55,263 bases of DNA from Paracoccaceae bacterium (GTDB lineage Bacteria; Pseudomonadota; Alphaproteobacteria; Rhodobacterales; Rhodobacteraceae): the NCBI GenBank assembly GCA_947504705.1, contig CANNIA010000023.1:1-55263 (forward strand). Reading direction: 5' to 3'. Below are positions 1-55,263 of this stretch, piece by piece. The notes beneath the pieces were generated by a model that ran no database searches, was not told the DNA's origin, and saw only the letters and a program-made list of their open reading frames with translations. A program made the position numbers and the translations under genes. Numbering within the stretch: position 1 is the stretch's first letter; every line of letters starts with the position of its first letter.

Positions 1-304
1 AGAGGTTGACCAAAAGGGGACGCAGGCCCCGGTCCTGCAGGCCCCGGGTGAACTGGTCGAAGATTTCCAGAAAGACCGGGTTGTGGAAGTTGTTCGAGAC
101 AAGGCCGATCAGTTTGGTCCTGCCGGTGGACAGGGCCGAGGCGAGGGCGGAGGGGGAATAGCCAAGCTCGGCCGCGGCCTGTTCGATGGCGGCCCGGGTG
201 CGGGGCGAGACCGAAGCGCCCGGTGTGAAAGCGCGCGACACGGCCGAGCGTGAAACGCCCGCCAGCAGCGCCACTTCGCGCAATGTCACCGATTTCGCAG
301 GCAT
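1..304 (-). CDS. LacI-family transcriptional regulator, N-terminal part (cut by window edge)
   Basis: The minus strand reads from ATG at 304 into about 101 codons and runs off the left edge. Residues 6-52 form a LacI helix-turn-helix (LREVALLAGVSRSAVSRAF) followed by the hinge-helix part (ELGYSPSALASAL). The start of the periplasmic-binding-protein-like sensor follows (KLIGLVSNNFHNPVF). LacI proteins are usually 330-350 residues, so most of the ligand domain is missing and the effector cannot be guessed. It is not obviously part of the phosphonate operon to its right. Confidence 0.88.
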   Translation of the reverse strand, partial: MPAKSVTLREVALLAGVSRSAVSRAFTPGASVSPRTRAAIEQAAAELGYSPSALASALSTGRTKLIGLVSNNFHNPVFLEIFDQFTRGLQDRGLRPLLVNL

Positions 305-417
305 GGACTTTGCGTTTTCCTGATTTCACGTTTCCCTAAAGGACAATCGCTACGAACAATGCGCCGATCCTAAGGCGCGATGCGATACGATGCCATCGCT
401 GCGTTTGGTTGGGGGCA

Positions 418-1287
418 TCACTCGGTGGCTTCGCGCGCCATTTGCACGAAGGCCCGGACCAGTTTGCCGTTGCGGCGTTCGCGCAGGCAGATCAGGGCCT
501 CTTGCATCATCAGCACATCGCCGCCTTCCAGTGGGACCGAGACAAGGCGGGCGTCAGGGATGAATTCGGCGCCCGAGACAAAGCCCAAGCCCGCGCCCGA
601 GGCGACGATTTCGCGGATGGCTTCGCGGCCTTCAGCCTCGATCGCGGGTTCAAGGGTGATGCCGGCTAGGGCGGCGGCCTGTTCCAGTTTGGTGCGGGTT
701 TTCGAGCCGCGTTCGCGCAGCACCAGCGCCTGGCCGGGAAGGTCGGCAAGGGCTAGCTTTCGGCGGTGGGCAAGGGGGTGGCTGCGGGCCATGAAGGCCA
801 CGATGGGGGTGGCGTTCAGGCGGACGTGGTCGAAGGTCTCGCCCTCCGGCACTTCGCCGATCACGCCAAGGTCGGCGTCAAAGGCGTGCAGGCTTTCCAT
901 CACCTGCTGGCTGTTTCCGGCCCGGATCGTCACCTTGACGCCGGGGTGGCGGGTGCGGAACTGGGCCAGCACGCGCAGTACGTGGGCCGCACTGTCGGCG
1001 ATGATGCGCAGCGTTCCCCCCTGCAGCGCGCGGCTTTCGGAGAGGAGTTGGTGCGCCTGATCTTCGGCATCGAAGAGGCGGCGGGTGATGACCAAAAGCT
1101 CCTCGCCAAAGGGGGTCAGGGTGACCTGCCGTTTGGCGCGGTTGAAGAGGAGGATGTCATAATCCTGTTCCAGCTTGCGGATCTGGTCCGAGATTGCGGG
1201 CTGGGTGACATGCAGGTTTTCGGCGGCGCGCGAGAAGCTTCCGGAGAGGGCGACATGGTGGAAGGCGCGAAGCTGGACGTGGCGCAT
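418..1287 (-). CDS. LysR-family regulator, probable activator of phnWAY
   Basis: This 289-residue protein has a LysR helix-turn-helix at residues 1-60 (FHHVALSGSFSRAAENLHVTQPAISDQI) and a type 2 periplasmic-binding-like effector domain from about residue 90. The full length is normal for LysR. It is divergent from phnW, 103 bp away, which is the usual arrangement for a LysR activator of a neighbouring operon. LysR-type regulators beside 2-aminoethylphosphonate catabolic genes are known to respond to the substrate rather than to phosphate. I infer such a role here from position only. Confidence 0.88.
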   Translation of the reverse strand: MRHVQLRAFHHVALSGSFSRAAENLHVTQPAISDQIRKLEQDYDILLFNRAKRQVTLTPFGEELLVITRRLFDAEDQAHQLLSESRALQGGTLRIIADSAAHVLRVLAQFRTRHPGVKVTIRAGNSQQVMESLHAFDADLGVIGEVPEGETFDHVRLNATPIVAFMARSHPLAHRRKLALADLPGQALVLRERGSKTRTKLEQAAALAGITLEPAIEAEGREAIREIVASGAGLGFVSGAEFIPDARLVSVPLEGGDVLMMQEALICLRERRNGKLVRAFVQMAREATE

Positions 1288-1390
1288 GGGGGTTGGCTTT
1301 CAACAGCAAAACTTATGATAGCATCGGAAACAACGATTTTACAATTGGCCCCGCGCATGAAAAAGCAAGGGCAACCAAGGAGGACGCCTC

Positions 1391-2584
1391 ATGTCTGATG
1401 CCCCGAGTGATGCCCCGTTTCCTGCCCCGAAGATGGGCGAGCCCTACCTTCTGACCCCGGGCCCGCTGACCACGGATATCCGCGTCAAGGAGGCGATGCT
1501 GCGTGATTGGGGCTCGTGGGACAGTGAGTTCCGGGCGATGACGAAATCGCTTTGCGACCAGTTGGTGGCTTTGGCAGGGGATTCGACAGGTGAGTTTGTC
1601 TGTGTGCCAATGCAAGGTTCGGGCAGCTATTTGGTGGAGGCAATGCTGGGCACGCTGGTGCCTCGGGACGGCAAGGTGTTGGTGCTGGCCAATGGGGCTT
1701 ACGGCTTGCGTGCGGCCGAGACGCTGCGGGTGATGGGGCGGACCTATACGCTGATCGACAAGGGCGATTACATGCCGCCGCGCGGGGATGAGGTTGCGGC
1801 GGCTTTGGCGGCTGATCCCGCGATCAGCCATGTGATTGCGATTCACTGCGAGACCTCCAGCGGTATCCTGAACCCGGTGGCCGAGATTGCGGAAGCGACC
1901 TATGCGGCGGGGCGGAAGCTGTTGATTGACTCGATGTCAGCCTTTGGTGCGGTCGATCTGGACGTCCGCCGCATCCGCTATGAGGCGATGGTGTCGTCGG
2001 CCAACAAATGCATCGAGGGCGTGCCGGGGTTCGGCTTTGTGATTGCGCGGAAGTCGGAGTTGGAGGGGTGCAAGGGCAACAGCCATTCGCTGGCGCTGGA
2101 TGTTTATTCCCAGTGGGTCAACATGGTGAAATCAGGTCAGTGGCGGTATACCCCGCCGACCCATGTCGTTGCGGCCTTCATGGAGGCTTTGCGCATTCAT
2201 GCCGCCGAAGGCGGCGTTCCGGCACGCGGGGCGCGGTATACGAAGAACCGGGATGTGATGGTGGCGGGGATGCGGAGTTTGGGGTTTGAAACCCTGCTGG
2301 CCGACCGCTGGCTGAGCCCGATCATCGTGACCTTCTTCTGCCCGGCGGACCCGAAATTCGTGTTCACCACCTTCTATGACCTGATGAAGGCCAAGGGGTT
2401 CATCATCTATCCGGGGAAGCTGACGGTGGTGGAAAGCTTCCGCATCGGGGTGATCGGGCGGATGGATGAACATGTCATGCGCCGTGTGGTTGCGGCGGCG
2501 AAAGAATGCCTTGAGGAAATGGGGGTCGCCTCGGCTGCCCCACCCGCCGCGGCTTTGGCCGAACGCGCGAAACTTGCGGCCTGA
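1391..2584 (+). CDS. phnW: 2-aminoethylphosphonate:pyruvate aminotransferase
   Basis: PhnW is a PLP class V aminotransferase that turns 2-aminoethylphosphonate plus pyruvate into phosphonoacetaldehyde plus alanine in the cytoplasm. The 397 residues open with LLTPGPLTT, the family's substrate-binding N-terminus. They carry DSMSAFGAVDLD (PLP-binding Asp) and the PLP lysine K206 in SSANKCIEGVPGFGF. Start ATG 1391 follows AAGGAGG with ideal spacing. It is the first gene of a three-gene operon with phosphonoacetate hydrolase and phosphonoacetaldehyde dehydrogenase. That context selects the oxidative PhnWAY route rather than phosphonatase PhnX. The C-terminal 25 residues are Ala-rich and probably variable. 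Confidence 0.95.
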   Translation: MSDAPSDAPFPAPKMGEPYLLTPGPLTTDIRVKEAMLRDWGSWDSEFRAMTKSLCDQLVALAGDSTGEFVCVPMQGSGSYLVEAMLGTLVPRDGKVLVLANGAYGLRAAETLRVMGRTYTLIDKGDYMPPRGDEVAAALAADPAISHVIAIHCETSSGILNPVAEIAEATYAAGRKLLIDSMSAFGAVDLDVRRIRYEAMVSSANKCIEGVPGFGFVIARKSELEGCKGNSHSLALDVYSQWVNMVKSGQWRYTPPTHVVAAFMEALRIHAAEGGVPARGARYTKNRDVMVAGMRSLGFETLLADRWLSPIIVTFFCPADPKFVFTTFYDLMKAKGFIIYPGKLTVVESFRIGVIGRMDEHVMRRVVAAAKECLEEMGVASAAPPAAALAERAKLAA

Positions 2585-2609
2585 CCGGCCAGAAACGACA
2601 GGAAACATC

Positions 2610-3860
2610 ATGACTGCCAAGACCCACCCGCCCGTCGTCGCCAATGGCCGCGCCTATAGCTGGCCAAAAGTGCCAGCGGTTGCCATCTGTCTGGACGGCT
2701 GCGAACCCGAATACCTTGAGGTCGCCATTGCCAAGGGGCTGATGCCAACGCTGAAACGCATCCGTGCCACCGGCACCGACCGGTTGGCGCATTCGGTGAT
2801 CCCTTCGTTTACCAACCCCAACAACCTGTCGATTGCCACCGGGCGACCGCCATCGGTGCATGGGATCTGCGGCAACTACCTTTACGAGCCGGAAACGGGC
2901 AAGGAAGTGATGATGAACGACGTGCGTTTCCTGCGCGCGCCGACGGTGTTCCAAGCCTTCTACGATGCTGGTGCCCGGGTCGCGATGGTGACCGCCAAAG
3001 ACAAGCTGCGCGCGCTGTTGGGGGCGGGGCTGAAGTTTGGTGAGGATCGGGCGATTGCCTTTTCATCGGAACGGTCGGGCACCACGACCAAGGCGGAACA
3101 CGGGATCGACAATGCCAGCGCCTGGTTGGGAATGCCGGTGCCGGAGGTCTATTCTTCGGAGCTTTCGGAGTTTGTCTTCGCTGCCGGGGTGAAGCTTCTG
3201 AAGGAGTGGAAACCTGATGTGATGTATCTTTCGACGACCGATTACATCCAGCACAAATACGCGCCGGATCAGAAGGGGGCGCTGGACTTCTACGCGATGT
3301 TCGACCGCTATCTTGCCGAATTGGACAGCTTGGGTGCCGCAGTGGTGGTGACGGCGGACCATGGGATGAAGCCGAAGCATCTGAAGGACGGCTCGCCTGC
3401 CGTGATCTATGTGCAGGACGCATTGGATGGGATGCTGGGCAAGGACCAGGCGCGGGTGATCCTGCCGATTACCGATCCTTACGTCGTGCACCACGGCGCG
3501 CTGGGGTCCTTTGCCACGGCCTATCTGCCGGAGGGGGCCGACAAGGCCAATGTCATGGCCGATCTGGCGGCCATTCCCGGCATGACGCTGGTCATCGACA
3601 AGCAAGCCGCCATGCGCCGGTTTGAACTGCCGGGCGACCGGATTGGGGATATCGTGATGATCTCGGGCGAGAACATGACGCTTGGCACTTCGGCCCACCG
3701 GCATGACCTTGCCGCACTGAAGGAACCCCTGCGCAGCCATGGCGGGCTGACCGAACAGGTGGTGCCTTTTATCGTCAACCGCAAGATCGACCTGCCCGAA
3801 GCCCCAGTCTTACGCAATTTTGATGCGTTCTTCGTTGCAACGGAGGCGGCCGCACAATGA
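2610..3860 (+). CDS. phnA: Phosphonoacetate hydrolase
   Basis: PhnA is an alkaline-phosphatase-fold, di-zinc hydrolase that splits phosphonoacetate to acetate and phosphate. The ATG at 2610 gives 416 residues and follows AGGAAA. Visible metal and active-site segments are D29 in AICLDG, T68 in SFTNPNNLS (the expected nucleophile position), the Asp/His pair in [27 protein letters not shown] and SHGGLTEQ. It sits 25 bp after phnW and overlaps phnY by ATGA, so the three are co-translated. An in-frame upstream start at 2466 would overlap phnW by more than 100 bp and is not needed. Confidence 0.95.
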
Positions 3861-5305
3861 CCCTACCCATCCCCATGCGGCACGAAAGCATGCGCATTGC
3901 CGGGCGCAAAGTTGATACGAAAGACCGGGTGCCGGTGTTCTATCCCTATACCGGGGAACAGATCGGGTCAGTCCCGGCAGGGCAGGCCGAACATGCGCGT
4001 GAGGCTTTTGCGATTGCCGCCGCCTATCAGCCGAAACTGACGCGGTATGAGCGGCAGAAGATCCTGCTCAACGTCGCCAAGATCATCAGTGACCGGAAGA
4101 CCGAGCTTGCGCCGATCATCACGGCGGAGTTGGGGATTTCGCTGGCCAATGCCTTGTATGAATGCGGGCGGGCTTATGATGTGTACACGCTGGCGGGCCA
4201 GATGTGCATTCATGACGATGGCGAGATTTTCTCGTGCGACCTGACTCCGCATGGCAAGGCGCGGAAGATTTTCACCACGCGTGAGCCTTTGCGGGCGATT
4301 TCGGCGATCACGCCGTTCAACCACCCCCTGAACATGATCAGCCACAAGATTGCCCCGGCGATTGCCACCAACAACTGCATCGTCTGCAAGCCCACCGAAC
4401 TGACGCCGCTGACGGCGATCTGGCTGGCCGATGCGATCTATGAGGCGGGTCTGCCACCCGAGATGCTGTCGATCGTGACCGGTTGGCCGGGCGAGATTGG
4501 CGACGAGATGATCACCAACCCCGACTTTGACCTGATCACCTTTACCGGCGGGGTGCCGGTCGGAAAGATGATTGCGGCCAAGGCGGTCTACAAGCGGCAG
4601 GTGCTGGAGCTGGGCGGCAACGATCCCCTGATCATCTGCAGTGATCTGTCGGATACCGAGCTTGCCAAGGCTGCTGATCTGGCGGTGGCGGGGGCGACCA
4701 AGAACTCGGGCCAGCGCTGCACGGCGGTCAAGCGGATATTGGTGCAGGAAAGTGTCGCGGACCGGTTCGTTCCCCTGGTGCTGGAGCGGGCCAAGAAATT
4801 GCGCTTTGGCGATCCGATGGACCCGGGCACTGACCTGGGCACAGTGGTCCACGAAAAGGCCGCCGAGACCTTTGAACGCCGGGTGCATGAGGCCGAGGCG
4901 AAGGGGGCGAAGATCCTGTACCATCCGGGCCGCAAGGGGGCGCTGTTGCCGCCGATCGTGGTCGATCATGTCGATCACGGGTCGGAACTGGTGATGCAGG
5001 AGACCTTTGGGCCCATCGTTCCCATCGTGCGGGTGCCGGATGACGATGTGGAAACCATGCGGATTTCCAACTCCACCGCGTTTGGGCTTTCGGCTGGGGT
5101 CTGCACCAACAATTACCACCGGATGCAGTCCTATATCCGGGGCCTTGTGGTGGGCACGGTGAACATCTGGGAGGTGCCGGGCTATCGTATCGAGATGTCG
5201 CCCTTTGGCGGGATCAAGGATTCCGGCAATGGCTACAAGGAAGGCGTCATCGAGGCGATGAAGTCCTACACCAACGTCAAGACCTTCTCGCTGCCCTGGG
5301 GGTAA
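3857..5305 (+). CDS. phnY: Phosphonoacetaldehyde dehydrogenase
   Basis: PhnY is a 482-residue NAD-dependent aldehyde dehydrogenase that oxidises phosphonoacetaldehyde to phosphonoacetate for PhnA. It shows the catalytic Cys288 in [11 protein letters not shown] and the general base E251 in LELGGND, both in standard ALDH positions. The assignment to phosphonoacetaldehyde rests on the operon (phnW, phnA). The start overlaps the phnA stop (ATGA at 3857-3860). The stop lies six bases from the convergent stop of the efflux permease, leaving no room for a conventional terminator. Confidence 0.94.
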
Positions 5306-5311
5306 GGGGGT

Positions 5312-6457
5312 CTAGTCCAGCGTTCGCCGGAAGCGCATCAGCGCCAAGCTGGCAAAGACAAGGACGAAGAGGGCCAGCGTCGCAAGGTTCTGCGCGACGG
5401 CGGGAAACTCGGCGCCTTTCAGCATGATCGCACGGATCAGGCGCAGGAAATGGGTGAGCGGCAAAAGCTCACCCAAGGTCTGCGCCCAGCCAGGCATGCC
5501 GCGAAACGGGAACATGAAGCCCGACAGCAGAAGTGAGGGCAGGAAGTAGAAGAACGTAAGCTGCATCGCCTGCATCTGGGTGCGTGCTACGGTCGAGATC
5601 AGATAGCCAAGGATCACCAGCGCCATGACGAAAAGACCGACACCCGCCAGCAGCAGCACCATGCTGCCAAGGAAGGGGACGTGGAAGACCAGCTTGGCAA
5701 CGGTCAGAACCACTGTGACCTGAACCGCGCCGACGGCGAAATAGGGCAGGACCTTGCCCAGCATCACCTCGACCGGGGTGACCGGCATCGAAAGCAGGTT
5801 TTCCATCGTGCCGCGTTCAATCTCACGCGTCAGGGCCATGGCAGTCATCATCACCATGGTCATCTGCAGGGTCACGCCCAGAAGGCCGGGGACGATGTTG
5901 TATTGGGTGATGCCTTCGGGGTTGTAGCGGCGGTAGACGATGACCGAAAGCTGGCCCTCGGCGCGGGCAGCGGCTTCGGCCTCGCCCCCGGTTTCGCGCA
6001 AGAGTGCGTCGGCGGCAACGGTGCCAAGGGTCGAGATGGCACCCGAGGCGACGGAAGGGTCGGTGGCATCGGCCTCGATCAGGATTTGCGGATGGTCCTT
6101 GCGCAAGACGCGGGTGCCGAAGTCCGAAGGCACGGTGACGACAAAGCTGACATCCCCGCGCGAGATCAGGAACTCGGCCTCGGTTGCAGTGATGCCGACA
6201 TGGGTAAAGTGGTAGTAGCCGGTGTTTTCCAGTGCGGTGACCATTGCGCGGGTGAACTGGTCCTGCGTGGAGGCGACCAAAGCGGCGGGCAGACCCTTGG
6301 GGTCGCTATTGATGGCAAAGCCGAAAAGCATCAGCTGCATCAGGGGCACGCCGATCATCATGGCAAAGGTGATCCGGTCGCGGCGCAGTAGGATCATTTC
6401 CTTGATGATCAGAGTGCGCAGGCGGCGAAGGGAAAAGTGGCGGGAAAGACCAATCAT
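5312..6457 (-). CDS. ABC-2 type efflux permease (YbhS/YbhR-like)
   Basis: This 381-residue inner-membrane permease has one N-terminal membrane segment (FAMMIGVPLMQLMLFGFAI). A roughly 120-residue extracytoplasmic domain follows, then five C-terminal membrane segments with the ABC-2 signature around RTQMQAMQLTFFYFLPSLLLSGFMFPFRGMP (shown as two adjoining parts of one stretch, residues about 285-315). EREIERGTMENLLSMP-like coupling sequence is present as REIERGTMENLLSMP. It overlaps the ATPase gene by 4 bp. Only one permease is present, whereas E. coli has YbhS plus YbhR, so it probably works as a homodimer exporting drugs or other small molecules. Confidence 0.88.
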   Translation of the reverse strand: MIGLSRHFSLRRLRTLIIKEMILLRRDRITFAMMIGVPLMQLMLFGFAINSDPKGLPAALVASTQDQFTRAMVTALENTGYYHFTHVGITATEAEFLISRGDVSFVVTVPSDFGTRVLRKDHPQILIEADATDPSVASGAISTLGTVAADALLRETGGEAEAAARAEGQLSVIVYRRYNPEGITQYNIVPGLLGVTLQMTMVMMTAMALTREIERGTMENLLSMPVTPVEVMLGKVLPYFAVGAVQVTVVLTVAKLVFHVPFLGSMVLLLAGVGLFVMALVILGYLISTVARTQMQAMQLTFFYFLPSLLLSGFMFPFRGMPGWAQTLGELLPLTHFLRLIRAIMLKGAEFPAVAQNLATLALFVLVFASLALMRFRRTLD

Positions 6458-7380
6458 GCCGCGGTCTCCTGCGCTTCACCCACCAGTTGGATGAACACGT
6501 CTTCCAGGCTGGGGGCCGCCTCGTGCCTGGTTGTGCCAGTCCGCGTGGCAACGTCGCGGGTGGCGCGCAGCAGGGCAGGGCCGTCGCGACCGATCACATG
6601 CAACGCATTGCCATAGGCAGCGACCTGATCGACCCCCGGCAGGGACCGCAGCAGGCGCGCGGCTTCGGCGACGCCGGGGCCTTCAAGCACGACAGTTGAA
6701 AGATCTGCTTCGCGGACCATCTCGGCAACGGTGCCGCGCGCGATCAGCTTGCCATAGGCGATGTAATTGATCTTGTGGCACCCTTCCGCCTCGTCCATGT
6801 AATGGGTCGAGACAAGGACAGTCAGCCCGGTGGCGGCAAGCTGGTGGATTTCATCCCAGAATTCGCGCCGGGCCTTGGGATCGACCCCGGCGGTGGGTTC
6901 GCCCAGCATCAAAAGTCGCGGGCGGTGCATGATGCAGGCGGCCAGGGCCAGCCGCTGTTTCCAGCCGCCGGAGAGTGACCCGGCAAGCTGACGCTTGCGC
7001 GAGGTCAGGCCAAGGTTCGCCAGAGTGTCGGCAACCGCCTGTCGCGCCGGGTCCAGCCCGTAAAGGCCCGCGACGAAGTTCAAATTCTCTTCGATCGTCA
7101 GGTCTTCGTAGAAGGAAAAGCGCTGGGTCATGTAACCGACCTCACGCTTGATTGCGGCCCCGTCGCGGCGGATGTCGTGGCCCAAAACCTGGCCTTCGCC
7201 GCCGCCCGGGATAAGAAGGCCGCACATCAGCCGGATCGTGGTGGTCTTGCCCGAGCCGTTCGGGCCAAGAAACCCCGCAATCTCGCCCGCGGCGACCTGC
7301 ATCGAGACGTGATCAACGACCGTTCGGTCGCCGAAACGCTTGACGAGGTTGTGCACGTCTATGGCAGGGGGTGGGGTCAT
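6454..7380 (-). CDS. ABC transporter ATP-binding protein (YbhF/CcmA-like)
   Basis: This 308-residue ATPase has Walker A GPNGSGKTTT, the Q-loop in YMTQRFSFYEDLT, the signature LSGGWKQRLALA and a Walker B region LLMLGEPTAGVDP. The residue before the Walker B Glu is Gly where Asp is usual (GEPT rather than DEPT). The C-terminal 80 residues are an accessory domain. It overlaps both the permease and the adaptor gene by ATGA-type junctions, so it belongs to the tripartite efflux operon. The Gly in Walker B is a deviation that might weaken ATP use. Confidence 0.88.
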   Translation of the reverse strand: MTPPPAIDVHNLVKRFGDRTVVDHVSMQVAAGEIAGFLGPNGSGKTTTIRLMCGLLIPGGGEGQVLGHDIRRDGAAIKREVGYMTQRFSFYEDLTIEENLNFVAGLYGLDPARQAVADTLANLGLTSRKRQLAGSLSGGWKQRLALAACIMHRPRLLMLGEPTAGVDPKARREFWDEIHQLAATGLTVLVSTHYMDEAEGCHKINYIAYGKLIARGTVAEMVREADLSTVVLEGPGVAEAARLLRSLPGVDQVAAYGNALHVIGRDGPALLRATRDVATRTGTTRHEAAPSLEDVFIQLVGEAQETAA

Positions 7381-8324
7381 TGGCCCAACTCGACCAGATC
7401 GACATCGACAATCTGGCCGGGCTTCAGGCTGGTTTCCTGCAGCGGGCGGGCCTCGACCAGATCGACGAGCTTCTGGCGGCTATCGACGGAATAGATGACG
7501 GGCGGGGTGAATTCGGGGCTGTCGGAGACATAGCTGACGCGCGCCGTCAGGCCGTCAGGGCAGCCGTCACAATGGACTTGCAAAAGGCTGCCGGGCGCAA
7601 CGCTGGCAAGCGCGGCTTCGGGCAGGTAGAGGCGCAGCTTGACCGCTCCATCCGGCAGAAGCGACAGGATCGGCTGGCCTGCGGTGGCAATCTCGCCGGG
7701 GCGAAGGAGGATATCGGTCACCAAACTGGGCGCAGGGGAGGCAAGCGCGCGCTTTTCAAGTTGCCATTTCGCGTGGTCACGGGCGGCCTCAGCCTCGCCC
7801 AAGGCTGCGGTGGCGGCGGCAATTTCGCCTTCGCGGGCAGGCAGTCGGGCGACGGCGAGGTTCGCCTTGATCTCGGCCACATGGGCTGTGGCGACCTCGG
7901 CGGCGGTTGCGGCATCGTCGCGCTGGGTTTCGGTGGCCACGCCGCGATTGGAAAGGTCGAGCAGCCGGTCGGCGTTGCGCGCAGCCTCGGCAGCCTGAGC
8001 CTTGGCCGAGGCAAGGGCGGCTTCGATGACGGCGATTTCTTGCGGGCGCTTGCCCGCGCGCAGGTTGGCAAGCTGGCTTTCGGCTTTGGCTAGAGCGGCT
8101 TCGGCCTGCGCCAAGGCGATTTCGGCATCGCGCTGTTCCAGATCGACCAGCCCCTGGCCAAGCGCAAACCGGTCACCGGCAGCAACATTCAGGGTCAGGA
8201 TCTATGCGGTCGAGATGGCGGCGATCTGGACATACTCGCCTTCGACATAACCGGTTGCCAGCGGCATGGGTGGCGTGCAGCTGGCGAACAGGGCCGAAAG
8301 CAGCGGAATGGCGCAGAGAAACAT
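7377..8324 (-). pseudogene. HlyD/YbhG-like membrane-fusion adaptor interrupted by in-frame TAG
   Basis: From ATG 8324 the frame encodes a lipoprotein-like leader (LLSALFASC, possible lipid Cys16) and the start of the YbhG-type barrel (GYVEGEYVQIAAIST). TAG then occurs at codon 41 (8202-8204). The same frame continues without interruption through ILTLNVAAGDRF, a long alpha-helical hairpin rich in Ala and Glu, and the C-terminal barrel to 7377. Total length would be 315 residues, normal for the family. The ATPase start overlaps its end by ATGA. Either the gene is dead or translation restarts at 8114 to give a protein without its export signal. A sequencing error is also possible. Confidence 0.85.
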
Positions 8325-8325
8325 C

Positions 8326-8967
8326 TCAGGTTTCTTTTTCGGCGGTGAGCATGGCGTCTAGGTTTGCGGTGATCTGTCCGGAGATCTGGTCGATTTCCGC
8401 AGGTCCATAGCCTGCCCATCCCATTCGGCGGGACACAATGGGTTGGCCGATGCGAAAATACATCATCTGGCCGATCAGCGAGAAGACTGCCAATCGGACC
8501 GCTTCACTTTCCGGATCAAGGCCGGTTGCATGGCCCCAAAGGGTGCAAAGGCGACGGTGCATAGGGTCGGCGAAGGTTCGGTAGACCACTTCGATACCCG
8601 GCCCATTTTCGGCAAGCTCACGCAGCATGAAGGGAACAAGGCCGCCCGGTCCCCGCGCGCCCAGCAAGAAGGCCAGTACAGCCTGGATGATCGCTGCAAG
8701 CTCGTCACGTGCCTTGGAGGCGGTCGGGGCGGGACTGACGGGTGCCTTGTCCGTGGCGTCGCGCATCTGCCGCCCGAACTCTTCGGCGCAGGCTAGGCGC
8801 AACTCTTCCTTGCCGCCGAAATGATAGGCAATCGCGGCGATATTGGCCCCGGCCAATGCGGCGAGTTCTCGCACCGAGGTTGCGGAAAAGCCCTTTTGCC
8901 CGAAGAGCAGGATTCCAGCCTCGATCAGGTCCAGACGTGTTCCTTCCGGGTGTGGCGAAGTGGTCAT
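8326..8967 (-). CDS. TetR-family repressor, CecR-like (DUF1956 type)
   Basis: The 213-residue protein has a TetR helix-turn-helix at about residues 10-56 (GFSATSVRELAALAGANIAAIAYHF). The C-terminal half carries the HATGLDPESEAVRLAVFSLIGQMMYFRIG segment (residues about 165-195) typical of the CecR/YbiH group. In E. coli the same regulator heads ybhGFSR, and here it heads adaptor-ATPase-permease with 1 bp between stop and the next start. It most likely represses its own efflux operon. A near-perfect inverted repeat sits nine bases upstream of its start. Confidence 0.88.
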   Translation of the reverse strand: MTTSPHPEGTRLDLIEAGILLFGQKGFSATSVRELAALAGANIAAIAYHFGGKEELRLACAEEFGRQMRDATDKAPVSPAPTASKARDELAAIIQAVLAFLLGARGPGGLVPFMLRELAENGPGIEVVYRTFADPMHRRLCTLWGHATGLDPESEAVRLAVFSLIGQMMYFRIGQPIVSRRMGWAGYGPAEIDQISGQITANLDAMLTAEKET

Positions 8968-9276
8968 GGGGAAGATTTAAACAATCGTTTGAATTTGTGC
9001 AAGCCGCTGTGCGCTGGACCTTGGGTGGATGCCGAATCGTCGGGTGTAAGTGTCAGAAGCGGGGAACCTGACGGCCTGAGGAGCGGCCCATTGGGCGGCT
9101 CTGACGGGCAAAGGAAAGCTGCAGCGAGGTTAGGGGCTTGGCGCTGGGATGTCCCCTTAAAGAGAAAAGATATCTCCATTTACGAACGATAGATTGTCAT
9201 TCAGAGTTGTCGAATTGGCTGCCAGCGCAGATGTCTGCGCGTTGCAGTCTTGTCTGATGGATCAAGGACGCTGCTC
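8968..9276. other. 309-bp intergenic region with a possible structured leader
   Basis: This gap separates the TetR gene from the FAD oxidase. Besides the TetR operator it holds a G-rich segment at 9061-9130. That segment contains a hairpin (GAGC 9081-9084 pairing with GCTC 9098-9101, with an inner GCCC/GGGC stem) flanked by two copies of CTGACGG (9068-9074, 9101-9107), followed by GGCAAAGGA. The arrangement faintly resembles a glycine aptamer core but does not match it well. The 3' part is AT-richer and may hold the oxidase promoter. No gene was found. Confidence 0.3.
8976..8993 (-). promoter_or_regulatory. Candidate operator for the TetR-family repressor
   Basis: Arms TTTAAAC and GTTTGAA (one mismatch) are separated by AATC, directly upstream of the repressor start. 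Position and symmetry suit autorepression. No footprint is known to me for this protein. Confidence 0.5.
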
Positions 9277-10575
9277 GTGACACATTCCTCCGCATTTTCG
9301 TCGAGCCTGTCCACCCCGTTCTGGTTGGAAGAAGCGCCCTTGCGCGCGGCAGAGTTGGCGGCGCTGCCAAAGGCTGCCGACCTGGTGATTGTAGGCTCTG
9401 GCTATACCGGCCTTGCCGCCGCGATCGAGGCGGCTCGCGGTGGCATGTCGGTTGTGGTGCTGGACCGGGGGCCGATTGGCGCGGGGTGTTCTACCAGGAA
9501 TGGCGGGCAGGTCGGGTCAAGTATCAAGCCCGAACTTGGCAAGCTGACGGCTCTGCACGGGGCTGATCTGGCCAAGCGCATTCGCGACGAAGGTTATGCA
9601 GCGCTTGCCAACGTGCAGGATATGATCACGGCGAACGGGATCGACTGCGACTGGCGCAAGACCGGGCGTTACTTGGCCGCGCATAGCCCGAAGCAGTACG
9701 AAGGGCTGGAACGTCTTGCCGAGGCCCGCCGTCGGGCGGGTGAACCTGATCTGGTGCTGGTGCCGCGGTCAGAACAACTGCATGAACTGGGGTCTGACCG
9801 TTATTTCGGTGGGGCGGTGTCGCAGGATACCGGGGCGGTGCAGCCGGCCAAGCTTCACGCCGGGTTGTTGCGCGTGGCCGAAGAGCTGGGCGTTACCCTC
9901 CAAGACAGGCGCGAGGTGACGGGCATCAAGCGCGATGGCCCCGGGTTTAGCGTGGCAGTGGGCAACGCAACCATCGCCGCGCGGCAGGTGCTGATTGCGA
10001 CGAACGGCTACAGCGGGCCCCTGTCGCCATGGTTGCAGCGCCGGGTGATTCCGATTGGCAGCTACATGCTGGCGACTGATCCGCTGCCGCCCGGCGTTGC
10101 GGCCAAGCTGATCCCCAATGGCAGGATGGTGGTCGATACCCGCCGCGTCGTGATCTATTTCCGCATGTCGCCGGACGGGCAACGGCTGATTTTTGGCGGT
10201 CGTGCGGCACTGACGGAAGCCGATCCGATGCGCACCCTGCCGCGGCTTTACCAGATGATGCTGGATGTCTTCCCGCATCTGGCAGGGACCCGTGTCAGCC
10301 ACGCCTGGAACGGGTTTGTCGCCTATACTTTTGACCACCTGCCGCATACCGGCGTTCAGGACGGGGTGCATTATGCCATGGGCTACTGCGGATCGGGGAT
10401 ATCGCTGTCGCTGTTTTACGGGATGCGGGCGGGGCAGAAAATCCTTGGCAGGGCCGAGGGGGCGACGGCCTTGGATGGGCTGCAGTTCCAGACCCGTCCG
10501 CTTTACTATGGCACGCCCTGGTTCCTGTCGGCCTCGGTCGCCTGGTACCGCTTTGCCGACCGGTTTTTCGCTTAG
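9277..10575 (+). CDS. FAD-dependent amine oxidoreductase (PuuB/DAO family)
   Basis: This protein of about 432 residues has the dinucleotide fold VIVGSGYTGLAAAIEAA near its N-terminus and the DAO-family segment GAGCSTRNGGQVG. The C-terminal FAD closure is YAMGYCGSGISLSLFYG. The family includes gamma-glutamylputrescine oxidase PuuB and related N-substituted amine oxidases. The GTG at 9277 is preferred because AAGGA lies eight bases upstream; an in-frame TTG at 9250 has no such site. An XRE-cupin regulator follows 17 bp downstream and amine oxidase genes lie beyond, supporting a polyamine or amine substrate. The exact substrate is not determinable. Confidence 0.85.
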   Translation: MTHSSAFSSSLSTPFWLEEAPLRAAELAALPKAADLVIVGSGYTGLAAAIEAARGGMSVVVLDRGPIGAGCSTRNGGQVGSSIKPELGKLTALHGADLAKRIRDEGYAALANVQDMITANGIDCDWRKTGRYLAAHSPKQYEGLERLAEARRRAGEPDLVLVPRSEQLHELGSDRYFGGAVSQDTGAVQPAKLHAGLLRVAEELGVTLQDRREVTGIKRDGPGFSVAVGNATIAARQVLIATNGYSGPLSPWLQRRVIPIGSYMLATDPLPPGVAAKLIPNGRMVVDTRRVVIYFRMSPDGQRLIFGGRAALTEADPMRTLPRLYQMMLDVFPHLAGTRVSHAWNGFVAYTFDHLPHTGVQDGVHYAMGYCGSGISLSLFYGMRAGQKILGRAEGATALDGLQFQTRPLYYGTPWFLSASVAWYRFADRFFA

Positions 10576-10592
10576 GCCGAAGAAAGCACGCC

Positions 10593-11198
10593 ATGGCCAA
10601 ATCCGATCTTGCTTCGCCTACCTTGCCGCCTGGCAGCCCGGTGGTGGCCACAACTTCGCACCAGATCGGCCCGATGTTGCGCCAGCGCCGTAAGGAGTTG
10701 AACCTCACTCTGGCGCAAGTGGCCGACAGGGTCGGGATCGCGCAAGGTTTCCTGAGCGAGATAGAACGGGATCAGGCATCGCCCTCCGTGGCCACGCTGA
10801 TCCGGCTTTGCGATTGTCTGGGGGTTTCCGTCGGTTCGCTTTTCACCAGCAGTCAGCCCCTTCTCGTTCGTGCAGGCGAGCGGGAGCAGATGCGTTATGG
10901 CGGCCAGTTGATCACTTACGAGCTTCTGACCTCACGCAGCGCGCATCAGATGGCCTCGATCATGAGCCAGTTGCAGCCCGGCGGAATGTCCGGCCCGGAA
11001 CAGCATACGCTGAATGCCGAGGAAGAATTTGTGCTGGTCCTGCAGGGCGAAATGATCATGGAGATCGGCACACGGGAGTTCCACCTATTCGAAGGCGACG
11101 CCCTGACCTTCGATCCGCGCCAGAAGCACCGCTATCTGAACCCCAGCAAAATGACACTTTGCCGGACGCTGTGCGTGATCACGCCCCAGCCGCGCTAG
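10593..11198 (+). CDS. XRE-cupin transcriptional regulator (PuuR-like)
   Basis: The 201 residues contain an N-terminal XRE helix-turn-helix (about 28-82: LTLAQVADRVGIAQGFLSEI) and a C-terminal cupin (about 125-195: EEEFVLVLQGEMIMEIG, FEGDALTFDPRQKHRYLNP). This is the architecture of PuuR and related amine-pathway repressors, where the cupin senses the metabolite. It lies in an apparent operon after the FAD oxidase. An 89-bp gap then leads to the flavin amine oxidase. Confidence 0.88.
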   Translation: MAKSDLASPTLPPGSPVVATTSHQIGPMLRQRRKELNLTLAQVADRVGIAQGFLSEIERDQASPSVATLIRLCDCLGVSVGSLFTSSQPLLVRAGEREQMRYGGQLITYELLTSRSAHQMASIMSQLQPGGMSGPEQHTLNAEEEFVLVLQGEMIMEIGTREFHLFEGDALTFDPRQKHRYLNPSKMTLCRTLCVITPQPR

Positions 11199-11252
11199 GG
11201 CGGTCTGATAAGGTTTGACAGGAATGCCCTTGCTGCTAAATAGTCACTGAAA

Positions 11253-11267
11253 GCGAAAAATATTCGC
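11253..11267. promoter_or_regulatory. Small inverted repeat upstream of amine oxidase
   Basis: GCGAA and TTCGC arms flank AAATA, 20 bp ahead of the amine oxidase ATG, in an AT-rich patch that may be its promoter. It could be an operator of the adjacent XRE-cupin protein, but the arms are short. Confidence 0.25.
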
Positions 11268-11287
11268 CTGAAAAGAAGGATGAGGCG

Positions 11288-12571
11288 ATGCGCGATGTCG
11301 TCGTGATCGGTGCCGGGCTTGCGGGGGCTGCAGCTGCTTTGCGGCTGGCCGATGCTGGCCGATGCGTGACGGTGATCGAGGCGCGGGGTCGTCTTGGCGG
11401 CCGCACCTATTCCCGCGCGATGGGCAACACTACTGATCTTGTGGAATTTGGCGGCAGCTGGATCTGCGACTGGCACGGCCGGATGAAATCCCACGCCGCA
11501 CGGTTCGGCATGGCCTTGCGCCCCACGCTGCCGGTAGTGGAGCGCCGCTGGCATGATGGAGATGTCTTGCGCAGGGATAGGCCCGTCGCAGCCGACAAGC
11601 TGGAGGCCCATCTGCAGGGGCTGCAGGAGGTACAGGCGGATTCGCTTGCCATGCTGGGCGGTTCGGGTCGCTTGCAGACGGGTAACCCATGGGCCGTCAT
11701 GTCCTTTGCCGAGTACATGGAGGCCAAGGGTCTGCCCGAAACCGTCTGCCGCGAATTCATCGCCTGGTGGACGATCAGCGGGTCGGGCGACATTACCCGC
11801 GTCAACGTCCTCGACGCGCTGCATTCGGCCTCGAAATGCGGCGGGACCATGGAAGCGATGTTTGAGGAACTCACTCACACGATCGACGGCGGAGTGGGCA
11901 CGCTTGTCGACCGGATGATCGCGGCCAGCGGGGCCGAGGTAATCCTTGGCGACGCGGTGGTCGAGGTGGCTGACCGGGGCGACCATGCCACTCTGCACCT
12001 TTCCAGCGGGCAGATCGTTCTGGCCGGGCAGGTGGTTCTGGCGGTGCCTGTTAACGCGGTCGGCACGATCCGGTTTGACCCTCCGCTCCGCCCGGCACAA
12101 GCCCGGTTGGCGCGGGAAAAGCATCAGGGTCGGGCGATCAAGATGCTGCTGCAGGTGCAAGGCGTTCACCCCGGCGTGCTGGTGACGGGTGAGGCCGAAG
12201 GTCTGCGCCTGATGTTTGCTGAACGCGCGCTTTCAGATGGCTCAACCTTGATCATCGGCTTTGGGCTTTATGATGAGGTCACCGATACCTCCTTTGCCGC
12301 CATGCAGCGCGCGGTGACCCGGTTCTTCCCGGAAGCCACGCTTCTGGCGCATGACTGGCACGACTGGATCCGTGATCCTTGGTCGGCGGGCACCTGGGTC
12401 TCGCATGGGCTGGGGCAAGGCCCACTGTTCGCTGGCCCCGAATGGGCCGCCAAGGGCCGCTTGCATTTCGCCACCAGCGATATCGCCCCCCGCGAGTCCG
12501 GTTGGTTCGAAGGCGCGATTATCGCAGGCGAAGCGGTCGCCGACACGATTCTTGGCATCAATCACACCTGA
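11288..12571 (+). CDS. Flavin monoamine oxidase family protein
   Basis: This 427-residue enzyme of the amine oxidase superfamily opens with the FAD motif VVIGAGLAGAAAALRLADAG and the follow-up RGRLGGRTYS. It ends with the C-terminal FAD-binding part (FATSDIAPRESGWFEGAIIAGEAVADTI, residues about 395-422). Such enzymes oxidise primary amines or polyamines to aldehydes with O2. The start follows AAGAAGGATGAGGCG, a good ribosome site. A degraded second amine oxidase lies immediately downstream, so this may be the surviving copy. Confidence 0.87.
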   Translation: MRDVVVIGAGLAGAAAALRLADAGRCVTVIEARGRLGGRTYSRAMGNTTDLVEFGGSWICDWHGRMKSHAARFGMALRPTLPVVERRWHDGDVLRRDRPVAADKLEAHLQGLQEVQADSLAMLGGSGRLQTGNPWAVMSFAEYMEAKGLPETVCREFIAWWTISGSGDITRVNVLDALHSASKCGGTMEAMFEELTHTIDGGVGTLVDRMIAASGAEVILGDAVVEVADRGDHATLHLSSGQIVLAGQVVLAVPVNAVGTIRFDPPLRPAQARLAREKHQGRAIKMLLQVQGVHPGVLVTGEAEGLRLMFAERALSDGSTLIIGFGLYDEVTDTSFAAMQRAVTRFFPEATLLAHDWHDWIRDPWSAGTWVSHGLGQGPLFAGPEWAAKGRLHFATSDIAPRESGWFEGAIIAGEAVADTILGINHT

Positions 12572-12586
12572 CCGAAGAGTCGTTTC

Positions 12587-12999
12587 ATGGCAGCTGCAGG
12601 CGCGAAAACCGTCGAGGTTGCGATCATCGGGGCTGGCTTTGCCATCCTTTCGGCGTCCCATGCGCTGCGTGAGGGTGGCGTCGGCATTCAGGTGCTGGAG
12701 GCTCAGGAACACCCCGGTGGGCGGGTCAAGAACGTGGTCAAGGAGGGCGTGGCCTAAGAAAAGGGCGGGCAGTTCTATTGCACGGACATGTCCAACGCCT
12801 GTGACCTGGTTCAGAAATATGGCCTGACCCGCCGCTATATCCACAAAATGCCCGGTGTCGTCGCCATGCTTGGCGGGAAGCGGAAGGTTCTGGAGACCGA
12901 TGCGCCAGCCCTATGATGGCTTGCATTTCACCTGCGCCGAACTGACCGCCGCCTTCCCGGGCTTTATCGAAGGCGCCACCCGATCCGGCCGGGAAGTCC
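12587..12999 (+). pseudogene. Remnant of a second flavin amine oxidase
   Basis: ATG 12587 opens with VEVAIIGAGFAILSASHALR and HPGGRVKNVVKEGVA, a clear FAD amine oxidase N-terminus, then hits TAA at 12755-12757. The frame continues (KGGQFYCTDMSNACDLVQKYG) to about 12910. There, without the expected 300-residue catalytic middle, it jumps one base out of frame into the C-terminal FAD closure (YDGLHFTCAELTAAFPGFIE). The gene has therefore lost its centre and acquired stops. It is followed without a gap by a PotF-like remnant. Confidence 0.85.
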
Positions 13000-13823
13000 A
13001 GTTATGATCTGGGGCTGACGACCGGATCAAGCCTGCCTCGACAGGTGCCTGCGGGCATCTTCCAGCCCTTGAACCGGACGGCTCTGATGCTTTGGGGCAA
13101 TCTTGACCCGGAAATCCTGCACCTTGTTGCAAGTTGAGACCCTGATAACACCTATGGCCTGTCTTATACTTCGGGCAAGGCGGGCAATTCGTACAACGCC
13201 GATCTGGTCAAGGAGCGCCTGCCCGATGTCGACCTGACCTCGCTTGATCTGATCCTGAAGCAGGAGAATGCGGCGGCATTGGCCGATTGCAGCCTGACGC
13301 TTTTGGACACGCCCGAGGCCGTTCTGGGTATGGTTCGGGCCTATCTGGGCAAGGACCCCGGTGCCCTCACGCCCGAGAACGTCGACGCGGCGGTGAATAC
13401 TTTGCTGGTGATCCGGCCCTCGATTCAAACCTTCGACAACACCAAGTTCTTGAATACCCTGCCGACCGGAGAAATCTGCGTCGCGAACACTTTTGCCGGT
13501 GACTATGCGATGGCGATTGGCCGCGCGACTGAGGCTGGGATCGACGTGAACTTGGGCTATTTCGTTCCCAATCCGGCGCGCCGGTCCGGGGCGATAACTT
13601 CGGCATCCCCGCTGATGCGCCCCATCCCGGGAATGCGCCTGTGCTTCTGATCTATCTGATGCGACCCAAAGTCATCGCGGCGACCTTGAACTACATCTAC
13701 TACGCCAACGCCAACCTTGCCTCACGCCCCTGCGTCGCCCCGGAAATCCTAGGCAATCCGGCGATCTACCCTCATACCGAAGTGATGGCGCGGCTCTATG
13801 CCCAGGCTTCGCCCACGGATTAG
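13000..13823 (+). pseudogene. Remnant of a PotF-like putrescine/spermidine-binding protein
   Basis: Reading frames here match periplasmic polyamine-binding proteins of the PotF type from roughly a quarter of the way in. Recognisable segments are PRQVPAGIFQPLNR, LDPEILHLVAS, AVLGMVRAYLGKDP, PTGEICVANTFAGDY, and after a frameshift near 13590 PADAPHPGNAP and YYANANLASRP. A TGA interrupts at 13136-13138. The signal peptide and N-terminal lobe are missing, having been deleted at the junction with the amine oxidase remnant near 13000. The last stop is at 13821-13823. Confidence 0.87.
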
Positions 13824-13948
13824 CAGCTTCGCTTGATGACCGACGCCTGGCGCAGGGTTCGGAGCGGATGATCGCTTGATTGACGATTGCGGGATCGGTC
13901 GTGGGCCTTGCGTGGGCCTGATCGGCGGTGATTGACGCCCGACCGGGC

Positions 13949-14554
13949 TCAAATCATCGGCGGGGTACACGCGCAAGCGACAACGGCGACGGATTTGCCG
14001 ATGTTGCGTAGCATGTAGGGTTGCTTGCCGATGATCTGGTAGCCTCCGCCACGGCGGAGCACCCGGGTGACATCGCCGACGCGGACTTCAATCGTTCCAC
14101 GCAAGACAACAGCAGCGGTTTCGCCGTCATGGCTGATCGGCTCATCCCCGGTGCCAGCGCCGGGCTGGTAGCGTTCGATGAACATCTGCAGCGCCTTGTC
14201 ACGGCGTTCGGCGGCGAGCACCCGCAGGTCAGCCTCGCCGCGCGTGACCACCGCTAGGTCGGCGGCGTCGTTGAAAAGGACATTCTGCTGCGAGGTCGGC
14301 AGGGCGAAGAAATCGGCAATCGAGATCGGGATCGCCGAGAGGATGCGGTGCAGCGAGGCCAGTGATGGCGCGTGAGCCTCTTGTTCGACCAGCGAGATGG
14401 TCGAATGGGTGACCCCCGCCTTCTTGGCCAGTTCTCGCTGAGACAGCCCGGCGCGTTCGCGCACGGCGCGCAGTCTTGCGCCGACGTCCAGATCAGCGGC
14501 CTCCTTGCGGGACTTGGCCCGGGCCTTTTCGCTGGGGTGGTCTTGCTGGGTCAT
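13949..14554 (-). CDS. XRE-cupin transcriptional regulator (PuuR-like), second copy
   Basis: Another 201-residue XRE-cupin protein, only distantly like the one at 10593. The HTH is at about residues 24-80 (LSQRELAKKAGVTHSTISLV) and the cupin at about 125-195 (ETAAVVLRGTIEVRVGD, GGGYQIIGKQPYMLRN). It is divergent from the aldehyde dehydrogenase and faces a strong inverted repeat in the shared intergenic region. It therefore probably controls the dehydrogenase operon. PuuR itself regulates the putrescine utilisation genes in E. coli, which fits the neighbourhood. Confidence 0.88.
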   Translation of the reverse strand: MTQQDHPSEKARAKSRKEAADLDVGARLRAVRERAGLSQRELAKKAGVTHSTISLVEQEAHAPSLASLHRILSAIPISIADFFALPTSQQNVLFNDAADLAVVTRGEADLRVLAAERRDKALQMFIERYQPGAGTGDEPISHDGETAAVVLRGTIEVRVGDVTRVLRRGGGYQIIGKQPYMLRNIGKSVAVVACACTPPMI

Positions 14555-14669
14555 TGTGTTCTTCGGTCCAAGCGCCGGATCTTGTGCATCGCCGATATGC
14601 GGGCATGTGGCCGGGCCGTCAACCAGATCCGACGCAGGGCCAATGAAGCAGATTCCTCTTGGCGTGGCA

Positions 14670-14699
14670 AATTTTTCATGTCACTTGTAGTGAAAAATT
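14670..14699. promoter_or_regulatory. Perfect inverted repeat, candidate operator of the XRE-cupin regulator
   Basis: Arms AATTTTTCA (14670-14678) and TGAAAAATT (14691-14699) are exact reverse complements separated by 12 bp. The repeat lies between the divergent XRE-cupin gene and the aldehyde dehydrogenase, 23 bp before the latter's ATG. An AT-rich palindrome in this place is a natural repressor site. Confidence 0.6.
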
Positions 14700-14722
14700 C
14701 ACCACCAACAAGGACGCCGGTC

Positions 14723-16234
14723 ATGACCGCATTGAAGACCTTTCAGACCCTGTCGGGCAAGCTTTTTGTGGGCGGTGCCTATGTGGAAAGTACTGCGACC
14801 ATGCATCTGGACGTCATCGAGCCCGCGACCGAAGATCGGATCGGCCAGATCGCGGATGCCACCGATGTCGAAGTTGATGCGGCCATCGAGATCGCACTGA
14901 CCGCGGGCAAGGCCTGGAACGCCATCGACATGCGTAGCCGCGCCGTGGTGATGCATGAAATCGCGGCCGTCATGCGCCGCGACAAGGCGCTTTACGCCGA
15001 ATACCTGACGCGCGAAGAGGGCAAGCCCTTCAAGGAATCGCTGGACGAAGTGTCGTGGTGTGCGACTTCGATGGATTATTATGCTGAAGTGGCGCGGCAC
15101 GAAGCGGGCCGCATTGCCGGGGCCACTGTTCCGGGGCAGTTCCATTTCGCCATCAAGGAACCGCTGGGCACTGTCGTCATCATCCTGCCTTTCAACTATC
15201 CGCTGGTGCTTATGTGCTGGGAAGCCGCGGCGGCGTTGGCGGCAGGCAACGCCGTAATCGTGAAGCCGCATGAACAGACCAGCATCACCACGCTGAAGTT
15301 CATGGAGGTCTTCAAGGGCCTTCCCGACGGCCTGATGCAATGCGTCACCGGTGGCCCGCGTGTGGCCCAGCGGCTGGTCGCCAGCCGCAAGACCCATGGT
15401 GTGGCCTATACCGGCTCGGTTCCCGTGGGGCAGGCCGTGGCGAGGACTTGTGCGGAAACCTTCAAGCCCTGCCTGATCGAAGCGTCGGGCAATGATCCTT
15501 TCATCGTCATGCCCTCGGCCCCATTGGAGATTGCGGCGCGGGGAGCGGCCTTTGCGGCCTACCTCAACTGCGGGCAGGTCTGCACTTCAGCGGAACGCTT
15601 CTATGTGCATGATGCGATCCACGATGAATTCGTGGCCCTGCTGGTTGCCGAGGCGAAGAAGCTGCGCTTGGGCAATGGCTTGGCGGAAGTGGACATGGGG
15701 CCGATGGCGACCCAGCGCCAGCGCGACCGGTTCGAGGCGCTGATGAGCAACGCGCGCCGTCAGGGGGCAAAGGTTGCCACTGGGGGCGGGCGTCCGGCGG
15801 GGTTGAACAAGGGTTGGTTTATCGAGCCGACGGTGTTGACCGAGGTCACGCCTGACATGGACATCCTGCAGAATGAATCTTTTGGCCCCGTCGCCCCGAT
15901 TTGCCGGGTTTCCTCGTTCGACGAGGCGATCGAGCTTGCGAACAGGTCCGACTATGGCCTTGGCGCCAACCTTTACACCCGCGACACGGATGAGACATTC
16001 CGTGCCGTGCGCGAGATCCAGTCGGGCATCCTGTGGATCAACGCCCCGCTTCTGGACAATGACGCGCTGCCCTTCGGTGGGCGGAAACTGTCGGGCAATG
16101 GGCGGCAACTGGGGCCGGAAGGGCTGTCGCAGTTCCAGAACACCAAGTTCGTCATGATTGATCCGAAGGCCGAGCGGCAGGATTTCTGGTGGTTCCCCTA
16201 TGCCAAGGAAGAAAGCTTTCCGGGAACGCGGTAA
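14723..16234 (+). CDS. NAD(P)-dependent aldehyde dehydrogenase
   Basis: The 503-residue ALDH has catalytic Cys287 in [12 protein letters not shown], general base E253 in LIEASGND, and the cofactor segment [19 protein letters not shown] 14723 has AAGGA at proper spacing; an in-frame ATG at 14678 lies inside the operator palindrome and is rejected. The following FAD-GcvT gene starts 11 bp after the stop, so the two are co-transcribed. It would oxidise aldehydes made by the amine oxidases, or an aldehyde from demethylation. Its closest visible style is succinate-semialdehyde or glycolaldehyde-type ALDH, not resolved further. Confidence 0.9.
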
Positions 16235-16245
16235 GGGAGGTCGGT

Positions 16246-18705
16246 ATGGCTGAGGGATTTCCCGACCGGGCTGAGGTTGTCATCATCGGCGGTGGCGTTG
16301 CAGGTTGTTCGGTGGCCTATCACCTGACCAAGATCGGCATCACCGATGTCGTCCTCTGCGAACGCCAGCAGTTGACCTCTGGCACCACCTGGCACGCCGC
16401 CGGTCTGGTGACGCAGTTGCGCGCCACGCGGCGGATGACGGAGCTGGCGAAATACACCGGCGAATTGTTCGGCACGCTGGAGGCGGAAACCGGTCAGGCA
16501 ACCGGCTTTCAGCGGCGCGGCTCCTTGCGGGTGGCCAACACGCCGGGGCGCTATGAGGAACTGGCGCGTGGCGCGTCTATGGGGCGGAACTTTGGACTGC
16601 CGGTCGAACCGGTCAGCCCCGGCGAGATACAGGAACGCTGGGCCCCGATCAACACCGAAGGCATCGTCGGCGGGTTCTGGTTCCCGCATGACGGGCAGGT
16701 GAACCCCGCCGATGTGACCCAGGCCTATGCCAAGGGCGCACGGATGGGCGGGGCAAAGGTGCTGGAGCATACTGCCGTCACGCAGATCCTGGTCGAGAAT
16801 GGCAAGGCCGCCGGGGTGATGACCGACAAGGGGCCGATCCGCGCGAAGACGGTCGTGATCTGCGGTGGCATGTGGTCGCGCGATCTGGCGGCGAAAATCG
16901 GCGTCACCATTCCGCTGCACGCGGCGGAACATTTCTACATCGTGACCGAACCGGTTCAGGACCTACCGCGCAATCTGCCGGTCCTCTTTCTGGGCGACGA
17001 GTGGACCTATTACAAGGAAGACGCTGGCAAGCTTCTGGTCGGCTTCTTTGAGCCGAACGCCAAGCCCTGGGGCCAGAAGGGCATTCCCGAAGACTTCAGT
17101 TTCGGCACGCTGCCCGAAGACATCGAACACATAGCGCCCTATCTGGAGGCGGCAACGCGCCGGGTGCCTGTTCTGGAGCGGACAGGGGTGCAGCTGTTCT
17201 TCAACGGCCCCGAAAGTTTCACCCCCGATGATCGCTACCTTCTGGGCGAGACGCCAGAAGTACCGGGCCTGTTCTGCGCCACTGGCTTCAACTCCATTGG
17301 CATCCTGTCATCCGGTGGGGTGGGCAAGGCCTTGGCCGACTGGATCCGCGACCGCCGTCCGCCCGTGGAGCTGATGGATGTCGACGTGCGCCGGGTGCAG
17401 GCTTTCCAGGGCAACCGCGCCTATCTTGAGGAGCGCACGACCGAAACGCTGGGGCTGCTGTTCGACATGCACTGGCCCTACCGCCAGTTCGCCACCGCCC
17501 GCGATATTCGGCGCAGCCCGTTCCATGACCGTCTGAAGGCGCTGGGGGCTTGCATGACGGAGGCTGCCGGATGGGAGCGTCCGGGTTTTTTCGGCGCACC
17601 GGGAACTACGCCCGAGATCGGCTATTCCTACGGCCGGCAAAGCTGGTTCGACGCCTGCGGCGCGGAATGCCGCAACACGGCCGAGAATGTCACGCTCTTC
17701 GACCACTCCTGCTTCGTGAAATATCAGGTCGAAGGCCGCGATGCCCTGTCGGTGCTGAACCGCGCCTGCGCCAACCAGATCGATGTGCCGGTGGGCCGCG
17801 TTGTCTATACCCAATGGCTGAATACACTCGGCGGGATCGAGGCGGATGTGACCGTCACCCGCCTGTCGGAATCCTCGTTCCTGGTCGTCACTATCGCCGT
17901 CTCGCAACGCCGTGACCTCGCTTGGCTAAAACGGCAAATCCCGGATGGGGCGCATGCTTTCGTCACCGATGTGACCTCTGGCCTGCCGATGCTGGCTCTG
18001 ATGGGGCCCAAGGCGAGGGCGCTTTTGCGCAAGATTTCCCCGGCCGATTTCTCGGACGCGGCCTTTCCCTTCGGCACCAGCCAAGAGATCGACCTTGGCT
18101 ACGCTCGTGTTCGCGCCAGCCGCCTGACCTATGTCGGCGAGCAGGGCTATGAGATCTACATGCCCGCCGAATTCGCCACCCATGTCCTTGACCGGATTGT
18201 CGAGGCCGGGGCCGATTTAGGGCTGAAGATGGGCGGCTATTTCGCGATCAACTCCTTGCGGATGGAAAAGGGCTATCGCCATTGGAGCCATGACATTGGC
18301 GAAGAGGATACGCCCCTGCAGGCGGGTCTGGGCTTTGCCGTCGCGATGGACAAGCCGGGCGGCTTCGTCGGGCGGGAGGCTTTGCTGGCGCAGAAAGCGG
18401 CGGGTCCGGTGGCGCGGCGCATGGTGCAGCTGCGGCTGACCAACACCGGCGCGGATGCGCCTCTGATGTATCACAACGAGCCGATCCTGCGGGATGGGGT
18501 GATCGTCGGGTCTGTCACCTCGGGCGCATGGGGGCACCGGGTCGGGGCCTCGCTGGGCCTTGGCTATGTGACCTGTGACGCAGGCGTGACAGAGGGCTGG
18601 TTGTCCAGCGGCGATTGGCAGGTCGAAATCGCGTGGAACCGTTACGCGGTGCAGGCGCAACTGCGACCCTGGTACGACCCGAAAGGCGAAAGACTGAAAG
18701 GCTGA
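16246..18705 (+). CDS. Dimethylglycine/sarcosine dehydrogenase-like FAD-GcvT fusion protein
   Basis: The 819-residue protein has four parts: a DAO-type FAD domain (about 8-365; [26 protein letters not shown] where the His can carry covalent FAD), an FAO_M linker (about 367-425), a GcvT aminomethyltransferase domain (about 430-700) and a GcvT C-terminal barrel (about 720-810). This is the layout of dimethylglycine and sarcosine dehydrogenases, which demethylate N-methylglycines and pass the one-carbon unit to tetrahydrofolate. ATG 16246 follows GGGAGG. It lies between an aldehyde dehydrogenase and a small membrane protein plus an NCS1 permease, suggesting uptake and oxidation of an N-methylated compound. 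Confidence 0.9.
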
Positions 18706-18779
18706 AAGGCTGAATGCGCCCCCGCGTCCGGGGTGATTGGCAGGGGCGCAACAAACAACAACGAAGGGGAGGGAAAGTC

Positions 18780-18935
18780 ATGCCACCGAAGGGATTGCAT
18801 CCAGAGTTGGAGCGGCGCGTCGCGCTGTTGGAAAAACCGGAAAACCAGGGCGAGGACTATGACGCCACGGCCTGGATCATCTTGATTGGTCTGGGCGCCG
18901 TCCTGCCGATCATCGCGCTGATGCTGGGGAGGTAG
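18780..18935 (+). CDS. Small single-span membrane protein (51 aa) beside NCS1 permease
   Basis: ATG 18780 follows GGGGAGGGAAAG. The product has a charged N-terminal half (HPELERRVALLEKPENQGED) and one C-terminal membrane segment (AWIILIGLGAVLPIIALML). It ends 4 bp before the permease ATG. The tight spacing suggests an accessory subunit or stabiliser of the transporter. I do not recognise a named family, and function is inferred from position only. Confidence 0.7.
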   Translation: MPPKGLHPELERRVALLEKPENQGEDYDATAWIILIGLGAVLPIIALMLGR

Positions 18936-18939
18936 GGCG

Positions 18940-20340
18940 ATGAGCAACACCACCGAAACCATCCTGATCGAGGCCGACAAAAGCGCCTGGCCGCTTTTGC
19001 CATCGGAACGTACCTGGGGCGGCTGGAAGCTGGGCATCTCGCTGGCCACGGCGGCGGCGGCGACCTGATGCTATATCATCGGCGAATATGTCGGCTATTA
19101 CCTGAACTTCACCGAAGGCTTCGCGGCCCTGTTCGCGGGCAGCATGATCGGCATGCTGATCGTGGCCCTCGCCGCTGTGCCGGTTGCCATGCGGTTTGGC
19201 GTCGATTCCATCGCTTCGTCAAAGCCGCAGTTCGGCTCGCGCGGCTGGGTCATCCCGGCAGCGATGCAATTCGTGTCGATTGTCGGCTGGAACTCGCTTC
19301 TGCTGATCTTCTTTGCCAAATCCACCACCCAACTTCTGCGCGCCCTTGGGGTGATTGGCGAGGAATCCGGCGGGATGCTGGTCTCGGCCACTGTCCTGTT
19401 GGCTTCCGGGCTGGTGTTCCTGTTCTTGCTGAAAGGCTCTGCCGGGGTGGATCGGGTCGCCAAGATCCTTGTCGCCCATGTCTTCATCGGCATGTGGATG
19501 CTGTACATCCTGATGACCCAGCGCTGGGATGACCTGCAGGCCGCAGTTCCGGCCTATGCCTCGACCGAGCCCTTGTGGAACTACACCACCGGGGTCGAAA
19601 TCGGCATCGTGTCGCTCTTGTCCTGGTGGCCCTATATCGGGGCGATGGTGCGGATGGCGCCGAACGGTCGAACGGCGGCCTTGCCGATCATGGTGGGCAT
19701 GGGTGCGCCGGTTCCGATCCTGTCGGCGATTGGCATCGCGGGCATTTTGGTGCTGCAGGTGTCGGACCCGTCAGAATGGATGCGCACTATCGGCGGGCCA
19801 GTCTACGGGATCATCGCGCTGATCTTCGTGGCGGCGGCGAACCTTGGGACGGCTGTAGCTGGGGTCTATTCCTCGTCCATCGGGTTGCGGCATTTCCCGG
19901 CGCTGCAACACCTGAACTGGCCGGCTCTTCTGTTGATCTCGATCCTGCCAGTGGGGGTCGTGGGCCTGTTCATCCCCGATCTCTTCTTTGCCAACTTCGG
20001 CACCTTCCTTGCCTTCATCGGGCTTGGCTTTGCCCCGCTCTGCGGCATCCAGATCGTTGACTATTCCCTGCTGCGCCGCAGGCGGGTGGATGTGCGCGGG
20101 CTGTTCGAAGGCGGACCTTCCAGCACCTATGCCTATTGGGGCGGCTTCAACCCAGCCTCGATTGTCGGGATGGCGGCTGGGGTGGGGACCTATCTCTACC
20201 TGCTGAACCCGATCACCTATGCCAGCAACTCGCCTTACGAGTTCCTGACGGCCTCCCTGCCCTCGATGGTGGCGGCGGGTGTGGCTTTTGCCATCGTGAC
20301 GCTGGTCGTCAACAAACCGGCGGGCAAAGGCGGTTACTGA
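18940..20340 (+). pseudogene. NCS1-family purine/cytosine permease with TGA at codon 43
   Basis: The frame from ATG 18940 would give a 466-residue, roughly 12-span cytosine/purine-type permease (segments such as SLATAAAAT, YIIGEYVGYYLNF, LSWWPYIGAMVRMAPNGR, ANLGTAVAGVYSSSIGL). TGA at 19066-19068 interrupts the first membrane helix, in the place where the family normally has Trp before CYIIGEY, so a single TGG to TGA change explains it. The rest is intact to the stop at 20340. A restart at ATG 19144 would lack the first one or two helices. It is probably non-functional unless the stop is read through. Confidence 0.85.
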
Positions 20341-20355
20341 CCTCCCTCCCGACTG

Positions 20356-20392
20356 GGCCGCCGGAACGGGCTTCGTTCCGGCGGCCTTTTTT
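20356..20392 (+). terminator. Rho-independent terminator after the permease
   Basis: A 12-bp perfect stem (20356-20367 with 20375-20386), a 7-base loop and TTTTTT immediately after. It closes the dehydrogenase-permease operon and isolates the degraded gene downstream. Confidence 0.92.
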
Positions 20393-20430
20393 CGTACAAG
20401 CTGTCTGCAATCTAGCCGCCGGAGATCCCC

Positions 20431-21943
20431 GTGTCTGAGCCCCTTCCCGCCCACGCCCGCGTCATTGTTGTCGGGGGCGGCGTCATCGGCACCTCGACCG
20501 CTTATCACCTTGCCAAGGCGGGGTGGTCCGACATCCTTGTGCTAGAGCGGGACAAGCTGACCGCGGGCACCACATGGCGCGCGGCGGGGCTGATCGCCTC
20601 CTCCGGCATTGCCACAGAACCTCTGGTCTAGATCGCAAAATACACCCGAGAGCTCTGTCAGGGGCTTGAAGTGGAAAACGGATTGCGACCGGCTGTCGTC
20701 AATGCGGCCACCTGCATCTTGCAACCACTGCCGCCCAGCGCAAGGCCAAGAGGCGCGAGATCAGTTTCACCCGCACCGTGGGTGTCGACCGGCATGAGGT
20801 GTTCCCCACCGAAGACGCGCGCATCTTCCCTCTGTTCGAAACGGAAGGCGTCCTGTCGGCCATCTGGTCGCCGGATGACGGCCGCGCCAATCCGGTGGCT
20901 ATGACGATGTCCATGGCCACCAGGGTGCGCAAACGCGGGGTCCGTATCGGCGAAGGCAGCCGGGTCACCGATTTCATCGTGAAGAACCGGCACGTGCAGG
21001 GGGTGATGACGGCACAGAGCCCCATCATGCCAGAAGTGGTGGTTCTGGCTGCAGGCATGTGGTCGCGTTGGTTTGCGGTCAAGATCGGCGTGTCTGAGCC
21101 CCTGCAGGCGGCCGAGCACTAGCACCTTCTGACCGAGCCTCTGGCTGGGGTGTCCCGCGACTTGCCAGTGGTCGAGGACCCGGAGAGCTTTGCCTATGTG
21201 CGGGAAGAACGGAGTGGGCTGCTGTTTGGCCCTTTTCAGCCTGCGGGGGCCAACTGGTCGCTGAATGGCGTGCCGAGTGACGCCAGTTTCTCGACACTCC
21301 CGCCCGATTGGGACCAGATGACACCGCATATCGAACATGCGTTCAAACGCTTTCCAGTGATGAACACCGCCGGCATCCGGAGCTTCTTCCACGGGCCGGA
21401 AAGCTTTACCCCGGACAGCGGCTTCCTGATCGGCCAAAGTCCCGGGTGGACGGGCGTTGTCTGGCCACAGGCTGCAACTCGCTCGGCATCCTGTCGTCCG
21501 GCGGGGTAGGGGCTTTGCTGGCCGAGGAGATCATGACTGGCGACGCTATTCAGGGCGTGACCACCTTCAAGCCCGGGCTTGCGGTTTGTCGTCGACCTGA
21601 CCAAACCGGATTTCATTGGGCGCGACCACTTCTTGCCCAAATGGCCGCGGGCAAACTGACCAAACGGCTTGTCTCAGTCCTGCTTGACGATCCCGAATCG
21701 TTGCTGGTTGGAGATGAGCCGGTTTTCCTGAACGGTTAGGCCATCGGCTATGTTAGGGCAGGGGTCTATGGCCACAAGCTTGGCGCTGCGGTCGGGTCAG
21801 CGATGATCGAACAGGCCGAGAGTGTGACAGCGGATTTCCTGACAGCGAACCGCTTTCAGATCGCGGTCAATGGCCGAATGGTCGGTGCAAGCCTCTCGCT
21901 CGCCCCATTCTACGACCCCAAGAGTTTGCGTGTGAGGAGCTAG
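20431..21943 (+). pseudogene. Degraded second FAD-GcvT dehydrogenase (dimethylglycine/sarcosine type)
   Basis: The start is well preserved (VIVVGGGVIGTSTAYHLAKAG, TAGTTWRAAGL), then TAG occurs at 20629-20631. Further segments recur in shifting frames: DGRANPVAMTMSMA, VVLAAGMWSRWFAVKIG, TAG at 21120, [34 protein letters not shown]. Homology then jumps over the GcvT core to its C-terminal barrel (LTKRLVSVLLDDPES, VYGHKLGAAVGSAMIEQ, FYDPKSLRVRS) ending at TAG 21941-21943. The protein should be near 800 residues, but only about 500 codons remain. It resembles the intact gene at 16246 in layout, so loss here may be tolerated. Confidence 0.88.
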
Positions 21944-21990
21944 CCGAAAGTTTGAGCCAAACTGGGTGCAACTGTTGCCCGCGTTGCAGC

Positions 21991-22800
21991 TCATTTCGGT
22001 TGCGCGATGGTCCGTCTTTGCCACAGGGTCTTGCCCGAGATCACCACAAACACGACGACAATCAGGATTACCGAGATCGCGGCAATCGCCGGGTCGATGT
22101 TGTCGCGCAGGCCCATCCACATCATCCGCGGCAAGGTCACCGCATTGACCGAGGTGATGAACAGCGTCACGCCGATTTCCTCCCACGACAGCACGAAGGT
22201 CAGCAGCAAGGCCGACGACACCCCAAAGCGGATATTGGGCAGGATCACGCTGTGGATCCGCCGCATCAGGCCCGCCCCCATGCCGCGCGCTGCCAGATCG
22301 AGCCTGCGGTCTACCTGCGCCAAAGCGACGGTGATCAACACAACGGCATAGGGTGCTATCATCACGGAATGCGCCAAGGCCACCCCGGCCCAGGTGTCAT
22401 AGGCGATCCTATCGTTGAATTTGCTTAAGGTGATCAGAAAGAAATACAGCGTCAGCGCCGAGACGACGGGTGGCGCCACCATCGGCAGCAAGGCAATGCC
22501 CATCAAAAGACCAGTAAAGCGCGGGCGCAATATCCAGATGCCAAGACTGAACAGCAGGGCAAGGCTTGTGGCCAAGGTCGCGCTGATCACGCCGATGCCA
22601 ACCGAAAGGCCGAAGCCTTTGACCCAGCCTGGATTTTCCAGCAAGGCCCGATAATGCCGCAAGGACCAGTCTCCGTCGGGCAGCGAAAGATAGCGGTTGG
22701 GGGTGAAGGAAACCGGGATCACCGCGATCAGCGGCATCAGAAGGAACACCGCGACAAGGGCGGCGAGGCTGGTGGCAAGGCGTCCGGGGCGGGTCATCAT
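21991..22800 (-). CDS. Spermidine/putrescine-type ABC permease (PotC-like)
   Basis: The 269-residue permease has six membrane segments and the binding-protein-dependent permease EAA-type loop (LDLAARGMGAGLMRRIHSVILPNI, residues about 178-201). It overlaps the upstream permease gene by 4 bp and is last in the ATPase-binding protein-permease-permease operon. Lengths and order follow the PotABCD pattern, but the imported compound could be another cationic amine, an amino acid derivative or an opine-like molecule. Confidence 0.9.
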   Translation of the reverse strand: MMTRPGRLATSLAALVAVFLLMPLIAVIPVSFTPNRYLSLPDGDWSLRHYRALLENPGWVKGFGLSVGIGVISATLATSLALLFSLGIWILRPRFTGLLMGIALLPMVAPPVVSALTLYFFLITLSKFNDRIAYDTWAGVALAHSVMIAPYAVVLITVALAQVDRRLDLAARGMGAGLMRRIHSVILPNIRFGVSSALLLTFVLSWEEIGVTLFITSVNAVTLPRMMWMGLRDNIDPAIAAISVILIVVVFVVISGKTLWQRRTIAQPK

Positions 22801-23618
22801 CGCGTGCCCGCCGGTCGGACCTGACGCATCAGCAGGGCCAAAAGACCACCAACACCCAGCATCAGGATCACTGAAATCGCCGCCCCAAGGCCCCAGTTAG
22901 GGCTTTGGAAAATGCGCAGGTAAACCAGTTCCGCCGCCATCACGCTGCGCCCGCCGCCAAGAATTGCCGGGGTCACGAAAAAGCCCAAGGCAAAGACGAA
23001 TACGACCAAGGCCGCCCCCAGCACTCCGGGTGCGGTCATCGGAACAAAGACCTGTGTGAACACACGTGCCCGCGAGGCCCCCATGCCGCGCGCGGCCAGC
23101 AAGACCCTCTCGTCCACCGTGCGCATGGCCGATGCCAGGGGAAAGGCGGCAAAGGGGATCAGGAAATGCACCATGCCCACGATCACGCCGAATTCGTTGC
23201 GAACCATGGTCAGCGGTTCCGAAAGGATTCCGGTTGTCTGCAGCCATGTGTTGATGATGCCCTTGGTCGACAAAAGCGCCAGCCAGCCAAAGGCCCGGGT
23301 CAGCACGGAAATCCAGAACGGAATGAGGATGCAGAATTCAACCACCAGCCGCTGCATCGGGGTGCCGCGCACCCAAAGCAACGTGATCATATATGACGCC
23401 ACCACGGTGACCAGCGTCACGACGGCGCAAGTCCGAAAGGTCCGCAGGAAGACCGCCAGAACCAACGGGTCGGTCAGGGCGGTCTGGTATTGTCCAAACC
23501 CCGGTTCGGGCAGGGTGACGCTCCATCGTAGGATGCCAAGAAAGGGCACCAGATAGGTCAGCACCATGAACCCCAAGAGAGGCAAAAGCAGCAGTGCCGA
23601 GCGGGGAACAGCGGGCAT
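22797..23618 (-). CDS. Spermidine/putrescine-type ABC permease (PotB-like)
   Basis: The 273-residue inner-membrane permease has an EAA loop (LLAARGMGASRARVFTQVF) and the PotB-type motif FFVTPAILGGG. It lies 60 bp downstream of the binding-protein gene, and the gap contains a strong hairpin. It pairs with the PotC-like permease, whose gene it overlaps. Confidence 0.9.
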   Translation of the reverse strand: MPAVPRSALLLLPLLGFMVLTYLVPFLGILRWSVTLPEPGFGQYQTALTDPLVLAVFLRTFRTCAVVTLVTVVASYMITLLWVRGTPMQRLVVEFCILIPFWISVLTRAFGWLALLSTKGIINTWLQTTGILSEPLTMVRNEFGVIVGMVHFLIPFAAFPLASAMRTVDERVLLAARGMGASRARVFTQVFVPMTAPGVLGAALVVFVFALGFFVTPAILGGGRSVMAAELVYLRIFQSPNWGLGAAISVILMLGVGGLLALLMRQVRPAGTR

Positions 23619-23639
23619 CAGGCCGGCCTTTCAGAACGG

Positions 23640-23671
23640 TCTGCCCCCCAAAGGCAACTTCGGGGGGCAGA
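23640..23671 (-). terminator. Intra-operon hairpin after the binding-protein gene
   Basis: Ten-bp arms TCTGCCCCCC and GGGGGGCAGA enclose 12 bases just after the binding-protein stop. There is no U-run on the minus strand, so it is more likely an RNA-stabilising or partial-termination hairpin that keeps binding protein in excess over permease. Confidence 0.65.
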
Positions 23672-23678
23672 AAAGAAA

Positions 23679-24794
23679 TCAGGCCGAGACGATTGCCAGG
23701 TAGGCGTCCAGCGCTGCGCCGTAATTGGCCTCGTACCACTCCATGTTCAGCGGGATTTGCAGCGCGAAGTTGGCCTGATCAACCGGGTTGAACCGCGCAT
23801 CCTCGGGCGGAAGCAAGGCGTCGGTGGCCGGGTTTGCCGGGCCCTGTGCCAAAAGGTTGAACATCACCAACTGCCGGGCGGGGTCTTGCGCCGAAGCGAT
23901 GAACTGCATCGCGGCGGCGGCACCCCCCGGATTTCCCTTGATCACCGCCATCGAGCCCGGTGCGATCAGGCCCTGATCCCAGATGAACTTGATGTCGCCG
24001 TTCGAGTCCGTCTCCAACAGCTTGGCACGGGTCGACCAGACCAGCGCCATCGACGCATCGCCGTTCATCAGCAAAGCCTGACTTTCGGCACCGCCGCCCC
24101 AATAGGACACGACATTGTCCTTGAACGCGGCCAGCTTCTTGTGCGCCCGGTCAATGTCCAAGGGATAAAGGTCCGCAGGCGCTACGCCGTCACCCAAAAG
24201 CAGGGCCTCCCACATGCCTGCGCCCCATTTGTACATGCCGCGCTTGCCGGGGAACTTTTCGACATCGAAGAAATCCGCCATGCTTTTCGGCGGGTTGTCG
24301 CCAAACTTCTTGGCGTCATAGGCGATGATGTAGCTGTAGAAATAGCTGGAAGCGGCGAATTCCCAGCCAAAGCCTTCGCGGGTCTTGGTCTTGTCCACGA
24401 CGGCATAGTCGATTGGCTCCATCATGCCCTTCTTGCCTAGGGTCTGGGCCGAGAACGGATCGGCATCGACAATATCCCAGGCAGGCTTGCCGCTTTCGAA
24501 CTGCGCCTGAATGGCACCTTCGCTGGGGCCAGAGCCATCTTGTTTAACGGTGACTCCGCTTTCGGCAAGGAACGGCGCGCCATAGGCCGTGTCATAGGCG
24601 GTCATTGCATCGCCGCCCCAGTTCACAAAGACCAGCTCGCCAGACTCGGCCAGCACGGGCGTGCCGCGCAAAGCTACAGCCGCGCTGCCCATCAGCATTG
24701 CAGCCAGTTGGGTAAAACGGCGGCGCGAGATTTCGCCGCCGCGGGCCTTGTCGGCAAGCATCTCGATCTGGTCGTCTTCAAAGTGAGTATTCAT
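23679..24794 (-). CDS. Polyamine-type ABC substrate-binding protein (PotD-like), Tat-exported
   Basis: The 371-residue protein has a twin-arginine signal (SRRRFTQLAAMLMGSAAVAL) at about residues 23-43, not a Sec leader. The mature part begins near ELVFVNWGGDAMTAYD, the usual first strand of PotD-type proteins. ADPFSAQTLGKKG, AYDAKKFGDNPPKSMADFFD and QGLIAPGSMAVIKGNPGG are characteristic of extracellular-binding-protein family 1. It lies between the ATPase and permease genes. The ligand is not resolved from sequence. Confidence 0.9.
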   Translation of the reverse strand: MNTHFEDDQIEMLADKARGGEISRRRFTQLAAMLMGSAAVALRGTPVLAESGELVFVNWGGDAMTAYDTAYGAPFLAESGVTVKQDGSGPSEGAIQAQFESGKPAWDIVDADPFSAQTLGKKGMMEPIDYAVVDKTKTREGFGWEFAASSYFYSYIIAYDAKKFGDNPPKSMADFFDVEKFPGKRGMYKWGAGMWEALLLGDGVAPADLYPLDIDRAHKKLAAFKDNVVSYWGGGAESQALLMNGDASMALVWSTRAKLLETDSNGDIKFIWDQGLIAPGSMAVIKGNPGGAAAAMQFIASAQDPARQLVMFNLLAQGPANPATDALLPPEDARFNPVDQANFALQIPLNMEWYEANYGAALDAYLAIVSA

Positions 24795-24856
24795 TCTACG
24801 TCTCCCTTGTTGGTGTTGCGTCGGTCGGCAGGTCCGGTCAGGGCCGGGTCAGTAAG

Positions 24857-25933
24857 TCACAGAAAAGTCCCTCGGTCCGCAGGCCAGGCCACCCAGACGG
24901 TCATGCCGCTGGCCAGCCCTTGCGGAAGCGTGGCGGTCGGACTGGAAAGCCGTAGGGATACGCCCCCCGGCGTTGTCAAAGACAACTGCGTTTCCGCCCC
25001 AAGATAGGTAAGATCCCGCAAGACGGCCTTTATGGCGTTGCCGGTTTGTGGTGGGGTCAAACACAGCGACATGTATTCCGGGCGGACGGCAAGCGTGCCG
25101 CTTGGCCCCCCAAGTCCGCTGGTCATCTGCAGGTTTTGCCCTTCAAACGACGCCTGCGCGCCATCATGCCTGCTGGACACGTCGGTCAGGGGCAAAATAT
25201 TGATATCGCCAAGAAACTCCGCGACAAAGCGGTTTGCGGGGCATTCGTAGGCATCCTTGGGGGCGGCAATCTGCTCCAAAACGCCATGGTTGAAGATCGC
25301 CACGCGGCTGGACAGTGCCAGCGCCTCGGATTGGTCATGGGTCACAAAGACAAAGGTTGTGCCAATTTCGCGGTGCAGGCGGCGCACCTCGTCCTGCATC
25401 TGGCCGCGAAGGTTCTTGTCCAGTGCCGAAAACGGCTCGTCCAACAGCAAGACCGGCGGATCATAGGCCAGCGCCCGCGCCAAGGCGACGCGTTGTTGCT
25501 GACCGCCCGACAGGCCAGATGGGCGTTTGTGGCCATGACCACCAAGGCCAACCATCTCGATCATCTCGGCCACACGGCGTTTGATGTCACCATCTGACCG
25601 GCCCTGAACCTTCAGCGGAAAGGCGATGTTCTGCTCGACCGTCATATGCGGGAACAGCGCATAGCCTTGAAACACCATGCCAAAAGCGCGCGTCTCGGCA
25701 GGGGTGGCGGTCATGTCCGCCCCGTTCAGCGTCAAGCGCCCGGTCGTCGCAGCCTCGAACCCGGCAAGGATCATCAGGAAGGTTGTCTTTCCAGACCCGG
25801 ACGGCCCAAGCAGGGTCAGGAATTCGCCCGGTGCGATGGTCAGGCTGACATCGGTCAGGGCCGCGAAAGAGCCATACGACTTTCCGATCCCTTCAGCCCC
25901 GATCTCTGCTGCGCTGATCTTGAGCAACCGCAA
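24857..25933 (-). CDS. ABC transporter ATP-binding protein (PotA-like)
   Basis: The 358-residue ATPase has Walker A GPSGSGKTTF, signature [15 protein letters not shown], Walker B VLLLDEPFSALD, the H-loop in FVTHDQSEA, and a C-terminal TOBE domain (about 275-355). The start is a TTG. 25933 gives the longest form, but TTG 25927 has AGGA at better spacing and may be the true start. It is the first gene of the importer operon, directly downstream of the LysR gene. Confidence 0.9.
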   Translation of the reverse strand: MRLLKISAAEIGAEGIGKSYGSFAALTDVSLTIAPGEFLTLLGPSGSGKTTFLMILAGFEAATTGRLTLNGADMTATPAETRAFGMVFQGYALFPHMTVEQNIAFPLKVQGRSDGDIKRRVAEMIEMVGLGGHGHKRPSGLSGGQQQRVALARALAYDPPVLLLDEPFSALDKNLRGQMQDEVRRLHREIGTTFVFVTHDQSEALALSSRVAIFNHGVLEQIAAPKDAYECPANRFVAEFLGDINILPLTDVSSRHDGAQASFEGQNLQMTSGLGGPSGTLAVRPEYMSLCLTPPQTGNAIKAVLRDLTYLGAETQLSLTTPGGVSLRLSSPTATLPQGLASGMTVWVAWPADRGTFL

Positions 25934-26009
25934 TCCTCCCCGCTGAGAAAGTCTAGGAGTGGTGTAGCGTGCCGATCAAACGATAGTTTTTCACCCCGTC
26001 GGCAAACAA

Positions 26010-26022
26010 AATTTGTCAAATT
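26010..26022. promoter_or_regulatory. AATTTG-T-CAAATT palindrome upstream of the importer operon
   Basis: A perfect 6+1+6 palindrome, 77 bp upstream of the ATPase start and overlapping the LysR stop. Its core ATTTGTCAAA recurs exactly at 26987-26996 in the promoter region of the LysR and M20 genes, making it a candidate LysR target. Confidence 0.45.
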
Positions 26023-26918
26023 GGGGAAAGGGTCGGGCTTTGGCCGCGCTCGGCGCGCACCCAGGTTGAAAAGGCATCGACGATCGGGTTGTCCAGTCGC
26101 GACTCTGGCACTGCCAGATGATAGGCCCGAGCCAGCCGCACCGCCGGTTCGAATGGGCGCACAAGGCGGCCCTCGACCAGCGCCTCTTCACACAGGACGA
26201 TATCGCCCATCGCTATGCCCTGACCGGCCAGCGCCGCCGAGTAGACAAGATGCATGTCAGAGAAGGTTACGCCGTCCAAGGCACTGCGTTCCGGAATGCC
26301 TACCAACCGAAACCAGGCCGCCCAATCCTCGGCATCGGTCAGGTGCAAAAGGCCCAGCCGCAGCACGTCGGTGGGCTCGGGGGCCCCGCCTAGACGGTTC
26401 AGCATGGCGGGCGAGCAGACCGGGGTCGAGACAACATCCTGCAAATGCTCGACCTTCATTTCGGTTTGGTCCGCAGAGCCAAAAGTGATGAATATATCGA
26501 CATCGGGGTTGGAGGTGTCGCCAAGGCGGCGCGGCGTGACGATGGACAGGCTGACCTCGGGAAAGGCCGCTGCAAAGCGACCGATCTTGTTGCACAGCCA
26601 TCCCGCAGCAAAGCCCGGAGCGCAACTGACCGTTAACGCCCCAGCGATCCCGCGCCCGGCATTGCGCGAGGCAGAGCTGGCAATCGCCTGCAGCGCCTGC
26701 CTGATGTCACCGGCATAGGCCCGGCCCTGCGCGGTCAGCTCGATCCTCGTGCCAACCCGATCGAACAGACGAAACGCCAGATCCCGCTCCAGCAAGCGCA
26801 ACTGGTGGCTGACGGCGGACCGGGTCAGGTTCAACTCGTCCGCCGCCTGCCAGACGGTGCCATGCCGGGAAAAGCTTTCCAGGGCGCGCAGGGCTTGGGT
26901 CGATGGAACTCTTGTCAT
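26016..26918 (-). CDS. LysR-family regulator (GcvA-like) of the importer and hydrolase genes
   Basis: From ATG 26918 the protein has 300 residues with the GcvA-type N-terminus (PSTQALRALESFSRHGTVWQAADELNLT shown in part, residues 4-31) and RSAVSHQLRLLERDLAFRLF. The effector domain is full length. An ORF extension to 27014 adds 32 residues unlike any LysR start and is not used. It is divergent from the M20 hydrolase and precedes the importer operon on the same strand, so it probably controls both. Confidence 0.88.
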   Translation of the reverse strand: MTRVPSTQALRALESFSRHGTVWQAADELNLTRSAVSHQLRLLERDLAFRLFDRVGTRIELTAQGRAYAGDIRQALQAIASSASRNAGRGIAGALTVSCAPGFAAGWLCNKIGRFAAAFPEVSLSIVTPRRLGDTSNPDVDIFITFGSADQTEMKVEHLQDVVSTPVCSPAMLNRLGGAPEPTDVLRLGLLHLTDAEDWAAWFRLVGIPERSALDGVTFSDMHLVYSAALAGQGIAMGDIVLCEEALVEGRLVRPFEPAVRLARAYHLAVPESRLDNPIVDAFSTWVRAERGQSPTLSPI

Positions 26919-26986
26919 TGCGCCGGTTTCCTGTCCCGGGTCCCCAGTCTGAAAGACTAAGCCCGATTTGCTGCTAGGTGAAATGG

Positions 26987-26996
26987 ATTTGTCAAA
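26987..26996. promoter_or_regulatory. Second copy of ATTTGTCAAA in the LysR/M20 intergenic region
   Basis: Ten bases identical to 26011-26020, placed between the divergent LysR gene and the M20 hydrolase, 81 bp before the latter. The TTTG-T-CAAA core is symmetric as LysR sites usually are. Confidence 0.4.
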
Positions 26997-27076
26997 CGCG
27001 GCAAAATGTTTCACTTCCGGGGCGATGTGCCCGTCGTATAGGCTTTGGACCAGCCCTCTTGTCTGCCCGAGGCCCT

Positions 27077-28660
27077 ATGCCACTCAGCCCCGCCCAACTG
27101 TCTGCCATGTCAGAGATCGCCGCCCGTGCCGGTGATCTGTCAGACTGGACGGCAACGATCTTCAGCTTCGGCGAGACGGCCTGGCGCGAATACCGCTCGG
27201 CGGCTTGGTATGTCGAACGCCTTCGGGCCGAGGGGTTTACGGTCGAGGAAGGTTCCGCCGGAATGCCCACGGCCTTTTGTGCCGACTGGCGCAATGGTGA
27301 CGGTCCCGTAGTCGGGCTTTACGCCGAATATGATGCCGTGCCGGGCAATTGTCAGGCGGCCAGCACAAGGCGCGAACCACGCGAGGGGCTGGGGTTTCAG
27401 GCGGGCGGGCACACCGATCCTCACTCCGGTCTGGGGATGGCGGGGCTAGGCGCGCTGCTGGCGGTCAAAGCAGCGATGATGCAGCACAATATCCCCGGCG
27501 GTCTGCGCTTTACCGGTGAGCCTGCCGAAAAGGTGCGCGGGTCCAAGCCCATTCATGCGGCGGCGGGCTATTACGACGGGCTGGCGGCGATCTTGTCGTT
27601 CCACCCGTTCTACATGCTGCCGATGTGCAACACAGTGCGCTGGGATACCCACTGCGGGGCGGCCTATGCCATGGTCTACCGATTCATCTGCGATCAGCCG
27701 GAAAGCTGGGGCCTGCATGACGGCGCGCCGATCCCGCAATCGCATTCCGCCGTGCGCGCGCCGGGGGCCAACGACGCGCTGATGCTGATGTATCAGGCCT
27801 CGAAATCCCTGCGCGACGCGATGCTGCCCCACCAGGGCGGCTGGTCGATTTCCGAAGCGATCCTGACAGCGGGCCAAGCGACGGCAGACAACCTGCCTGC
27901 GGGCCTTGCCGAAGTGCAATACATGATCCGGGTTCCGACCATCGCGATGGCCGATCAGGTCACCGCCGTTCTGGACCGCAATGCAGCGGCGGCGGCGGCG
28001 ATGACCGGCTGCCGCTGGGAACGCCATTGGGTCTGCAAATCGCGGCACGGGCTGGCCAATCACGCCATCGCCCGCACGGTCTGGGAGGCGATGCAGGCGG
28101 TGGGCGCGCCGGTCTGGGACGAAGCCGCCAAAGCGGTGGCGCGCGAGATTCAGGCGGGACTGGGCATGGAGCGAATGGCCGAACCTTTCATCGACGAGAT
28201 GTCGCGCCTGATCGACCCGGTGGAGGCCGAGGCGATCCTGCGCCGCGATCTGCCGCCGTCGCAGCTGAACTCCACCTCGGATGACTATACCGACATGACC
28301 TGGCACGCCCCGACCGCGCGGTTCTATGTCGCCCGGCCCGCGCTGAAGGCTCCGGCAGGCACCGCCTATCCGGCCTGGGTGATGAACGCGCTGGGCGGCA
28401 TTCCGGCCACCATAGACCCGATGGTCCAGTCTGCGGCCAAGATACTTGCCCTCTCGGCGCTGCGTTTGCTTGAAGACCCCGTCGCGCGCGAGGCCGCGAT
28501 GGACGAATTCAAGGCCCGTACTGGCGGCGGTGTCGGCGGAACCAAATGGACGCCGCCCCTGTGCGACTACCCTCCACCCATTCACTTTCGCTGGCCCGAG
28601 TACGTCACAACCCCGCGCGGGCGTGATTGGTGGATCCCGTCCGCCATGCCCGCTGCCTGA
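27077..28660 (+). CDS. M20-family amidohydrolase (AbgB-like)
   Basis: ATG 27077 gives 527 residues. The M20/AbgB pattern is visible: VGLYAEYDAVPG, the metal-binding HTDPHSGLGMAGLGA, the catalytic-glutamate region RFTGEPAEKVRGSKP, and the C-terminal LNSTSDDYTDMTW with GGIPATIDPMV. AbgB hydrolyses p-aminobenzoyl-glutamate, but the family acts on many N-acyl amino acids and amides. The protein is longer than typical (about 480). It is followed at 19 bp by the amidinotransferase-fold hydrolase, so both probably process the compound brought in by the adjacent ABC importer. Confidence 0.85.
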   Translation: MPLSPAQLSAMSEIAARAGDLSDWTATIFSFGETAWREYRSAAWYVERLRAEGFTVEEGSAGMPTAFCADWRNGDGPVVGLYAEYDAVPGNCQAASTRREPREGLGFQAGGHTDPHSGLGMAGLGALLAVKAAMMQHNIPGGLRFTGEPAEKVRGSKPIHAAAGYYDGLAAILSFHPFYMLPMCNTVRWDTHCGAAYAMVYRFICDQPESWGLHDGAPIPQSHSAVRAPGANDALMLMYQASKSLRDAMLPHQGGWSISEAILTAGQATADNLPAGLAEVQYMIRVPTIAMADQVTAVLDRNAAAAAAMTGCRWERHWVCKSRHGLANHAIARTVWEAMQAVGAPVWDEAAKAVAREIQAGLGMERMAEPFIDEMSRLIDPVEAEAILRRDLPPSQLNSTSDDYTDMTWHAPTARFYVARPALKAPAGTAYPAWVMNALGGIPATIDPMVQSAAKILALSALRLLEDPVAREAAMDEFKARTGGGVGGTKWTPPLCDYPPPIHFRWPEYVTTPRGRDWWIPSAMPAA

Positions 28661-28679
28661 CCCAAGGAGAAACCCCCGA

Positions 28680-29609
28680 ATGCAAACCTATCGCCATGGT
28701 TCCGAACCTTTCAGCCTGCAGCGCCGTAACCTCAAGGGCGGGACGAAAGCGCTGGAAGGTTGGGGCTTTCGCAACGAAACCGATCCCCTGACCGATGTGC
28801 TTTTGGGCAGCCCCGCGCATTTGCGGCACCTGTCGACCTCCAGCCTGTCGCGCAAGCACCTGCGCGAGGCACCCTGCAACGTTCAGGTGGCGCAGGCGCA
28901 GCATGCCGAACTGGTCTCGGCCTATGAACATTTCGGGGTCAAGGTGCACCTGCACAAGCCGACGCCTGAACTGCCGATGCAGGTCTATGCCCGCGACAGT
29001 TCGGTGATGACCCCCTATGGCGCGATCATCACCGCCATGGCGAACTGGTGGCGGCGGGGCGAGAATTACGCGGCGATCCGCACCTATGAACAGCTCGGCA
29101 TCCCGATCTACGATATGGTGACCGCCGGCACCTTCGAGGGCGGCGATTTCAACGTGATCGAAGAGGGCTGCGTCCTGATCGGTTGCGGCGGGGCGCGGAC
29201 TCAGGAGGAGGGCGCGCGGCAAGTGCAAAGCTGGTTCGAGGCCGAGGGTTGGGAAACCCGGCTGGCCTTCATCGATGAATACTATGTCCACATCGACCTG
29301 ATGGTGGTGCCGATTGCGCCGAAACTGACGGCCGTCTGCCTTGATTGCACCGAGCCTGGCATTGTCGATTGGCTGAAGGCCAAGGGGCATGAAATCATTG
29401 ACGTGCCCTTCAAGGACACCATGGCGCTGGGCTGCAACTTCATGTCGCTAGGCCGCGACCGGGTCATCGCTCCGACGGTGTCGAAATCGCTGATTGATCA
29501 ACTTCGCGCTCGCGGCTTCGAAGTGGCTGACATCGACATGTCCGAGATTTCAAAAACCGGCGGTGGTATCCATTGCATGGCGCAAGCCCTGCGGCGCGAG
29601 GCAGCCTGA
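28680..29609 (+). CDS. Amidinotransferase/arginine-deiminase-fold hydrolase (DDAH-like)
   Basis: This 309-residue guanidino-modifying enzyme shows the superfamily's catalytic marks: YARDSSVM, GTFEGGDFN (Glu and Asp), the His-Asp pair YYVHIDLMV, and a C-terminal nucleophile Cys in GGGIHCMAQALRR. Relatives hydrolyse methylarginines, arginine or citrulline-type substrates, or transfer amidino groups. AAGGAG lies nine bases before ATG 28680. Together with the M20 enzyme and the importer it suggests catabolism of an arginine-derived or guanidino compound. Confidence 0.87.
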   Translation: MQTYRHGSEPFSLQRRNLKGGTKALEGWGFRNETDPLTDVLLGSPAHLRHLSTSSLSRKHLREAPCNVQVAQAQHAELVSAYEHFGVKVHLHKPTPELPMQVYARDSSVMTPYGAIITAMANWWRRGENYAAIRTYEQLGIPIYDMVTAGTFEGGDFNVIEEGCVLIGCGGARTQEEGARQVQSWFEAEGWETRLAFIDEYYVHIDLMVVPIAPKLTAVCLDCTEPGIVDWLKAKGHEIIDVPFKDTMALGCNFMSLGRDRVIAPTVSKSLIDQLRARGFEVADIDMSEISKTGGGIHCMAQALRREAA

Positions 29610-29645
29610 GGCAAAAGGTCAAATGGACTGCCACACTCGGTCTGT

Positions 29646-29675
29646 GCCCAGCGTGGATTTCCGGCCCCGCTGGGC
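29646..29675. terminator. Possible terminator hairpin between convergent genes
   Basis: Arms GCCCAGCG and CGCTGGGC enclose 14 bases, with no T-run. It lies 36 bp after the amidinotransferase-fold gene and before the convergent sulfotransferase end. The rest of 29610-29828 shows nothing else. Confidence 0.35.
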
Positions 29676-29828
29676 TAACATGACAAAACTGGCCCTGCCG
29701 CCGCGATGAATTCGGTAGGGCAAGAAGCCCGCAAACCGGTGCTCCAGGATGCAAACTTAGGTGTCAAAGCCAAACTGTGCGGCAATTTTTCGACATCTCT
29801 CGACCGTCTCGGGACGGAGTTCGTCAAG

Positions 29829-30542
29829 TTAACCGTTGACCACGGCGCGGCGCACTTTTGCGCTTGAGGGATATTGCAGGTTCCTTTGAAAGCTCCGGTT
29901 GGCATCCGGCCGCCCAAGGCGCTGGCCCCCTTTTTCCGCAGCACGGATCTTTTCGACGCTCGACATTTCGGCCAACTGCGCCCCGGAAACCGAGGCTTCC
30001 CCCCAATAGTCCAGAAGGCGCGGGAAACCTGCCGCGCTGTCGGCGCGCATGTCTTCGCAGTTCAAGACCAGACAGTCGCCACGCGCCTGCACATGATCCA
30101 GCCAAAGGCGATTGAATGCGCAAATTTTCTGCACGCCATAGAGCGGGCTAAGAACGAAGGCATCGATGCTTCGTGGCGGCAATCTGCGGCGCAGCGCCAA
30201 TGGAAGCCATTCGGAAAACCAACGCCAGGATCCGCGCGGCAAAACCCTTCGCGTGGTCTGGTAATTGAACGACACAGCCGTATCGATCGGATTGCGATGC
30301 AGCAATACCACCGAGCGAGCATGCAACTCGGCCGGTATGTCCTGGTACTGCTTCCCGATCACCCTCTTGCCAAGCGCGCCACAGGCGTGACAGACCTCTA
30401 CATCAATCTTTGCCAACCCTATGGCAAACCGAAGCCAAGTGCGGCCAGACTTGGGAAAGCTGACAAGAAGCAGCTTGGAGTTGGACGAGAGCAGTGAGTT
30501 GTCGTCCCGTTTCGATCCATTCGATTTCCGCATCAGCGTCAC
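29829..30542 (-). CDS. PAPS-dependent sulfotransferase family protein
   Basis: The 237-residue protein has the 5'-phosphosulfate loop LLVSFPKSGRTWLRFAIG (about residues 25-42) and the 3'-phosphate motif VVLLHRNPIDTAVSFNYQ (about 77-94). These are the two defining sulfotransferase motifs, together with a C-terminal LNCEDMRADSAAGFPRLLDY segment. The GTG start follows GAGGGAAG. The protein is somewhat short for cytosolic sulfotransferases (250-300). It is divergent from a second sulfotransferase-like gene. The acceptor is unknown: capsule, lipid, or a product of the A-T-TE enzyme nearby. Confidence 0.82.
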   Translation of the reverse strand: MTLMRKSNGSKRDDNSLLSSNSKLLLVSFPKSGRTWLRFAIGLAKIDVEVCHACGALGKRVIGKQYQDIPAELHARSVVLLHRNPIDTAVSFNYQTTRRVLPRGSWRWFSEWLPLALRRRLPPRSIDAFVLSPLYGVQKICAFNRLWLDHVQARGDCLVLNCEDMRADSAAGFPRLLDYWGEASVSGAQLAEMSSVEKIRAAEKGGQRLGRPDANRSFQRNLQYPSSAKVRRAVVNG

Positions 30543-31004
30543 TTTCTTCCCTCAATAAAGCAAACACCAAGGGGTCAATATCTGCATTGATATCAAGGCC
30601 GCCACCGATACTACCAAACCACTTTTCCATGAGGAACGTGACCTGAGCCCCGCCTTCTCTCCGGGGTACGTGAGGGTCGGAGCACTTCCGTTCCCGGCCC
30701 CCGACATTGGAATGCTGTCTCTGCGGCTCAGGGCCATTGCGTGACGGCAACGCTCGCATTATGACTGACCGTCAAATTCGGACGATCAGTCGACAGCAGC
30801 CTTCGCTTGGACTTGCGCGGCAGGGGCTTGATTGGTCAGCCAGACAGACTTGGCCGCGGGTCGATCGATCCTTTGGCCAGTGGAGGATCGCTTGGCTAAA
30901 TCCTCGACCATCGCGCAGTTCCTTCCTTTCTCCTTCGTTTTCGCCGCCGAAACCAGCCTTGCTGCCTGACAGCTTACCCGTCCCAGAACCCAAGTCGAAT
31001 TGAC
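30543..31004. other. 462-bp intergenic region between divergent sulfotransferase-like genes
   Basis: No convincing gene was found. The notable item is an imperfect inverted repeat at 30763-30791 (GACTGACCGTC and GACGATCAGTC, one mismatch, loop AAATTCG). It could be an operator serving both divergent genes, or a hairpin. Composition here is less GC-rich than in the flanking catabolic genes. Confidence 0.4.
30763..30791. promoter_or_regulatory. Eleven-bp-arm inverted repeat between the sulfotransferase genes
   Basis: The arms match at 10 of 11 positions around a 7-base loop. It lies mid-intergenic, about equally far from both divergent starts, as a shared operator would. No adjacent regulator gene is evident. 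Confidence 0.4.
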
Positions 31005-31871
31005 ATGAAAAAGAAGATCATCTGGCACCTCGGGTTCCGTAAGACTGGAACCACCTCCATCCAGTATCTGCTGGACCATTTGCCGGCCGAAAGTCATCCG
31101 GACCTGTTCGTTTCGCCCCGGGATCATCTGACCCGGGCCTGGCGGCAACTTATTGTAGCCGCAACCACCACCCGAACCCGTCCGGATCTGACCAAGGTTA
31201 GGGCGGAAATTGCCAAGGTTGCCGCTGAGCTTCGTGCTGCGCCCCAAAATACGATCCTTGTGTCGGACGAGAACCTGTTCGCCTTTTCCCTGTTCGCGCC
31301 GGATGGCAGCCATTTCTTTGACTGGGCGGCCGAGGTTCTGCCGCTGATCGAAGCTGAATTTCCGGACTTCGAGAATGTCTTCTTTGCCTACACGCGCCCT
31401 TTGGAAAACTGGCTCAAGAGCAGCTACTCGCAAGAGGTCAAGCGCGGGCGGACCTGGCGGACCTATGAGACCTGGCGCAAGCAGGTACCTGAAAGCTGCA
31501 ATTGGACGGACGGGCTCGCGACCATCCGGGCCGCCATTCGCTCGCCTCTCGTCATGATCAAGCAGACCGACGATCTGGACCAGGGCCTGCCTTTGGGAGC
31601 CGGTTTGCTGGAGTTCGCCGGTATTCCCCGCGCGGATGTCGTCAAACTTGGACCGGCCCCAAGGCTGAACGAAGGGCTTTCATCAACGACCATGCGCATG
31701 TTCCGGCTGTTCAACTTTATTGGGTTGAACGGCTTTATCCGCAGCGTTGTAAAGCGTCGGTTCCGCGCACGAGAGCTGTCGCGCTACCGCGAAGAAGCGC
31801 TTGCTGCTGACGCTCGTACGAAGCAACTCGGTGCCGCTGATGAAGCAAAACTCAAAAAAACTGAAAAATAG
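31005..31871 (+). CDS. Sulfotransferase-like P-loop protein
   Basis: The 288-residue protein begins IIWHLGFRKTGTTSIQYLLD, a clear phosphosulfate-binding loop at residues 4-23. It has a later FFAYTRPLENWLKSSYSQ resembling the 3'-phosphate motif with Arg-Pro in the conserved place. The middle and C-terminus are divergent, ending in a Lys-rich tail. It belongs to the broad bacterial sulfotransferase-like group often found in capsule and polysaccharide loci. No strong ribosome site precedes ATG 31005. It lies 90 bp before the amidohydrolase gene on the same strand. Confidence 0.78.
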   Translation: MKKKIIWHLGFRKTGTTSIQYLLDHLPAESHPDLFVSPRDHLTRAWRQLIVAATTTRTRPDLTKVRAEIAKVAAELRAAPQNTILVSDENLFAFSLFAPDGSHFFDWAAEVLPLIEAEFPDFENVFFAYTRPLENWLKSSYSQEVKRGRTWRTYETWRKQVPESCNWTDGLATIRAAIRSPLVMIKQTDDLDQGLPLGAGLLEFAGIPRADVVKLGPAPRLNEGLSSTTMRMFRLFNFIGLNGFIRSVVKRRFRARELSRYREEALAADARTKQLGAADEAKLKKTEK

Positions 31872-31961
31872 GGTCGAGATCGCACGGCATTCGGGTACCA
31901 ATGCGGACAGGATTGTTTGACCGAACAGATGCGGCAACAGAGTTTGCCAAGAGAGCCAGCA

Positions 31962-33104
31962 ATGAAGCGTACAAAGTTTTCCCCCTTCTTCGAAACGCTT
32001 GATGCCAAGATCCAGGCCTATGGCGGTGCGTTCAACGCACATCTGCACATTGATCGTGCCGGGACCTATGATGAAACGGTCCGGCTCTTGCAGGAGCGTG
32101 GGGTTCGGGACGGGGCAAATTCCACCCTGGCCGGCAAGCATTCGATGATCCCGATGATCCATGCCAGTCATCTCTACGACCCTAAAAGCCTGATCGAGCG
32201 GGTGTCCTTATTTCTGGATGCGATGATCGAAGTGGGAACGGTTCGCGCGGATTCGGTGGTTGACGTGACGACAGACCGGGTGGGCACGACAGCACTTGAT
32301 ACCCTTCTGGAGCTGAGTTCACGCTACGCTGGCCGCATCGATTTTCGGCTCGGGGCCTATTCGCCGCTTGGGTTTCGCGATGATGAACCGGCCCGCTGGG
32401 CGCTTGTCGAAGGCGCAGTGGAGCGCGCCCATTTCATGGGTATCCTGCCTGAACGCGATGATCGCGGCGATTATCCTGACCATATCGGCTTTGCGGAATG
32501 CTGCCGCCGCAGCCTTGTGCTTGCAGCCCGGCACGGCAAGGATCTGCACATACATGTCGATCAGGCCAATCACCCCAATGAAGGCGGAGGTGAAGTTGTG
32601 GCACGCCTGGTGAGTGAGCTGGGACTGGGGCGAAAGCCGGGGACAACGCCCTTTGTCTGGCTGATCCACCTGATTTCCCCGTCAACCTATCCCGAACCAA
32701 GGTTCCGCGCCTTGGCAGAGGATCTGGCCGAGCTTGGCATTGGCGTGATCTGCTGCCCCTCCGCTGCAATCAGCATGCGTCAACTGCGGCCTTTGATGTC
32801 GCCAGCTTATAACTGCATCGCGCGCGTGCTGGATCTTATGGACGCCGGGGTTCAAGTCAGGATCGGATCTGACAACGTCTGCGACATCACCTCGCCGATG
32901 GGGACGCCGGATCTGCTGGAAGAGATCTTCGTGCTGGCAAACGCCATGCGCATTTATGACACAGGCATCCTTGCCCGGATTGCAGTCGGCCAACCGCTGG
33001 ACGATGCCGAGAGAGTCCGGCTTCGCAAACATCTTGAGGAAGATGCCGCAGCGGTCGCGCAACTGATGGACAAACATGCCAAGCCACGTCCGACCGAAGG
33101 CTGA
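31962..33104 (+). CDS. Amidohydrolase-superfamily deaminase/hydrolase (cytosine-deaminase-like)
   Basis: The protein has about 380 residues with the amidohydrolase metal set: NAHLHIDRAG (HxH), LHIHVDQANHP (His with two further ligands), WLIHLISPS (His) and IGSDNVCD (Asp). The HxHID and HVDQ forms resemble cytosine deaminase and atrazine-chlorohydrolase-type enzymes. ATG 31962 is chosen; a TTG at 31917 with AGGA in front is an alternative adding 15 residues. The stop lies 4 bp before the A-T-TE gene, so the two are co-translated. The substrate is unknown. Confidence 0.82.
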   Translation: MKRTKFSPFFETLDAKIQAYGGAFNAHLHIDRAGTYDETVRLLQERGVRDGANSTLAGKHSMIPMIHASHLYDPKSLIERVSLFLDAMIEVGTVRADSVVDVTTDRVGTTALDTLLELSSRYAGRIDFRLGAYSPLGFRDDEPARWALVEGAVERAHFMGILPERDDRGDYPDHIGFAECCRRSLVLAARHGKDLHIHVDQANHPNEGGGEVVARLVSELGLGRKPGTTPFVWLIHLISPSTYPEPRFRALAEDLAELGIGVICCPSAAISMRQLRPLMSPAYNCIARVLDLMDAGVQVRIGSDNVCDITSPMGTPDLLEEIFVLANAMRIYDTGILARIAVGQPLDDAERVRLRKHLEEDAAAVAQLMDKHAKPRPTEG

Positions 33105-33108
33105 CGAC

Positions 33109-35772
33109 ATGCCCAACCAAGCTGCCTTTGCCCTTGACGCAGTTCCCCTGCCGGACCTTGCCCAAGCCTTCCCGGACATCCTGACGCTTTTGCGCAGGCG
33201 CGCCGTTGATTGCCCAGAGGTGATGGCGATCGAAGACCTGACCGGCGGCGGGCGCAGCTATTCGACTTTGCTGACCCGGGTTGAGACAATCGCTGCGCAG
33301 TTTTCCGCCGAGTGGAACCGGCCCGGTCGGCCCCGGATTGCCATCGTCATGCCGAATGGTGGCACCCTGTCCGAAACCTTGCTGGCTGCCACGGTGGTAG
33401 GGACTGCGCTGCCCTTCAATCCCGAATATACACCGCACGAATTCGACAGCTATTTCCGCGAGACCGAGATTGATTTTCTGGTCACTCTAAGCAGCTTCAA
33501 CACACCCGCGCGGAAAGCGGCAACACAGCTGGGCCTGAAGGTTCTGGACCTGGACCGGCTTTCGGCCCCGCCAGCCGCCGTCCAGCTTGCCACCCCGGCC
33601 CCGGATGATACCGCGATGGTCCTTCTGACCTCGGGGTCTACGGGACGCGCAAAACGCGTGCCACTGACGCACCGGAATGTCTGCACCTCTGCCCGTGATG
33701 TCAGCGTTTCGTTGGAGCTGACACCCGCAGACCGTTGTCTGAGCATGTGGGAACTCTACCATGTGGGTGGCTTGGTCGACCTCTTGCTTGCCCCCTTGCA
33801 TTCGGGCGGCACGGTCATTGCCACGCAAGGCTTCGAGGCCGCCCAATTCTTCGATATCCTGTCGACACGCAAGCCAACCTGGTATCAGGGCGTTCCCACT
33901 GCGCTTGGCGAACTGGCGCTGTTGGCGCGCCGAAACGGTTTTGTTGCCGATGGCTCAAGCCTGCGCTTTCTGCGGTCGGTGGCTGCCGCACTTTCGCCCG
34001 CGCTGATGGCCGAGATTGAGGCCCTTTTCGGCGTGCCAGTCCTGCAGACATTTGGCATGACCGAGGCTTCCCCGCTGATCTGTTCAACCGGGTTTGACGC
34101 TGCTGACCGCATTCCAGGTTCGGTCGGGCGATCCTACGGCACCAAGATCGGTATCTTCAATGACACTTGGCAGCGCCAAGGTGGCGGGGTTGAGGGTGAA
34201 GTCGCGATCCAAGGTCCGAACGTATTCCATGGCTATGAGGCCGATCCCGAAGCGAACGCGGCGGCTTTCCGCGAAGGGTGGTTTCGCACTGGGGATCTGG
34301 GCCGGCTGGATGCCGAAGGCCGCCTGTTTCTGACCGGCCGGATCAAGGAGCTGGTCAATCGCGGTGGTGAAAAGGTCAACCTGCGTGAAGTTGACGATGC
34401 TTTGCTGACACATGCCGCTGTGTTCGAAGCGGCTTCGTTTCCGGTACCGCATCGCACCCTTGGCGAAGACGTGGCTGCCTGCGTAGTCCTGCGGCCCGGC
34501 GCGATCGCGTCGGAAAGCGAGATTAGGGCCGCGCTTGCTGATCGACTTGCAGCCTTCAAGATCCCGCGACGCATTCTTTTTCTTGCGTCCCTTCCCAGAA
34601 ATGCTGTTGGCAAGATCGACCGCCGCCAGCTTGCCACCGATGCAATCGAGAGGCTTGAGGCAGAGGCAGCCTTGACCGCAAGCAACGGGGCCGAACCAAC
34701 GAGTGACGCCGAAGCGCGGATTGCCGCTATCTGGGCACAAGAGCTTGGCTTGCCTTCGGTCGGTCCGGAAGACGACTTTGGCGTCCTTGGCGGCGACTCT
34801 CTGGCTGGATTGCGCGTTCTTGTAGCCTTGGAGGCCGCGTTCGGCCTGTCGCTTCCCGACGACACGCTGGCACAGATCAGCACTGTACGCGCCATGACGG
34901 AGTTGGTGGCCGAACGCGGCACAGTGCGCAAGGTAGCATCTGCTTTGGTTGAAGGTGGGGTAACCGCCGAAGAGCTGCGCCAGATCAAGGCCGTGGTCGC
35001 CATGGGCCGTGTTCCGGTGCTGCGTGACGGTTCGCTCTTCAAGATCGTCAACCGGGATGGCAACAGGAAACCCCTCATCTGGTTCTTCAACTATCCTGCA
35101 AAGGAAATGGTTGAGCTTCATCACAAGTTTCCGCCCGACTATCCGCTTTTCGGGGGCTTCTCAGGCGGCAAGATTTTCGACATGAGCGACGCAACAATGG
35201 TGCGGCTCGCCCGCCAATATGCCGCAGAAATTGCGTCTGAATTTCCCGACGGCAGCTTCATTCTGGGCGGCAACTGCAAGGGCGGTCTGCTGGCCTGGGA
35301 AGTGGCTAAACAGCTTCAGGCCAAAGGCCGCGAAGTTGAGCGGCTTTGCCTGATGGAATATTCCAGCCCCGAACTCGCACGGTTCGATGGGCCGCTTCTG
35401 ATGATGTTCAAGAAGCAAAGTCGTCAGAAGGCCTACCGGGAAATCGGCTGGGGCAAGGAAGGCTGGGAGCGGGCCTTTCCCCGGATCCCGACAACGACCT
35501 GGATCGAAGGTGCGCATGGCGGGTCGTTTCGCCGTGGAGAGCTGCAAAGCTTTCTCTATACGCTGCTGGCGTTTTTGAACGATACACCGGTGACAGACGG
35601 AACGCTGGAGACTCCAGCTGGGCGACGCATCCTAAGAATTCACCAGAGCAAGCTTCTGTTCGGTCTCTTTCGGGCGGCAAGCAAGATATCGTCACGCTTG
35701 CGTTATGGACGAAGCGCCAAATTTGCTGCCTTTCGCCAGCCGCCGGCAGTGGGATCGAGCAAGCCGCGATGA
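33109..35772 (+). CDS. NRPS-like adenylation-carrier-thioesterase (A-T-TE) enzyme with Cys thioesterase nucleophile
   Basis: The 887-residue protein has three domains. The adenylation domain spans about 1-515: TSGSTGRAKRVPLTHRN at 174-190, FGMTEASPL, WFRTGDLG, Lys502 in PRNAVGKIDR. A peptidyl-carrier domain at about 530-605 has Ser564 in LGGDSLAGL for the phosphopantetheine arm. A type I thioesterase at about 655-825 has the nucleophile motif GGNCKGG with Cys723 where Ser is usual, Glu750 where the triad Asp is usual, and His803. It would activate one acid, load it on the carrier and release or cyclise it. With no condensation domain it is not a peptide synthetase on its own. It is coupled to the amidohydrolase gene. 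Confidence 0.85.
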   Translation: MPNQAAFALDAVPLPDLAQAFPDILTLLRRRAVDCPEVMAIEDLTGGGRSYSTLLTRVETIAAQFSAEWNRPGRPRIAIVMPNGGTLSETLLAATVVGTALPFNPEYTPHEFDSYFRETEIDFLVTLSSFNTPARKAATQLGLKVLDLDRLSAPPAAVQLATPAPDDTAMVLLTSGSTGRAKRVPLTHRNVCTSARDVSVSLELTPADRCLSMWELYHVGGLVDLLLAPLHSGGTVIATQGFEAAQFFDILSTRKPTWYQGVPTALGELALLARRNGFVADGSSLRFLRSVAAALSPALMAEIEALFGVPVLQTFGMTEASPLICSTGFDAADRIPGSVGRSYGTKIGIFNDTWQRQGGGVEGEVAIQGPNVFHGYEADPEANAAAFREGWFRTGDLGRLDAEGRLFLTGRIKELVNRGGEKVNLREVDDALLTHAAVFEAASFPVPHRTLGEDVAACVVLRPGAIASESEIRAALADRLAAFKIPRRILFLASLPRNAVGKIDRRQLATDAIERLEAEAALTASNGAEPTSDAEARIAAIWAQELGLPSVGPEDDFGVLGGDSLAGLRVLVALEAAFGLSLPDDTLAQISTVRAMTELVAERGTVRKVASALVEGGVTAEELRQIKAVVAMGRVPVLRDGSLFKIVNRDGNRKPLIWFFNYPAKEMVELHHKFPPDYPLFGGFSGGKIFDMSDATMVRLARQYAAEIASEFPDGSFILGGNCKGGLLAWEVAKQLQAKGREVERLCLMEYSSPELARFDGPLLMMFKKQSRQKAYREIGWGKEGWERAFPRIPTTTWIEGAHGGSFRRGELQSFLYTLLAFLNDTPVTDGTLETPAGRRILRIHQSKLLFGLFRAASKISSRLRYGRSAKFAAFRQPPAVGSSKPR

Positions 35773-35988
35773 AAGGCAGGTGACTGACGGCCGTTTCGGT
35801 GGAGTCTGAGGAAAATGCGAACTGTTCCCGTTTCCCATAGAACACCTTCTGGTTCCTCAGTTGGTGCTCTCCACATTCTCCGGGCAAGTCCGAACGTACC
35901 GTCTTAGTTCGGTGATCTTAGCGTTGCCTGAACGTCATTTTCTGCTGTTACGCCCATCGCGCTCCACCCCAAAAAGGACGTAACACAC

Positions 35989-36855
35989 ATGAAACACTTC
36001 GTCGGTTCTGGCCTTCTGGCCCTTAGTCTTGCCTTTGCCGCCCCGGTTGTGGCGCAGGAAACCATCCGTTTTGCGGTCACAGATATCGACGGCCTTGAAG
36101 CGCTTCAGCGCGAAATGGGTCCGTTCAAGGACGCTTTCGAGGCGGCTTCTGGCCTGAAAGTCGAGTTCTTCCCGGTTTCGGGCCGCACCATCGCGGTCGA
36201 GGCGATGGCTGCTGATCAAGTTGATTTCGTGCTGACCGGTCCGGCTGAATATGTCGTGTTCAACGCCCGTCTTGACGCCCAGCCCGTCGTGACCTTCAAG
36301 CGTCCCGACTATTACTCGAACGTCGTCGTGCTGGACGCCAGCCCGGTGCAGACCCCGGAAGACCTGAAGGGCATGAAGATATCCTTCGGCGAAATCGGCT
36401 CCACGTCGCAGCATCTGGGCCCGGTTGATCTTCTGGCAGCGGCCGGTCTGGTCTACTCGGTCGACTATGAACCCGTCTTCCTGAACCGCAACGTCGCGGT
36501 CGAGGCGCTGATCTCGGGTGACATCGCTGCGGTAGGCCTGAACCGGACCCACATCGACAAGATCACCGAAAAGTTCCCCGACCAGAAGTTCCGCGTCATC
36601 GTCAAGGGCGAGCAGCTGCCAGACGATATCCTGCTGGCTTCGCCCACCGTTTCGCCGGAAGTTGTTGACATCGTCCGCAAGACCTTTGCCGAACAGAGCG
36701 ATGCGCTCTTGGCCGCTGTCACCTCGACCGAAGAGAACGAAAAGTACATCGGCGGCAGCTTCAATGCCACGGTGACCGACGCCGACTATGACGTCGTGCG
36801 TAAGATGTACGAGAACATCGGCATCACCGAGTTCACCGAATTCGTCGGCGAGTAA
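35989..36855 (+). CDS. phnD: Phosphonate-type ABC substrate-binding protein, importer 1
   Basis: The 288-residue PhnD-family periplasmic protein has a Sec signal (LLALSLAFAAPVVAQ, cleavage after VVA). Mature-protein signature segments are PVSGRTIAVEAMAADQVDFVLTGPAEYVV and GEIGSTSQHLGPVDLLAAAG (the first spans residues about 63-91). The serine/threonine-rich loop binds the phosphonate oxyanion in this family. It heads phnDCE followed by phnM. It differs strongly from the second PhnD at 40733, so the two importers probably take different phosphonates, or one of them phosphite or phosphate esters. The 216 bp upstream hold only a weak Pho-box-like match. Confidence 0.9.
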   Translation: MKHFVGSGLLALSLAFAAPVVAQETIRFAVTDIDGLEALQREMGPFKDAFEAASGLKVEFFPVSGRTIAVEAMAADQVDFVLTGPAEYVVFNARLDAQPVVTFKRPDYYSNVVVLDASPVQTPEDLKGMKISFGEIGSTSQHLGPVDLLAAAGLVYSVDYEPVFLNRNVAVEALISGDIAAVGLNRTHIDKITEKFPDQKFRVIVKGEQLPDDILLASPTVSPEVVDIVRKTFAEQSDALLAAVTSTEENEKYIGGSFNATVTDADYDVVRKMYENIGITEFTEFVGE

Positions 36856-36862
36856 GTCGCGG

Positions 36863-37666
36863 ATGAACGCGCCCACAAGCCCCCTTCGGGCCCCGACCGG
36901 TTCCACGCAAGTGGAGCCGGTTCTTGCTGTCACAGGCCTGCGCAAGGCCTTCAATGGCCGCGTGATCCTGGACGGTCTGGATTTCAGCCTTGCCCCGGGC
37001 CAGTCCACTGCGCTGATCGGCGCCAACGGCTCGGGAAAGTCGACGCTGCTGCGCTGTCTGGTGCGCCTGATCGAACCCGATGAGGGCCGGGTCGAGATGC
37101 TGGGAAAGGATGTTCGCGCCTTGCCATACGCCGCCTTGCGCCGGTTTCGCGCTCAGGTGGGGATCGTCTGGCAACGCCACAATCTGGTGCCGCGCCTGTC
37201 GGCCCTGTCGAACGTGGTGCATGGCGTGCAGTCCCGCATGACCGGCCCGCGCGCCTGGCTGCAGGCGCTTGCCCCTGCGGATGTCCGCACCGAGGCGATG
37301 GCCTGCCTGGACCGCGTTGGCCTTGGCGACCGGGCGCTGGCGCGGGTTGACAGCCTTTCCGGTGGCCAGCAGCAGCGCGTGGCGATTGCCCGCATGCTGA
37401 TGCAGTGCCCCGAATTCATTCTGGCCGACGAACCCGATGCCAGCCTTGATCCCCAGACCGGGCAAGAGGTGATGGAGCTGCTTCTGACCCTTGTGCGCCG
37501 CGACGGCCTGTCGCTGCTGGTGATCTCGCACCGGATGGAGCACACGCTGAAGTTTTCCGACCGCATCCTGGGTCTGGCGCAGGGCTGCATCGCGCTTGAC
37601 CTGCCGACAGTCGAGGCGACCCCGTCCGGCCTGCGCCACTTCTTTGATCATGAGGGTCAGCCATGA
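36863..37666 (+). CDS. phnC: Phosphonate ABC transporter ATPase, importer 1
   Basis: The 267-residue ATPase has Walker A GANGSGKST, signature [14 protein letters not shown], Walker B FILADEPDASLD and switch His in VISHRMEHT. ATG 36863 lies 7 bp after phnD. The stop overlaps phnE by ATGA. The PhnC family is typically 250-280 residues. Confidence 0.9.
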   Translation: MNAPTSPLRAPTGSTQVEPVLAVTGLRKAFNGRVILDGLDFSLAPGQSTALIGANGSGKSTLLRCLVRLIEPDEGRVEMLGKDVRALPYAALRRFRAQVGIVWQRHNLVPRLSALSNVVHGVQSRMTGPRAWLQALAPADVRTEAMACLDRVGLGDRALARVDSLSGGQQQRVAIARMLMQCPEFILADEPDASLDPQTGQEVMELLLTLVRRDGLSLLVISHRMEHTLKFSDRILGLAQGCIALDLPTVEATPSGLRHFFDHEGQP

Positions 37667-38460
37667 CAGCCATCCCTGTCCCTCCTCGTTTTGCACGGCA
37701 GAGCCTGGTCGAATATGTCGCGCTGATCCTTGTGCTGGGGCTGATCTTCTCGTCCCTGGCGGCAACCGCGCCTGCTTTCGACAGGCTCGGCCACGGGATC
37801 GCGCGGCTTTTCGCGCCTTCGGGCCTGTTGACCCAGATGTTCCCACCCGATTTCAGCCGGATCGTCCCCATCGGCTGGAAGCTTCTGGAAACGCTGCAGA
37901 TGGCCGTCGCGGGCTGCGCGCTGGGGCTGGTGCTTGCCGTGCCCTTTGCCATCCTTGCAACCGACCGGCTGTCGCCGCATCCGGTGATCCGCACAGGCGC
38001 GCGGGCCATAATCGCGCTCTTTCGCACCGTGCCCGATCTGGTCTGGGCCATCATCTTCATCATCATCGTGGGTCTTGGCCCGGCGGCGGGTGTTATGGCG
38101 ATCATGGTCGACAAGATCGGCTTTGCCGGCCGCTTCTTCGCCGAAGCGATGGAGGAAACCGACCCCGGCCCCCAGGACGCCTTGCGCGCCATCGGGGCCT
38201 CGCGCCTTGGCATCATCGCCTCCGCCGTCTTTCCGGCATGCCTGCCATCCTTCACCGCCACCTCGCTGTTTGCACTGGAAAAGTCGGTGCGCGGATCGGC
38301 GGCGCTGGGTCTGGTGGGTGCTGGCGGCATCGGGGTCGACCTCAAGGTCGCCTTCGACCTTTTCAACTATGACGAGGCTTTGGCGATCATCCTGATGATG
38401 CTCGCCCTGGTCATCGCCGTGGAACAGGGGTCCGGCTGGATCCGCAGGAAGCTGATATAA
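37663..38460 (+). CDS. phnE: Phosphonate ABC transporter permease, importer 1
   Basis: The 265-residue permease has six predicted membrane segments, PhnE hallmarks FRTVPDLVWAIIFIIIVG and GPAAGVMAIMVDKIGFAGR, and the EAA-type loop ALRAIGASRLGIIASAVFP. This importer has one permease gene and would use a homodimer, unlike importer 2 with two. The start overlaps phnC. It is followed 2 bp later by a 31-codon ORF and phnM. Confidence 0.9.
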   Translation: MTAIPVPPRFARQSLVEYVALILVLGLIFSSLAATAPAFDRLGHGIARLFAPSGLLTQMFPPDFSRIVPIGWKLLETLQMAVAGCALGLVLAVPFAILATDRLSPHPVIRTGARAIIALFRTVPDLVWAIIFIIIVGLGPAAGVMAIMVDKIGFAGRFFAEAMEETDPGPQDALRAIGASRLGIIASAVFPACLPSFTATSLFALEKSVRGSAALGLVGAGGIGVDLKVAFDLFNYDEALAIILMMLALVIAVEQGSGWIRRKLI

Positions 38461-38462
38461 CC

Positions 38463-38558
38463 ATGATCACAACCGATACCGCACATCGCTACTGGAACGG
38501 CGAATGGCAAAAGGCCGATGGTGCCAGTCCTTGGGCGCAAGCCGAGCGTCTGGAATGA
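38463..38558 (+). CDS. 31-codon small ORF coupled to phnM
   Basis: ATG 38463 begins 2 bp after the phnE stop and the frame ends at TGA 38556-38558, overlapping the phnM ATG as ATGA. The peptide starts MITTDTAHRYWNGEW and continues QKADGASPWAQAERLE. It has no membrane segment. The exact filling of the gap and the coupling overlap suggest it is translated, as a small protein or as a leader delivering ribosomes to phnM. It could also be the stub of a once longer gene. I do not recognise it. Confidence 0.5.
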   Translation: MITTDTAHRYWNGEWQKADGASPWAQAERLE

Positions 38559-39751
38559 CTGCCGAGCTGATCGAAGGGGCGCAGGTCCTCTTCGAGGACC
38601 GCGTTGAAACCGCCGCAGTCCGGATCGAGGCTGGCCTGATCACCGGTATCGACGTCGCACGGGATGGCGCAACGGTGGTGCATGGTCGGGGAATGCTTCT
38701 CGCTCCGGCCTTTGTCGACATCCACGGCGACGCCTTCGAACGCCAGCTGATGCCCCGCCCCGGCGTGGCCGTCCCGACCGAGACGGCACTACTTGAAACC
38801 GACCGGCAACTTGCAGCAAACGGAATCGGCACGGCCTATCATGCGTTGACCCTCTCATGGGAACCGGGCCTCCGTAGCGTCGATTCTGGCTGGCAGGTTG
38901 TTCACGCGTTGGATTCATTGAACCACCGCCTGACAACCGACAATCGCCTTCAATTGCGCTGGGAGACCTTTTGCGATCAGGCTGAACCGTTGATTGCCCA
39001 TGTCATGGCTGGGACGGACCGGCCCGCGCTGGCGTTCAACGACCATACGACCTCGATGCTTTTGCACCCCGATGTGCCGCCACAAGACCGGCCCTTCGAT
39101 CAGGTCGATCCCTATCCCGTGACCCCTTTCGATGCCCCTCGCTTTCAAAAGAAGATGCAGGATCAAGCCCGCCGCGCGCAAGTGACCCCGGAAGACTATG
39201 TCGCCCTGATCCGCAAGGCTTGGCACCGACGCCCTGAAGTGCCCGCCCAGATTGACCGGCTTGCCGCCCTTGCCCGTGCCCATGGCGTCCCGATGCTTAG
39301 CCACGACGACAGCCAGACCGAAACCCGCGCCTACTATCGCGGGCTTGGGTCGCGCGTGGCCGAGTTCCCGATGCATGAACGGGTCTGCCTCGCTGCCCGG
39401 GACGCCGGGGACATGATCGTCCTTGGCGCGCCGAACGCGATGCGCGGGGGCAGTCACCTTGGCAGCCCCGGTGCGGCCGACATGATCAAGCGGGGCCTCT
39501 GCGACATACTGGCCTCGGACTATTATTACCCGGCGATGCTTGGGGCGGTATTCCGGCTTCTTGCGGATGGGGTGGCCCCGTTGCCCACGCTGTGGAAGCT
39601 GGTTTCGCAAAACGCCGCCGCAGCGATGGGCCTTTCTGACCGGGGTCGAGTTGCGCCGGGGTTGCGTGCGGATCTTGTTCTGCTTGATGCGCCCGAAGGG
39701 CATACCCCAGCCCCACTTCGCACCTGGGTCGCGGGGCGTCGCGGTTACTAG
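38555..39751 (+). CDS. phnM: PhnM-type triphosphate diphosphatase (first copy, divergent)
   Basis: The 398-residue amidohydrolase of the PhnM group has the N-terminal metal motif PAFVDIHGD, later MLSHDDSQTE, and the C-terminal GAPNAMRGGSHLG with DILASDYYYPAML. PhnM releases diphosphate from ribose 1-methylphosphonate 5-triphosphate in the C-P lyase pathway. This copy reads DIHGDAFER where the second copy reads ELHTDNLER, so it is a distinct subgroup, perhaps with a different phosphonate-derived substrate. It is linked to importer 1 rather than to the C-P lyase core. Confidence 0.85.
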   Translation: MTAELIEGAQVLFEDRVETAAVRIEAGLITGIDVARDGATVVHGRGMLLAPAFVDIHGDAFERQLMPRPGVAVPTETALLETDRQLAANGIGTAYHALTLSWEPGLRSVDSGWQVVHALDSLNHRLTTDNRLQLRWETFCDQAEPLIAHVMAGTDRPALAFNDHTTSMLLHPDVPPQDRPFDQVDPYPVTPFDAPRFQKKMQDQARRAQVTPEDYVALIRKAWHRRPEVPAQIDRLAALARAHGVPMLSHDDSQTETRAYYRGLGSRVAEFPMHERVCLAARDAGDMIVLGAPNAMRGGSHLGSPGAADMIKRGLCDILASDYYYPAMLGAVFRLLADGVAPLPTLWKLVSQNAAAAMGLSDRGRVAPGLRADLVLLDAPEGHTPAPLRTWVAGRRGY

Positions 39752-39794
39752 GCGCTTTCGGGGGCGGTGTTTGCAGCTGATGCCGTCACACAAG

Positions 39795-39823
39795 GTTCAC
39801 TCAGGCTTTCATTCACTGTCACA
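39795..39823 (+). promoter_or_regulatory. Pho-box-like triple repeat upstream of importer 2
   Basis: Three 7-mers, GTTCACT, CTTTCAT and TGTCACA, are each spaced by 4 bp (11-bp period), matching the PhoB box pattern of CTGTCAT-like units. It lies 43 bp before the phnC ATG, in the gap between phnM and phnC. Confidence 0.6.
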
Positions 39824-39865
39824 GATGCCCGTTAGCTCCTGCCTCAAGCGAATTGGGGGCAACCT

Positions 39866-40684
39866 ATGCTGGACGTTCAGGGTGTGACGCGGATGTTTGG
39901 TCGCAAGGCCGCTGTCGACAATGTCAGCTTTCGCGTGGACAGCCCTGCTTTCATCGGCATCATCGGACGGTCAGGTGCGGGCAAATCTACCTTCCTGCGC
40001 TTGATGAACCGGCTGATCGACGCCACCGCCGGAGTGATCCGCGTGGACGGGCGCAATGTGCTGGCGCTCAAGGGCGGCGAGGCGCGGGCCTGGCAGGCGC
40101 AATGCGCGATGATCTTCCAGCAGTTCAACCTGGTTGCCCGGATGGATGTGGCCTCGAACGTGCTGCACGGCATCCTGAACCGCCGCTCCACGCTGCAGAC
40201 GATGTTCAACCTCTGGCCCCAGGCCGACATCCTGAAGGCGCTAGAGATCCTGGATCGGCTTGGGATCAGTGAACAGGCCCCGAAACGGGCCGAGGCCCTG
40301 TCGGGCGGCCAGCAACAACGCGTCGCCATTGCCCGCGCCCTGATGCAGGACCCCAAGATCATCCTTGCTGACGAACCCATCGCCAGTCTCGACCCGATGA
40401 ATGCGCAAGTCGTGATGGACACCCTGCGTCGCATCAACCTTGAAGATGGCCGCATGGTCATCGCGAACCTTCACACGCTGGATACCGCGCGACGCTACTG
40501 CGACCGGGTGATCGGCATGCGCGACGGTCGCATCGTCTTTGACGGCGCCCCCGACCAGCTTTCCACTGGGGCCGCCCGCGACATCTACGGCGCGGACGAA
40601 ACCTTCAACGAGGCCGCGACATCGACCTCGATCCCCACCGACACCACCGCTGACCGCAGCTTTGCGGATCAGATGCTGGCGTAA
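39866..40684 (+). CDS. phnC: Phosphonate ABC transporter ATPase, importer 2
   Basis: The 272-residue ATPase has Walker [10 protein letters not shown], signature [15 protein letters not shown], Walker [14 protein letters not shown] and H-loop [17 protein letters not shown]. The last two features are typical of bona fide PhnC. It heads phnC-phnD-phnE-phnE behind a Pho-box-like repeat, the standard order for the phosphonate importer linked to C-P lyase. Confidence 0.93.
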
Positions 40685-40732
40685 CACCAGACCACCGTCC
40701 CGGCCACCAGGCCACAACCCCATGGAGCTGCC

Positions 40733-41629
40733 ATGAACAAGCTGCTGACTGCAACTGCCCTGACCGCAATCCTGGCCTCGGCCGCGACTGCTCAGGACAT
40801 CACCGAATTCAACATCGGCATCCTTGGCGGCGAAAACGCCCAGGACCGCATGACCTCGAACGAATGCTTCCGCGTCAAGGTTGAAGAAGCCCTTGGCGTC
40901 CCGGTCAAGCTGTTCACCCCCGCTGACTATGACGGCGTGATCCAGGGCCTGCTGGGCGGCAGCATCGACTACGCCTGGCTTGGCGCTTCGGCCTATGCCA
41001 AGGTCTACCTGACCGACCCGACCGCCGTGGACCTGAAGCTGACCAAGCAGAACCTTGACGGCTCGACCGGCTATTACTCGATCGGCTTCACCCGCAAGGA
41101 CACCGGCATCACGAACATGGACGAAGCCAAGGGCAAGGTCTTCGCCTTCGCTGACCCGAACTCGACCTCGGGCTACCTTGTCCCCGCTGCCGAACTGTCG
41201 GCCAAATACGGCAAGCTGGAAGACTACTTCGCCGAAGTGAAGATGTCCGGCGGCCATGAACAGACCATCGTCGGCGTCGCCAACGGCGACTTCGAGGCTG
41301 GCGTGTCCTGGGCTGACGGCCTTGGCAACTGGGAAGACGGCTACTCCTCGGGCGCCTTCCGCAAGGCCGCCGATGCGGGCCTCGTCGACATGTCGAACCT
41401 CGTCGAAATCTGGCGCTCGACCCTGATCCCGGAAGGCCCGATGGTCGTCCGCTCGGCGCTGCCGCAGGACGTCAAGGACAAGGTCACCCAGTTGACCGCC
41501 GACCTGTGGGAAACCGATCCGGAATGCGCCGCTGCCCTCGCCGCTGGCGACGCCAAGGATTTCATCCCGGTCGAGCAGTCGGCCTATGAAGGCATCCTCG
41601 CCGCCCGCAAGCTTCAGGAAGGCATGTAA
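40733..41629 (+). CDS. phnD: Phosphonate ABC substrate-binding protein, importer 2
   Basis: The 298-residue protein has a Sec signal (LLTATALTAILASAATA|Q). Classic PhnD features are NIGILGGENAQDRM at the mature N-terminus, LLGGSIDYAWLGASAYAK, and FADPNSTSGYLVP, which forms the phosphonate-binding helix dipole site. VSWADGLGNWEDGY replaces the more usual aromatic patch. Strong C- and G-ending codon bias suggests high expression. It is followed by a stem-loop. Confidence 0.93.
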   Translation: MNKLLTATALTAILASAATAQDITEFNIGILGGENAQDRMTSNECFRVKVEEALGVPVKLFTPADYDGVIQGLLGGSIDYAWLGASAYAKVYLTDPTAVDLKLTKQNLDGSTGYYSIGFTRKDTGITNMDEAKGKVFAFADPNSTSGYLVPAAELSAKYGKLEDYFAEVKMSGGHEQTIVGVANGDFEAGVSWADGLGNWEDGYSSGAFRKAADAGLVDMSNLVEIWRSTLIPEGPMVVRSALPQDVKDKVTQLTADLWETDPECAAALAAGDAKDFIPVEQSAYEGILAARKLQEGM

Positions 41630-41642
41630 GCCCTTCTGACCC

Positions 41643-41681
41643 GCCGGACCCCGCGCTCCCCGGGGTCCGGCACCCCTTTTT
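41643..41681 (+). terminator. Attenuator/terminator hairpin between phnD and phnE
   Basis: Eleven-bp perfect arms (41643-41653 and 41661-41671) with a 7-base loop, then ACCCC and five T. It resembles a partial terminator that lowers permease relative to binding-protein expression; the permease ATG follows 12 bp later. Confidence 0.75.
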
Positions 41682-41693
41682 CCGGATGTTCCC

Positions 41694-42572
41694 ATGGTCG
41701 ACATAGCCTTCGGACCTAGTGAGGGCAAACGCCCGAACCTGTCCGACAATCGCGAAGCCTATCTCGACATGGTCCGCCGCAAGCGGATGTATGGCGGCAT
41801 CCTCATGGTCGTTTTCATCGCCCTCATGGCCTCGGGCTGGTCCCTGTCCGAAGACCGCAATGCCGGAGGGTTCCTCGAAGGCCTGCATCAGATATTCGAC
41901 TTTCCCGCCGAAGTCTTCGCCGAAGCCTGGACCAAGCTCGTCCTTCTACCCGGCGTCGTCATCGACCATCTGCCGGCCCTGATCGAAACGCTGAACATAG
42001 CCGCGGTTGCCACCCTGTTGGGAGCATTGGCCGCCATGTCGCTGTCGCTTCTCGCGACGCGGGGCCTCGCCCGCTGGCCGCGCCTGATCCCGCTGTTCCG
42101 CCGCACGATGGATGCCCTTCGCGCCATCCCGGAAATTGTCATCGCGCTGGTGCTGATCTATATCCTCGGCGGTGGCCCGATGCCCGCCGTCATCGCCATC
42201 GCGCTCCATACCGGCGGTGCTTTGGGCAAGCTTTTCTCGGAAGTCGCCGAAAACGCCGATCTGAAACCGGTCGAAGGCCTCGCCTCAGTGGGCGCAAACT
42301 GGTCGCAGCGCATGTGGCTGGGCGTGATCCCGCAAGTGGCACCGAACTGGCTGTCTTATGCCCTGCTGCGCTTTGAAATCAACGTCCGCGCTAGCGCCAT
42401 CCTTGGCTTTGTCGGCGAAGGCGGCATCGGCCATGACCTCAAGCTTGCGATGCAATGGGGCCAGGGCCGCTATGACCAGGTCGTCGGGATCTTCGCCCTT
42501 CTGTTCCTGACCATTGTCATCATCGACCAGGTTTCGGACCATTTCCGCCACAAGCTGGTCAAGGGGCACTAA
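41694..42572 (+). CDS. phnE: Phosphonate ABC transporter permease, importer 2 (first)
   Basis: The 292-residue permease has a charged N-terminal tail, a first membrane segment (GGILMVVFIALMASGWSL), a periplasmic stretch and five more segments. The PhnE family motif ALRAIPEIVIALVLIYILGGG and the EAA-type loop KPVEGLASVGANWSQRMWLG are present. It pairs with the larger phnE 3 bp downstream. Confidence 0.92.
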   Translation: MVDIAFGPSEGKRPNLSDNREAYLDMVRRKRMYGGILMVVFIALMASGWSLSEDRNAGGFLEGLHQIFDFPAEVFAEAWTKLVLLPGVVIDHLPALIETLNIAAVATLLGALAAMSLSLLATRGLARWPRLIPLFRRTMDALRAIPEIVIALVLIYILGGGPMPAVIAIALHTGGALGKLFSEVAENADLKPVEGLASVGANWSQRMWLGVIPQVAPNWLSYALLRFEINVRASAILGFVGEGGIGHDLKLAMQWGQGRYDQVVGIFALLFLTIVIIDQVSDHFRHKLVKGH

Positions 42573-42575
42573 GCC

Positions 42576-43901
42576 ATGTTTGCCACCCCCTTCACCCCGT
42601 CTCTGGCCGCGACCGTAACGCGCAGCTTCACACGCAAGCGCCGATTGGCCTTTGCCATCCCCGCCGCAATCCTTGCCTATCTGATCTATGCCGCGATCAG
42701 CTTTGACGTGGCTGGCCTCGTCCAGCGGGCCCGCTTCGACAATGCCGCGATCCTTCTGTCCGACTTCTGGTCGCACAAGACCCATGTGACACGCGACAAC
42801 CGGAGCGGTGATGTCGTGGTTGCGATCGAAGGCGAAAACAAGGGCACCTATCCCGAAGGCATGCTGCCCGACTGGGTCACGGTTGCAGGCGGGGTCACCA
42901 CCGTGGACCTTGGACAGGGCCATGTCGTCACCTATGACGATAGGGGCGCGCGCTATGTCGTGCCGGGCTACGGCACCATCGACATCCACCCCGAAGGCGG
43001 CAAACCGGTGCTGACCGCACCAGAACCGATCCCCGACTGGATCTCCGTCTCTGAAAACAAGGTCAGCGTCACCACCGATGCGGGCCGGTTCAGCTATAGC
43101 CGGTCGAAAGTCGAGACTTTCAAATACGAGGCAGGCTGGGAGCTTTGGTTCTTCACCCTCGAAAGCCCGTTCTACGGCAAAAGCTGGGTTCAGCTCGCTG
43201 CTCTTGCAACTACCGGCGACCGGATTGACCCGGCACGGACAAACCTCGGCTACATGGCCCATGAGTTCTGGACCAACAAGATGTGGCACCACGCCGATGT
43301 TGCTTGGGCGATTTTCGAGACGATCCTGATGGCCTTCCTTGGCACAATGACCGCGGCTCTGGTCGCATTGCCGCTGTCCTTTTTGGCCGCACGGAACTTC
43401 TCGCCGCTTGGTCCCCTGCGCTTTGCCGCCCGCCGCATCTTCGACTTTGTCCGCGGCGTCGATGGACTGATCTGGACCATCATCCTTTCCCGCGCCTTCG
43501 GGCCTGGGCCGATGACCGGGGCCATCGCTATCGCGATCACCGATTCCGGGACCTTCGGCAAAACCTTCTCCGAGGCCTTGGAGAATATCGACGAAAAGCA
43601 GGTCGAAGGCATCCGCTCAACAGGCGCGAATGCGCTGCAGCGCGCACGGTTCGGCGTCATCCCCCAGATCACGCCGGTCCTCCTCAGCCAGATCCTCTAT
43701 TATCTCGAATCCAACACCCGCAGCGCCACAGTGATCGGTGCCATCGTCGGTGGCGGCATCGGGCTTCTCCTGACTCAGGCGATCATCACGCAAAAGGACT
43801 GGGAAGAGGTCGCCTACTACATGGTTCTGATCGTGCTGATGGTCATGCTGATGGACAGCCTCTCCGGTTGGCTCCGCCGCAAGCTGATCAAGGGGACCTG
43901 A
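42576..43901 (+). CDS. phnE: Phosphonate ABC transporter permease, importer 2 (second, with periplasmic insert)
   Basis: The 441-residue permease has a first membrane segment at about residues 22-42 (AFAIPAAILAYLIYAAI). About 190 mostly polar residues follow with beta-like repeats (WVTVAGGVTTVDLGQGHVV, GRFSYSRSKVETFKYEAGWE). The remaining five-segment permease core has FVRGVDGLIWTIILSRAFGPG and the EAA-type loop KQVEGIRSTGANALQRARFG. Typical PhnE is 260-290 residues, so the insert adds a periplasmic domain that may contact PhnD or ligand. Long PhnE forms occur in alphaproteobacteria. Confidence 0.9.
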   Translation: MFATPFTPSLAATVTRSFTRKRRLAFAIPAAILAYLIYAAISFDVAGLVQRARFDNAAILLSDFWSHKTHVTRDNRSGDVVVAIEGENKGTYPEGMLPDWVTVAGGVTTVDLGQGHVVTYDDRGARYVVPGYGTIDIHPEGGKPVLTAPEPIPDWISVSENKVSVTTDAGRFSYSRSKVETFKYEAGWELWFFTLESPFYGKSWVQLAALATTGDRIDPARTNLGYMAHEFWTNKMWHHADVAWAIFETILMAFLGTMTAALVALPLSFLAARNFSPLGPLRFAARRIFDFVRGVDGLIWTIILSRAFGPGPMTGAIAIAITDSGTFGKTFSEALENIDEKQVEGIRSTGANALQRARFGVIPQITPVLLSQILYYLESNTRSATVIGAIVGGGIGLLLTQAIITQKDWEEVAYYMVLIVLMVMLMDSLSGWLRRKLIKGT

Positions 43902-43950
43902 CCCTGCGCTGTGCCCAAGCTTTCCCCGCGACAAGTATCCTCAGGGGGAA

Positions 43951-43997
43951 GCCATTGGTTTTCCAAAAACCAATGGCGTGGGGGGCGAAGCGCCCCC
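43951..43997. repeat. Two adjoining hairpins in the phnE-acyltransferase gap
   Basis: Hairpin one (43951-43977) has 12-bp perfect arms GCCATTGGTTTT/AAAACCAATGGC around CCA. Hairpin two (43981-43997) has GGGGGCG/CGCCCCC around AAG. The pair, followed by GAGGGGGAGGCGAAGC, looks like the short mosaic repeats seen between genes of Rhodobacterales. It may stop or stabilise the transporter transcript. The rest of the 204-bp gap shows nothing else. Confidence 0.7.
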
Positions 43998-44105
43998 AAT
44001 GACGCGAGGGGGAGGCGAAGCCCGACGACGAGACAAAAGACTTGCGCGTTAGCGCTCAATTTGAAAACCGCCCCGACCGGCGCAGGTTCCTAAGGTTAAA
44101 CGATC

Positions 44106-44780
44106 ATGAACGCCCACGCGCAAGCTCTTGAAAACGCTCACACCGACCAACCTGTCCCGCGTGGACAGCGTCTCTCTCCCGACGGTGCCGTGATCCACCC
44201 CACCGCCCAGGTCGTGACCTCAACCTTCGAAGCCTGGACCGAGATCGGCGAAGGCTCCCGCATCATCAACTCCACTTTCGAAGCCTATTCCTACTGCGAC
44301 CGCTACGCCGACATCGCCAACACCACCGTCGGCCGCTTTTCCAACATCGCCGCGATGACCCGCATCGGCCCGACCGACCACCCTTTCAGCCACGCCGCCC
44401 AGCATCACTTCCTCTACCGGTCCTCCTATTACTGGGAGGACGCCGAAGATGACCCCGCCTTCTTCACCGCCCGTGCCGCCCGCCGCACCAGCCTCGGGGC
44501 AGACTGCTGGATCGGCCATGGCGCGATCATCAAGCCCGAGGTTTCGGTCGGCATCGGGGCCATCGTCGCATCCGGGGCGGTCGTCACGAAAGACGTTCCC
44601 TCCTTCATGATCGTCGCCGGCTGCCCCGCCACCCCACTTCGTCCCCGCTTCGATCCTCTCACTATCGACCGGCTTCTGGCACTCGCCTGGTGGGACTGGG
44701 ATCATGCCCGCCTGCGGTCGGCCCTGCAGGATTTCCGGTCGCTGAAGGCCGAAGCCTTCCTTGAGAAATATCAGGGCTGA
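44106..44780 (+). CDS. Phn-cluster hexapeptide-repeat acyltransferase
   Basis: The 224-residue left-handed beta-helix acetyltransferase has hexapeptide-type turns (VIHPTAQVVTSTFEAWTEIG, IINSTFEAYSYC, IANTTVGRFSNIAA) and LGADCWIGHGAIIKPEVSVG. The catalytic His lies in GPTDHPFSHAAQHHF, as in chloramphenicol acetyltransferase-like xenobiotic acyltransferases. This family recurs in C-P lyase clusters and may acetylate aminoalkylphosphonates, a role played by the unrelated PhnO in E. coli. Its end overlaps the convergent phnF by 10 bp. Confidence 0.88.
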   Translation: MNAHAQALENAHTDQPVPRGQRLSPDGAVIHPTAQVVTSTFEAWTEIGEGSRIINSTFEAYSYCDRYADIANTTVGRFSNIAAMTRIGPTDHPFSHAAQHHFLYRSSYYWEDAEDDPAFFTARAARRTSLGADCWIGHGAIIKPEVSVGIGAIVASGAVVTKDVPSFMIVAGCPATPLRPRFDPLTIDRLLALAWWDWDHARLRSALQDFRSLKAEAFLEKYQG

Positions 44781-45487
44781 TCCGGGCTGACCATCAGCGT
44801 CACTCGGTCCCCCGCGAACCAGGTCGTCCCGTATTCAATCGCAGAGCCTGCCGCATCCACGTTCACCGCGACCGACCGCAGCACCGGCGTGCCGGGCTGG
44901 ACTTGCAGGGCAAGTGCCAGAACCGGGTCGGCGAGCTTCGCCTTCAGTCGGGTCTCCTTGCGGGTATAGTCCGTAAGCCCGCAGGCCGTCAGGGCGGCAG
45001 TGACCGAGGACTGCCCCTCCATCGCAGCCAGCAGCCCCGGGAACCGATCCGCCGGAAAGACCGACTGGAAGGCAGCCAGCGGCAAGCCATCGGCCAGCGA
45101 CACGCCCTCGATCACATGAACTGCAGCGCCCTCCTGCAGGTCCAACACCTCGGCCTCCTCCGGCCTGGCAGGGCGGGTTTCCAACCGGCTGATCCGACGT
45201 GAGGGCGTGCGGCCCGATGCGGTGACGTTCTGATGAAATCGCACCCGGCGGCCAAGCTGGTAATCGGTTGGCCGGGTAGCGACAAAGACCCCCGATCCCC
45301 GCCGCGATACGACGAGGCCTGCGTTCGCCAAATCAGACAGCGCTCGGCGCAGGGTGTGGCGGTTCACCCCGAAACGGGCGGACAGTTCCGCCTCGGTCGG
45401 CAGCCGGGCGCCGGGGGCATAGGCCCCCTCGGCAATCTCGGCGCGCAGGGTGGCTGCAATGGCCGACCATAAGGCTTCACGCGGCAA
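44771..45487 (-). CDS. phnF: GntR/HutC-family repressor of the phn operon
   Basis: The 238-residue regulator has a winged HTH at about residues 5-70 (GARLPTEAELSARFGVNRHT) and a UTRA ligand domain at about 95-230. The TTG start at 45487 is supported by AGGAG six bases upstream. It is divergent from phnG across 117 bp containing a Pho-box-like repeat and a tandem octamer. PhnF proteins repress phosphonate operons in other bacteria. Confidence 0.92.
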   Translation of the reverse strand: MPREALWSAIAATLRAEIAEGAYAPGARLPTEAELSARFGVNRHTLRRALSDLANAGLVVSRRGSGVFVATRPTDYQLGRRVRFHQNVTASGRTPSRRISRLETRPARPEEAEVLDLQEGAAVHVIEGVSLADGLPLAAFQSVFPADRFPGLLAAMEGQSSVTAALTACGLTDYTRKETRLKAKLADPVLALALQVQPGTPVLRSVAVNVDAAGSAIEYGTTWFAGDRVTLMVSPDQP

Positions 45488-45496
45488 GTTCAGCTC

Positions 45497-45514
45497 CTGT
45501 CACGAAAAATTCAC
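45497..45514 (+). promoter_or_regulatory. Pho-box-like repeat in the phnF-phnG gap
   Basis: CTGTCAC and AATTCAC are separated by GAAA, the 7-4-7 Pho-box format. It lies about 90 bp upstream of phnG and just ahead of the phnF TTG, so it could activate the C-P lyase genes under phosphate starvation. Confidence 0.6.
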
Positions 45515-45553
45515 AACTCTTTGGTTGGCCCGGAAGGGCCTATCCCGTATGAT

Positions 45554-45569
45554 TTGTCTAGTTGTATAG
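45554..45569. promoter_or_regulatory. Tandem octamer, candidate PhnF operator
   Basis: TTGTCTAG directly followed by TTGTATAG. HutC-subfamily GntR proteins bind sites with GTCTAG/GTATAG-type half-sites. It lies between the Pho-box-like repeat and phnG, where a repressor would block transcription. Confidence 0.5.
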
Positions 45570-45604
45570 TATATCCGACAACCTGCCAAGATGTCGAGGA
45601 TGCC

Positions 45605-46048
45605 GTGACTGATGCTTTGAACGATGACCGCAAGGGATGGATGTCCCTGTTGGCGAAGGCCCCGCCCGCGCGCTTGGCGGCGCTGATGCCGGACTTGCCT
45701 GACCATGCCCTGCTTCGCGCGCCTGAAGTTGGGGCGGTGATGGTCCGGGGGCGGACGGGGGCCACGGGCGCGCCGTTCAACCTGGGTGAAATGACAGTCA
45801 CACGGTGTTCAGTTCGCCTCGCCGAAGGCGCGGTTGGTCATGCCTGGGTTCAAGGGCGAGACAAGGCCCATGCGCTGCGCGCGGCGGTCGTCGATGCCTT
45901 GATGCAGACCCCTGAAAGCGCCGGTTTGCACGCCTGCGTTCTGGCCCCGCTTGCGGCCGAGGCCGAGCTTGCCCGCGCGGTCCGCGCCGGAAAGGCGGCG
46001 GCGACCAAGGTCGATTTCTTCACTATGGTCCGGGGGGAAGACGCATGA
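45605..46048 (+). CDS. phnG: C-P lyase complex subunit PhnG
   Basis: GTG 45605 with GAGGA upstream gives 147 residues, the usual PhnG length (about 150). Signature segments are GWMSLLAKAP, FNLGEMTVTRCSVRL, VGHAWVQGRDKAHA and KVDFFTMVRGED. PhnG is part of the PhnGHIJ core and, with PhnH, PhnI and PhnL, helps make ribose 1-phosphonate 5-triphosphate from ATP and phosphonate. An upstream in-frame reading to 45521 includes the operator region and is not used. It overlaps phnH by ATGA. Confidence 0.95.
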   Translation: MTDALNDDRKGWMSLLAKAPPARLAALMPDLPDHALLRAPEVGAVMVRGRTGATGAPFNLGEMTVTRCSVRLAEGAVGHAWVQGRDKAHALRAAVVDALMQTPESAGLHACVLAPLAAEAELARAVRAGKAAATKVDFFTMVRGEDA

Positions 46049-46614
46049 TTGCCGACGCACTTGCCGGGGGGTTCACCGAGGCCCCCGTCCAATCCGCCCG
46101 CGCCTTTCGCGAAGTGCTAGAGGCGATGGCCCGCCCCGGAACCATTCGGCGCGTTGTGGGGGCGTTGCCACCTGCGCCGGTTTCGGTTGCGGCGGGGGTG
46201 GTGCTTCTGACCCTGTGCGACGGGACGACACCACTTTACCTTGCGGGCGCAGCCGATTGTGCAGCAATGCGCGACTGGGTGGCCTTTCACATTGGCGCGC
46301 CCCTTGTCACCGCTGAGTATGCGGCTTTCGCTTTGGGCAGGTGGGAAGACCTGAATCCTATCACGCGGTTCCGTGTAGGCCAGCCCGACTATCCGGATAG
46401 GTCGGCCACGCTGATCGTCGAGCAGGACAAGCTGACCAATCAGGGCCCAGCCCTGACCGGCCCCGGTATCGAGACGGCAAATTGGCTGAACCTACCCGAG
46501 ACGGCGGCCTTTAGGGCAAACCGGGCGCTGTTCCCGTTGGGTTTCGACACGATCTTCACCGCTGGCGACCAGATCGCCGGCCTCCCCCGGTCCACTCGCG
46601 TGGAGGCGATCTGA
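46045..46614 (+). CDS. phnH: C-P lyase complex subunit PhnH
   Basis: The 189-residue PhnH has the N-terminal FTEAPVQSARAFREVLEAMA (residues about 8-27) with GTIRRVVG, plus LFPLGFDTIFTAGDQIAGLPRSTRV at the C-terminus (residues about 161-185). PhnH has a PLP-transferase-like fold without the cofactor and joins the PhnGHIJ heteromer. The start and stop overlap its neighbours (ATGA and TGATG). Confidence 0.95.
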   Translation: MIADALAGGFTEAPVQSARAFREVLEAMARPGTIRRVVGALPPAPVSVAAGVVLLTLCDGTTPLYLAGAADCAAMRDWVAFHIGAPLVTAEYAAFALGRWEDLNPITRFRVGQPDYPDRSATLIVEQDKLTNQGPALTGPGIETANWLNLPETAAFRANRALFPLGFDTIFTAGDQIAGLPRSTRVEAI

Positions 46615-47696
46615 TGTATGTGGCGGTAAAGGGTGGCGAACGCGCCATTGACAATGCCCATGCCTGGCTGGCCGAGGAGCGCCGTGGCGACCCATCGGTG
46701 CCCGAGCTTTCGGTGGCGCAAATTCGAGAACAGATGGCGCTGGCGGTGAACCGGGTGATGGCGGAAGGGTCGCTATACGACCCCGATCTGGCAGCACTGG
46801 CGATCAAGCAGGCGCGCGGCGATCTGATCGAGGCGGTCTTCCTGATCCGCGCCTATCGCACGACCTTGCCACGCTTTGCTGCATCTAGTGCCGTCGAGAC
46901 GGCGGCCATGGCGGTGGATCGGCGCATTTCGGCAACCTTCAAGGATCTGCCCGGTGGGCAGGTGCTGGGGCCGACTTTCGACTATACGCATCGACTTTTG
47001 GACTTTGCGCTTTTGGCCGAAGGCCTGCCGGCACCAGCGCCCGGCACTCCAGCCAAGCCGCAGCCCGTGCCACATGTGACGGGGTTCCTGAACCGGGATG
47101 GGCTGATCGAGGACGCCCCACACTCCGAGGCTGTGCCGCCCGATCTGACGCGCGAGCCCATGGAGTTGCCAGCGGATCGCGCGCTGCGGTTGCAGGCGAT
47201 CACGCGGGGGGATGAGGGGTTCATTCTGTCGCTCGCCTATTCGACCCAGCGTGGCTATGGCCGGACCCATGCCTTTGTCGGCGAATTGCGCATTGGGCAG
47301 GTGGCTGTCGAGGTGGACATCCCCGAACTGGGCTTTGCCGTCGAGATCGGTGAGGTCGAACTGACCGAATGCGAAACGGTGAACCAGTTCAAGGGCAGCC
47401 GGACCGAGCCGCCGCAGTTTACCCGTGGCTATGGGCTGGTCTTTGGCCAATCGGAGCGCAAGGCGATTGCGATGAGCCTTGTCGACCGGGCGCTCCGCTG
47501 GAAAGAACTGGGCGAGGACTTCACCGGCGCCCCGGCGCAGGACGAAGAGTTCGTGCTGATGCACGCCGACAATATCCAGGCGACCGGGTTCCTCGAACAT
47601 ATCAAGCTGCCCCACTACGTCGACTTCCAGGCCGAGCTGGAGCTGGTGCGAAAGCTGCGCGCGGAAGCGTTGGCGTTGCAGGAGGCGGCGGAATGA
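46614..47696 (+). CDS. phnI: C-P lyase complex subunit PhnI
   Basis: The 360-residue subunit begins MYVAVKGGERAIDNAH, the family hallmark. ATGGLDRR-type conserved blocks are present as SQRGYGRTHAFVGELRIG and ECETVNQFKG. PhnI is the nucleosidase-like subunit that swaps the adenine of ATP for phosphonate, aided by PhnG, PhnH and PhnL. E. coli PhnI is 354 residues. It overlaps phnJ by ATGA. Confidence 0.96.
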   Translation: MYVAVKGGERAIDNAHAWLAEERRGDPSVPELSVAQIREQMALAVNRVMAEGSLYDPDLAALAIKQARGDLIEAVFLIRAYRTTLPRFAASSAVETAAMAVDRRISATFKDLPGGQVLGPTFDYTHRLLDFALLAEGLPAPAPGTPAKPQPVPHVTGFLNRDGLIEDAPHSEAVPPDLTREPMELPADRALRLQAITRGDEGFILSLAYSTQRGYGRTHAFVGELRIGQVAVEVDIPELGFAVEIGEVELTECETVNQFKGSRTEPPQFTRGYGLVFGQSERKAIAMSLVDRALRWKELGEDFTGAPAQDEEFVLMHADNIQATGFLEHIKLPHYVDFQAELELVRKLRAEALALQEAAE

Positions 47697-48571
47697 CCGA
47701 TGAAGCCTACAACTTCGCCTATCTGGACGAACAGACCAAGGCGATGATCCGCCGGGCGATCCTGAAGGGCATCGCGGTGCCCGGCTATCAGGTTCCTTTC
47801 GCCAGCCGCGAAATGCCGATGCCTTACGGCTGGGGCACGGGTGGCGTGCAGGTCACGGCGGCCTGTCTTGTGCCAGAAGACCGGTTGAAGGTGATTGACC
47901 AGGGCGCGGATGACACGACGAACGCGGTGAGCATCCGCAAGTTCTTTGCCCGCACCGCAGGGGTTGCCACGACCGAGCGGACGGTTGAGGCGACGATGAT
48001 CCAGACGCGCCACCGGATTCCGGAAGTGCCGATGAAGGCGGGGCAGATCCTTGTGTTTCAGGTGCCGATCCCCGAACCGCTTCGCTTCCTTGAGCCACGC
48101 GAAGCCGAAACGCGGAAGATGCATGAGCTTGAGGAATACGGGCTGATGCATGTGAAGCTTTACGAAGACATCGCGCGGCACGGGCAGATTGCCACCAGCT
48201 ATGCCTATCCGGTCAAGGTCGAGGGACGCTATGTGATGGACCCCTCTCCCATACCGAAGTTCGACAATCCCAAGCTTTCCTGCAGTCCGGCGATCCAGCT
48301 GTTTGGGGCGGGGCGCGAACAGCGGATCTATGCCTTGCCGCCATGGACCAAGGTCGAGAGTCTGGATTTTGACGACCACCCGTTCAAGGCGACCAAGGCC
48401 GCGCATGACTGCGACCTTTGCGCCGCAGGCGACAGCTATCTGGACGAGGTGATCATCGACGATCAGGGCGGGCGGATGTTCGTCTGTTCCGACACCGACT
48501 TCTGCGCCGGGCGGCGGGCGAAGGGGCACAAGGGGCGGCTTTGGGCGCCGGAACCGGAGGCGGCAGAATGA
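47693..48571 (+). CDS. phnJ: C-P lyase, radical SAM subunit PhnJ
   Basis: The 292-residue catalytic subunit cleaves the carbon-phosphorus bond of ribose 1-phosphonate 5-phosphate by radical chemistry. The four essential cysteines are intact near the C-terminus in the exact spacing C-x2-C-x21-C-x5-C (CDLCAAGDSY to VCSDTDFC), giving the Fe4S4 and thiyl cysteines. N-terminal NFAYLDEQTKAMIRRAILK and PGYQVPFASREMPMPYGWG are family-typical. It overlaps both neighbours by ATGA. Confidence 0.97.
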   Translation: MTDEAYNFAYLDEQTKAMIRRAILKGIAVPGYQVPFASREMPMPYGWGTGGVQVTAACLVPEDRLKVIDQGADDTTNAVSIRKFFARTAGVATTERTVEATMIQTRHRIPEVPMKAGQILVFQVPIPEPLRFLEPREAETRKMHELEEYGLMHVKLYEDIARHGQIATSYAYPVKVEGRYVMDPSPIPKFDNPKLSCSPAIQLFGAGREQRIYALPPWTKVESLDFDDHPFKATKAAHDCDLCAAGDSYLDEVIIDDQGGRMFVCSDTDFCAGRRAKGHKGRLWAPEPEAAE

Positions 48572-49353
48572 CGGTCATGGAACGGGTCGTGGCTACTGAC
48601 CAGCCGCTTCTGAAGGTCGAGGGCCTGACCAAACGCTATGGCGCGCGGATCGGCTGCGCCGATGTGTCCTTTGACCTTTTCCCCGGCGAGGTGCTGGGGA
48701 TTGTCGGGGAAAGCGGGTCGGGCAAATCGACGCTTTTGTCCTGTCTGGCGGGCCAGCAGCGCCCCGATCTGGGCCGCGTGGCCTATGAAGGCCGTGACGT
48801 GCTGGCGATGGGCGAGACGGAACGGCGCAGGCTTTCCCGCACGGACTGGGCCTATGTTCACCAGAACCCACGCGACGGGTTGCGGATGGGGGTTTCGGCG
48901 GGCGGTAATGTGGGCGAAAGGCTGATGGCCGTGGGCGCGCGGCATTACGGGCAGATTAGGGGCAAGGCCGCCGACTGGCTGGGCCGGGTCGAGATTGCGG
49001 TGGACCGGATCGACGACCGGCCAAGCGCCTTTTCCGGCGGGATGCAGCAGCGATTGCAAATTGCGCGGAACCTTGTGACCCAGCCGCGCCTTGTGTTCAT
49101 GGACGAACCGACTGGGGGGCTTGATGTCAGTGTTCAGGCGCGGCTTCTGGACCTGTTGCGCGGGTTGGTCCGTGACCTTGGCCTAAGCGTGATCATCGTG
49201 ACCCATGACCTTGCCGTCGTCCGCCTTCTGGCGCATCGGCTGATGGTGATGAAGTCGGGGTATGTGGTCGAACAGGGCCTGACCGATCAGGTGCTGGACG
49301 ACCCACAGCACGCCTATACCCAGCTTCTCGTGTCCTCCGTCCTGCAGGTCTGA
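48568..49353 (+). CDS. phnK: C-P lyase associated ABC-type ATPase PhnK
   Basis: The 261-residue ATPase has Walker A GESGSGKST, a Q-loop in YVHQNPRDGLRM (the PhnK-specific NPRDGLRM), signature FSGGMQQRLQIARNL and Walker B LVFMDEPTGGLDVS. PhnK binds the PhnGHIJ core, where its ATPase activity is needed in vivo. There is no membrane partner. The stop is followed after 4 bp by a CorA-like gene rather than by phnL. Confidence 0.95.
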   Translation: MTVMERVVATDQPLLKVEGLTKRYGARIGCADVSFDLFPGEVLGIVGESGSGKSTLLSCLAGQQRPDLGRVAYEGRDVLAMGETERRRLSRTDWAYVHQNPRDGLRMGVSAGGNVGERLMAVGARHYGQIRGKAADWLGRVEIAVDRIDDRPSAFSGGMQQRLQIARNLVTQPRLVFMDEPTGGLDVSVQARLLDLLRGLVRDLGLSVIIVTHDLAVVRLLAHRLMVMKSGYVVEQGLTDQVLDDPQHAYTQLLVSSVLQV

Positions 49354-49357
49354 CCCC

Positions 49358-50326
49358 GTGCTTTTCGCCTATGCCAGCGACGGTGCGCGCCTGACCCAGT
49401 TGATGGGCGATTTCGACCTTGCCGGCGCAATCTGGATCGATCTTTACCGCCCGCTTGAGCGGCAGATTGCGCGGGTGGCCGAGCTTGGGGTCACGATCCC
49501 CTCGCTGGCCGAGATGGAAGAGATCGAGGTTTCGAACCGACTTTACCGCGAAGCGGGGGCCGATGTGATGACGGTGGTACTGCCGGGGCTAAGCGAAAGC
49601 AGGTTGCCGATTTCCGATCCTGTCACCTTTATCCTGACGGCGGACCGGCTCATCACGGTCCGCCACCATGCGCCCCGGCCTTTCGAGACCTATCCGGCCC
49701 GTGCCGACAAGGTTGGGCCGGGGTGTGGCAGTCCGGTGCTAGTGTTTCTGTCCTTGGCCGAGGAAATCACCGGGCGACTTGCCGACCTTTTGGAGGGTGT
49801 CGGCAAGGCGCTGGACGGGCTAAGCGCGCAGGTGATCGGGGCCGAAAAACGCGCCACGGATGCCGAGTTGCAGGACAGCCTGACGGCCATCGCGCGGGAA
49901 ACCGATCTTCTGGGCCGGATCCGGGTTGGGTTGATGACGATGGAGCGCGCGATCAGCTATTTCGGCACGCTTCAGGGCATGACCCAGCGCAAGACCGAAG
50001 GACGCAGCCTGACGCCAGTGATCAAGGGGCTGATGCGCGACATCTCGGCGCTGGAGGTCCATGCCGATTACCTGAACAACCGTCTGGCCATGGCTTCGGA
50101 CCTGACGCTGGGGATGGTCAGTCTGGCGCAGAACGCCACAGTCAAGATCCTGTCGGTGGTCTCGGCCCTGTTCCTGCCGCCGACGCTGATCGCCTCGATC
50201 TACGGGATGAACTTCGCCCAGATGCCCGAGCTGCTTTGGGGCTGGGGCTATGCCTTTTCCTTGGTGCTGATGCTGGCTGCAGCGCTTGGCACTTTTCTTG
50301 TGTTCAAACGAAAGCGCTGGCTATGA
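49358..50326 (+). CDS. CorA-family divalent metal transporter inside the C-P lyase operon
   Basis: The 322-residue protein has a long cytoplasmic helical domain and two C-terminal membrane spans around the selectivity motif YGMNF (KILSVVSALFLPPTLIASIYG, then LLWGWGYAFSLVLMLAAALG). CorA proteins pass Mg2+, Co2+ or Ni2+; the ZntB branch exports Zn2+. The start is GTG, 4 bp after phnK, and the stop overlaps phnL by ATGA. It is therefore translationally embedded between the two ATPase genes. A metal supply role for the metal-dependent pathway enzymes is an inference. Confidence 0.9.
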   Translation: MLFAYASDGARLTQLMGDFDLAGAIWIDLYRPLERQIARVAELGVTIPSLAEMEEIEVSNRLYREAGADVMTVVLPGLSESRLPISDPVTFILTADRLITVRHHAPRPFETYPARADKVGPGCGSPVLVFLSLAEEITGRLADLLEGVGKALDGLSAQVIGAEKRATDAELQDSLTAIARETDLLGRIRVGLMTMERAISYFGTLQGMTQRKTEGRSLTPVIKGLMRDISALEVHADYLNNRLAMASDLTLGMVSLAQNATVKILSVVSALFLPPTLIASIYGMNFAQMPELLWGWGYAFSLVLMLAAALGTFLVFKRKRWL

Positions 50327-51030
50327 CACCGATGATCAAGATCACTGACCTGTCAAAATCCTTCACCCTCCACAATCAGGGCAGCGCGGTGATCCCGGTG
50401 ATGGCGGGGGCTGATCTGACCGTGGCGGCGGGCGAATGCGTTGGCCTGACCGGTCAGTCGGGGGCAGGCAAATCCACCCTGATGCGGATGGTCTATGGTA
50501 ACTATCTGACCGCTGGCGGCAGCTTGATCGTCGGCGATCTGGACGTGGCGCGCGCCCTACCGCGCGAGATCATCGCGCTGCGCCGTCATACGCTGGGCTA
50601 TGTCAGCCAGTTCCTGCGCGTGGTCCCCCGTGTGCCCACACTGGACGTGGTGGCCGATCCGCTGCTGTCCCTTGGCACCCCGATTGCCGAGGCGCGGGAC
50701 CGGGCGGCAGGCTTGCTGAAACGCCTGAACATCCCCGAGCGGCTGTGGCCCTTGTCGCCCACAACGTTTTCGGGGGGCGAACAGCAAAGGGTCAACATCG
50801 CGCGTGGCTTTGCCCATGCCTATCCGGTGCTTCTGCTGGATGAACCCACCGCCAGTCTGGACGCGGTGAACCGCGAGGTCGTATTGGGCCTGATCGAAGA
50901 GGCAAAGGGACGTGGCGCTGCGATCCTGGGCATCTTTCATGATGAGGCCGCGCGGGCGCAGGTCTGCGACCGTCTGGTGGATGTGACCGGTTTCACGCCG
51001 CCAAATCCGAAGACTGGGGTAGCGGCATGA
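50323..51030 (+). CDS. phnL: C-P lyase associated ABC-type ATPase PhnL
   Basis: The 235-residue ATPase has Walker A GQSGAGKST, the PhnL-typical YVSQFLRVVPRVP, signature FSGGEQQRVNIARGF and Walker B VLLLDEPTASLDA. PhnL is required with PhnG, PhnH and PhnI for the first step of phosphonate ribosylation, and it docks on PhnK in the complex. It overlaps corA and phnN by ATGA. Confidence 0.95.
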   Translation: MTPMIKITDLSKSFTLHNQGSAVIPVMAGADLTVAAGECVGLTGQSGAGKSTLMRMVYGNYLTAGGSLIVGDLDVARALPREIIALRRHTLGYVSQFLRVVPRVPTLDVVADPLLSLGTPIAEARDRAAGLLKRLNIPERLWPLSPTTFSGGEQQRVNIARGFAHAYPVLLLDEPTASLDAVNREVVLGLIEEAKGRGAAILGIFHDEAARAQVCDRLVDVTGFTPPNPKTGVAA

Positions 51031-51551
51031 TCTTTGCCGTTGTCGGGCCATCGGGGGCGGGAAAGGACACGCTGATAGCGGGCGCTATGGCGCAACGGCC
51101 TGACCTGCGGTTGGTGCGGCGTGTGATCACCCGGCCGACCGAAGCGGGCGGAGAGAATTTCGAAGGCGTCTCGACGCAAGAGTTCCAGTTGCGCCGCGAA
51201 CGGGGGGAGTTTGCCCTGCATTGGGAGGCGCATGGGCTCAGCTATGGCATCCCCAAAGCGCAGCTCGATGGGCCGGGCGATGTGATCTTTAACGGCAGCC
51301 GGGCGGCGCTGCCCCTTGCCATGCAGGTGTTTCCGGCCCTTCGGGTGATCTTGGTTACTGCCCCCGATGCTGTCCTTGCCGGGCGGCTTCAGGGCCGGGG
51401 GCGGGAAAGTGATGGCGATATTGCCGCCCGGCTTGATCGAGCCGGTTTTGCCTTGCCTGATGGTGTGGCTGCCAGCGTGGTGATGAATGATGGCTCGGTT
51501 GCCGAGGGCGTAGAGCGCCTGCTGGCAGCACTTCAGCCGATCAGCGGATAG
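51027..51551 (+). CDS. phnN: Ribose 1,5-bisphosphate phosphokinase
   Basis: The 174-residue kinase has P-loop GPSGAGKDT at residues 7-15, RRVITRPTEAGGENFEG, and a guanylate-kinase-like lid. It makes phosphoribosyl pyrophosphate from ribose 1,5-bisphosphate, the end product of C-P lyase catabolism, so the sugar returns to nucleotide synthesis. The last 19 bp overlap the convergent 2H-family gene. Confidence 0.94.
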   Translation: MIFAVVGPSGAGKDTLIAGAMAQRPDLRLVRRVITRPTEAGGENFEGVSTQEFQLRRERGEFALHWEAHGLSYGIPKAQLDGPGDVIFNGSRAALPLAMQVFPALRVILVTAPDAVLAGRLQGRGRESDGDIAARLDRAGFALPDGVAASVVMNDGSVAEGVERLLAALQPISG

Positions 51552-52213
51552 CGGTGCAGATGATGGAAGCGACCCGCCTCATCCTCGCCGAACAGACACA
51601 GGTCCTCGATCACGAAGGGACTCGGCAGCACCGGGGCGAAATGCGCCTTAAGCGTCTGCAGGACCGGGGCGGTCTGGTCGCTGGGCAGTCGATCCGTCAG
51701 GGTCAGATGGAACCGGAACTCCTCCATCACAAAGGGATAGCCCCAAAGCTCCAAAAGCTCACGCTGGCGCGGGGACAGGGTTTCCGGGCGGCGGCGGGCG
51801 ATCTCGGCCGGGGTCAGGGCGGCGCGGAGGTCATCGGTACACTCAACCACCAATGCAGCCAGATCAAGCAGCGCGGCCTCGCAACCCGTCGGCGTCAGGG
51901 CAAGGAAGCCGTGCAGGGTTTCAAGCGCCAGACCCTCACAGGTGACCGGGGCCAGACGCTCGGCGAGTTGGGTGAGGCAATCGCGAACCTCGGCCTCTCC
52001 CACCCCTTCGGCCAGACGAAAGGGCGCGCGGATCGTGCCGTGGAACCCATAGCGGCGCGGGTCGACGGTCAGCTCAGCCGGGGGCTTCGGCAGGCCCGGC
52101 AGATCGGGCTGCGGCACGGCTTCGCCGCGCAGGGCGTCCCAGCCCAGCCATTCGGCGGCACGGGTCGCAAAGGCACTTGGGCGGGGGGCGAAATAGACGG
52201 CGTATCGGTTCAT
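51533..52213 (-). CDS. Phosphonate-cluster 2H-phosphoesterase-like protein (DUF1045)
   Basis: From the ATG at 52213 the protein has about 226 residues (NRYAVYFAP start). It has two 2H-superfamily His motifs, YGFHGTIRAPF and FRFHLTLTDRL, as in cyclic phosphodiesterases. DUF1045 proteins occur almost only in C-P lyase clusters. They are candidates for opening the cyclic 1,2-phosphate of ribose made by PhnJ, a step done by PhnP in E. coli; no phnP is seen here. In-frame starts up to 52243 are possible. It is convergent with phnN and divergent from phnM. Confidence 0.88.
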   Translation of the reverse strand: MNRYAVYFAPRPSAFATRAAEWLGWDALRGEAVPQPDLPGLPKPPAELTVDPRRYGFHGTIRAPFRLAEGVGEAEVRDCLTQLAERLAPVTCEGLALETLHGFLALTPTGCEAALLDLAALVVECTDDLRAALTPAEIARRRPETLSPRQRELLELWGYPFVMEEFRFHLTLTDRLPSDQTAPVLQTLKAHFAPVLPSPFVIEDLCLFGEDEAGRFHHLHRYPLIG

Positions 52214-52245
52214 TCGGGTCATGGCACTGAGGGTCGCCTGCAAGT

Positions 52246-52261
52246 GTCACATGGATGTGAC
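52246..52261. promoter_or_regulatory. Perfect palindrome between the 2H gene and phnM
   Basis: GTCACAT and ATGTGAC flank GG. It lies in the roughly 105-bp divergent promoter region of the 2H-type gene and the second phnM, so one protein could control both. It also partly resembles a Pho box on the minus strand. Confidence 0.5.
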
Positions 52262-52317
52262 GGGCCGGTGTCAGGGAACTTCGGGAAGGCCCATCAGGCA
52301 AGCGGAAAGACGAGATT

Positions 52318-53463
52318 ATGACGACCGAGACTATTCTTGCCAATGCCACGATGGTACTGCCGAACGGAACCATGCGCGGTCAGATACGGTTTGAGGATGG
52401 CCTGATCGCCGATCTTGCCGAAGGCACTTCGGTCCCCAAGGGGGCGATCGACTGCGCCGGCGATCTGGTCATGCCCGGCCTGATCGAATTGCACACCGAC
52501 AATCTTGAACGCCACATCGAGCCGCGCCCCAAGGTCAACTGGCCTCATGCCGCCGCGATCATTGCCCATGACGCCGAACTGGCAAGCGTTGGTATTACAA
52601 CAGTTTTCGACGCGCTGAGGGTCGGGTCCGTTCTATCGAACGCAAAGTCGAATTATGGCGAATACGCCCGCGCCCTTGCCGATGAGATTCTAGGACTCCG
52701 CGATGACGGGGCCTTGCGGATCAGTCACTTCCTGCACCTGCGGGCCGAGGTCTGCTCGGAGACGCTGGTTGAAGAGCTGGCGAAGTTTGGCCCGGATGAC
52801 CGGATCGGCATCGTCAGTCTGATGGACCACACTCCGGGTGCCAGACAGTTTCGCGACATTTCGAAACTGAAGGACTATTACATTGGCAAGTACGGCATCT
52901 CGGATACTGACTGGGAAAGGCAGGTCGCTGCCCAGCTGGCGCTAAGCGAAAGGCTGGGCAAAGTGCACGAATCCGCCGCAGTGGCGGCCGCGCGCCGGTA
53001 TGGAGCGGTACTTGCAAGCCATGATGACACCGAACCCGAACACGTCGCCCAATCGGCCGAACATGGCGCCCATTTCGCCGAGTTTCCGACGACGTTCGAG
53101 GCCGCAGCGGCCTGCCACAAACATAGCATCAAGGTCATGATGGGAGCGCCAAACCTGATCCGTGGTGGCAGTCATTCGGGCAATGTCGCTGCACAGGAAC
53201 TGGCCGAGGCCGGTCTGCTGGACATCGTGTCTTCGGATTATGTGCCGTCATCGCTTTTGTCGGCGGCGCTGCTGCTGGGCGACCTTTGGGGCGACGCGGC
53301 GCGCGGTATTGCGACGGTTACGGCAGCCCCTGCCGATGCGGCTGGCTTGACCGACCGTGGTCATCTGGTCATCGGCGCGCGGGCCGACGTGATCCGGGTC
53401 ACGCGGATTGGAGGTGCCGGGGCCGTGCGTGGCGTCTGGGTTCAGGGACGCAGGGTAACTTGA
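52318..53463 (+). CDS. phnM: Ribose 1-methylphosphonate 5-triphosphate diphosphatase (second PhnM)
   Basis: The 381-residue amidohydrolase is closest to canonical PhnM (E. coli 378 residues). The N-terminal metal motif is MPGLIELHTDNLERHIEPRP, with SLMDHTPGARQF, LASHDDTEPEHV and GAPNLIRGGSHSGN. It removes diphosphate from the ribosylated phosphonate so that PhnJ can act. It is separate from the main operon, divergent from the 2H gene, and ends 11 bp before insertion-sequence debris. Confidence 0.94.
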   Translation: MTTETILANATMVLPNGTMRGQIRFEDGLIADLAEGTSVPKGAIDCAGDLVMPGLIELHTDNLERHIEPRPKVNWPHAAAIIAHDAELASVGITTVFDALRVGSVLSNAKSNYGEYARALADEILGLRDDGALRISHFLHLRAEVCSETLVEELAKFGPDDRIGIVSLMDHTPGARQFRDISKLKDYYIGKYGISDTDWERQVAAQLALSERLGKVHESAAVAAARRYGAVLASHDDTEPEHVAQSAEHGAHFAEFPTTFEAAAACHKHSIKVMMGAPNLIRGGSHSGNVAAQELAEAGLLDIVSSDYVPSSLLSAALLLGDLWGDAARGIATVTAAPADAAGLTDRGHLVIGARADVIRVTRIGGAGAVRGVWVQGRRVT

Positions 53464-53473
53464 TCGATCCACG

Positions 53474-53586
53474 GGGCTCTGTTGCACAAATCCTGTCAGG
53501 GATTCATCTTCTGAATCCAGTGTTAGCTGGATGTCATGAGCAGACCGAACACACCGACCTACAAGACCCTCAACTGGCCCGCCTAG
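53474..53586 (+). mobile_element. Left end of an IS5-family element, truncated after 16 transposase codons
   Basis: The end reads GGGGCTCTGTTGCACAAATC, a typical IS5-family terminus, followed by a small hairpin (GGATTCA/TGAATCC at 53500-53518) and transposase start ATG 53536 (MSRPNTPTYKTLNWPA). The frame then ends at TAG 53584-53586 because the sequence switches to IS21 DNA. The family normally continues NWPAYNxAL, so the break falls in the Tyr codon. The rest of the element is gone. Confidence 0.8.
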
Positions 53587-54155
53587 CCTAACTCATCGAG
53601 GATCATGAGGTCGAGCTTGGTCAAACCATCCGCGATTTGCCCGGCCTTGCCTTTGGCCTTTTCTTGCTCGAGGGCGTTGACCAGTTCGATGGTTGAGAAG
53701 AAGCGGACCTTGCGGCGGTGGTGTTCGATGGCCTGGATGCCCAGGGCTGTAGCAATGTGGGTCTTGCCGGTTCCCGGGCCGCCGATCAGCACGATGTTCT
53801 GCGCTCCGTCCATGAACTCGCAGCGATGCAGTGTCCGGACTGTGGCCTCGTTGATCTCGCTGGTGGCAAAGTCGAAGCCCGAGAGGTCCTTGTAAGCCGG
53901 GAACCGCGCCGACTTCATGTGATAGGCGATCGACCGGACCTCGCGTTCGGCCAATTCAGCCTTCAGCAGTTGCGACAGCATCGGGATTGCCGCTTCAAAG
54001 GCCGGTGCGCCTTGCTCGATGAGGTCGGTGACGGCCTGCGCCATGCCATACATTTTGAGGCTGCGCAGCATGATGACGATGGCGCCGGCGGCGGGATCAT
54101 GACGCATGGCGGCCTCCGACAGTCTGGGCGCGTAGGCCGTCATAGCGTTCGACAT
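53583..54155 (-). pseudogene. istB: IS21 helper ATPase IstB, C-terminally truncated
   Basis: 190 codons remain of about 245-260. The N-terminal helical domain and AAA+ Walker A (VLIGGPGTGKTHIATALG) are intact. The Walker B region ends abruptly at LMILDELG followed by a stop formed by IS5 DNA, so sensor and arginine-finger parts are lost. IstB acts with IstA as target-selection ATPase and would not work in this form. It overlaps the istA frame by 59 bp. Confidence 0.9.
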
Positions 54156-55263
54156 TGGCCTTGGGCTCGCGGTGCAGGGTCAGTGCCTGTGGCGTATCCA
54201 GTGGCGACCCGCCCATGACCTTGCCGTCGATCAGGCGGTGCAACAGGTTCAGCACATGGGTCTTGGTGGGCACGCCCTCGGTCAGTGCCAGCTCCACGGC
54301 GGTGAGAACGGCTTGTTCATCGTGGTGCAAGACGAGGGCCAGGATATCTACCATCTCGCGATCACCGCCCGGTTTGCGAAGCATATGATCCTGCAACTGT
54401 CGGAAGGCAGACGGTAATTCCAGGAATGGCGCCCCATTCCGAAGCGCACCTGGTTTGCGTTGAACGACAGTCAGATAGCGTCGCCAGTCGTAGATCGTCT
54501 TCGGCGGAAGGTGATGGCTACGTTGGATCACGCGGACATGTTCGCACAGGATGTTGCCCTCAGCTGCCACAACCAGCCGGTCGGGATAGATCCGCAAGCT
54601 GACAGGGCGGTTGGCGAATGACGCCGGAACGCTATAGCGGTTGCGCTCAAAGCTGATCAGACTTGTGGGCGACACGCGTTTGCTCAGTTCGTGAAGCCAT
54701 CAAAGGCGATGGGCAACGGCATCAGCGCGGCCTGCTCCTCGGCCCAGACATCGGCGATGGTGCCGGGTTGTTTGCCATGCGGGGTCTGCCCCCATAACTC
54801 GAAGCAGCGCAGTTCCAGCCAGGCATTCAGCGCGGCAAGATCGGGGAAGCCCGGCATGCTTTGCAGCATCTGGTGACGAGAGTCGCGGACGTTCTTCTCA
54901 ACCTGGCCTTTCTCCCATCCTGCCGCTGGATTGCAGAACTCCGGCTCATAGACGTAGTGGTTCGTCATGGCCAAGAAGCGCATGTTGACCTGCCGTTCAG
55001 TGCCTCGGCCGACACGATCCACCGCGGTCTTCATGTTGTCGTAAACGCCCCGCGCAGGCACGCCGCCGAAGACCCGGAACGCGTGCCAATGGGCATCGAA
55101 CAGCATCTCGTGGGTCTGCAACGGATATGCCCGCAAAAGGAAAGCGCGGCTGTGCGACAGCTTGATATGCGCCATTTGCAGCTTGGTGCGCTCGCCGCCC
55201 AGAACGGCAAAGTCCTCGCTCCAGTCGAACTGGAAGGCCTCGCCGGGATCAAAATGCAGCGGC
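53584..55263 (-). mobile_element. Damaged IS21-family element (istA-istB), runs off the window
   Basis: It consists of istB and istA homologues in the usual overlapping order on the minus strand. The istB end is missing at the junction with the IS5 fragment, and istA carries a frameshift. The element's other end lies beyond 55263. Neither terminal repeat is visible, so the exact boundaries are unknown. Confidence 0.85.
54097..55263 (-). pseudogene. istA: IS21 transposase IstA, frameshifted and cut by window edge
   Basis: The visible part starts inside the DDE domain (FQFDWSEDFAVLGGE with the first catalytic Asp), then VYDNMKTAVDRV (second Asp region) and AAGWEKGQVEKNVR (catalytic Glu). After FDGF near 54690 the frame hits TGA. 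A one-base loss there restores the expected ELSKRVSPTSLISFERNRYS frame, which runs to 54097. The N-terminal DNA-binding part lies outside the window. The frameshift makes it inactive unless corrected by frameshifting. Confidence 0.88.

What the first reader, a model, noticed from the sequence alone, without database searches (positions are those of the whole stretch)
29829..35772. Possible undescribed small biosynthetic island: two sulfotransferases, an amidohydrolase and an A-T-TE enzyme
Seen: two sulfotransferase-like genes in divergent orientation, then a cytosine-deaminase-like amidohydrolase 4 bp ahead of a stand-alone adenylation-carrier-thioesterase protein. Known: A-T-TE enzymes without condensation domains activate and release or cyclise single acids, and sulfotransferases decorate small molecules or glycans. 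Inference: the group could make a sulfated amide, lactam or ester. It is flanked by catabolic genes on both sides and looks less GC-rich in its intergenic parts, as expected for an acquired unit. I know of no characterised cluster with this content.
Basis: partly seen in the sequence, partly recalled or inferred. Interest (0 to 1): 0.8.

Follow-up and report, generated by a model that had tools for sequence, protein, structure and literature searches.

The report
Small acquired sulfotransferase–amidohydrolase–synthetase gene cassette
A three-gene unit that looks acquired, and that a relative carries on a plasmid in the same order, probably loads a small acid onto a carrier protein, modifies it and releases it as an unknown, possibly sulfated, small molecule.

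Summary
The four genes are real and correctly placed. The group is an acquired-looking island: homology to same-genus genomes stops at 29602-29612 on the left and starts at 35972-36052 on the right, and its GC3 is the lowest of 35 four-gene blocks in the window. Only three of the four genes form a unit. Sulfotransferase 2, amidohydrolase (AH) and A-T-TE occur in the same order on a Gemmobacter aquarius plasmid (69, 79 and 67% identical); sulfotransferase 1 is absent there and has an in-frame stop near its C-terminus. The wider core is AH beside an A-T protein: 4 of the 5 close AH loci, whose A domains form one supported clade. In three other genomes a P450 sits in the AH gene run, with no close sulfotransferase 2. 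The A domain is nearest to oxalate-CoA ligase, and the TE has a Cys nucleophile. Best reading: a compact cassette that tailors an acid on its carrier (sulfation here, oxidation elsewhere) and releases it. Substrate and product are unknown.

The parts
29829..30542 (-). ST1, sulfotransferase-like, 237 aa, probably truncated by an in-frame TAA; inside the acquired segment but not part of the conserved cassette
   Evidence: Pfam PF00685 sub-threshold; stop followed by 23 more codons; two homologues run 18 and 32 residues further past the alignment end; absent from the Gemmobacter locus
31005..31871 (+). ST2, small P-loop sulfotransferase-like protein, 288 aa, first gene of the conserved cassette
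   Evidence: PF17784 sub-threshold; K13 T14 G15 T17 and R131, S139 invariant in 8 aligned proteins; AlphaFold pLDDT 85.8; Foldseek top hit sulfotransferase 3rnl, E=4.5e-5; 68.6% orthologue in L038
31962..33104 (+). AH, cytosine-deaminase/AtzC-like metal amidohydrolase, 380 aa, with Gln201 where cytosine deaminase has Glu
   Evidence: 78.7% orthologue in L038
33109..35772 (+). A-T-TE single-module synthetase, 887 aa: A domain 30-502, carrier 537-600 (GGDSL), TE with a GXCXG cysteine nucleophile
   Evidence: 67.2% orthologue in L038
29613..35971 (.). acquired-looking segment (island) between the DDAH-like gene and phnD
   Evidence: homology to same-genus loci ends 29602-29612 (3 loci fetched of 4 relatives with the gene) and starts 35972-36052 (7 fetched 20-kb loci of 17 relatives with phnD); lowest GC3 block

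Best explanation
ST2-AH-(A-T-TE) is a horizontally acquired three-gene biosynthetic cassette. The A domain adenylates a carboxylic acid (probably not a standard amino acid) and loads it onto its own carrier domain. A tailoring enzyme, ST2 here and a P450 in the sister loci, modifies the carrier-bound acyl group. The Cys-type thioesterase then releases it by hydrolysis, cyclisation or transfer. AH is a metal-dependent hydrolase that either makes the acid by opening an amide or N-heterocycle, or trims the released product. Shown here: the gene content, co-conservation, boundaries, domain make-up and active-site residues by alignment. Inferred: the order of steps, the carrier-bound sulfation and the role of AH. 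Unknown: substrate and product.
For: Order and spacing are conserved in Gemmobacter aquarius plasmid NZ_CP028919.1; blastn similarity between the window and that locus is confined to 31011-31747 and 31974-35436, and the long translated matches end near 35733. AH lies next to an A-T protein in 4 of the 5 close AH loci (window, L038, L040, L046; not L045). The four A domains form a clade (97/93 support) apart from 28 stand-alone-hit A domains of the family. P450 genes lie in the same gene run as AH in G266 (beside the A-T gene), G153 and G229 (both beside AH); to the G266 P450 they are the best of 13 matches in G153 and of 4 in G229. Precedents for carrier-bound tailoring: NikQ needs T-domain-loaded histidine (PMC10099666, passage); SulN sulfonates a PCP-bound tripeptide before a Cys-TE releases it (PMC11298585, passages). 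A domain nearest to oxalate-CoA ligase among solved structures, E=7.8e-88.
Against: No test of activity or substrate. The two histidine positions seen in plant oxalate-CoA ligase (LFHVHGL, MTEATHL) read LYHVGGL and MTEASPL here, so oxalate itself is unlikely. G229 has AH-P450 with no match to the A-T proteins in the 20 kb fetched, so AH also works without a neighbouring carrier. ST2 is only a sub-threshold sulfotransferase match. I saw no exporter or regulator among the ORFs of the island, and a PPTase was not looked for. The AH/A-T association rests on five loci.
Confidence: 0.5

Rival explanations
1. The cassette is biosynthetic, but ST2 and AH act off the carrier: AH makes the acid or removes an acyl group, A-T-TE links it to an amine or alcohol or hydrolyses it, and ST2 sulfates the finished small molecule.
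For: Same genes and co-conservation; most known sulfotransferases act on free acceptors (recalled); AH occurs without an A-T neighbour in G229.
Against: The tailoring partner differs (ST2 or P450) beside the same AH/A-T core, which suits modification of a shared carrier-bound intermediate; this is suggestive only.
Confidence: 0.25
2. The AH family is part of a catabolic or detoxifying pathway for an N-containing compound, and the carrier protein serves as a handle for oxidation or release.
For: G229 has AH, P450 and an MFS-like transporter in one run of genes, with a xanthine-dehydrogenase-like pair next to it (transporter and pair named by eye); the window flanks are catabolic; the nearest folds are AtzC and cytosine deaminase.
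Against: Flanking genes differ between AH loci (by eye); A-T-TE and sulfotransferase would be unusual for catabolism; the G229 neighbours may be coincidental.
Confidence: 0.12
3. The A-T-TE acylates, and ST2 sulfates, a cell-surface glycan or lipid rather than making a free molecule.
For: Related TE domains (31-32% identical) sit near glycosyltransferases on Rhodobacter sp. CZR27 and Methylomagnum plasmids, though not in the Paracoccus aminophilus and Phaeobacter stretches also fetched; glycosyltransferases lie 10-13 kb beyond the Gemmobacter cassette.
Against: No glycosyltransferase is annotated within 10 kb of the Gemmobacter A-T-TE (gene table incomplete), and no Pfam hit among the window genes scanned next to the island is one; nothing conserved links them.
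Confidence: 0.08
4. Four unrelated genes carried in together by chance.
For: ST1 is indeed a passenger.
Against: ST2-AH-A-T-TE keep order and spacing in Gemmobacter, and AH/A-T association is found in two further genera (G266, G153).
Confidence: 0.04

Closest known systems
Sulfazecin (monobactam) release system, SulN sulfotransferase plus SulM Cys-TE
   Same: A sulfotransferase paired with a carrier protein and a cysteine-nucleophile thioesterase (PMC11298585 passages).
   Different: No condensation domain; A domain not nearest to amino-acid domains; the TE has Asn-Cys-Lys instead of Gln-Cys-Asn, and its acid sits at position I (Glu) with none evident at position II (sequence only).
NikP1/NikQ-type beta-hydroxylation in nikkomycin biosynthesis (NikP1 as A-T-TE is recalled)
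   Same: An A-T unit loads a single acid so that a separate enzyme can modify it on the carrier; the sister loci have a P450 (PMC10099666 passage).
   Different: In the window a sulfotransferase stands in place of the P450, an amidohydrolase accompanies all four A-T loci (two found through A-T, one through AH, one the window itself), and the A domain is nearest to acyl-CoA ligases.
AB3403 NRPS thioesterase of Acinetobacter baumannii (PDB 4zxh)
   Same: Cys nucleophile with the acid after beta6 (position I).
   Different: Part of a multi-domain NRPS with Asp as the acid; here a stand-alone A-T-TE with Glu.
Fungal A-T-TE quinone/furanone synthetases
   Same: Thioesterase-ending NRPS-like enzymes that join aromatic alpha-keto acids (search listing and abstract starts only).
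   Different: No amidohydrolase or sulfotransferase partner named in the abstract starts I saw; A domain here is nearest to oxalate-CoA ligase among solved structures. Sequence relatedness to them not tested.
Cytosine deaminase / AtzC amidohydrolases
   Same: Fold and metal-site pattern.
   Different: Gln replaces the Glu three residues after the third ligand His in all five close AH proteins; 16-21% identity in the top 19 Foldseek matches, all AtzC-type or cytosine deaminases.

Membership tests
A-T-TE single-module NRPS-like synthetase | adenylation, carrier and thioesterase domains in one protein, no condensation domain | tested here: met
   four Pfam families at E<=0.01, all above cut-off, none a condensation domain
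A-T-TE single-module NRPS-like synthetase | carrier serine present | tested here: met
   GGDSL in the window, Gemmobacter and G153 proteins, DGDSL in G266
Monobactam/beta-lactone type TE (SulTE, ObiF) | cysteine nucleophile | tested here: met
   GGNCKGG aligned with the nucleophile site; not assayed
Monobactam/beta-lactone type TE (SulTE, ObiF) | catalytic Asp at position II, after beta7 | tested here: not met
   sequence only, TE not modelled: no Asp in LLMMFKKQSR; Glu at position I (LMEYSS) aligns with the AB3403 Asp (criterion)
Monobactam/beta-lactone type TE (SulTE, ObiF) | Gln-Cys-Asn motif (SulTE only) | tested here: not met
   Asn-Cys-Lys
PAPS-dependent sulfotransferase (ST2) | curated family threshold | tested here: not met
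   PF17784 20.0 bits against 22.8
PAPS-dependent sulfotransferase (ST2) | P-loop-like KTGTT loop and downstream Arg/Ser (role recalled) | tested here: met
   K13 T14 G15 T17 R131 S139 invariant in 8 aligned proteins
PAPS-dependent sulfotransferase (ST2) | sulfotransferase fold | tested here: inconclusive
   best Foldseek hit is sulfotransferase 3rnl, TM 0.41/0.46; the next hits are P-loop GTPases and kinases
Cytosine deaminase | metal ligands HxH, His, His, Asp | tested here: met
   H27, H29, H198, H236, D304 invariant in 5 AH proteins; H198, H236 and D304 align with cytosine deaminase, the HxH lies outside that alignment
Cytosine deaminase | catalytic Glu after the third His | tested here: not met
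   Gln201 in all five
Oxalate-CoA ligase | substrate-pocket histidines of the plant enzyme (oxalate-binding role recalled) | tested here: not met
   FHVHG to YHVGG; MTEATH to MTEASP
Sulfated natural-product cluster | a sulfated product | not testable with these tools
   needs metabolite analysis

The most novel reading that the evidence does not exclude
Sulfation-triggered release by a condensation-free synthetase: ST2 sulfates the carrier-bound acyl group and the Cys-thioesterase then uses the sulfate, as leaving group or as an N-/O-sulfo nucleophile, to cyclise or eliminate. The result would be a very small reactive product (lactone, lactam or alkene) made by only three genes, with AH supplying or unmasking the acid. 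The same AH/A-T core carries a P450 elsewhere, a plug-in tailoring site.
Probability: 0.1. Interest if true: 0.8.

Novelty: new variant of a known kind. Interest (0 to 1): 0.45.

Why it matters
If right, it would be a very small self-contained synthetase cassette. It suggests a fixed amidohydrolase/A-T core whose tailoring enzyme is exchanged (sulfotransferase or P450), which makes carrier-bound sulfation by a stand-alone A-T-TE directly testable with three proteins. Such short loci are easy to overlook because two of the three genes have no above-threshold Pfam match.

Tried and rejected
Four-gene set: rejected for ST1. SulTE-like monobactam release: the Cys nucleophile fits, but the acid position and the motif do not. 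Oxalate as substrate: pocket residues differ. Gemmobacter P450 as orthologue of the AH-linked P450s: no blastp match at E<=1e-3. An orthologue of that P450 elsewhere in the window's genome: only matches at E=3.2e-31 and 2.2e-22, in the range of the other, non-AH-linked P450s. IS or repeats bounding the island: two direct pairs of 14-17 nt and three inverted pairs of 14-24 nt, all inside the segment and chance-like; no tRNA; no Rfam match at gathering score. Promoter and terminator scan: no excess over shuffles. Genome-contig scan: one distant relative only (28%, Desulfobacterales; no AH or ST2 match below E=0.08 there). No true empty site was seen: DDAH-like and phnD neighbours were not adjacent in any locus compared. 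First pass missed the G229 P450 because a longer antisense ORF hid it; corrected.

Papers: searches. Passages read in PMC11298585, PMC6668435 and PMC10099666; all others seen as listings with abstract starts only.
Full report
Observation. Pfam finds AMP-binding, AMP-binding_C, PP-binding and Thioesterase in the 887-aa protein. The amidohydrolase (AH) matches no Pfam family at E<=0.01 and only sub-cut-off NCBIfam models, the uncharacterised PRK06886 first and cytosine deaminases after it; its nearest solved relatives are cytosine deaminases (E=1.2e-9). Both sulfotransferases fall below Pfam's cut-offs.

Is it an island? In the same genus the DDAH-like left neighbour occurs in 5 of 32 genomes, own included. 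I fetched 3 of the 4 relatives' loci at length, and in all 3 the window homology ends at 29602-29612, right at that gene's stop. The phnD right neighbour occurs in 18 of 32 genomes, own included. In the 7 loci of 20 kb that I fetched, homology starts at 35972-36052, with nothing upstream except one 46-bp stray match in one locus; two shorter loci start at 35973 and 35989. AH is in 1 of 32 genus genomes, the window's own. Over 38 window genes that I picked from the ORF list, the four have GC3 0.676, 0.675, 0.646 and 0.664; the other 34 average 0.766 (sd 0.037), one of them at 0.673. The island is the lowest of 35 four-gene blocks (0.665; next non-overlapping 0.731). Its genes have the four lowest codon-usage z-scores, but the mildest (-3.2) is close to the next gene (-3.0), and by the per-codon measure, which is not scaled for length, AH is not among the lowest four. 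No tRNA, long repeat or Rfam element bounds it, and no exact empty site was found.

Which genes belong together? Plasmid NZ_CP028919.1 of Gemmobacter aquarius carries ST2 (68.6%), AH (78.7%) and A-T-TE (67.2%) in the same order, with no ST1. DNA similarity between window and locus covers 31011-31747 and 31974-35436, and the long translated matches end near 35733. Among 72,556 plasmids this is the only record above 60% identity for A-T-TE, AH or ST2; ST1 has no plasmid match. AH at E<=1e-20 is in 4 of 295 family genomes, own included; in 1 of 398 phylum genomes, its own, at E<=1e-25; and, with a profile, in 2 of 318 class genomes at E<=1e-20, the second being a 29-33% relative in G786, fused to another domain and without A-T, P450 or ST2 matches at E<=1e-4 in 20 kb. 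ST2-like proteins at E<=1e-10 are in 28 of 295 family genomes, G266, G153 and G229 not among them; the best non-cassette ones are 36-39% identical, and in six loci of about 3.7 kb checked none had AH or A-T-TE. ST1 matches at E<=1e-5 are in 3 of 292 family genomes including its own. ST1 has an in-frame TAA at codon 238 followed by 23 more codons before the next stop, and its two homologues run 18 and 32 residues further past the end of the alignment. A truncation is the simplest reading; an assembly error cannot be excluded. I describe it only.

The wider module. Of the five close AH loci (45% identity or more to the window's; the distant G786 is left out), four have an A-T protein next to AH. 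They are the window; Gemmobacter; G266, where P450, A-T protein and AH run in one direction and the A-T protein ends in a different C-terminal region with a GTSGG motif and no Pfam thioesterase match; and G153, where AH and a P450 face an A-T-TE with a GGFCEGG motif, followed by a class-V aminotransferase. In G229 AH is followed by a P450 and an MFS-like transporter, with no match to the A-T proteins in 20 kb. The G153 and G229 P450s are 49% identical, and these AH-linked P450s are the best match to the G266 P450 among 13 matches in G153 and 4 in G229. In a tree of 39 A domains (these four, 28 from the top family hits, 7 others of the window's genome) the four AH-linked ones are one clade (97/93) beside the 28. 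That set was chosen by score (E<=1e-100), so more distant A-T proteins without AH may have been missed; the program also warns of long branches and of an unusual letter make-up, AT_G153 in both lists.

Chemistry read from sequence. Among solved structures the A domain is nearest to oxalate-CoA ligase (5ie0, E=7.8e-88), with the first amino-acid NRPS at E=4.1e-58. The sites that read FHVHG and MTEATH in the plant enzyme read YHVGG and MTEASP here, so the acid is probably not oxalate. The carrier has GGDSL. The TE nucleophile is Cys (GGNCKGG), with Glu where AB3403 has Asp (position I) and no Asp at the beta7 loop. By the criteria in PMC11298585 (passages) this is the AB3403 arrangement, not that of SulTE or ObiF. 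This rests on sequence alignment; the TE was not modelled. AH keeps H27, H29, H198, H236 and D304 but has Gln201 where cytosine deaminase has Glu, in all five proteins. Its AlphaFold model (pLDDT 75.2, four-sequence alignment, 45 of 380 residues below 50) matches AtzC and cytosine deaminase best. The ST2 model (pLDDT 85.8) finds a sulfotransferase first, weakly.

Mechanism. The best-supported reading is a carrier-tethered tailoring cassette: load an acid, modify it on the carrier (ST2 here, a P450 in sister loci), release it through a Cys-TE, with AH acting before or after. Published precedents are NikQ, which does not accept free histidine and needs it loaded on a T domain (PMC10099666, passage), and SulN, which sulfonates a PCP-bound tripeptide before Cys-TE release (PMC11298585, passages). 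Gene content, co-conservation, domains and residues are shown; the sequence of steps is inferred; substrate and product are unknown.

Novelty. Full-text searches for the combination returned no paper, and related searches listed none whose title or abstract start, as shown, describes it. The library lacks most subscription journals. I rate it a new variant of a known kind, compact NRPS-like clusters.

Noticed in passing
L038 4086-7990 (Gemmobacter aquarius plasmid): Four co-directed genes about 5 kb before the cassette: alpha/beta hydrolase, PF13469 sulfotransferase, P450, alpha/beta hydrolase. This may be a second part of the same pathway; the sulfotransferase is not similar to ST2, nor the P450 to the AH-linked P450s, at E<=1e-3.
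   Followed up: partly
L040 3033-6926 (G266): Next to the AH/A-T operon: an arginase-like ureohydrolase with a nitrate/taurine-type ABC transporter (named by eye), resembling guanidine hydrolase operons (recalled).
   Followed up: no
window 53583-55175: IS21-type genes (IstB, Pfam E=3.1e-40, and a Mu-transposase C-terminal match) at the right end of the contig, which is the window itself.
   Followed up: partly
window 29829-30542: ST1 has an in-frame stop near its C-terminus, followed by 23 homologous-looking codons.
   Followed up: yes
L003 (G000:C65:3101-5293): The window's genome has a second NRPS-like frame (open frame 1520 aa) matching A-T-TE at 28% over residues 76-825.
   Followed up: no
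L108 9590-11020 (G786): A distant AH relative fused behind an N-terminal domain that looks like a methylglyoxal-synthase-like domain (by eye).
   Followed up: no
L102 10109-16970 (Phaeobacter sp. G2 plasmid): A TE-like protein beside a separate AMP-binding protein, acyl carrier protein and carbamoyl transferase, next to hut genes: another compact acyl-activating locus.
   Followed up: no
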